From NCBI GenBank assembly GCA_007118805.1, contig SKQW01000152.1:1-39861 (forward strand): a DNA stretch of 39,861 nucleotides, written 5' to 3'. Within the stretch, counting starts at the first letter, position 1. Each line of letters begins with the position of its first letter. Position numbers and translations under genes: made by a program. Under the pieces are notes generated by a model. It saw only the letters and a list, made by a program, of their open reading frames with translations, was not told the origin of the DNA and did no database searches. The stretch comes from Rhodobiaceae bacterium (GTDB lineage Bacteria > Pseudomonadota > Alphaproteobacteria > Rhizobiales > Tepidamorphaceae). Shown one piece after another: positions 1 to 39,861 of this stretch.

Positions 1-320
1 ACAGAGGTCGCCGCGACCGGCGCGGAGGCAGGCGCCGCCGGGGCGGGGGGCGCCGTTACAGCCGCCGCGAGCTGCAACGGCGGTGTCGCAATGACCGGCG
101 TTTCCGCCGCCAGAACCGGGATCTGTGTTACCGCGTAAGCCAGCTCGGCCGTCGGCGGCAGGGCACATGCATCCAGATCGGCCCCATCGAGATCTGCGAA
201 TAGGCCCCAGCCGGGCGTCGGCCCGATAGCCGGCGCCGCCAAGCGACGGGCCCGGACATAGCACTTGGCGAGCCCTTGCAATCCACTGCGGAGCCGATCA
301 GCATTGGCGGCATGAGCGAT
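1..320 (-). CDS. Possible C-terminal part of an Ala/Pro-rich protein running off the window edge (hypothetical)
   Basis: Open minus-strand frame reading ...GYCDLRIAHAANADRLRSGLQGLAKCYVRARRLAAP...AVTAPPAPAAPASAPVAATS; no convincing start codon, and its 5' part is antisense to the cytochrome gene. Confidence 0.2.
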   Translation of the reverse strand, partial: MAHAANADRLRSGLQGLAKCYVRARRLAAPAIGPTPGWGLFADLDGADLDACALPPTAELAYAVTQIPVLAAETPVIATPPLQLAAAVTAPPAPAAPASAPVAATS

Positions 321-695
321 TCGAAGATCACAATACCCGTAGCCCGCCGCCCGAATACGGTCGGCATCGGCTGCATTCGCCGCCTCGCTATCGGCGCGGT
401 CCTTCTCGGCCTCCTGCCGGTCCTTGCCCCAGCCGCGCACGCCCAGGGTTGGGGCGATGCCGGGGCCGGGCGCGAGATCGCCGAGCGCTGGTGTTCGGAG
501 TGCCATATGGTTTCACCCAGTCAGGCTGAGGCGACACCGGATGCCCCCACCTTCATGGAGATTGCCCGCAACGCCGACGACGACCTGGCGGTGGTGGCGG
601 GCTTCCTGATGGACCCGCATCCGCCGATGGCCGGCCTTAGCCTCTCAAGGCAGGAGATCCGCCATCTCGTGGCCTATTTCGCCACGCTGCGCTGA
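312..695 (+). CDS. Small secreted c-type cytochrome
   Basis: Signal peptide (RRLAIGAVLLGLLPVLAPAAHAQ) followed by a CSECH haem-binding motif and a C-terminal Met-ligand-like PPMAGLSLSRQEIRHLVAYFATLR; ATG at 312 preferred over TTG at 276. Confidence 0.8.
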   Translation: MSDSKITIPVARRPNTVGIGCIRRLAIGAVLLGLLPVLAPAAHAQGWGDAGAGREIAERWCSECHMVSPSQAEATPDAPTFMEIARNADDDLAVVAGFLMDPHPPMAGLSLSRQEIRHLVAYFATLR

Positions 696-712
696 GGGCC
701 GGCTGCCGCGCG

Positions 713-1819
713 TCACTCCGGTTGCGGCGCCCGATCGCGGACGAACAGCTTCTCGGTGAAGCGCGGCCACAGAAGGTCGCGCCGCGCCCTCGCCGTCTGC
801 CAGCCCGGCGGGGGGTGGAGGTCGGCCGAGCGGAACAGCACATCGTCATAGGCGTTGCGCATCTCGGTCCAGTTGCGCGTGTAGATCGCCGCGCGTGCCT
901 TGTCCCCCATCTGGCCCAGCAGAAAGTCGCATTGGGCCTCGGTCATCTCGTGCAGGCAGGAAATGGCGGCGAAGGCATCGACCGTCTCTGCCGGCAGCAG
1001 CGCGAGCTGATCGGCGGAGAAGAAGGCGAAGTCGGCCGCCAGTGCCTCGTCCCGGATCTCCGCCCAGCTCTCGAAGGGCCGCCACCGGAAATGGCGGGCA
1101 CCGGGAAACACCTGCGCCAGATACCATTCTGACACGGTCAGCGCCGGGGCGATGTCGAATATCCAGTAGCGCCGGCCCGCTTCATGCACCACCTGGCCCA
1201 GCCGCCCGTAGCCCGCGCCGACCTCGGCGACCACGCCGCCTGGCGGGACATGGGGTCGGATGACCCGCATTTCGTGGATCGAGTTGGCGAGATCCTGACT
1301 GACCGGCTTGCCGCGTACGCTGACCGGAAGCGGATCGCCTACCGCCGGCTCGCTGAGCCGCTGCGGCAGGTCGTCGGAGCCGTCATCGATCATCGCCCAC
1401 AACAGGCCGATATAGGAGGCGTAAACAAATTGGCCGAAGCGGTCCGGCAGCCGGGCCTGGCCGAAGGCGTTGACCAAATGCCCCCGACGCATCCGCACGC
1501 TGAACGGCGCCACACTCGGCCGGCGCAGGAAGGCGCGCAGCACGGCGCGGTAGTTAATATGGTTCGGGCGGCGGATAGCGAAGGTCGAGTAGCTTTGCGA
1601 CAGGCCACGCTTGAAGCGGGCGATGCCCAATTGCCGCAACAAGGCGCGGTGGGCCTTGGACAACGCCTTCCACAAGGCGGACGGGGCCAGCGATGGGTCC
1701 CGCGCGGCGATATGACGATGGACCTCGCGAGCGCGTGCGATGAGCCGCTTGGTCTCCGTGTCATCAATCCGCGCGCTGCCGTCTGGCGCATCGGCGGGGA
1801 GGAAAAGGCCGTCTTCCAT
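713..1819 (-). CDS. Putative sugar O-methyltransferase / SAM-dependent methyltransferase
   Basis: 368 aa with VVAEVGAGYGRLGQVVHEAG SAM-binding motif I and a sugar O-methyltransferase-like context. Confidence 0.7.
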   Translation of the reverse strand: MEDGLFLPADAPDGSARIDDTETKRLIARAREVHRHIAARDPSLAPSALWKALSKAHRALLRQLGIARFKRGLSQSYSTFAIRRPNHINYRAVLRAFLRRPSVAPFSVRMRRGHLVNAFGQARLPDRFGQFVYASYIGLLWAMIDDGSDDLPQRLSEPAVGDPLPVSVRGKPVSQDLANSIHEMRVIRPHVPPGGVVAEVGAGYGRLGQVVHEAGRRYWIFDIAPALTVSEWYLAQVFPGARHFRWRPFESWAEIRDEALAADFAFFSADQLALLPAETVDAFAAISCLHEMTEAQCDFLLGQMGDKARAAIYTRNWTEMRNAYDDVLFRSADLHPPPGWQTARARRDLLWPRFTEKLFVRDRAPQPE

Positions 1820-2061
1820 GCGGTCTAGAACGCTGCTTCACTCTCGGACGGGACGCTATCGAAGGTCGCCGCTACGGGGCGAAACGGGCGCAGCCGCGCC
1901 GCGCACCGACAAGCGGCGGGGCCGAACACCGTTGCACGGCCGCCACAGCTTCGCACGCATTGTTCCCGCGCCCCAATTCGTTCATCATCCGCTGTGACAG
2001 TCAGACCTGATCGCGGCCGGCCGAGCCGGCACGCCGTTCGCCCGTGGGGAGGGAGCACATC

Positions 2062-3813
2062 TTGCCACTCAAGTCACGCAATCTTTTGACGTCCTGTGTC
2101 GGCGCCGTCGCCGCAGCGATCCTGTTCGCCGGCCAACCGGCGATCGGCGCCACCGAGGTGCGGACCGACATTTCGATGCCCTACAGCCTGTCCGGCAGCT
2201 ACCTGGCCGGCCGCATGGCAGGAAGCCTGCGCGACGCGCCGGCCGCCGCCCGCTTCTACCGGCGGGCGCTGTCGCAGGACCCGGGCAACCCGGTCCTGCT
2301 CGAGCGCGGCTTTCTGCTGTCGCTCGTCGCTGGCGACCTCGACGAGGCGATGCCGCTGGCCCGCCAGGTCATCGCGCTCGACTCCGGCAATCGGGTTGCC
2401 CGGCTTGCCCTGTCGGTCAAGGCGCTGCGGGCGCGCCAATATGGCGAAGTACAGCGTCATCTGGAGGAAAGCGGCAACGGGCCCCTCGCCGAACTCACCA
2501 ATGCGCTGGTCGGGGCGTGGGCCAAGGCCGGTGCCGGCAGGCTGCCCGAGGCGATGGCCATGATGGAGACATTGCAGGGGCCGGAATGGGAGGAGATCTT
2601 CCGGCCCTATTTTCATTCGGGCCTGGTAGCCCAACTGGGCGGCGACGCGGAGACCGCCGGCGAGCATTTCCGGCGTGCCTACGAGGCCGACCAGCGAGCC
2701 CTGCGTATCGTCCAGGCTTGGGCACGCCACCTTGCCCGCCAAGGGCGCCAACAGGACGCGCTGGCGGTGCTCGACCAGTTCGACGAGGTGCTGCCCGAGC
2801 ACCCGCTCATCGCACGCATGCGCGACGAGATCTCGGCGGGGCGCACCCCGGCACCGCTCGTCACGAGCCCGCAGGAAGGCGTGGCAGAGGTTCTCTACGG
2901 GATCGGCGCGGCGTTGGGGACGGAGTCCGGCGAGGAGTTCTCGGCGATCTATCTCCAGCTTGCCCTCCATCTGGCGCCCCGTCAGCCGCTCGCCCTGCTG
3001 TCGCTCGCCAACTACTTCGAGAATGTCGACGACAAGGCGCGCGCCATCGAGGTCTATGAGCGCATGCCGGAAGACTCAGCGCTGCGCCGCAATGCGGACA
3101 TTAACCGTGCCCTGGCCCTCAACGACCTCGACCGGACTGACGAAGCGCGCGCCCTGCTGGAGGACCTGATCGACGCCAGGCCGGACGACCGGGAGGCCTT
3201 GGTCGCATTCGGCAACATCCTGCGCAGCCGCGAGATGTTCGACGACGCGCGCGACTACTATGCCAAGGCAATCGATACCGTGGACCCGGTGGAACAGCGC
3301 CACTGGTCGCTCTACTATTTCCGCGGCATCACTAATGAGCGCACCGACCGCTGGGCCTACGCCGAACGCGACTTCCAAAAGGCGCTCGAACTCGAACCCG
3401 ACCAGCCTTATGTCCTGAACTATCTTGGCTATTCCTGGGTCGACCAGAACGTCAATCTCGACGAGGCCCTCCAGATGATCGAGCGGGCGGTGGAGTTGCG
3501 GCCGAATGACGGCTATATCGTCGATAGCCTGGGCTGGGCGTATTATCGGCTTGGCGAGTATCAGGATGCGGTGCGCGAGCTGGAGCGGGCCGTCGAGCTG
3601 CGCCCCCAGGACCCGATCATCAACGACCATCTGGGCGATGCCTACTGGAAGGTTGGCCGACGCATCGAAGCCCGGTTCCAGTGGAGCCATGCCCGTGACC
3701 TCGATCCCGAGCCGGAACTGCTTGAGGAGATCCTAAAGAAGATCGAGGACGGCCTCAACGATACCGAGGAGCGCAGCCGCGCTGCGGCCGACTTCGGGCG
3801 CGATGCCGATTAG
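2062..3813 (+). CDS. Tetratricopeptide repeat protein, exported
   Basis: Multiple TPR units (e.g. AERDFQKALELEPDQPYVLNYLGYSWVDQ); signal peptide; TTG start at 2062 preceded by GGGAGGGAG. Confidence 0.85.
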   Translation: MPLKSRNLLTSCVGAVAAAILFAGQPAIGATEVRTDISMPYSLSGSYLAGRMAGSLRDAPAAARFYRRALSQDPGNPVLLERGFLLSLVAGDLDEAMPLARQVIALDSGNRVARLALSVKALRARQYGEVQRHLEESGNGPLAELTNALVGAWAKAGAGRLPEAMAMMETLQGPEWEEIFRPYFHSGLVAQLGGDAETAGEHFRRAYEADQRALRIVQAWARHLARQGRQQDALAVLDQFDEVLPEHPLIARMRDEISAGRTPAPLVTSPQEGVAEVLYGIGAALGTESGEEFSAIYLQLALHLAPRQPLALLSLANYFENVDDKARAIEVYERMPEDSALRRNADINRALALNDLDRTDEARALLEDLIDARPDDREALVAFGNILRSREMFDDARDYYAKAIDTVDPVEQRHWSLYYFRGITNERTDRWAYAERDFQKALELEPDQPYVLNYLGYSWVDQNVNLDEALQMIERAVELRPNDGYIVDSLGWAYYRLGEYQDAVRELERAVELRPQDPIINDHLGDAYWKVGRRIEARFQWSHARDLDPEPELLEEILKKIEDGLNDTEERSRAAADFGRDAD

Positions 3814-3831
3814 CGTGGCCCGGCCCCGGCG

Positions 3832-4704
3832 GTGAGCGGCGCCGTCCGCGAGCCCGCGCCGGCCAAGATCAATCTGGCTCTGGCCGTAACGGGCCGGCGG
3901 CCCGACGGCTACCACCTGCTCGACACGATCGTCGTCTTTGCCGAGCTCGGCGATGTCGTGGCGGCGGGTCCCGACGACGCCCTGCGCCTCGACATCGACG
4001 GGCCGTTTGCCACCGCGCTTAACGCCGATGACAGCAACCTCGTATTGCGGGCGGCCAACCTGCTCCAGGCATGGGCGCAGCACGCCGGCAGCCGCGCACC
4101 CGGCGCCCGTTTGCGGCTGACCAAGTCGTTGCCGGTCGCAGCCGGGCTCGGCGGCGGCTCGGCCGACGCGGCGGCGGCGTTGCGCGCCCTGAACCGGCTG
4201 TGGCGACTGGGCCTGGATTCCGGCCGGCTCGCCGCCCTGGGCGCCGAGCTCGGCGCCGACATCGCCATGTGCGTCCATAGCCGCGCCGCGCGGGCCACAG
4301 GCATCGGCGCAACTATCACCCCGTTCGACGAGTTGCCCGCCATGCCAATGGTGCTGGTCAATCCGGGGGTGCCGCTGTCGACCCGGGACGTCTTTGCCCG
4401 GCTTTCCGGCCGGTTCTCGGCCGGTTTGCCCCCCCTTGCCCCGTTATCTACCCTGTCGCAGGTGGTGGGCTGGCTCGGTCATGCCGACAATGATCTGACG
4501 CCGGCGGCCTGTGCGCTGGCACCCGGGATCGCCGAGGCCATCGCCGCCCTTGGCGCCGCGCCCGGCTGCCGCCTCGCCCGCATGTCAGGCTCGGGGGCGA
4601 GCTGTTTCGGTGTGTTCGACGATCAGCCCGCCGCCCAGCGGGCCGCGCAGATCTTGTCCGCCGCCCATCCTGGCTGGTGGGTGCGGGCGACCACGGCGCG
4701 ATGA
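3832..4704 (+). CDS. ispE: 4-diphosphocytidyl-2-C-methyl-D-erythritol kinase
   Basis: GHMP kinase motif LPVAAGLGGGSADAAAALRALN; N-term PAKINLALAVTGRRPDGYHLL; GTG start. Confidence 0.95.
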   Translation: MSGAVREPAPAKINLALAVTGRRPDGYHLLDTIVVFAELGDVVAAGPDDALRLDIDGPFATALNADDSNLVLRAANLLQAWAQHAGSRAPGARLRLTKSLPVAAGLGGGSADAAAALRALNRLWRLGLDSGRLAALGAELGADIAMCVHSRAARATGIGATITPFDELPAMPMVLVNPGVPLSTRDVFARLSGRFSAGLPPLAPLSTLSQVVGWLGHADNDLTPAACALAPGIAEAIAALGAAPGCRLARMSGSGASCFGVFDDQPAAQRAAQILSAAHPGWWVRATTAR

Positions 4705-4725
4705 CCTGCGCTGGATTTCGGCGAT

Positions 4726-4753
4726 ATGGCGCCCACTAAATGGCGTCCACTAA
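4726..4753. repeat. 14-bp perfect-phase tandem duplication ATGGCG(C/T)CCACTAA x2
   Basis: ATGGCGCCCACTAA at 4726-4739 followed directly by ATGGCGTCCACTAA at 4740-4753. Confidence 0.85.
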
Positions 4754-5790
4754 TATGTCCGGCCGACGCAGAAATCGACCACGCTGACCAGCGCCAGTCG
4801 GTGGGGCCCCGGCGGCAGCCCCTGCGCGGCGTGCTTGGCCCGCTCGCCATAAGCCCGCGCGCGCGCCACCGTATCGTCGAGGGCGCCATGGCGGCCCATC
4901 AGCGCGATGGCGGTGTCCAGATCGCCGTCATCGGCCGCCTGCTCGGCGAGGCATCGGCGCCAGAAGCGGCGTTCGTCCTCGTCGCCGCGCCCGTAAGCCA
5001 AAAGGACCGGCAGCGTGATCTTTCCGTCCCGGAAATCGTCACCCACCCGCTTGCCGAGATCCGCCTGGACGCCGGAATAGTCGAGCGCATCGTCGACAAG
5101 TTGGAAGGCCAACCCCAGATTCAGGCCGTAGTCGGACAGGGCGGCCCGTTCGTCGGCGCCGCGATCGGCAACGATCGCGCCGACCTCGCAGGCCGCAGCG
5201 AAAAGGGCAGCGGTCTTTGCGCGGATGACCGCCAGATAGGCGTCCTCGGACGTCGCCACGTCATGCGCGGTGACGAGCTGCATGACCTCGCCCTCGGCGA
5301 TGACGGCGGCGGCATCCGCCAACACCTCGAGCGCAGGCAGGGAGCCGACCTCGACCATCATCTTGAAGGCCTGACCGAGCAGAAAGTCGCCGACCAGCAC
5401 GCTCGCCTCATTGCCCCAGACCGTGCGGGCGGCAATCTTGCCCCGGCGCATATCGCTTTCATCGACCACATCGTCATGCAACAGAGTCGCGGTGTGCATG
5501 AACTCGACGCTAGCCGCGAGGCGGACATGGCCATCGCCGCGATAGTCGAACATCTGGGCTGAGGCCAGGGTCAGCATGGGTCTCAGGCGTTTGCCACCCG
5601 ATTCGATGAGGTGCTCGGCCACCTCCGGAATGAGCTGCACATCGGAGCCGGTGCGCGACAGGATCATCTCGTTGACCCGGCGCATGTCATCCGCGACAAG
5701 CTGGACCAATGTATCGATCTCGCCGGAGGCTGCGGCTCGGCCGTGTTCCACCATGCTGTCCAAGGTCGCAGGGCTCCTTATTGCTGACAA
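4750..5790 (-). CDS. ispB: Polyprenyl (octaprenyl) diphosphate synthase
   Basis: Trans-prenyltransferase motifs LLHDDVVDESDMRRG and FQLVDDALDYSG. Confidence 0.9.
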   Translation of the reverse strand: MSAIRSPATLDSMVEHGRAAASGEIDTLVQLVADDMRRVNEMILSRTGSDVQLIPEVAEHLIESGGKRLRPMLTLASAQMFDYRGDGHVRLAASVEFMHTATLLHDDVVDESDMRRGKIAARTVWGNEASVLVGDFLLGQAFKMMVEVGSLPALEVLADAAAVIAEGEVMQLVTAHDVATSEDAYLAVIRAKTAALFAAACEVGAIVADRGADERAALSDYGLNLGLAFQLVDDALDYSGVQADLGKRVGDDFRDGKITLPVLLAYGRGDEDERRFWRRCLAEQAADDGDLDTAIALMGRHGALDDTVARARAYGERAKHAAQGLPPGPHRLALVSVVDFCVGRTY

Positions 5791-5853
5791 GCGAGTTTAG
5801 GGGCGCATTGGCGCCCCCGGCAACTGATCGATAGACGCTCACGGTATGGCTGA

Positions 5854-6018
5854 CTAGTGGTTCGAGTCCGGCATTTGCCCCCCTTGCCGCACCCGCTATG
5901 CCAATGTTGGACTTATAAGAACCACTGGCAAATTATTGTTTTAAAATGGAATTTCGAATTTGACATTTGATCGCGCACATGCCTCGGACCGGGTATCAAA
6001 TGTCAAATTCATTCCACT
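5854..6018. repeat. MITE/REP-like two-hairpin intergenic repeat, copy 1
   Basis: CTAGTGGTTCGAGTCC...GAACCACT hairpin plus a perfect 16-bp inverted repeat GAATTTGACATTTGAT (5956-5971) / ATCAAATGTCAAATTC (5995-6010); same structure inverted at 33970-34138. Confidence 0.85.
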
Positions 6019-6097
6019 CTTGGCTCGGCGATCCAGAGCACCCCCCGTTAAGCTCAAGCTCGCAAAGGCTAAGGGCGGGCCGCCCCTCGTACCACGG

Positions 6098-6334
6098 TCA
6101 TAACGTCTTCCCTCGCTGCGCGCGCGCCGGCCCTTGCAGAGCCGCGCCGCTCTGATAGGCGCGTCCGGCTTCGCGGGGTGATGCACGGCGCAACTGGCGC
6201 GTCTGCGGCACATCGAGTCGGGCAGCAATGAGCTGGGCCAGCAGGGGCGCCGACGCATGGCCGTTGCTGTGCCCGAAGGTCGCGCCGCCCGGCGTGGGCG
6301 TCACGGGGACCGGCAGCCCCTGGCCGGGCGACAT
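6098..6334 (-). CDS. Small hypothetical protein (~78 aa)
   Basis: MSPGQGLPVPVTPTPGGATFGHSNGHASAPLLAQLIAARLDVPQTRQLRRASPREAGRAYQSGAALQ..., natural-looking composition in an otherwise empty region. Confidence 0.35.
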   Translation of the reverse strand: MSPGQGLPVPVTPTPGGATFGHSNGHASAPLLAQLIAARLDVPQTRQLRRASPREAGRAYQSGAALQGPARAQRGKTL

Positions 6335-6608
6335 CGAGCGCGATCCCCTTGCGCGCGGCGCCTCGTTCTTTCGGTTCGCGGCACCGTCCGCGGATGAAAC
6401 GGGCTCGACTCGCGGCCGGCCTGGCGCATGGTTGCGTGGTGAAACGAACATTAAACCGCTCCGTGCCAATCCGGGACAGCGTCCTGCCCCTGGCCATGCA
6501 CCCCGCAAGCGACGGGCCAGTTCCGTAGGAAATTGTTAACCTTTTTGCGGAAGTCACGGAAGGGCGGGGGAGATACAATCCATCTCCGGTTAACCACTGG
6601 CCGGTAAA

Positions 6609-8429
6609 GTGCGCGCCGGCAAGAGAGTCGATCGCTTGAGGCCTAGCACCAACCATTTGGAAGCCGAGCCGGCAATGGCGGCCCGGCCGCGGCAGGACGC
6701 TACACACCCGTCGTCCACCGCGTCGGCAGCAAGCCAAGCCGACAGGCACGAGGCCCGCCCCTTGCAGGGCGCGATGTGGGCTGCGGTCCTCGCAGATATT
6801 CGCGCAGCGGCCTATCTCTGGGATATCGCGACGGACAATCTGGTCTGGAGCGCGGGCGCCGAGCAGGTGCTGGGCGTCGATTCGCTCGAGCCGATCGCCA
6901 CCGGCCGGCGCTATGCCCAGCGCGTCGACCCGGACGGGCCGTCAGCACGGTTCGACGTCGTCAATCAAACCGGCGCGAGTGATCCAGGGGCGGGCGTGCC
7001 CTTCAACTCGGAGTACCGGTTCATGCCCCCCGGTGGGTCCCAGGCACTGTGGATCGAGGACTGCGGGCGATGGGAAATCGACGCCGACGGCACGCCGTTG
7101 CGGGTGCGGGGCGTGGTGCGCGTAGTCAATGAGCGCCGCGCGCGCGAGGAACGGCTCCTCTATCGCAGCGACCATGACGAGCTGACCGGCGCCCTCAATC
7201 GCGTGCGCCTCATCGAGGAGTTGGCCCATGCGATTGACCGTGCCGAGCGAACGCAATCGAGCTGTGCGCTGGTCAGTGTCGCTGTCGACAATCTCGGTAC
7301 GCTGAACGACACATACGGCTTCGACACCGGCGACCAGCTGGTTGCTGGCGCCGCCGCGCGGCTGGCCGAAACCGTCCGGCGCGGCGACGTGCTTGGTCGG
7401 TTGGGAGGCAACCGGATCGGCGTCGTGGTCAATGGCTGCGGGGCGAGTGCCCTGCGCACCGCCGTCGATCGCTTTCAGCAAACGGTGGCCGACGCACCAG
7501 TGTCGACCGATGGCGGGGCGATTCCGATCACCGTCTCGCTCGGCGCGGTGCTGCTCCCCCGGCATGGCCGCACCGTCGGCGCAGCGTTGGCCGCTGCGCA
7601 GGAGGCACTGGCCGAGGCGCGCCGGCGCGGCGTATCGGGATCGGTGCTGTACGATCCCTCACCCGGCCGCGAGACGGAACGGCGACGCAATATCGATATG
7701 GCGGGGACGGTGATCGCGGCGCTGAACGCCGATCGGGTCACGCTCGCGCTCCAACCGGTCGTCGCGGCCGGCTCCGGCCAGCCGGTGTTTCACGAGGCCC
7801 TTTGCCGGCTGAGCGCGCAGGACGGCTCGGTGATCGCGCCGAGCGACTTCCTCCACACCGCCGAGCGCCTCGGCTTTGTCCGGCTGATCGATCACCGCGC
7901 GCTTGACCTGTCGATGACGGCACTCGCCGAGGATCCGGCCCTCCAGCTATCGGTCAACGTTGCCGCGCCGACGGCGCTGGAAGGCACGTGGTTTGCCCGC
8001 CTGGCCAGCCACCTGCGAAGATCCCGTGACCTCGCCGCGCGGTTTGTGGTCGAGATCACCGAGACCATGGCGATCACTGACCTGCCGCGCACCATCGATT
8101 TTGTCGGATCGATCAGGGATCTCGGGTGCCGCGTGGCGATCGACGATTTCGGCGCCGGCCACACCTCGTTTCGCAATCTGCGGGCGATGTCCGCCGATAT
8201 CGTCAAGATTGATGGGTCGTTCATCGACGGCATTGCCGACAATGTCGACGACCAGATCTTCGTGGAGACCCTGGTGCGGCTGGCCAAGCATATTGGCATG
8301 GAGACAGTGGCCGAACGGGTCACCAGTGAGGCCGACGCAGCGCTCCTGCGATCCATCGGCATCGACTATCTCCAGGGCCACCTGTTCGGCGAGCCCCGCA
8401 TCGCGCAGGGTGGACGAACCGCTGGATAA
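6609..8429 (+). CDS. PAS-GGDEF(degenerate)-EAL protein, probable c-di-GMP phosphodiesterase
   Basis: EAL signature (FHEALCRL), IDDFGAGHTSF, VKIDGSFI, ETVAERV; GGDEF position reads GGNRI. Start uncertain, ATG at 6675 possible. Confidence 0.85.
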   Translation: MRAGKRVDRLRPSTNHLEAEPAMAARPRQDATHPSSTASAASQADRHEARPLQGAMWAAVLADIRAAAYLWDIATDNLVWSAGAEQVLGVDSLEPIATGRRYAQRVDPDGPSARFDVVNQTGASDPGAGVPFNSEYRFMPPGGSQALWIEDCGRWEIDADGTPLRVRGVVRVVNERRAREERLLYRSDHDELTGALNRVRLIEELAHAIDRAERTQSSCALVSVAVDNLGTLNDTYGFDTGDQLVAGAAARLAETVRRGDVLGRLGGNRIGVVVNGCGASALRTAVDRFQQTVADAPVSTDGGAIPITVSLGAVLLPRHGRTVGAALAAAQEALAEARRRGVSGSVLYDPSPGRETERRRNIDMAGTVIAALNADRVTLALQPVVAAGSGQPVFHEALCRLSAQDGSVIAPSDFLHTAERLGFVRLIDHRALDLSMTALAEDPALQLSVNVAAPTALEGTWFARLASHLRRSRDLAARFVVEITETMAITDLPRTIDFVGSIRDLGCRVAIDDFGAGHTSFRNLRAMSADIVKIDGSFIDGIADNVDDQIFVETLVRLAKHIGMETVAERVTSEADAALLRSIGIDYLQGHLFGEPRIAQGGRTAG

Positions 8430-8591
8430 ACACCCCGAATAGCCCCCCTGAGACTCGTTCCGATTGCTCGGGAACTCTGCGACCCATCCGGTGTTGTCTC
8501 GGCCAGGAGGAACGCTGACAGCGGAGCGACATCGCTCCTGTCCTGCTGGTGCTCCCCTGCCAAGACGCAAAGCAAGCAACGGAGGTAGACT

Positions 8592-8849
8592 ATGAAGCCG
8601 ATCATTGGTGCCGTTTCTGCAATCGCCCTTATCGCCTCGGTCGGAATGGCGGCGGCCGACGAAACCACTGCCACTGTCGAGCAGGTCGATGAGACCATGC
8701 GCACCATCACCCTTGATGATGGCAACACCTATGAGCTTCAGGAAGGTGTGAACATTGAGGGCATCTTCCCGGGCCAGGAGGTGACGGTCTCCTACGAGGA
8801 AGAGAACGGCGACTATGTCGCCAGCAGCGTCGAGCCGGCGATGGACTAA
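8592..8849 (+). CDS. DUF1344-like small exported protein
   Basis: Signal peptide followed by TATVEQVDETMRTITLDDGNTYELQEGVNIEGIFPGQEVTVSYEEENG; RBS ggagg upstream. Confidence 0.75.
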   Translation: MKPIIGAVSAIALIASVGMAAADETTATVEQVDETMRTITLDDGNTYELQEGVNIEGIFPGQEVTVSYEEENGDYVASSVEPAMD

Positions 8850-8868
8850 TCGCCTTGCGCGCTCGTTC

Positions 8869-8892
8869 GGACCGGGCGGTCACGCCCGGTCC
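8869..8892. terminator. Bidirectional terminator-like hairpin between convergent genes
   Basis: GGACCGGGCG-GTCA-CGCCCGGTCC, perfect 10-bp stem with tetraloop; no clear U-tract. Confidence 0.6.
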
Positions 8893-8905
8893 GTCCAACA
8901 CCGCG

Positions 8906-9700
8906 TCAGTTTGTCAGACGGCACCCAGCGCCGGTCAATTCCTCGTACACAGGTGCCGGCACGGCATCGCGATAGCCCGCCTCCGCGAGGAAGCACAGGA
9001 TCTTCCGGGCTGAGACCACATTGGTCTCGCCGGCCACCGGCAATGTGATGGTGCGCTCCGCCTCGCCGGGGACTGTGACCTTGACGCTCCGGTGGCTCCG
9101 CACGATCCCCACCAGCGCGCCGCTGTCGCGGTCATAGACGCCGCCGCCGCTCATGCCGTGACTTACAGTGGCATCAATCAGGGCGACCGGCCCCTCCAGC
9201 GGGAACCCGCCATCATCTTCGCCCGTGACGTGATCGATCTGGCTGACCATCCCGCTGACGACCGTAGCCCGCCCTCCCCAGGGGAATGAGGCGACGAAGA
9301 TGGGGTCCCCCAGCATCGCCCGTGAGGCGAACGTGATCGAGTTGGCCTCGAAGGCTTCGACCTCGAGAATCGCCAGATCGGCATCAGCGTCGACCGCGAT
9401 CAGCCGTGCCGGCTTAGCCGTCCTGCCAAGCGGCGTCAGGGCGTGAATCTCCTGCTCCTCGACGGGAGTCAGAACATGGGCGGCGGTCACCAGCAGCGAC
9501 CGCCCTTCCCCGTTCGATACCACCACCGAGGAACCGGCTCGCCGGGTTCCGCCCTCGCGAATCACGACGACCTGCGCAGTGGACGCCAGCATTTCGCGCA
9601 TCACCCCGCCAGGCGAATCCGCCGCGGTCGGCATCGGTTGAAGCGCGGTCGCAAGCACGGCCGCGCCCAGCAGCGCGAGCAAAAAAGGTCCGAATCTCAT
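8906..9700 (-). CDS. Trypsin-like serine protease, exported
   Basis: Signal peptide, VTAAHVL (His), DADLAILEV (Asp), HGMSGGGVYD (Ser). Confidence 0.8.
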   Translation of the reverse strand: MRFGPFLLALLGAAVLATALQPMPTAADSPGGVMREMLASTAQVVVIREGGTRRAGSSVVVSNGEGRSLLVTAAHVLTPVEEQEIHALTPLGRTAKPARLIAVDADADLAILEVEAFEANSITFASRAMLGDPIFVASFPWGGRATVVSGMVSQIDHVTGEDDGGFPLEGPVALIDATVSHGMSGGGVYDRDSGALVGIVRSHRSVKVTVPGEAERTITLPVAGETNVVSARKILCFLAEAGYRDAVPAPVYEELTGAGCRLTN

Positions 9701-9842
9701 GATCCCCCCCGATCACCCCATAGGCATTCTCGCCCCAACCATTGAATCGAAATTCAATGAGACTTTGCAGGCAGTTAAACTCCCCACTGCAATGTATCCG
9801 CAAGCCCGCAAGAGGCAAACGAATCGCTGCCAGGCACGAGTC

Positions 9843-10475
9843 TCAACGCTTGCGGGACATGCTGTCCAGGCGCTGCTGCATATCCTCAAGCTGCTTCTTC
9901 AGGGCATCGATCTCGGAGTCGGAGGGCTCCGCGGCGTCCGGTCGCGCCGGCTCGGCCCTGTCCGATCCCGCTTCGCTTGAGTCCCCGGCGCCGGTGCGTT
10001 CGGGGCTCGACGGCGCGCCCTCGTTGTTGGCGAAGGGCGTGAACATGCGAAATGCCTGCTCGAACATCGCCACATTGCGCCGGGTCTGCTCCTCGAGCGC
10101 CCCGAAAGCCGTCGTGCCGAACGCTTTCGTCATCTGCTCGCGAAGCTTTTCCTGCTCGTTGGTCAGCGAGCGCATCGACATATCGAGGTAGCTCGGCACT
10201 AGGGACTGCATGGAGTCGCCGTAGAACCGGATGAGCTGCCGGAGAAAGTTGACGGGCAGCAGGTTGGGCCCGCGGCTTTCCTGCTCGAAGATGATCTGAG
10301 TCAGCACCGATCGCGTGATGTCATCGCCGGTCTTGGCATCGACAACCGTGAAATCCTCCCCCGCCTTGACCATTTCCCCCAGGTCGTCGAGCGTGACATA
10401 AGTGCTGGTGCCGGTATTGTAGAGCCGCCTGTTGGCGTATTTCTTGATGACCGTCGGCTCGGTTTCGCCTGCCAT
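9843..10475 (-). CDS. phaR: Polyhydroxyalkanoate synthesis repressor
   Basis: VIKKYANRRLYNTGTSTYVTLDDLGEMVKAGEDFTVVDAKTGDDITRSVLTQIIFEQE, characteristic PHB accumulation regulator N-terminal domain. Confidence 0.93.
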   Translation of the reverse strand: MAGETEPTVIKKYANRRLYNTGTSTYVTLDDLGEMVKAGEDFTVVDAKTGDDITRSVLTQIIFEQESRGPNLLPVNFLRQLIRFYGDSMQSLVPSYLDMSMRSLTNEQEKLREQMTKAFGTTAFGALEEQTRRNVAMFEQAFRMFTPFANNEGAPSSPERTGAGDSSEAGSDRAEPARPDAAEPSDSEIDALKKQLEDMQQRLDSMSRKR

Positions 10476-10562
10476 ACGCTGCCTCGATCACGCCGTGTTG
10501 CCCCGAACATCCGCTTTGCTTCGCTGACCGGGAGACACACGATAGGGAATTTGTGCCGGTCG

Positions 10563-10654
10563 GGCCACCGATTTCGTTCACAGGTGGCCGAGCGGCGATC
10601 TTGGCGCATGATGCACCGCGGCATCATTTGACTCCATTGGTTGCGTTGCCGCAA
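10563..10654. promoter_or_regulatory. phaR-phaA intergenic region with several inverted repeats (candidate operators)
   Basis: GGCCACC/GGTGGCC (10563-10589), ATGATGC-ACCGCG-GCATCAT (10608-10627), TTGCG-TTGC-CGCAA (10641-10654) between divergent phaR and phaA. Confidence 0.45.
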
Positions 10655-10734
10655 ACAGGTAGGCACGTAGATCAGATAATCCGATCCAGGCGCCAGCCGC
10701 CGGGTGGCGCCGATCCATCCGCCAGGAGAACTCC

Positions 10735-11913
10735 ATGAGTCAGGACTCTGTTGTCATCGTCAGCGCCGCACGAACCCCGGTAGGGGCCTTCAACGGATCG
10801 CTCTCCACCGTGCCGGCAGCCCATCTCGGTACCGTAGCCATCGACGCCGCGCTGCAGCGCAGCCAGGTTGCGCCGGACGAGGTCGGGGAAGTCATTCTCG
10901 GTCAGATCCTGACCGCCGGCCAGGGCCAGAATCCGGCGCGCCAGGCCGCGATCGGTGCCGGGATCCCCGTCGAGACCCCCGCATGGGGCATGAATCAGCT
11001 TTGCGGATCGGGGCTGCGCGCCGTCGCGCTGGGCGCGCAGCAGGTCGCCGACGGCTCGGCGGCGATTGTCGTGGCCGGCGGTCAGGAGTCTATGAGCCAG
11101 GCGCCGCATTGCGCCTATCTCAGGAGCGGCCAGAAGATGGGCGACCTGAACTTCGTCGACACCATGATCAAGGATGGCCTCTGGGACGCCTTCCACGGCT
11201 ATCACATGGGCAATACCGCCGAGAATGTCGCCAAGCAGTGGCAGATCACCCGCGAGCAGCAGGACGCCTTTGCCGTCGCCTCTCAGAACAAAGCCGAAGC
11301 GGCAAGGCGGGAGGGACGGTTCAAGGACGAGATCGCCCCGGTCACGATCAAGACCCGCAAGGGCGAGACGGTCGTTACGGAGGACGAGTATATCCGCGAG
11401 GGCGTCACGCTGGAGGCGATCTCGGGCCTGCGGCCGGCCTTCGAGAAGGACGGCACGGTGACGGCGGGCAATGCCAGCGGCATCAATGACGGGGCCGCCG
11501 CCATGGTCCTGATGAGTGAAGGCGAGGCAAGCCGGCGCGGCCTTGAACCAATGGCGCGTATCGTCTCCTGGGCAAGCGTTGGCGTCGATCCCCAGATCAT
11601 GGGCTCAGGCCCGATCCCGGCCTCCCGCAAGGCGCTGGAGAAGGCGGGCTGGCGGCTCGACGACATAGAGCTTGTCGAGGCCAACGAGGCCTTTGCGGCC
11701 CAGGCTTGCGCGGTGAACAAGGATCTCGGCCTCGACACCGAGATCGTCAACGTCAATGGTGGCGCCATCGCCATCGGCCATCCGATCGGCGCGTCCGGCG
11801 CCCGCGTGCTCAACACGCTGCTATTTGAAATGAAGCGGCGCGGCGTGCGCAAAGGCCTCGCCACGCTGTGCATCGGCGGCGGCATGGGAATCGCCATGTG
11901 CGTCGAACGCTGA
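10735..11913 (+). CDS. phaA: Acetyl-CoA acetyltransferase (beta-ketothiolase)
   Basis: Thiolase motifs [48 protein letters not shown]. Confidence 0.95.
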
Positions 11914-11947
11914 CCCAAGCCCACGGCCCAACGGGGAGACACGAAAC

Positions 11948-12673
11948 ATGGCACGAGTTGCACTGGTTACAGGCGGCACCCGCGGCATTGGCGGGGCGAT
12001 ATCCCAGGCACTTCTAGCGACGGGCTACCGGGTCGCCGCCAACTACGCCGGCAATGACGAGGCGGCGGAAGCCTTCAAGGCGCAGACCGGCATTCCCGTC
12101 TATAAGTGGGACGTATCCGACCCCGCTGCCTGTGAAACCGGGATCAGACAGGTCGAGGCCGATCTCGGGCCGGTCGACATACTGGTCAACAATGCCGGGA
12201 TCACCCGCGACACCATGTTTCACAAGATGAGCTTCGAGCAGTGGAAGGCTGTCATCGACACCAATCTCGGCTCGCTGTTCAACATGTGCCGGCCGGTGAT
12301 CGAGGGCATGCGCGAGCGCGGCTTCGGCCGGATCGTCAACATCTCCTCGATCAACGGCCAGAAGGGGCAGATGGGCCAGTCGAACTATTCCGCCGCCAAG
12401 GCCGGCGAACTGGGCTTCACCAAGGCCCTCGCCCAGGAAAATGCGCGCAAGGGCATCACCGTGAACGCCGTCTGCCCGGGCTATATCGGCACCGAAATGG
12501 TCAGAGCGGTGCCGCAGGAGGTGCTCGACAAGAACATCATTCCGCAGATCCCCGTCGGCCGGCTCGGCGAGCCGGAGGAAATCGCGCGCTGCGTGGTGTT
12601 CCTGGCTTCCGAGGATTCAAGCTTCATCACCGGCGCCACCCTGTCGGCCAATGGCGGTCAATACATGACTTGA
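11948..12673 (+). CDS. phaB: Acetoacetyl-CoA reductase
   Basis: SDR fold, TGGTRGIGGAIS, SNYSAAKAGELGFTKALAQE; follows phaA. Confidence 0.95.
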   Translation: MARVALVTGGTRGIGGAISQALLATGYRVAANYAGNDEAAEAFKAQTGIPVYKWDVSDPAACETGIRQVEADLGPVDILVNNAGITRDTMFHKMSFEQWKAVIDTNLGSLFNMCRPVIEGMRERGFGRIVNISSINGQKGQMGQSNYSAAKAGELGFTKALAQENARKGITVNAVCPGYIGTEMVRAVPQEVLDKNIIPQIPVGRLGEPEEIARCVVFLASEDSSFITGATLSANGGQYMT

Positions 12674-12685
12674 CGGACCGGCCCA

Positions 12686-13972
12686 TTACAGCCGGTCGCG
12701 CAGAGCGTACCAGGTCATGGCCGCGGCAAGTGTCGGCGCGCGAAGCCAGCGCCCGCCCGGAAAGGCAGGGCACGGAAACTGGGCAAACGCATCGAGCCGG
12801 GCGGGATTGCCGTTGATCGCTTCGGCCAGAACCCGACCCGCGAAAGGCGCCGTGCCCACCCCATGGCCGGAATAGCCGCAGGCCGCGTAGACGCCGGACG
12901 CCAGCTTGCGGATGTAAGGCAGGCGGTGGCGCGTGATCGCCAGGGTGCCGCCCCAGGCATAGTCGATCCGGGCATCGGCGAGTTGGGGATAGATCGTCAG
13001 CATGTGGCGCCGCACGAAGGCCTTCACATCCCGCGGATCGCGGCGCGAGAAGGTTTCGCCGCCCCCGAACAGGAGGCGCCCGTCCGGCGTCGGCCGCCAG
13101 TAATGAACGACGAATCGGGAATCCGAGGCTGCCTCCCCGGCGGCTAGAAGCCCGCCCGTCCGCCCCGCGCCGATCGGCTCGGTGGTCAGGACGTAATTGT
13201 TGATCGGCATCACCCGCGCCTCGACGTCCGGCATCAAGCCATCGAGATAGCCGTTGCCGGCGAGGACGACGGTCTCGGCCCGCACCCGGCCCTTTCGCGT
13301 CACCAGCGCCGGATGCCCGTCGTCGCCCAGCGCGACCACGGGGCTCGCTTCGTGGAGCCGCGCGCCGGCAGCGGCCGCCGCGCGCGCCATGCCGAGCGCC
13401 AGCTTGAGCGGATGGAGATGGCCCGCGCCCCGGTCGCGCCAGCCGCCATGATAGGCGTCGGTGCCGAGCGCGGCCTCGACCGCATCCCGGTCGAGAGTCT
13501 CGACATGCGGATAGTCGTAGCGCACCCGGAGCTTGTCGACATAGGCGGCCTCCTCGGCGAGGAACCGCTGCTTGTGGACGGCATGGATCAGGCCCGCGCG
13601 ATAGTCACAGGCGATCTCGTGCCGCTTGATGATGTCGTGGAGCGCGGTTTTGGCCTCCTCGGCCAGCGTCCATAGTCGCTTGGCCTCGTCGAGGCCGAAG
13701 CGCGCTTCCAGCCAGTCGACATCCCGGCGCTGGCCGGAATGGAGCTGGCCCCCGTTGCGCCCCGACGCGCCCCAGCCGACCCGCTCGGCTTCGAGAAGCA
13801 CCACGTCGCGGCCGGCCTCGGCGAGATAGAGGGCCGCGGACAGGCCGGTGAACCCGCCGCCGAGAATCGCGACATCCGCCGTGGTGTCGCCGTCGAGCGC
13901 AGCAAAGCGCGGCGGGGGATCGACCGTCGCCGCATACCAGGAGGTGGCGGGATATGAGCTGGTGTCTGTCAT
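12686..13972 (-). CDS. puuB: FAD-dependent oxidoreductase, gamma-glutamylputrescine oxidase-like
   Basis: DVAILGGGFTGLSAALYLAEAGRDVVLLEAERVGWGASGRNGGQLHSGQR; adjacent to a glutamine-synthetase-like gene. Confidence 0.8.
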   Translation of the reverse strand: MTDTSSYPATSWYAATVDPPPRFAALDGDTTADVAILGGGFTGLSAALYLAEAGRDVVLLEAERVGWGASGRNGGQLHSGQRRDVDWLEARFGLDEAKRLWTLAEEAKTALHDIIKRHEIACDYRAGLIHAVHKQRFLAEEAAYVDKLRVRYDYPHVETLDRDAVEAALGTDAYHGGWRDRGAGHLHPLKLALGMARAAAAAGARLHEASPVVALGDDGHPALVTRKGRVRAETVVLAGNGYLDGLMPDVEARVMPINNYVLTTEPIGAGRTGGLLAAGEAASDSRFVVHYWRPTPDGRLLFGGGETFSRRDPRDVKAFVRRHMLTIYPQLADARIDYAWGGTLAITRHRLPYIRKLASGVYAACGYSGHGVGTAPFAGRVLAEAINGNPARLDAFAQFPCPAFPGGRWLRAPTLAAAMTWYALRDRL

Positions 13973-14025
13973 CGCCGCGCCATTCGCAAGAAGGGTCGGC
14001 CATCCGCCGGCGCCCCGGCGATCGG

Positions 14026-15423
14026 CTAAACGTTCAACAGAAGGTATTCGCGCTCCCAGGGGCTGATCACCCGCATGAAGGTCTCGAATTCCTCCTGCTT
14101 GATCGCCGCATAGACCTTCATGTAGCCCTCGTCGAACACCTCCGACAGGGAGTCGCAGTCCTCGAACAGGGCGACCGCCTCGAGCAGCCCGCGCGGCAGA
14201 TCATAGGGCAGATGGCGCGCCGACCCCTTGATGGGATCGGTGGGAGAGAGGTCCTCTTCGATCCCCAGCCAGCCGCAGGCCAGCGTCGCCGCGATCGCCA
14301 GATACGAGTTGGCATCGGATGAGGGAACACGATTCTCGATCCGGCGCGCCTCGGGGCTGGACGGCGGGATGCGCACGCCCACCGTGCGATTGTCGTAACC
14401 CCACTGGATGTTGATGGGCGCGGCGGTGAAACGCGCCAGCCGTCGATACGAGTTCACATAGGGCGCGAGCATGCACATCACGGCCGGCAGATACTCCTGG
14501 AGGCCCGCGATGAAGGCGAAGAATTCCGGGCTCGGGCTGCCGTCCTCGCGGGAGAACACGTTGCGCCCGGTCTCGCGGTCGAGGATCGAGGTATGGATAT
14601 GCATGGCACTGCCCGGCTCGGTGGCGATCGGCTTAGCCATGAAGGTGGCGTACATATCGTGCTTGTGGGCCGCCTCGCGGATCGTGCGCTTGAACAGGAA
14701 GACCTGATCGGCAAGCTCGAGAGGCGCGCCGTGGCGCAGATTGATCTCCATCTGCGCGGCCCCTTCCTCATGGATAAGGGTGTCGATCTCCAGGCCCTGG
14801 GCCTCCGAATAGTGGTAGATGTCGTCGAACAGGGGGTCGAACTCGTTCACCGCCGAAATGGAAAAGGACTTGCGCCCGGTCTCGGCCCGGCCCGACCGCC
14901 CGATCGGCGCTTCGAGCGGATAGTCGGGATCGGTGTTGGAACGCACGAGAAAGAATTCGATCTCCGGCGCCACGATCGGCCGCCAGCCGCGGCCCTCGAA
15001 GAGCCGCAGGATCCGGCGCAGCACGTTGCGCGGGGCCAGCTCGACCGGGCGCCCGTCGCGATGAAAGGCGTCGTGAATGACCTGCGCGGTCGGGTCGTTC
15101 TCCCACGGCACCGCACACAGGGTCGAGAAATCGGGGTGAAAGACGAGGTCGCCATCGGCGGGGTCGATGTTGGTCAATCCGGACACATCCGGATAGTCGC
15201 CGGAAATCGTCTGGTAGAAGATCGATTCGGGCAGGTTCATCACCCGGCCAGTGAAGAACTTGGAGGCCGGCATCAGCTTGCCGCGCGGGACACCCGCAAC
15301 GTCCGGCACGATGCACTCGATCTCCTCGATCCGGCGCGCCGCCATCCAGGCCTGGGCCTCCTCGAAGGAGGCAACGCCTCGGTTCGCTTCGATCGATTCG
15401 TCGCGAATCTTTTCCAGTGACAT
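14026..15423 (-). CDS. puuA: Glutamine synthetase family protein, gamma-glutamylputrescine synthetase-like
   Basis: GS catalytic domain (APEIEFFL, GAAQMEINLRHG, GSAMHIHTS, NRTVGVRIPPSS); start MSLEKIRDES at 15423. Confidence 0.85.
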   Translation of the reverse strand: MSLEKIRDESIEANRGVASFEEAQAWMAARRIEEIECIVPDVAGVPRGKLMPASKFFTGRVMNLPESIFYQTISGDYPDVSGLTNIDPADGDLVFHPDFSTLCAVPWENDPTAQVIHDAFHRDGRPVELAPRNVLRRILRLFEGRGWRPIVAPEIEFFLVRSNTDPDYPLEAPIGRSGRAETGRKSFSISAVNEFDPLFDDIYHYSEAQGLEIDTLIHEEGAAQMEINLRHGAPLELADQVFLFKRTIREAAHKHDMYATFMAKPIATEPGSAMHIHTSILDRETGRNVFSREDGSPSPEFFAFIAGLQEYLPAVMCMLAPYVNSYRRLARFTAAPINIQWGYDNRTVGVRIPPSSPEARRIENRVPSSDANSYLAIAATLACGWLGIEEDLSPTDPIKGSARHLPYDLPRGLLEAVALFEDCDSLSEVFDEGYMKVYAAIKQEEFETFMRVISPWEREYLLLNV

Positions 15424-15686
15424 GTATCTCCGTTCCGCCGCCAGTGCGGCGTCATGTTGTGCGGCCTCGGCGATTCCGCGAGCCGCGGCGCGGTTCTCTG
15501 TCAGGCGCGGCGTGGAATATATCCGAGGCGCCGGCAATTTCCCAACGCTGTGTTTCGATGCGGTCCGGTGTATTTCGATCGCTGGGACGGCACCGGATTG
15601 ATGCGCCCGAGCGCGGCCCTATGATTTGCCGATGAGAGCACGAACCGGCGCTACGCGAAGGGCCGACTCAAGCCAGGAGGAAGACA

Positions 15687-16025
15687 ATGAGCGTTGAGGA
15701 TATCGCGCAGAAATCCTGTACGCCGTGCCGGGGCGGCGAGCCGCCCATGACGCGCGAAGAGGCCACCGAGCACCTTGAGCGGACGCCGGAATGGTCGCTC
15801 GGCGCGGAAGGCGGGACTATCTCGCGCACCTTCCGGTTCAAGAACTTCAAGAGCGCGTTCGACTTCGTCGCCAAGGTGGCCGATATCGCCGAAGCCGAGG
15901 GCCATCACCCCGACATCACCTTCGGCTGGGGCTACGCCACGATCGCGCTGCAGACCCACAAGATCAAGGGCCTGCACGAGAACGACTTCATCATGGCGGC
16001 CAAGATCGACCGCCTGGAGGCGTGA
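15687..16025 (+). CDS. phhB: 4a-hydroxytetrahydrobiopterin dehydratase (pterin-4a-carbinolamine dehydratase)
   Basis: AEAEGHHPDITFGWGYATIALQTHKIKGLHENDFIMAAKID. Confidence 0.93.
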   Translation: MSVEDIAQKSCTPCRGGEPPMTREEATEHLERTPEWSLGAEGGTISRTFRFKNFKSAFDFVAKVADIAEAEGHHPDITFGWGYATIALQTHKIKGLHENDFIMAAKIDRLEA

Positions 16026-16173
16026 ACCGACGACGGCGGGCCCGGCACCGACCGCCGCCCTGCCGGCACCCATCGCCTGAGGCCACCATCGCCGCGGGCG
16101 CAAGCCCTGATTTGTGCCCCGGCCGTGCTCTGTGGCAGTAGAGGAGGCCATCGCGCCACCAACCCGGAGAGAC

Positions 16174-18138
16174 ATGATGTCCGACAAACCGCTGTGGGCC
16201 CCCTCCCGCGAGGCGATAAGCCAGAGCGCGATGTCGAAATTCATGGAGTTCCTGGTCGAGACGGACAATGCCGAACTCGAGGGCTATGAGGATCTGGAGC
16301 AGTATGCGCTGGCCGCCCCCGAGCGCTTCTGGGCCGCGCTGTGGGATTTCTGCGACGTCATCGGCGACAAGGGCGGGCGGCTGATCGACAATGCCGGCGC
16401 CATGCCCGGCGCCCGGTTCTTTCCCGACGCCAGGCTCAACTTCGCGGAGAACCTGCTGCGCGGTGACGGCGCCGGGGACGCCATCGTTTTCCGGGGCGAG
16501 GACAAGGTCGCCCGCCGGATGAGCTGGGACGAGCTTGTCGCGCTCACCTCGCGGCTCGAACAGGTCTGCGAGGCGGCCGGGGTGACGGCCGGCGAGCGCG
16601 TCGCCGCGATGCTGCCCAACATGCCGGAATCCATCGCGGCGATGCTGGCCACCGCCTCGCTCGGCGGCATCTTCTCCTCCTGCTCGCCGGATTTCGGGGT
16701 TCGCGGCGTGCTCGACCGCTTCGGGCAGATCGAACCGAAGGTCCTCATCGCCTGCGACGGCTACTGGTATAACGGCAAGCGCATCGAGATCGCCGACAAG
16801 CTGGCCGAGATCGTCGCAGAGCTGCCGAGCGTAGAGGCGGTCATCATCGTGCCCTATCTCGGCATCGCGGACGACGTCGCCACCGGGCTCCCCCGCGCCG
16901 GGGCATCGCTCGACGACGCGATCGCCTCCTTTAAGCCGCGGGCGCTCAGCTTCACGCCGCGCGGCTTCAACGACCCGCTCTACATCCTGTTTTCCAGCGG
17001 CACCACCGGGGTCCCCAAATGCATCGTCCACTCGGTCGGCGGCACGCTCATGAAGCATCTCCAGGAGCAGCGGCTGCACTCCGACATCAGGGCCGGCGAC
17101 CGGGTGTTCTACTTTACCACCATGGGCTGGATGATGTGGAACTGGGTGGCCAGCGCCCTGTCCTGCCGCGCGACGCTCCTGCTCTATGACGGCTCGCCCT
17201 TCCATCCCGACGGCAATGCGCTGTTCGACTACGCCCAGGCCGAGGGTATGACGCTGTTCGGGGCCTCGGCGAAATATATCGACGCGGTGCGCAACGCCGG
17301 CCTGCGCCCGCGCGACAGCCATGATCTGTCGAGCGTACGCCTGATCGCCTCGACGGGCTCGCCGCTGGCCCCGGAGAGCTTCGATTTCGTCTATGACGCG
17401 ATCAAGCCGGACGTGCATCTCGCCTCGATTTCCGGCGGCACCGACATTATCGGCTGCTTCGTCCTGGGCAATCCGATGAAGCCGGTCTGGCGCGGCGAGA
17501 TCCAGGGCACGGCGCTCGGCTTGGCGGTCGATGTGTGGAGCGATGACGGCGCGCCCTGCCCACCCGGCGTCAAGGGCGAACTGGTCTGCACCCGTCCATT
17601 CCCCTCGATGCCGGTCATGTTCTGGAACGACCCCGAGGATGCCAAATACCGCGCCGCCTATTTCGAGCGGTTCCCCGGCGTGTGGTGCCACGGGGATTTC
17701 GCCGAGTGGACCGAGCATGGCGGGATGATCATCCACGGCCGCTCCGACGCCACGCTCAATCCCGGCGGAGTGCGCATCGGCACAGCCGAGATCTATGCCC
17801 AGGTCGAGAAGCTGCCCGAGATCGCCGAGGCGTTGGCCATCGGCCAGGACTGGCAAGGCGATGTGCGCATCGTGCTGTTCGTGCGACTCGCCGAGGGCGC
17901 CGTGCTCGATGACGGCCTGACCCAGCGGATCAAGCAGGAAATCCGCCACGGCGCGAGCCCGCGCCATGTGCCGGCGCGCGTCGTCGCGGTGGCCGACATC
18001 CCCCGCACCAAATCGGGCAAGATCACCGAGCTCGCGGTGCGCGACGTGGTCCATGGCCGGGAGGTCAAGAACATCGAGGCGCTGGCCAACCCCGAGGCGC
18101 TGGAGCTTTACCGGGATCTTGCCGAGCTGAGGGCCTGA
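16174..18138 (+). CDS. Acetoacetate--CoA ligase
   Basis: AMP-binding motif [63 protein letters not shown]. Confidence 0.93.
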
Positions 18139-18172
18139 GCTTGGCCGCCCCCTCGCGCTGGGTAACGGCGGC

Positions 18173-19579
18173 ATGACCGGGTCAGAAACGCAGCGGGCCA
18201 ACGCGGCCGATCCACCCCCCTTGCCCACCCTCGGCGAAGCGACCCGCGTATGGGCGCGCATCGCGCTTCTCAGCTTTGGCGGGCCGGCCGGCCAGATCGC
18301 CGTCATGCATCGCATCCTGGTCGAGGAGAAGCGCTGGATCGGCGAGAACCGGTTTCTGCACGTGCTCAATTTCTGCATGCTTCTGCCCGGCCCCGAAGCC
18401 ACCCAGATGTGCATCTATATCGGCTGGCTTCTCCACCGCACTCTGGGCGGCATCATCGCGGGCGTGCTGTTCGTGCTGCCCGGCATCGTCGCGCTTATGG
18501 CGCTGAGCTGGGTCTACGCGATCTACGGCAATGTCGGCTTCGTGGAGGCGCTGTTCTTCGGGCTCAAGGCTGCCGTCTTCGCCATCGTCGTGCAGGCGGT
18601 CTTCCGCATTGGCGGTCGGGCCCTGAGAAATGCCGCCATGGTGGCGGTGGCCGCCGCCTCCTTCGTTGCGATCTTCGTCTTCGACATCCCCTTCCCGCTG
18701 ATCATCGCGGCGGCGGCCCTCATCGGCTTTGTCGGCGCGCGCGCCGGCTGGGCGGCGTTCCAGCCCGGCAACGGCCATGGCGAGGTCGGCAGCGCGCGCG
18801 TCTCGGATGCCGACAGTGCCCTCGGCGAGACGGTGCCCGACCATGCCAGGCCCGCCCGCGCCCATACCCTACGCATGGCCGCGATCACGCTCGGCCTGTG
18901 GCTCGGCCCGACCGCGATCCTGCTCGGCGTGCTCGGGCTCGGCCATGTCTTCACCGACATTGCGCTGTTCTTCTCGGCCATGGCCGTGGTCACCTTCGGC
19001 GGCGCCTATGCGGTGCTTGCCTGGGTGGCTCAGGAAGCGGTCGGCACCTTCGGCTGGCTGGCGCCCGGCGAAATGCTGGACGGGCTCGGCATGGCCGAGA
19101 CCACCCCCGGCCCGCTCATCATGGTCACCCAGTTCGTCGGCTTCATGGGGGCGTTCCGCGATCCCGGCGATCTCGCGCCGCTGGTGGCGGGCACCCTCGG
19201 CGGCCTGCTCACCACCTGGGTCACCTTTGCACCGTGCTTCCTGTGGATCTTTCTCGGCGCCCCCCATGTCGAGCGGCTCAGGGAAAACAGGGCGCTGTCG
19301 GCCGCCCTCGCGGCCATCACGGCCGCCGTGGTGGGCGTCGTCCTCAATCTGGCGATGTGGTTTGGGCTCCATGTCCTGTTCAAGGAGGTGGAGACCTTCA
19401 CCGGGCTCGGCATGCGGCTCGACGTGCCCGTGGCCGCCACGCTCGATCCGGCGGCAGCGGCGCTCACCGTGTTCGCGCTCATCGCCGTCTTCCGACTGCG
19501 CCTAGGAATCGTCTCCGTCCTGGGGGGCAGCGCGGCGATCGGCGTCGCTCTGTACGGCGTCGGCGCAATTGGCGGATGA
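18173..19579 (+). CDS. chrA: Chromate transporter family protein (two-domain ChrA)
   Basis: SFGGPAGQIAVMHRILVEEKRWI and second-half TFGGAYAVLAWVAQEAVGTFGWL, ETTPGPLIMVTQFVGFMGA. Confidence 0.92.
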   Translation: MTGSETQRANAADPPPLPTLGEATRVWARIALLSFGGPAGQIAVMHRILVEEKRWIGENRFLHVLNFCMLLPGPEATQMCIYIGWLLHRTLGGIIAGVLFVLPGIVALMALSWVYAIYGNVGFVEALFFGLKAAVFAIVVQAVFRIGGRALRNAAMVAVAAASFVAIFVFDIPFPLIIAAAALIGFVGARAGWAAFQPGNGHGEVGSARVSDADSALGETVPDHARPARAHTLRMAAITLGLWLGPTAILLGVLGLGHVFTDIALFFSAMAVVTFGGAYAVLAWVAQEAVGTFGWLAPGEMLDGLGMAETTPGPLIMVTQFVGFMGAFRDPGDLAPLVAGTLGGLLTTWVTFAPCFLWIFLGAPHVERLRENRALSAALAAITAAVVGVVLNLAMWFGLHVLFKEVETFTGLGMRLDVPVAATLDPAAAALTVFALIAVFRLRLGIVSVLGGSAAIGVALYGVGAIGG

Positions 19580-19668
19580 TGAGCCCCTGAACCTGCCGGT
19601 TATGGCCCCCATGCATCGCGAGGGATAGCGCGATCGCCGGGACGCCCCTAAGCTGAACGCCCCGCAAG

Positions 19669-20757
19669 GTGCGACCACCGCTTCAGCAAGGATTCAATAT
19701 GGCGGCATCCGAGGGCCGCTGGCACTTCCTCGACACCCTGTATGTCACCGCCCGGACCGTGGGGTTCGCCGCGATCGGCGGCGGGGCGTTCATGCTGCTG
19801 GGCTTTCCCGCCCCGCTGATCGGCGGCGGCATGCTCGCCGTGGTGGTCGCCACGCTGTCGGGGGTAAGGGTCCAGGTCCCGCTGCCCCTGCGCGACTTGG
19901 TGTTCTTCATCCTCGGCATCTCGATCGGCTCGGCATTGTCGCCGGAATCGCTGGCCGGCGTCGTCAAATGGCCCACCAGCATCGTGCTCCTGATCCTGGG
20001 GATTCCTTTGGTCACGGTGGGCGCCGGCCTGCTGCTCATGCGGCGTGGCTGGCCACGCGAGGACGCCCTGCTGGCCACCGCGCCGGGGGCGCTGGCGACC
20101 ATCCTCATCCTGGCCGATGCACTCGGCGCCAATGTCTCCCGCATCGCCCTTGTGCAAACCTTGCGGCTGGCGATCCTCGTCATCGTGCTGCCGCTGCTGA
20201 TCGGGCTTTACACCGACATTCCGGCGCTTCCCACCGGCGGCAACGGGGCCGCCCCACTCGACGCCATGGAGCTGCTCCTGGTCGTCGGCGCCGGCCTGGC
20301 GGGCACCGTGGTCGCCAAGCTCCTGCGCCTGCCCGCCCCGTCCCTCATCGGGGCGATGCTTGGGAGCGGGCCGCTCTATCTCGGCGGCTTCCTGACCGCC
20401 CCCGTACCGAACATCATCCTGATCCCCAGCCTGATGGTCGTCGGCGGCTATATCGGCTCACGCTTTGCCGGCATGACCATGGCCAGCATCCGCGCCGGTC
20501 TCGTCGACGGGCTCTACGCCTTTGTCGCCGCCTTCGCCATCTCGGTGGCGCTGGCCGGGTTGGTCACCCTGCTGGTCGGCATCTCCTTTGCCGAGACGGT
20601 GCTCGCCTTCGCGCCGGGCGGCTTCGAAGTGATGATCGTGATCGCCTTTTCGCTGGGGCTCGATGCGGCCTATGTCGCGCTACACCAGACGGTGCGCTTC
20701 CTCGTCATTGCTATGACGGCGCCGATCTATTTCCGACGGCCGAGCAAGAGGCGGTGA
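19669..20757 (+). CDS. AbrB-family membrane protein
   Basis: Duplicated hydrophobic domain with PAPLIGGGMLAVV and PAPSLIGAMLGSGPLYLGG; LAFAPGGFEVMIVIAFSLGLDAAYVALHQTVRF. Confidence 0.85.
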   Translation: MRPPLQQGFNMAASEGRWHFLDTLYVTARTVGFAAIGGGAFMLLGFPAPLIGGGMLAVVVATLSGVRVQVPLPLRDLVFFILGISIGSALSPESLAGVVKWPTSIVLLILGIPLVTVGAGLLLMRRGWPREDALLATAPGALATILILADALGANVSRIALVQTLRLAILVIVLPLLIGLYTDIPALPTGGNGAAPLDAMELLLVVGAGLAGTVVAKLLRLPAPSLIGAMLGSGPLYLGGFLTAPVPNIILIPSLMVVGGYIGSRFAGMTMASIRAGLVDGLYAFVAAFAISVALAGLVTLLVGISFAETVLAFAPGGFEVMIVIAFSLGLDAAYVALHQTVRFLVIAMTAPIYFRRPSKRR

Positions 20758-20760
20758 CGG

Positions 20761-22011
20761 CTAACCGGCGGCCGCGACGACGCCCCCCGCGAAGGGAATG
20801 TCGAGAGCCTGCCAGACCTCATCCAGCGCCTCGGCGAGCTGTTCGATCATCTCGTCGCTATGCAGCGGGCCGGGCGAGATCCGGAGCCGCTCAGTGCCGC
20901 GCGGGACGGTCGGGAAATTGATCGGCTGGATATAGATGCCGTGCCTCTCCAGAAGCCGGTCGCTGGCCTGCTTGCAGAGATCCGGATCGCCGACCAGCAC
21001 CGGAACGATATGGGTCTGGCTCGCCATGACCGGCAGCCCGCGGGCCCACAGTCGTCCCTTGGTGCGGGCGGCCTGGCGCGCCAGCGCCTCGCGTTCACGC
21101 GGGGAGCGCTTGAGGTGCCGAATGGAGGCGGTCGCCGCCGCCGCCACCGCCGGCGGCAAGGCCGTCGTGAAGATGAAGCCCGGCGCATGGCAGCGCACCG
21201 CGTCGACGATTACCTCATCCCCGGCGATGTAGCCGCCCAGGCAGCCGAAGGCCTTGGCGAGCGTGCCCTCGATGACGTCGATGCGGCCGGCCTCGCCGTC
21301 GCGCTCGGCGATCCCCCCGCCGCGCGCGCCATACATGCCCACGGCATGGACCTCATCGAGATAGGTCATTGCGCCATAGCGCTCCGCCAGATCACAGATC
21401 CGGCCGATCGGCGCCACGTCGCCATCCATCGAGTAGACCGACTCGAAGGCGATCAATTTGGGCCGCTCGGTGCCTGCTTCGCGAAGCAGATCCTCAAGGT
21501 GCTCGACGTCGTTATGCCGGAAGATCCGCTTGTCGCATCGCCCGCGCCGCACCCCCTCGATCATCGAGGCGTGGTTGAACGCGTCGGACAGGATGAGGCA
21601 ATCGGGCAGCAGGCCTGCCAGGGTCGATATCGTCGCCTCATTGGAGATGAAGCCCGAGGTGAATACCAGGGCGCGCTCCTTGCCGTGCAGATCGGCGAGC
21701 TCGGCCTCCAGGGCGACCAGCGGATGGCTGGTGCCTGAAATATTGCGGGTGCCACCGGCGCCAACGCCGGAGATGCGGGCGCGCTCGCAAAACGCAGCCA
21801 TCACGTCGGGGTGCTGGCCCATCCCGAGATAGTCGTTGGAGCACCAGACCACGACCTCGCGGGCGCCGCCTTCCGTATGCCACAGGGCGCGGGGAAACCG
21901 GCCAGCCATGCGCTCAAGCTCGGCGAACACGCGGTAGCGCTTTTCGGCCGCGACCTGGTCTAGCGCGGCGCGAAAGGCATCGCGATAATCGAGAGACCTG
22001 TCCGGCGTCAT
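20761..22011 (-). CDS. hemA: 5-aminolevulinate synthase
   Basis: [72 protein letters not shown]. Confidence 0.96.
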
Positions 22012-22159
22012 ACTGCTCGCCTCGTCGTGGACTCAACTCGGACCGGGGGGAACTCGATCATGTCAGCCATAACTCCTATCGCCTGACAGACCATGCGGCA
22101 AATCGTCAATGCGTATCGGCCGCGACACGATGGCTTGCGCGCCGATCAATTCGCGGTTA

Positions 22160-22194
22160 CGCGAGAACATCTCGCGCGCCGGCTTCGGCCGGCG
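22160..22194. other. Two abutting perfect hairpins upstream of the DUF1045 gene
   Basis: CGCGAGA-ACA-TCTCGCG (22160-22176) immediately followed by CGCCGGC-TTCG-GCCGGCG (22177-22194). Confidence 0.6.
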
Positions 22195-22248
22195 ACGGCG
22201 CCGCGTATCCGTTATGATGGCGGGGACAGTCCTATCGGCCCTGGGTAG

Positions 22249-23085
22249 ATGGATACTTGGCCCAGATCAAGCAACGGATCCAACGAATTGCGCTACGCGA
22301 TTTACTATGTGCCTGATCCGGCAACGGAACTCGCAATGCTCGGCGCACGCTGGCTGGGCCGCAGCATCGAGACCGGCGCGACGTTCGGGCCCCCGGCCAC
22401 GCGCGGCCTCGATGTCAGCGACCACGCGCGGCTCGTCGCAGCCGCGCGACGCTACGGCTTCCACGCCACGCTCAAGGCCCCGTTTCACCTCGCCGAGGGA
22501 CGCACGCGCGACGAGTTGCTGTCGGCATTCCGGAGCTTCGCACGGGCCGCCTGCCGGGTGCGTATTCCGGTGATCTCGGTCGGTCGCCTGCGCCGTTTCA
22601 TCGCCCTTGTCCCGGCGCTGCACGACGAGGACCTCACCAGGCTGGCAACCGACGCGGAACACCATTTCGAGCGCTTTCGCGCCCCGCTTTCGCCGCAGGA
22701 CGCGGCGCGCCGACGCGGCAGCGGCCTGACGCCGCGCCAGTTGCGGAATCTGGAGCGTTACGGTTATCCCTTCATTCTCAACGAATTCCGGTTCCACCTG
22801 ACATTGACCAGCCCGGTCGACCACGACAACGCCGCCACGGTCGAACGCGCCATCGAAGAGTTCTTCAAGCCGGTCCTCGGCCGCGACCTGGTAATCGACC
22901 GTGTGGCCCTGGTCGAGGAACGCGTGCCTGGCGGAGACTTCACGGTGGCCGCGGTGGCGGCGCTGGGCGATCCGCTGGCCTATACCCGCCGGGCAATGCA
23001 TGTTGAGGCGCATTATGGCGAGATCGGCTTTGTCCGCCCGACGGTCGGCAGGCACAATCGCGGCCCTGCGGACCCGAACCGCTAA
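22249..23085 (+). CDS. DUF1045-family protein (2H phosphoesterase-like)
   Basis: [25 protein letters not shown]...[24 protein letters not shown]...[13 protein letters not shown] (two HxT motifs). Confidence 0.85.
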
Positions 23086-23156
23086 AGGGTGGCAGTCGCA
23101 ACAGGCAATGCGATGGTCGCATTGGCCGGTTTGATTGGTTCGGCGAGGATTACGTC

Positions 23157-24785
23157 ATGACACCCACCGTGGATGCCGCTGCGACCTGGGGCGAGCGCCT
23201 GCGCGATCTCGCCGCCGACAGTCGCGCCTGGCCCTTCGAGGAGGCCCGCAAGCTCCTGGCGCGGCTCGACAAGCCGGAATTCAGCGGCACCGTCGTGTTC
23301 GAGACCGGCTACGGACCGTCCGGCCTGCCGCATATCGGCACCTTCGGCGAGGTCGCCCGCACCACCATGGTGCGCAACGCCTTCCGGGTGTTGACCGGCG
23401 ACGACATCGCCACGCGCCTGATCTGCTTTTCCGACGACATGGATGGCATGCGCAAGGTGCCGGACAACGTGCCCAACCGGGCCTTGCTCGAGGCCCATCT
23501 CGACCAACCGCTGACCTCGGTGCCCGACCCGTTCGAGACCCATGACAGCTTCGGCGACCACAACAATGCCCGCCTGCGCGCGTTTCTCGACGCCTTCGGC
23601 TTCGACTACGAGTTCCTGAGCGCGACGGCGTGCTACCGCGCCGGCCATTTCGATGCGGCGCTGCGCAAGGTGCTGGAGCGCTATGACGCGGTGATGGAGA
23701 TCATGCTGCCCTCGCTGCGCGCCGAACGGCAGGCGACCTACAGCCCGTTCCTGCCGCTGTGCCCCGAGACCGGACGGGTGCTCCAGGTGCCGATTGTCGA
23801 GAGAGATGCTGCGGCCGGCACGGTGACCTATCACGACCCGGATACCGGCCGCCCGGTCACCGTGCCCGTCACCGGCGGCAACGCCAAGCTGCAATGGAAG
23901 GCCGACTGGGCCATGCGCTGGGTGGCGCTCGGCGTCGACTACGAGATGTCGGGCAAGGACCTGATCGACTCGGTTCGCCTGTCGAGCCGCATCTGCCGGG
24001 TGCTCGACGGCATGCCGCCGGACGGCTTTACCTACGAGCTGTTTCTGGACGAGAACGGGGAGAAGATCTCCAAGTCGCGCGGCAACGGGCTGACCATCGA
24101 CGAATGGCTGCGCTATGCCAGCCAGGAGAGCCTGTCGCTTTACATGTATCAGGCGCCGCGCAAGGCCAAGCGGCTTTACTTCGACGTGATCCCGAAGACG
24201 GTCGACGACTACCTGTCGCTACTCACCGCATATCCCGAACAGGCGCCGGAACAGCAACTCGCAAACCCGGCCTGGCACATCCATAGCGGGGCACCCCCCA
24301 CGGTCGATGTGCCGATTTCCTTCTCGATGCTGCTCAATCTGGTGTCGGCGTCGAATTCCGACGACAAGGAGGTGCTGTGGGGCTTCATCGGGCGCTATGC
24401 ACCGCAGGCCAACCCCGCGACCCACCCCAAACTCGACGAGATGGTCGGTTATGCGGTGGCCTATTTCGAGGATTTCGTTCGGCCGGCCAAGCGCTTTCGC
24501 GCGCCCGACGAAACCGAGCAAGCCGCCCTTGCCGACCTCGACCGGGCGCTGGCCGAGCTGCCCGCCGATGCCGCCGCCGAGGACATCCAGACGGTTGTCT
24601 ACGAGATCGGCAAGGCCCATCCCTTCGGCCATCTGCGCGACTGGTTCCGCGGCTTGTACGAAGTGCTGCTCGGCCAGAGCCAGGGGCCGCGCTTCGGGTC
24701 GTTCGTCGCCCTCTACGGCATTGCCGAGACCAGGGCCCTGATCGCCAAGGCGCGCGCCGGCGAGCTCGTGGCGCAGCAGACCTAA
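23157..24785 (+). CDS. lysK: Lysine--tRNA ligase, class I
   Basis: Class I signature [13 protein letters not shown] (HIGH-like) and [10 protein letters not shown] (KMSKS), LysRS-I layout. Confidence 0.95.
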
Positions 24786-24789
24786 CTTG

Positions 24790-25488
24790 TCATTGTGTAG
24801 TGACGGGAACGGGCGGGACCGCGCTTCTTTCCGCCTCGAACATGCCGCGCTGTGCATCCCGGGCGGCTTGAAACTCCGCCTCGAACCAACCGCTCTCGGC
24901 GGGCTCGGCCCAGCCCTGCGCGACGAGCCATTCCGAGAGATCGCGACCACCCGCGGTGCACCGGGCAACCCGGACATCGGCCTCGCCGCCGGCAAAGCGG
25001 CACTCTACTGAGCGGTTACGCAACAATAGCCGCAGCGCTCCCCGTGCCGCCCGGCCGCACGACCAGTCACTGCCCGACGCATCCGTGCAGATCGCGTCCA
25101 GAGCAGGCGCGTTAATGTCGGCGAGCCGGAGGCGGATGTCGCCGCCGCGCAGGAGGCCTGCCTCTTCGACCACGACGCGCGGAAACGTGCGCACGGTCTC
25201 TGCGGCAAGCTCCTCCGCTGGAGCCTCCGGTTCCGGATCGGGTCCGAACTGACGGATCGGCCCGGTATAGACCCCGTGCGGAGTGACGTTGCGCGGCGGA
25301 TGGGGAATGCGCGCCTCGCGCAGCGGCCCTGGATCCGAGCTCTCCGACTGCGTCGCTGCTTCGCCATCTGTGCTGACCGCATCGACCAGCGTTTCCGCCG
25401 CGCGATCCTCGCCTGCAGTCGCCAGGACATATGCGACTGCCCCGGCGAGCCCTAGGACGATCACGGCCATAGTGAGCACGCGCAACAT
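24790..25488 (-). CDS. Thermonuclease (SNase-like) family membrane/exported protein
   Basis: N-terminal TM segment and RLADINAPALDAIC...WSCGRAARGALRLLLRNRSVECRFAG...VARCTAGGRDLSEWLVAQGWAE. Confidence 0.8.
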   Translation of the reverse strand: MLRVLTMAVIVLGLAGAVAYVLATAGEDRAAETLVDAVSTDGEAATQSESSDPGPLREARIPHPPRNVTPHGVYTGPIRQFGPDPEPEAPAEELAAETVRTFPRVVVEEAGLLRGGDIRLRLADINAPALDAICTDASGSDWSCGRAARGALRLLLRNRSVECRFAGGEADVRVARCTAGGRDLSEWLVAQGWAEPAESGWFEAEFQAARDAQRGMFEAERSAVPPVPVTTQ

Positions 25489-25673
25489 TGCGCTCGCGGT
25501 CCCAGTTTTCCATGCCGCCTTGATCGAGGGTCGGTCTTCCGCCGGACCGGTTCAACCCCTATCTTGGGGGCCGTTTACCCTGCCATTCGCTTCAACCGGC
25601 GCGACATGGCAGAGTCCCTCAATGATTCGGCCTGAATGTGGCCCCTGAACATACTGTCCGCGAACCCTGATAC

Positions 25674-27704
25674 ATGTCGAATTCAAAAGATCTGTTTGCC
25701 GCGCTCGATCCGAACGACGAGGCACCGCCGGCGGCGAACCCGCGCGCCGCGGCCACGCCCGCCGAGACGCCGGACGGTTACACCGCCGCCGATATCGAGG
25801 TCCTGGAGGGCCTCGAACCGGTACGCCGTCGGCCGGGCATGTATATCGGCGGCACCGACGAAAAGGCGCTGCATCACCTGTTCGCCGAGGTCATCGACAA
25901 CTGCATGGACGAAGCCGTCGCCGGCCATGCCGACCGGATCGAGGTTTCGCTCGCCGCCGACGGCATCGTCACGGTGACCGATAATGGGCGCGGCGTGCCG
26001 ATCGACCCGCACCCCAAATTCCCCGACAAGTCCGCTCTGGAAGTCATCATGACGACCCTGCACTCGGGCGGCAAGTTCGCCTCCAAGGTCTATCAGACCT
26101 CCGGCGGCTTGCACGGCGTCGGCGTGTCGGTGGTCAATGCGCTGTCCGAACATCTCGAGGTCGAGGTCGCCCGCAACCGCCGCCTCTATCGGCAGGTCTA
26201 TGCGTGCGGCGTCCCGCTCGGCCCGGTGGAGGATCTCGGCGAGACCATGAACCGGCGGGGCACCAGGGTGCGCTTCCGGCCCGACCCGGAGATCTTCGGC
26301 AAGAATGCCCGCCTCAAGCCGGCCCGGCTGTTCCGGATGACGCGCTCCAAGGCCTATCTGTTTCGCGGCGTGGAGCTGCGCTGGTCGTGCGCCGGCGAGC
26401 TCCTGCCCGAGGACGGCTCGGTCCCGGACAAGGAGGTCTTCCACTTCCCCAACGGCCTGAAGGACTTTCTGCTTGCCGAGATCGGCAGCGAGGTTCAGGT
26501 GACCGGCGACGTCTTCGCCGGCCGTCGCGACGCCCAGGGCGGGCATGGCGGGGTGGAATGGGCGGTCACCTGGTTCGCCGGGCGCGACGGCTTCGTCTCC
26601 TCCTACTGCAACACGGTGCCCACGCCGGACGGCGGCACCCATGAGGCGGGGTTGCGCACGGCGCTGCTGCGGGGCCTGCGGGCCCACGCCGAGCGCACTG
26701 GCCGCAAGCGAGCCCAGCTTTTCACCGCCGAGGACGTCATGGCCTCGTGCGGCGCCATGCTGTCGGTCTTCATCCGCGAGCCGGAGTTCCAGGGCCAGAC
26801 CAAGGACAGGCTGGCCACCGCCGAGGCGACGCGCATCGTCGAGCAGGCAGTGCGCGACGAGTTCGACCATTGGCTGGCCCAAAGCCCGCAGCAGGCCCAG
26901 AAGCTGCTCGACTGGGTCATCGACCGGGCCGAGGAACGGCTGCGCCGGCGCCAGGAAAAGGAAATCGGCCGCAAGACGGCGGTCCGCAAGCTGCGCCTGC
27001 CCGGCAAGCTCGCCGATTGCTCGGCCAGCGCGGCGGCCGGCTCGGAGCTGTTCGTCGTGGAGGGCGATTCCGCCGGCGGCTCGGCCAAGCAGGCACGCGA
27101 TCGGCGCACCCAGGCCGTTCTGCCGCTGCGCGGCAAGATCCTCAACGTCGAAAGCGCCGCCTCGGCCAAGCTGTCCCAAAACCAGCAGATCGCCGACCTA
27201 GTCCAGGCGCTGGGCTGCGGCACCGGGACGAACTACCGCGAGGAGGATCTGCGCTACGAGAAGGTGGTCATCATGTGCGATGCCGACGTCGACGGCGCGC
27301 ATATCGCAGCCTTGCTGATGACCTTCTTTTTCCGCCAGATGCCCGCGCTGATCGATAATGGTCACCTCTTTATCGCGGTGCCACCGCTCTACCGCCTGTC
27401 ACAGGGCGGCAAGACGCTCTATGCGCGCGACGACACGCATAAGGACGCATTGCTGGCGGAGGCGTTCAATGGGCGCGGCAAGGTCGAGGTGAGCCGCTTC
27501 AAGGGGCTGGGCGAGATGATGCCGGCCCAGCTCAAGGAAACCACCATGAGCCCGGCCACGCGAACCCTGTTGCGCGTGGCGGTCAGCGCTGAGGACCGCG
27601 AGGGGACGACAGGGGCGGTGACTCGCCTGATGGGCAACAATCCCGAAGCCCGCTTCCGATTCATCCAGGAGAATGCGGCCTTCGCCGAGGACCTCGACGT
27701 CTGA
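25674..27704 (+). CDS. parE: DNA topoisomerase IV subunit B
   Basis: GHKL/TOPRIM motifs VRRRPGMYIGGTDEKALHHL, EGDSAGGSAKQARDRRTQAVLPLRGKILNVE, MCDADVDGAHI. Confidence 0.96.
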   Translation: MSNSKDLFAALDPNDEAPPAANPRAAATPAETPDGYTAADIEVLEGLEPVRRRPGMYIGGTDEKALHHLFAEVIDNCMDEAVAGHADRIEVSLAADGIVTVTDNGRGVPIDPHPKFPDKSALEVIMTTLHSGGKFASKVYQTSGGLHGVGVSVVNALSEHLEVEVARNRRLYRQVYACGVPLGPVEDLGETMNRRGTRVRFRPDPEIFGKNARLKPARLFRMTRSKAYLFRGVELRWSCAGELLPEDGSVPDKEVFHFPNGLKDFLLAEIGSEVQVTGDVFAGRRDAQGGHGGVEWAVTWFAGRDGFVSSYCNTVPTPDGGTHEAGLRTALLRGLRAHAERTGRKRAQLFTAEDVMASCGAMLSVFIREPEFQGQTKDRLATAEATRIVEQAVRDEFDHWLAQSPQQAQKLLDWVIDRAEERLRRRQEKEIGRKTAVRKLRLPGKLADCSASAAAGSELFVVEGDSAGGSAKQARDRRTQAVLPLRGKILNVESAASAKLSQNQQIADLVQALGCGTGTNYREEDLRYEKVVIMCDADVDGAHIAALLMTFFFRQMPALIDNGHLFIAVPPLYRLSQGGKTLYARDDTHKDALLAEAFNGRGKVEVSRFKGLGEMMPAQLKETTMSPATRTLLRVAVSAEDREGTTGAVTRLMGNNPEARFRFIQENAAFAEDLDV

Positions 27705-27775
27705 CGAGGCCGGCACCCTTTGCCATGCCGTCAAGGGACCCGGCTCAACTCGTTCATGATCTTCGCGATCTTAGA

Positions 27776-27803
27776 TTGACATCACGTATATGGGTCTTAT
27801 GTT
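27776..27803 (+). promoter_or_regulatory. Candidate sigma70-type promoter of the DEAD-box helicase gene
   Basis: TTGACA - 16 bp - TATGTT, about 80 bp before the ATG at 27886. Confidence 0.5.
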
Positions 27804-27885
27804 CCGCCGAGACCGTGGCCGGAGCGCTTTTCGTCCGAATCCTCCCGCGCGCAAACAACTTCCTCGGGCTTACGATAAACGGTCC

Positions 27886-29286
27886 ATGCCGTTCACTGAT
27901 CTCGGACTAAGCGAAAAGGTGCTCGCAGCCGTCAAGGCGACGGGCTACACCGAGCCTACGCCGATCCAGGCGGAAGCGATCCCGCATGTCATGGCGGCGC
28001 GCGACCTGATCGGGATCGCCCAGACCGGAACCGGCAAGACGGCCGGCTTCGTCCTGCCCATGCTCAGCCGCCTGGAACGGGGCCGAGCCCGCGCGCGAAT
28101 GCCCCGCACGCTGATCCTCGAGCCGACCCGCGAGCTTGCCGCCCAGGTCGAGGAAAGCTTCACGGTCTACGGTCAGAACCATCGCTTGACGGTGGCGCTG
28201 CTGATCGGCGGGGTATCCTTCGACGAGCAGAATAAGAAGCTCGATCGCGGCGCCGACGTTCTGATCGCGACGCCGGGCCGCCTGCTTGACCATTTCGAGC
28301 GCGGCCGCCTGCTGCTCACCGGGGTCGAGATCCTCGTCATCGACGAGGCCGACCGAATGCTCGATATGGGCTTCATTCCCGACATCGAGCGGATCTGCAA
28401 GCTGGTGCCGTTCACGCGGCAGACCCTGTTCTTCTCGGCGACCATGCCGCCCGAGATCCAGAAATTGACCGGACAATTCCTTCAGAATCCGGTGCGCGTC
28501 GAGGTGCAGCAGCAGAACAAGGCCGCCGAGACCGTGGCCCAAAGCCTGGCGAGCGCTCCGTCCACGCCGAAGGAGAAGCGGGCCGTTCTGCGCCACCAGA
28601 TCAATGCCGCCCAAAATCTTGCCAATGCCATCGTCTTCTGCAATCGCAAGCGCGATGTGACCATCCTCGAGCGCTCCCTGAAGCGCCACGGCTTCAATGT
28701 CGGGGCTTTGCACGGGGACCTCGACCAGCACCAGCGCATGGCCACGCTGGCACGGTTCCGCAATGGCGAGATCACCTTGCTGGTGGCCAGCGATGTCGCC
28801 GCGCGCGGCCTCGATATCCCGGCCGTAAGCCACGTCTTCAACTTCGACGTTCCGACCCACGCCGAGGATTACATCCATCGCATCGGGCGCACCGGGCGCG
28901 CCGGCCGCTCGGGTTCGGCCATCACGCTGGCCACGCCCAACGAACGCAAATACGTCGCCAGTATCGAGAAGCTGCTCGGCAGGCCGATTCCGGCGGCCGA
29001 CGACGCAGCGCCCGAGCCGGCGCCGGCAGCGGAGCCTGTGGCGCCGGAGGCGAAGCCGGCAAAGTCTCGCCGGCGAAGGGGCGAACGAAAGAAGGCATCC
29101 GCAGCGGAAGCGCCGCCCCAGGAGGCGGCCCCGAAATCGGCATCCGCGAAGTCCAAAGCCCCCGTCAAACGAAAGCCGGGCAAGCACAAGGCGGACCAGG
29201 AGGTGGTCGGATTGGGCGATCACGTGCCCAACTTCCTGCTCCGGCCGGTGCGTCGGGCCAACCGCGTTGCCGACGGATCGGACTGA
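27886..29286 (+). CDS. DEAD/DEAH-box RNA helicase (RhlE-like)
   Basis: AQTGTGKT, PTRELA, DEAD (VIDEADRML), SAT, HRIGRTGRAGRSG; start MPFTDLGLSEKVLAAV. Confidence 0.94.
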   Translation: MPFTDLGLSEKVLAAVKATGYTEPTPIQAEAIPHVMAARDLIGIAQTGTGKTAGFVLPMLSRLERGRARARMPRTLILEPTRELAAQVEESFTVYGQNHRLTVALLIGGVSFDEQNKKLDRGADVLIATPGRLLDHFERGRLLLTGVEILVIDEADRMLDMGFIPDIERICKLVPFTRQTLFFSATMPPEIQKLTGQFLQNPVRVEVQQQNKAAETVAQSLASAPSTPKEKRAVLRHQINAAQNLANAIVFCNRKRDVTILERSLKRHGFNVGALHGDLDQHQRMATLARFRNGEITLLVASDVAARGLDIPAVSHVFNFDVPTHAEDYIHRIGRTGRAGRSGSAITLATPNERKYVASIEKLLGRPIPAADDAAPEPAPAAEPVAPEAKPAKSRRRRGERKKASAAEAPPQEAAPKSASAKSKAPVKRKPGKHKADQEVVGLGDHVPNFLLRPVRRANRVADGSD

Positions 29287-29421
29287 CCAATTCCCAATTA
29301 CGTATCGTGAGTTACGAGGTGCGCTTTACCGGCGGTTAAAGGTCGCCCTGTAACGTGCGCTTCGAATCCCGCTCGGGCTGAATTGGGCCGCCGACTGGCG
29401 GCGGCAGGGGGACGATCGCTT

Positions 29422-30480
29422 ATGGACAACGATGATCTGGGTCGTTCGATCTCCTATGGTGAAGCCGCCTTGGCTTATCTCAAGGGCAACCAGACGCCGG
29501 CCTATCCGCGCAACTATGAACTCTGGTACACCTATGCGGCGGGCTTCAATCGCGAGCTCAACCGGGCGATCAACGAGCATCTGAAGCGGCAAGGCCGGGT
29601 GACCCCGGAGGCGACGGAACACTTCTATGAGGAGTTTCTGTCACCGGTTCGCCTCAGCGACCGCGTCGGCGAGGTGAGCAATCAGGTTTCCTCGGAGATC
29701 GGTGGCCTCCTCGGCATGCTGGAGAGCTCTGGCGCCAATGTGCGCGGCTACGGCGAGTCGCTGCGCGATGCAGCCAGTGGCCTGTCCGCCGCGAAATCAA
29801 ACAACCAGATCAATAAGATCGTCCAGCATATGCTCACGGCGACCAACGACATGCAGAGCAAGAATCAGGACTTGGAGAGTCAGCTCGCGGAATCGCGCAG
29901 TCAGATCAAGGAATTACAAGAGAGTCTTGAAGCCATCCGCTATGAGTCGCTGACCGATCAGTTGACGGGTCTCGCCAACCGAAAATATTTCGACGAAAGC
30001 CTCGAACTGGCCACCGCCGCCGCCAAACGGCGCGGCGAAGCGCTTTGCCTGATCATGTGCGACATCGACCGATTCAAGGATTTCAACGACACCTTCGGCC
30101 ATCAGACCGGCGACCAGGTGCTCCGTCTCGTCGGCGCGGCGATAAAGAGCGCCGTGCAGGGACGCGATATCGCGGCCCGCTATGGTGGTGAGGAGTTCGC
30201 CATCATTCTGCCGGACACCTCTCTGGGCGCCGCCGTCACAGTCGCCGAGCATATCCGTGAGGCGGTGATGGCAAAGGAGCTGATCAAGCGCTCCACCGGA
30301 GAGAGCCTGGGGCGCATCACCATGTCGTGCGGTGTTGCCGCCTATCGCGAGGGGGAAACCGCAGAATCCCTGATCGAGCGCGCCGATGCGTGCCTCTATA
30401 CCTCGAAGCGCAAGGGGCGCAACCGCGTCACCGACGAAGCCAATCCGACGGTCGCCGCACGACGCAGCCAGGTCGCCTGA
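29422..30480 (+). CDS. GGDEF-domain diguanylate cyclase
   Basis: RYGGEEFAIILPDTSL; conserved N-terminal YPRNYELWYTYAAGFNRELN; ATG at 29422. Confidence 0.92.
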   Translation: MDNDDLGRSISYGEAALAYLKGNQTPAYPRNYELWYTYAAGFNRELNRAINEHLKRQGRVTPEATEHFYEEFLSPVRLSDRVGEVSNQVSSEIGGLLGMLESSGANVRGYGESLRDAASGLSAAKSNNQINKIVQHMLTATNDMQSKNQDLESQLAESRSQIKELQESLEAIRYESLTDQLTGLANRKYFDESLELATAAAKRRGEALCLIMCDIDRFKDFNDTFGHQTGDQVLRLVGAAIKSAVQGRDIAARYGGEEFAIILPDTSLGAAVTVAEHIREAVMAKELIKRSTGESLGRITMSCGVAAYREGETAESLIERADACLYTSKRKGRNRVTDEANPTVAARRSQVA

Positions 30481-30532
30481 GGTTTGAGCGCTGCCGCAGC
30501 CCCGCCATCACCGGCGCGGCGCCTCTAATGTG

Positions 30533-30706
30533 ATGGGGGGATCGATCGCTGAATGCGCCGGCGCCGGCGTCGAGCACCTGCGCCACCACGCCGCGCACCA
30601 GAACGCTAACACGACGAGCCGCTACAATCGGGCGACGATCCACAAGACGCGGGCCGTTGCCGAGAAGCGGGCGGCGTTCAGGAACAGTCGTGAAACATCC
30701 CGTTGA
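30533..30706 (+). pseudogene. Probable 3' remnant of a tyrosine recombinase (phage/island integrase)
   Basis: 57-codon frame MGGSIAECAGAGVEHLRHHAAHQNANTTSRYNRATIHKTRAVAEKRAAFRNSRETSR*, matching the terminal H-x(5)-TT-x-x-Y nucleophile region; 40 bp from the tRNA-His 3' end. Confidence 0.5.
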
Positions 30707-30746
30707 AACCCACTGATGGCTTCGTCGGCAAAGTTATTGATTTAAT

Positions 30747-30823
30747 TGGTACAGCTGGTTGGATTCGAACCAACGACCTCCTGATCCACAATCAGGCGCT
30801 CTAACCAACTGAGCTACAGCTGC
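30747..30823 (-). tRNA. tRNA-His (GTG), CCA encoded
   Basis: GCAGCTGTAGCTCAGTTGGTTAGAGCGCCTGATTGTGGATCAGGAGGTCGTTGGTTCGAATCCAACCAGCTGTACCA folds as a cloverleaf; anticodon GTG. Confidence 0.96.
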
Positions 30824-31142
30824 ACGGGCCTTGCTTCACACTTACGGATAATGCCCCAGGGATGCAAGGCCTCGCCGCCGGGTGGCGCGCGGGGGCCGGT
30901 GCGGCCACGCGCCGATGATCCGTCGGCTATTCCGTATCAGTACTTCGACAAGGCACCGCGCCGCGGTGCTTCCCGCCTCCACATGTGTGCGGTAGTCCGC
31001 CCCTTGCAACCGCAGCAGGATTGACCCGGCAGGTGCAAAAGATAACAGTGCGGTGTAGGAACGCGGCTCAGTTCTGCCTCTCGCCGATTTGCAGATGCTA
31101 GGTGGCGGTGTACGCAACGGCGTTCGCCGCAAAGGGGGCACG

Positions 31143-33908
31143 ATGGAGGGGATAATGCACTATTACAATTTCGGAAGATCTGTACAGAGTATCGACGACC
31201 GCGGCGGTCGACTTTCAGATACGACGCAGGCCGACCTATCAAGACTTGCCCCTTGCCTGAGACGGGCCGGGCTTCACTTCGCGCTCCTGGCGGCGGTGCT
31301 GTTCTGGCCGGCCAGCCATGCCGCCGCGGATGGCATCGGCCAAGCGCCCCAGGCACCTGAGCGCCTGATGCAGATCGCCAGTGCCGAGCCGGTCGCCATC
31401 GTCAGCGATCCGGACGGCTTCATCGAGGCGCCGGCCGAGGTGCCCGTCGGCGCGCGCTTCGAGGTGTTCTGGGCCGAGCCGCTTCATTCGCGCGACCGGG
31501 TCACGCTGGTTCCAGCCGGTGCCGATGCCGATGCGATGGGCTCACGCAGCCAGCGTAGCCGCGTGCGCGACGATGTCTCGGCCGGCCTGGTGGCGCCGGC
31601 CGCGCCGGGGCGCTACGAGGTCCGCTATGTGTCCCGGCAAGACGGGCTGATTGCCGGCGTTCCCGTCGAGGTGGTCGATACGTCGGTGACGCTCGACGTG
31701 CCGGCCGAGGTGACCGTCGGCGAGCGCTTCGAGGTGTTCTGGGACAAGCCGATCCACAGCCGCGACAGGGTCACCCTGGTGGCGCCGGATGCCGACGACG
31801 ATGCGCGCGGCTCGCGCAGCCAGCGCAGCCGGGTGCGCGGCAACACCTCGGCAACGCTCGTCGCCCCGTCCGAGCCCGGAAACTACGAGATACGCTATCA
31901 GCTCAATCAGGATCGTCGCGTCATGGCGCGCGCGCCGATCCGGGTCGTCGACGCCAGCGTCTCGCTCGACGCCCCGTCCGAGATCGTCGTAGGCGCGCGC
32001 TTCGAGGTCCGGTGGGACAATCCGATCCACAGCCGCGACAGGGTCACCCTGGTGGCACGGGATGCCGACGACGATGCGCGTGGTTCGCGCAGCCAGCGCA
32101 GCCGGGTGCGCGGCAACACATCGACGACGCTTGTCGCCCCGTCCGAGCCCGGCGACTATGAGCTGCGCTATCAGCTCAACCAGAACCGCGAGGTCATGGG
32201 CCGTCTACCGGTCAGGGTCGTCGACGCGCGCGTGGCCGTCGCGGCCCCGGCGCAGGTGGAGGCCGACGAGCGCTTCGACGTTCGATGGAGCGAGCCGATC
32301 CACAGCCGTGACCGGGTGACGATCGTGCCCGTCGATGCCGCTGAGGATGCCCGTGGCTCGCGCGGTCAACGCACAAGGGTTCGCAATAATACGTCCCGGT
32401 CCTTGACCGCCCCGTCCGAGCCCGGCGACTACGAGGTCCGCTATCAGCTCAACCAGGACCGTCGGGTGATGGGCCGCGCATTTGTCGAGGTCGTGCCGAC
32501 AGGCACGGCGATCCCGGAGGCTGCGGCGCGGATTCAGAATCCCGGGCCGATCGAAATCCTCACAGCCAGGGCGGAACAGACCGCGCCAAGCGGCCAGGAT
32601 CTCCCGGATGAGCGGTATTTGATGCTCCGGATCGGCGCGCTGGGCAGCGCCGAGAGCGCCGATGCGCGTGTCGAGATCATCGAGGAGATCATCACCTACG
32701 GCGAACCGGTCATCGAGATCATCATCGAGTTGCGCGACGATGGCTTGTTGGACGAGGCCGATGCCGAGTTGATCATCGCCGGCATAGAGGGCGCGCCGGC
32801 CGAGGCGGCTGCGCCCGAGCAACCGGCCGACACGGGAACCGCGTCCGAGGTCAGTGACGGGTCATCCATCGCCGAGGACATCATGGCCGCGGTGATCGCC
32901 GCTGACGGCACGGCAAGCTACACCGACGTGTCGGTGGCCGACGACGTGGTGACGATCACCGGGTTCAGCGCAGTCGGCCCGGACGGCGAGTCCCTGGAGA
33001 TCGATACGGTTATCGTCTCGGGCCCCGTGCCGCAGCAGGAAGGCGGCTTCACCGCCGAGAGCGTCCACTTGGAGGGCGGGCGGCTCGCCGACGACGAGGG
33101 GACCTTCACCTGGCGGACGGGCATCCTGGAGGGCGTGACCGTGCCGGCGCCGGACGAGATCGACGACCCGGCAAACGCGGCGCCCATGGCACGGCTGACG
33201 CTGACCGAAATCACCATTGAGCCCGCCGAGCTGGCTGACCCGATCGAGGTTGCCTCGATCGAACTGCGCTTCGACCGCGTCGTCGACGACGTGCCGCACG
33301 AGGTCTTTCTGGCGATCGAGCGGATCTCCATGTCGAGCGCCGCGCTCGCCGATCAGCCCGAGCAGCAAGCCATGCTCGAAGCCATGGGCTATGACCGCCT
33401 CTCGGTGGATCTGACCCTCGATGTGGCGTACGACGGCGAGACCGAGACGGTCGATGTCCGCGGGCTCACCATCGGGGCGGACGACGTCGGGCAACTGAGC
33501 CTGTCGGGCCGGGTCGCCGACCTGGCGCTTGACAAACTGCAGGGCGGCGACGCCCTTGAGGCGTTGCTTGAAAGCCCGGCCGTCGAGCTCATCGAAATCC
33601 GCTTCGACAACGCCGGCATCGTCGAACGGGCCATGGAGATGCAGGCGCAGGAAGAAGGCCTGAGCGTTGCGGATTTCCGCAGCCAGAGCCTTGCGGAGCT
33701 GTCGATGATGCTGTCGATGATCGGCAACCCGGCCTTCGAGGAGCAGGTGGCCGCCTCGGTGGGTGCCTTTATGGAAGCCCCGCGATCGCTGCGCATCTCG
33801 GCCAGGCCCAGCGCCCCGGTGAAGTTCATGCAGCTCTTCGGCGTGGCGATGGCCGCGCCGCAGTCCATCCCGGACGTTCTTGGCATCGAGATCACAGCCA
33901 ACGACTGA
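31143..33908 (+). CDS. Large exported protein: four tandem Ig-like ~91-aa repeats plus a uncharacterised C-terminal domain
   Basis: Signal segment LRRAGLHFALLAAVLFWPASHAAADG; repeated F[ED]V.W..P.HSRDRVT.V..DA..DARGSR.QR.RVR; ATG at 31143 behind AAGGGGG. Confidence 0.8.
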   Translation: MEGIMHYYNFGRSVQSIDDRGGRLSDTTQADLSRLAPCLRRAGLHFALLAAVLFWPASHAAADGIGQAPQAPERLMQIASAEPVAIVSDPDGFIEAPAEVPVGARFEVFWAEPLHSRDRVTLVPAGADADAMGSRSQRSRVRDDVSAGLVAPAAPGRYEVRYVSRQDGLIAGVPVEVVDTSVTLDVPAEVTVGERFEVFWDKPIHSRDRVTLVAPDADDDARGSRSQRSRVRGNTSATLVAPSEPGNYEIRYQLNQDRRVMARAPIRVVDASVSLDAPSEIVVGARFEVRWDNPIHSRDRVTLVARDADDDARGSRSQRSRVRGNTSTTLVAPSEPGDYELRYQLNQNREVMGRLPVRVVDARVAVAAPAQVEADERFDVRWSEPIHSRDRVTIVPVDAAEDARGSRGQRTRVRNNTSRSLTAPSEPGDYEVRYQLNQDRRVMGRAFVEVVPTGTAIPEAAARIQNPGPIEILTARAEQTAPSGQDLPDERYLMLRIGALGSAESADARVEIIEEIITYGEPVIEIIIELRDDGLLDEADAELIIAGIEGAPAEAAAPEQPADTGTASEVSDGSSIAEDIMAAVIAADGTASYTDVSVADDVVTITGFSAVGPDGESLEIDTVIVSGPVPQQEGGFTAESVHLEGGRLADDEGTFTWRTGILEGVTVPAPDEIDDPANAAPMARLTLTEITIEPAELADPIEVASIELRFDRVVDDVPHEVFLAIERISMSSAALADQPEQQAMLEAMGYDRLSVDLTLDVAYDGETETVDVRGLTIGADDVGQLSLSGRVADLALDKLQGGDALEALLESPAVELIEIRFDNAGIVERAMEMQAQEEGLSVADFRSQSLAELSMMLSMIGNPAFEEQVAASVGAFMEAPRSLRISARPSAPVKFMQLFGVAMAAPQSIPDVLGIEITAND
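31408..32500 (+). repeat. Four tandem coding repeats (period 270/273/273 bp)
   Basis: Equivalent codons of the FEVFW-type motif start at 31461, 31731, 32004, 32277; units 2 and 3 nearly identical over ~130 bp. Confidence 0.9.
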
Positions 33909-33969
33909 ACGCCCGCCGGGACGACAGGACGGGCCTCGGGCAGTGCGCGCAGCAATGCCCGAGGCCACG

Positions 33970-34138
33970 CTAGTGGAATGAATTTGACATTTGATACCCG
34001 GTCCGCGGCACGCGCTCGATCAAATGTCAAATTCGAAATTCCCCTAGAAAGCAACATTTTGCTAGTGGTTCTTTTGATTTCGACATTTGCCATAGCGGGT
34101 GCGGTGAAGGGATTCAAATGTCGGAATCGAACCACTAG
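33970..34138. repeat. MITE/REP-like two-hairpin intergenic repeat, copy 2 (inverted relative to copy 1)
   Basis: CTAGTGG...CCACTAG termini; 16-bp inverted repeat GAATTTGACATTTGAT (33980-33995) / ATCAAATGTCAAATTC (34019-34034); reverse complement aligns along its length with 5854-6018. Confidence 0.88.
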
Positions 34139-34140
34139 CC

Positions 34141-34959
34141 TTACACGGCCACTAGGGCGATCAGCAGCCAGCTCCCGGCGGCAACGAGCACGCCTGCGAG
34201 CCCGTAGTCGAGCCAGTGGCCGGCGGGAACCGTCTTCTCCACCAGCACGTAAAGGGCGAGCCCCGCGATCCAGTAGAGGTTCATCACGCCGCCAAAGAAC
34301 AAAAGCAGCATCAGCACCCAGCAGCACCCCAGGCAGTAGGCGCCGTGATGCAGCCCCATCACCACGGCCCCGCGCCGGCCCGGCCGCCAATGCTCGGCGA
34401 GCCAGGCGGCGGGAAAGCGGCAATGACGCACGCAGGCCCGCTTGAGGGGGATGAGCTGATATAGCCCGGCGGCAATCAGCAGCCCAGCGCCGACGAGTTG
34501 GCTGGTCACTGCCATGTCCGGGCCGATCAGGCCGCCGCTCTCCAGGCCCCAATGGGCGGCGGTGGCCGCCAGAGAGAAGCCCGCCCAAGCGATCAGATAG
34601 CTCGCCGTGAACAGCGTCGTCGGTACAAAGGGGTTGCCTTGCGCGCGCTGGCGCCGGTTGACCGCGGCGAACAAGAGGATCATCGGCGTGGCGCCGGGCA
34701 ACATCATCGCCACCATCATGATCCACCACATGAAGAACATCATGACGGCATGGCCCGGCGACCACGCCATCGGCGTCATGGCCATCCCGGCCATCGCCTC
34801 CATGCCCGACATGCCAGTCATCTCGATGGCCGACATGCCCATGCCGGCGCCCGAGAGCACATAGGCCCAGCTTGCGGCCAACACCGCAAGCAGCATGCCG
34901 AGCATGATCCAACGGTCGCGGCGCAACGCGCCCTCAACCGCGCTATCCATTCGCATCAC
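34141..34959 (-). CDS. DUF2182-family integral membrane protein (predicted metal-binding)
   Basis: Met-rich GMGMSAIEMTGMSGMEAMAGMAMTPM, WWIMMVAMMLPGATPMILLFA, HHGAYCLGCCWVLM; RBS ggaaggag. Confidence 0.88.
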   Translation of the reverse strand: MMRMDSAVEGALRRDRWIMLGMLLAVLAASWAYVLSGAGMGMSAIEMTGMSGMEAMAGMAMTPMAWSPGHAVMMFFMWWIMMVAMMLPGATPMILLFAAVNRRQRAQGNPFVPTTLFTASYLIAWAGFSLAATAAHWGLESGGLIGPDMAVTSQLVGAGLLIAAGLYQLIPLKRACVRHCRFPAAWLAEHWRPGRRGAVVMGLHHGAYCLGCCWVLMLLLFFGGVMNLYWIAGLALYVLVEKTVPAGHWLDYGLAGVLVAAGSWLLIALVAV

Positions 34960-35035
34960 CTCGGCTCCTTCCTGCTAACAGCAGTCCCACAACCGCACGA
35001 TGCACCCTCCGGCAACCGGCTGCTCCGGGGCGCGA

Positions 35036-35683
35036 TCAACCGTGAACAACACCCTGCGGGGTCCAGATGATGCGCGCGAGGTGCGCATGGGCGCCGTCCC
35101 ATTCGAGCGGTATGCTTGCGTCCAGCGTCCTGACGGTGCTGCTGGCGTATTCGGCCGAGTGATACTCGAACCCCAGAGGCAATGTGACGCTTACCCGATG
35201 CGGGTTCCCGGTTACGGGATTGCGGATGGGCTCTACTGATCCCTCGACGATTCCAGGTACCAGTATTCGACCAGTCCTGGCCGCGATGTCGGCCTCGAAG
35301 GTGATTGGCCGCACGACCGGGTCGTAGAACGTGTCCACGGTGCTACTGTAGACATAGAACATGGTCGCGCCCGGTTCGGTCTCCTCGCCCTTGAACAGGG
35401 CCATAACGGCGCGGCGCTGATCCTCATTGGTGTTCTCATCGATCACCAGTTGCGCCTCCCCCCGCCCCTCATGCACCGCGCCGGGCCAGGCGTACAGGGC
35501 GACGAGAGTGACCCCGTCAAGCGAAATATCGCCGAAGTGACCCTTCTCGATCCAGAAGCCCACCGCTGCCCGGCAATGATCATGCGTTGGTCGTGCGTTG
35601 AATTGGCATGGGCAACTGAAATCGCAATTGCATGTGGTGAAGTCGATTGCCTCGATCCGCCAGTCGACGTGTGGCATTTCCAT
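35036..35683 (-). CDS. DUF1326-family protein
   Basis: N-term WRIEAIDFTTCNCDFSCPCQFNARPTHDHCRAAVGFWIEKGHFGDISLDG. Confidence 0.9.
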   Translation of the reverse strand: MEMPHVDWRIEAIDFTTCNCDFSCPCQFNARPTHDHCRAAVGFWIEKGHFGDISLDGVTLVALYAWPGAVHEGRGEAQLVIDENTNEDQRRAVMALFKGEETEPGATMFYVYSSTVDTFYDPVVRPITFEADIAARTGRILVPGIVEGSVEPIRNPVTGNPHRVSVTLPLGFEYHSAEYASSTVRTLDASIPLEWDGAHAHLARIIWTPQGVVHG

Positions 35684-35847
35684 CTCCTAATATTGCTGCC
35701 TTTGGTGCGCTGTTGGAACGGCATCCGGATTTGTCTTGCCTGTCCCATCGAGGAGTCCCTGGCACAGCGACCGGATGCGCCTGGCGATACTGGCTTGGCC
35801 AGGGACTGCCATGGTTCACCTTAGTATCGTGCTCTTCGACAGCTACC

Positions 35848-36114
35848 TCATGCCAGTTGCTGCGGCGGCAACCCCATCGCGTGATCCTCGGCGACCGGGA
35901 AGTAGTATTGCGTGCTCGAGCCCCCCAGCACTCCGTCGACGAAGTCGCGGACGCGCTCGACGGATGCCGCTTCATAGAGGCAGGTCGCCCTCGTTCCGTC
36001 AGCCGAAGGCAGAAACTGGTGCACATGCAGTCCCGTAGGCGGCGGCATGGCGCCTTCGGCCCGCCGTGCGAAGTCCTGCGCGTCGTGGATCTCGTGCTCG
36101 ATTGCGATAAACAT
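35848..36114 (-). CDS. DUF4242-like small protein
   Basis: MFIAIEHEIHDAQDFARRAEGAMPPPTGLHVHQFLPSADGTRATCLYEAASVERVRDFVDGVLG; size and layout resemble DUF4242 proteins. Confidence 0.55.
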   Translation of the reverse strand: MFIAIEHEIHDAQDFARRAEGAMPPPTGLHVHQFLPSADGTRATCLYEAASVERVRDFVDGVLGGSSTQYYFPVAEDHAMGLPPQQLA

Positions 36115-36233
36115 GACCTGTCTCCCAAATCTGTGCGTTTCCCAGGGTTTCCGGTAATCGGCCGGGGGTTTGGTTGAGTCCCCGGACAGTCACAGGCTTG
36201 CGCGAAGGGACGTGCCAAACAACTTCAGGATCT

Positions 36234-36266
36234 GTAGCGCTGGCATTTTCAGAATGGCAGCGCTAC
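36234..36266. promoter_or_regulatory. Near-perfect 33-bp palindrome, candidate HxlR operator
   Basis: GTAGCGCTGGCATT-TTCAG-AATGGCAGCGCTAC; 14-bp arms with one mismatch; ends 9 bp before the ATG at 36276. Confidence 0.7.
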
Positions 36267-36275
36267 GCTTCCGCC

Positions 36276-37007
36276 ATGAAGGGTTACGGTCAGTTCTGTC
36301 CGCTGGCGCTGGCCTCCGAGATCGTGGGGGAGCGCTGGACGCCGCTTGTCCTGCGCGAGCTGATGCTGGGGGCACAGCGCTTCAACGACATCCATCGCGG
36401 CGTGCCGCGCATGTCGCCCTCCCTCTTGTCGCAAAGGCTGAGAACCCTGGAAGCGGCCGGCATCATCGAACGCCAGCGGGCCGCGGGCCGCACCCTATAT
36501 GTGCTGACCGAGGCGGGGGCCGAGCTCGTCCCGACCATCGAGAGCCTTGCCCTGTGGAGCCGGCAGTGGCTGCCGGCCACATTGAGCGCCGACCGGGCCG
36601 ATCCCGATCTGGTGATGTGGGACATGCACCGGCGCATGGCATTGGAAGAGATGCCGGAGGGCCGCACGGTGATCCAGTTCGAGTTCACCGACCAGCCCCA
36701 GGCCAGGCGGCTTAGATGGATCGTCGGCGAGAGGAGCGGCGCCGAGCTGTGCATCACCGATCCCGGCCTGGACGTCGATCTTTACGTCGAGACTGACAGC
36801 AAGACGATCACCTGGGTGTGGTATGGTGACATCCCGCTCAGGCACGCCCTCGATGGCGGCCTGATCGAGCTGCACGGGCCGCCAAGCCTGTGCAAGGCCT
36901 TTCCTTCCTGGCTGCAGCTCAACCTGCTGGCCGGCGTTCCCCGGCGGCGCCCGGTGCCGGAGGCGGAGGCCTTTGCCAACGAACGCGCCGTGCATCCTGG
37001 CAATTGA
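36276..37007 (+). CDS. HxlR-family transcriptional regulator with C-terminal SCP2-like domain
   Basis: CPLALASEIVGERWTPLVLRELMLGAQRFNDIHRGVPRMSPSLLSQRLRTLEAAGIIER; C-terminal RTVIQFEFTD...DVDLYVETDSKTITWVWYGDIPL. Confidence 0.9.
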   Translation: MKGYGQFCPLALASEIVGERWTPLVLRELMLGAQRFNDIHRGVPRMSPSLLSQRLRTLEAAGIIERQRAAGRTLYVLTEAGAELVPTIESLALWSRQWLPATLSADRADPDLVMWDMHRRMALEEMPEGRTVIQFEFTDQPQARRLRWIVGERSGAELCITDPGLDVDLYVETDSKTITWVWYGDIPLRHALDGGLIELHGPPSLCKAFPSWLQLNLLAGVPRRRPVPEAEAFANERAVHPGN

Positions 37008-37062
37008 GCCCGGCCCGAGAAATGGGCTATAGGCTCGCAGGTCAGCCCATGGCCCTCAGCTC

Positions 37063-37959
37063 ATGAACGATACCCTCGCCGTGACCCCTTTCGACGAAGC
37101 GCGAATCCTGTCCGAGGCGCTGCCCTATATGCAGCGCTACGACGATGCCACTGTCGTGGTGAAGTATGGCGGCCACGCCATGGGCGACCCGGCCCTGTCG
37201 CGCGCCTTCGCCCGCGACGTCTCGCTCCTCAAGCAGGCCGGCATCAAGCCCATCGTGGTCCATGGCGGCGGCCCACAGATCGGCGCCATGCTGGAAAAAC
37301 TCGGCATCGAGTCGGAATTCCGCGCCGGGCTGCGCGTCACCGACCGGCAGACCGTCGAGGTTGTCGAGATGGTGCTCGCCGGCTCGATCAACAAGGAAAT
37401 CGTCCAGTCCATCTCGCGCGCGGGCGGCCGCGCGGTCGGCCTGTGCGGCAAGGATGGCGGGCTGGTGCGCGCCCGCAAGCTGACGCGCACGGTGATCGAT
37501 CCGGACTCCAATATTGAGAAGGTGATCGATCTCGGCTTCGTCGGCGAGCCGGAAACCGTCAATCCGGCGGTGCTGGAGATGGTCGCCAATGCCGAGCTGA
37601 TCCCGGTGGTCGCGCCGGTTGCGCCGGGCATCGACGGCGAGACCTATAATGTGAACGCCGACACATTCGCCGGCGCCGTGGCCGGCGCGCTCAACGCCAA
37701 GCGCCTCCTGTTCCTCACCGACGTGCCCGGCGTCCTTGACGGCTCGGGGGAGCTGATCAAGGAATTGACCGTCTCTGAGGCGCGCGGGCTGATCGCCGAC
37801 GGCACCATCTCGGGCGGCATGATTCCGAAAGTGGAAACCTGCATCGATGCGGTCGAGCGCGGCGTCGCCGGGGTCGTCATCCTGAACGGCAAGGTGGCCC
37901 ATGCGGTGCTGCTGGAGCTGTTCACGGCCCATGGCGCCGGCACGCTGATCCGCCCCTAG
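37063..37959 (+). CDS. argB: Acetylglutamate kinase
   Basis: [48 protein letters not shown]. Confidence 0.97.
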
Positions 37960-37982
37960 CCGATCCGCTCCCGGAACGCGCC

Positions 37983-38732
37983 ATGCCCTCCCGGCCCTAT
38001 CCGAGCCCCGCAACCTTCGACCAGGTCGAAAGCTGGATCTTCGATCTCGACAACACGCTCTACCCGCCGCGCTCCAACCTGTTCGCCCAGGTCGACCAGC
38101 GCATGGGCGAATTCATTTCACGCCTGCTCGATGTCGACCGCCTCGAGGCCAAGCGCATCCAGAAGGCCTATTATCGTGACTACGGCACCACCCTGCGCGG
38201 CCTGATGAGCGAGCACGGCGTCGACCCGCACGCCTTCCTCGCCTACGTCCATGACATCGACCACTCGCCGATCGCCGCCGATCCGGCGCTGGGCAGCGCG
38301 CTCAGCCTGCTTCCGGGACGCAAGTTTGTGCTGACCAACGGTTCGCGCGCGCACGCGCAAGCGGTTCTGTCGCGCCTCGGGATCGAGGAGCATTTCGAGG
38401 ACCTGTTCGACATCGTCGCCGCCGAGTTCGAGCCCAAGCCGGCCCGCGCGCCCTACGAGCGCTTCCTCGATCGGTTCGGCATTTCGGCGGATCGGTCGGC
38501 CATGTTCGAGGACCTGCCGCGCAATCTGGAGATACCCCACACGCTTGGCATGCGCACGGTCCTCGTGGTCGGCGAGACCGCGGACGGCCCCGACCACCGC
38601 CAGGCCTGGGAGCGGCTTCCCTGGGAGGGCGAGGCGGCCGACCAGCCGCATATCCATCACGTCGTCGACGATCTTGCCGATTTCCTCGTCACGCTGGCCG
38701 AGACGCTGTCGCCGGAGGGCCGCCCGGGCTGA
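37983..38732 (+). CDS. Pyrimidine 5'-nucleotidase (HAD superfamily)
   Basis: WIFDLDNTLYPP, FVLTNGSRAHA, MFEDLPRNLEIP. Confidence 0.92.
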   Translation: MPSRPYPSPATFDQVESWIFDLDNTLYPPRSNLFAQVDQRMGEFISRLLDVDRLEAKRIQKAYYRDYGTTLRGLMSEHGVDPHAFLAYVHDIDHSPIAADPALGSALSLLPGRKFVLTNGSRAHAQAVLSRLGIEEHFEDLFDIVAAEFEPKPARAPYERFLDRFGISADRSAMFEDLPRNLEIPHTLGMRTVLVVGETADGPDHRQAWERLPWEGEAADQPHIHHVVDDLADFLVTLAETLSPEGRPG

Positions 38733-38781
38733 GCCGGGCCTTGCAATTGACAGTCACCCTGCTCGCCTTATTATCTCATGA

Positions 38782-38803
38782 GTGCCGCCTTGGGAGGCGG
38801 CAC
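38782..38803 (+). terminator. Intrinsic terminator-like hairpin upstream of argD
   Basis: GTGCCGCC-TTGGGA-type loop-GGCGGCAC, 8-bp perfect stem followed by ATTTCGTTTT. Confidence 0.65.
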
Positions 38804-38830
38804 ATTTCGTTTTGACAGGAAGCCGTTACT

Positions 38831-39861
38831 GTGACGTCTGCGCTCTATCCGAGCTTTGCGCGGGCTCCGCTTGCTTTTGAGCGGGGCGAAGGCGCGCGGC
38901 TCTACACGGCCGATGGGGTCGAGTATCTCGATTTCGCCGGCGGCATCGCGGTCAATTCGCTTGGCCATGCCCACCCTCACCTCGTCGCCGCGCTCACCGA
39001 GCAGGCGAAGACGCTCTGGCATGTCTCGAACCTTTACGAGATTCCGGGACAGGAAGTGCTGGGCCGACGACTGGTCGAGGCCACCTTCGCCGACTGCGTG
39101 TTTTTCACCAATTCGGGCGCGGAATCCGTCGAGGCGGCGATCAAGACGGCGCGGCGCTATCAGTTCGCCAATGGCCGGCCGGAGCGCTACCGGCTGATCA
39201 CCTTCGAGGGCGCCTTTCATGGCCGCACCATGGCGACGATCGCCGCCGGCGGCCAGGAGAAATACCTGGAAGGCTTCGGCCCCCCGCTCGACGGCTTCGA
39301 TCAGGTGCCCTTTGCCGACCTTGAGGCGGTCAAGGCGGCGATCGGGCCGGAGACGGCAGGCATCCTGATCGAGCCACTCCAGGGCGAGGGTGGCGTGCGC
39401 GCCGTGCCGCACGGCGTCCTGCGCGAGCTGCGGCGCCTGTGCGACGAGCTCGATCTGCTGCTTGTCTATGATGAGGTGCAGACCGGCGTCGGGCGCACCG
39501 GAAAGTTTTTCGCCTATGAATGGTCGGGGGCGGCGCCCGACATTATGGCGATCGCCAAGGGGATCGGCGGCGGCTTTCCGATGGGCGCCTGCCTGGCGAC
39601 GCAGACAGCCGCTGCCGGCATGGTTCATGGCACGCATGGGACAACCTTCGGCGGCAATCCGCTGGCCATGGCGGTTGGCAATGCCGTGCTCGACATCGTT
39701 CTTGAGCCTGGCTTCATGGACCATGTCGCCGCCATGGGCAACCGGCTGCGGCAGGGTCTGGCCGGCGTCGTCGACAGCCATCCCGCAATCCTCGAAGAGG
39801 TTCGCGGCGAGGGCCTGCTCATCGGCCTCAAATGCCGGGTGCCCAACAAGGACGTGGCCGG
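38831..39861 (+). CDS. argD: Acetylornithine aminotransferase, 3' truncated by window edge
   Basis: GTG start; translation [51 protein letters not shown]..., [19 protein letters not shown]; follows argB. Confidence 0.92.

Follow-up and report, generated by a model that had tools for sequence, protein, structure and literature searches.

The CcrM-associated intergenic repeats (CIRs) are said to go back to Chen and Shapiro in 2003. In Caulobacter and Brucella these repeats have been described as a pair of inverted-repeat arms with a linker between them, with TA termini and a GANTC at a terminal loop, and their mobility is recorded as unexplained (PMC2229807). Other repeats treated in the same paper are unlike the CIRs, their stem being formed by pairing of the 5' end with the 3' end. 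The RUP element of Streptococcus pneumoniae has IS630-family ends and inserts at TA, and its mobilisation by IS630-Spn1 has been proposed (PMC2229807), while Bru-RS1 and Bru-RS2 of Brucella are palindromic intergenic repeats that are preferred sites of the TA-duplicating IS711 (PMC2266754). TA is given as the insertion site of IS630 elements in a passage of PMC2170065, where the title of a cited article (Tenzen & Ohtsubo 1991) indicates a preference for CTAG. The element analysed here resembles RUP as a small, non-autonomous unit with IS630-family ends and insertion at TA, and RUP is as such a precedent for a miniature inverted-repeat transposable element (MITE) of the IS630 family; RUP differs in being 107 bp long and in occurring in Firmicutes, whereas our element has a pair of local hairpins and targets CTAG.

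The element occupies positions 33970..34138 on the plus strand of the window, the whole stretch of 39,861 nucleotides that was analysed, and measures 169 bp from CTAG to CTAG. As the earlier note reported, its reverse complement aligns along its length with 5854-6018 (84% identity), and this inverted copy 1 (5854..6018, minus strand) sits between divergent genes. The CTAGTGG/CCACTAG ends described in that note are present in copy 2, but at the A end of copy 1 the CTAG has decayed and CCACTCTTGG replaces CCACTAG. Hairpin A of copy 2 contains the identical 16-bp inverted repeats GAATTTGACATTTGAT/ATCAAATGTCAAATTC around a 23-nt loop, and the second hairpin, CTAGTGGTTC...GAACCACTAG, is likewise present as first described. 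The outer arm of hairpin A (33970..33995, plus strand) is a terminal inverted repeat and its inner arm (34019..34047, plus) is shifted against it by 2-3 additional bases; a linker of 14 nt (34048..34061, plus), placed from the sequence and the alignment, leads to the inner arm of hairpin B (34062..34089, plus), which has about 4 extra bases, and the outer arm of B (34115..34138, minus) forms the other terminal inverted repeat. At base 11 of the B end lies a GAATC (34124..34128, no strand assigned), which is a GANTC site of the kind methylated by CcrM. The inner CTAGs of copy 2, at 34044 and 34062, are parts of the two hairpins. The element's end at 34138 is indeed 2 bp from the TAA stop of a minus-strand open reading frame (34141..34959), of DUF2182 type according to the earlier note, and a convergent plus-strand frame (31089..33908) ends 61 bp from the other side. 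We note that this second frame contains four tandem 273-nt repeats (window 31380-32468) that are 68-81% alike, and so encodes a protein with repeats of about 91 aa.

In the source genome, a 4.12-Mb draft of 407 contigs and 93% completeness, BLAST gave 79 matches, some of them self-palindrome hits on the other strand, corresponding to about 23 near-full-length places and about 17 fragments, with the best partner copy at E 3e-74. Most of the near-full-length copies have the same ends as copy 2. An exact 55-nt hairpin-A pattern occurred in 9 places in this genome and a control pattern in none. The copy count proposed in the earlier note thus returned many further copies, and confirmed that the repeat family is real, beyond chance. 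Relatives of the element were found in 43 of 398 genomes (21 of 141 genera) of an order-level sample of the Rhizobiales, four members of one genus having about 15 matches apiece, and a covariance model detected the element in 20 of 319 genomes of the class. An exact 24-base piece matched Pleomorphomonas, Rhizobium, Mesorhizobium, Stappia, Oryzibacter, Bauldia and Pararhizobium, as well as Brucella (B. pituitosa and B. daejeonensis), one Novosphingobium and a Hyphomonadaceae bin. Fifteen plasmid records, mostly from Rhizobiaceae, contain the element. Other members of the source genome's family are without it, except for one marginal hit; a phage search gave no match, Rfam applied to the window returned tRNA alone, and no description of the element was found in the open-access literature, which was the part of the literature searched.

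Comparison of genome G062 with genome G061 revealed exact insertion sites. At two places where G062 has a copy (L093 and L096), the corresponding G061 positions (G061:856514-856517 and G061:2179881-2179884) have flanks 95% and 97% identical and contain a plain CTAG, and both filled sites have CTAG at each end of the element. In a third, more diverged pair (L040), CTAG is present on the left side of the empty homologue. Two copies arranged head to tail in tandem have one CTAG in common, as in ...CCACTAGTGG... (L100). The outcomes that the earlier note had named as contrary to its proposal, namely a lack of further copies or empty sites with unshared boundaries, did not occur. For the copies in the window, the family-level search reached the region of the DUF2182-type gene alone, with no alignable empty junction. 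A duplication of TA is inseparable from one of all 4 bp of CTAG in the sequence, and TA is probably what is duplicated.

The same target is used by autonomous insertion sequences. Genome G061 contains IS630-type ISs in CTAG, one of which lies inside the CTAG at the end of a hairpin B. This 1,146-bp IS (G061:C1:380565-381710, in L149) has a transposase stop codon TAG that is formed by the target CTAG, and ISs of its type are found in 10 further places, giving 11 transposase matches in one genome. An IS landing within the repeat (G061:380565) is a point of likeness to the Bru-RS repeats, although these are 103-106 bp long as against 169 bp and were compared by description only. Relatives of the G061 transposase form a clade of proteins of about 359 aa with DDE_3 and HTH domains, encoded by ISs that measure about 1,150 bp and end in CTAGTGG; these ISs are found at CTAG in G122, G266, G354, G389, G004, Methylocystis, Rhizobium, Sinorhizobium, Bradyrhizobium and others; CTAGTGGATCAAATCTGACATTTGAATCCC (5') and CTAGTGGATCGAATCYAACAYTTGGTGCCC (3') are an example of their ends, and G004, from the family of the source genome, has an IS with the end TAGTGGATCACGTCTGACATTTGAATCCC and the 5' end GACATTTGAATCCC. 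In ungapped comparison over the 21 bases after CTAG, the outer arm of hairpin A matches the 5' ends of these ISs at up to 18/21 bases (Bradyrhizobium elkanii) and the outer arm of hairpin B their 3' ends at up to 17/21 (G128), while the CTAG-anchored background, the elements themselves aside, rarely exceeds 11/21 and the inner arms score 4-9. The window's own A arm (33970..33995) reaches 17/21 against the 5' ends of the B. elkanii and G266 ISs, and the family consensus of the B outer arm 16-17/21 against the 3' ends of Shinella, Rhizobium leguminosarum and G128 ISs. The G061 IS, whose ends read CTAGTGCACTGAC, initially seemed to be the partner, but ISs of the GTGG type gave the better fit. No IS with ends identical to those of the element was found among the ISs compared.

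The many copies, the exact CTAG empty sites and the IS630-like ends together lead us to read the element as a MITE of the IS630 (Tc1/mariner) family, with the 5' end of an IS in the outer arm of A and the 3' end in the outer arm of B, moved by a transposase acting in trans; we put the probability of this reading at roughly 90%. The terminal inverted repeats match, insertion is at CTAG, and the 169-bp element exists in many copies and contains no transposase gene. The earlier note's proposal of a non-autonomous mobile element is borne out, and its guess of a TA-targeting transposase agrees with the use of the same CTAG by IS630 relatives. The transposase would bind the outer arms and cut the element out, and would insert it at the TA within a CTAG, so that duplication of the TA would restore CTAG on both sides. 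Judged from the sequences of the ends, the enzyme is most likely an IS630-type transposase belonging to other ISs. For a two-hairpin repeat of the alphaproteobacteria this defines the target, CTAG, and the ends, and it proposes a family for the transposase. The source draft genome showed no intact cognate IS and had no match to the transposase clade at E<=1e-60, and for this reason the copies there may be inactive now. We also observed in this genome the broken remnant of an IS630 of GTGCA type (G000:C128:8569-9085, L207) and an ORF for a distant IS630-like transposase (G000:C183:453-1520, L192).

The position of GANTC within the ends separates hairpin A from hairpin B. The 5' ends of the ISs have GANTC at base 24 in 15 of 16 cases and the 3' ends have it at base 11 in 16 of 16, with 5 of 5 in the GTGCA group at either end. 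Among 35 aligned copies of the element, A keeps the base-24 site in 22, as GAGTC or GAATC at the edge between stem and loop, and B keeps the base-11 site in 26, with almost no crossover. These positions, together with the end matches, are the reason for reading A as an IS 5' end and B as a 3' end, and they favour two different IS ends over an inverted-dimer origin, in which the loop of B would be the reverse complement of that of A (permutation p 0.11, not significant). ISAr1 and ISMno19 of the IS630 family similarly have a CTAG target, comparable ends and GANTC at bases 24 and 11, and differ in being autonomous, about 1,150 bp long and without a hairpin at each end. In the element, behind each end stands its own inverted copy, displaced by 2-4 bases, which gives two hairpins and a linker, and this arrangement probably arose by fold-back of the IS ends. 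In the outer arms the distance from the end to the CATTTG core is 18 bases (A 32/35, B 35/35), in the inner arms mostly 20-22, and the shifted inner arms are presumably unused as ends.

A further reading makes the element a CIR that would serve mainly as a regulatory site linked to methylation, and not as a transposon. The likeness by description is considerable, including two hairpin arms and a linker, TA within both terminal CTAGs, a conserved GANTC, a mostly intergenic location and occurrence in alphaproteobacteria including Brucella. However, CIRs are about 110 bp long as against 169 bp, the A-end base-24 site has been degraded to GATAC in the source genome and is lost in all 13 copies checked there, and GANTC sits where IS630 ends have GANTC, which makes it look like an inherited transposon feature. 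We consider this explanation unlikely. Other alphaproteobacterial genomes contain shorter two-hairpin elements (L346, L347, L348, L350 (1501 onwards)), 111-121 bp long and ending in CTAGTGG/CTAGTGT, which match IS630 ends at up to 15-16/21; a hairpin loop of one of them contains GAGTC. Set beside the CIRs by description alone, these may be the CIRs themselves. As a lead, the target and ends of our element point to the same IS630 answer for the CIRs, whose mobility was left unexplained (PMC2229807) and whose target and transposase were not known.

We suggest, with considerable reserve, that alphaproteobacterial two-hairpin repeats including the CIRs could be IS630 MITEs with fold-back IS ends, in which GANTC would let CcrM gate transposition to the cell cycle. 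Dam methylation gates the transposition of some other ISs. Whether GANTC sites fixed in IS630 ends tie transposition to CcrM methylation can now be asked directly. CcrM as the sole reason for these sites is weakened by base-11 GANTC outside the alphaproteobacteria, which occurs in IS630 relatives of Streptomyces, Pseudonocardia and Pseudomonas luteola (L363, L366, L367, L369, L370) and is absent from those of Rhodococcus, Mycobacterium, Variovorax and P. syringae. The base-11 site may therefore be partly a transposase recognition motif. Base-24 GANTC was found only in ISs of alphaproteobacteria, although these are at the same time the close relatives.

A functional RNA or 3'-UTR element, whose hairpins stabilise mRNA or terminate transcription and whose copies are kept for that purpose, would account for the strong folding (z-score -7.6 against dinucleotide shuffles) and for the paired substitutions. 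The order CTAG, hairpin A, linker, hairpin B, CTAG holds in all 35 aligned copies from about 15 lineages, 97.8% of cells in the two stems pair, and 20 of 45 pairs have changed on both sides, values reached by 0 of 500 shuffles. The two hairpins are each preserved by paired changes, and the earlier suggestion of two related stem-loops holds through this covariation. Folding of the whole strand with A against B, which has the lowest energy for the window copy, was rejected, as the A-with-B pairing of the outer arms has 1 double-change pair, no more than shuffles, against 20 for the local hairpins. Yet template-switch repair of imperfect palindromes or constraint at the level of DNA can also give covariation, fragments are common, no terminator-like site was found, and six copies, copy 1 among them, are placed between divergent genes. 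Also counted in favour of a role in RNA is the position of the copies at gene ends. At about 25 of 57 examined sites a predicted gene stop coincides exactly with the TAG in the terminal CTAG, counts that are approximate as the gene calls are simple ORF picks, and this is above the 16% of all CTAG sites that are predicted stops in 1.6 Mb of G061, a genome in which CTAG is two- to eight-fold under-represented. Insertion at CTAG restores a TAG stop, which explains the position of the element next to genes, and proximity to stop codons follows largely from the target; the surplus above 16% may be due to insertions being selected against elsewhere, in genes and promoters. Copies abutting stop codons are in this way explained without a role in transcription, the recruitment as a 3' stabiliser or terminator envisaged in the earlier note is not upheld, and an RNA element as the main explanation appears improbable. 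A reading as a repeat of REP/REPIN type, with a RAYT (Y1-HUH) enzyme as its transposase, in keeping with the REP-like label first given to the element and with its palindromic, intergenic, multicopy and doublet character, is very hard to sustain, as REPs are palindromes of 20-40 bp with a GTAG or CGTC tag (their size as given in a passage of PMC3733652) and not of 169 bp with CTAG ends, and as exact insertion at TA/CTAG and IS630-like ends are foreign to them.

Variants of the element were also seen. At G061:850908-850984 and 759429-759499, each with about 100 bp downstream, hairpin A is kept and the core of hairpin B differs (e.g. GCATACGTTTGC), which suggests several two-hairpin subfamilies. 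Single hairpins of 68-79 bp that keep one arm of each kind (G061:797241-797308, L071, L076) are as expected from internal deletions between the repeated GACATTTG cores.
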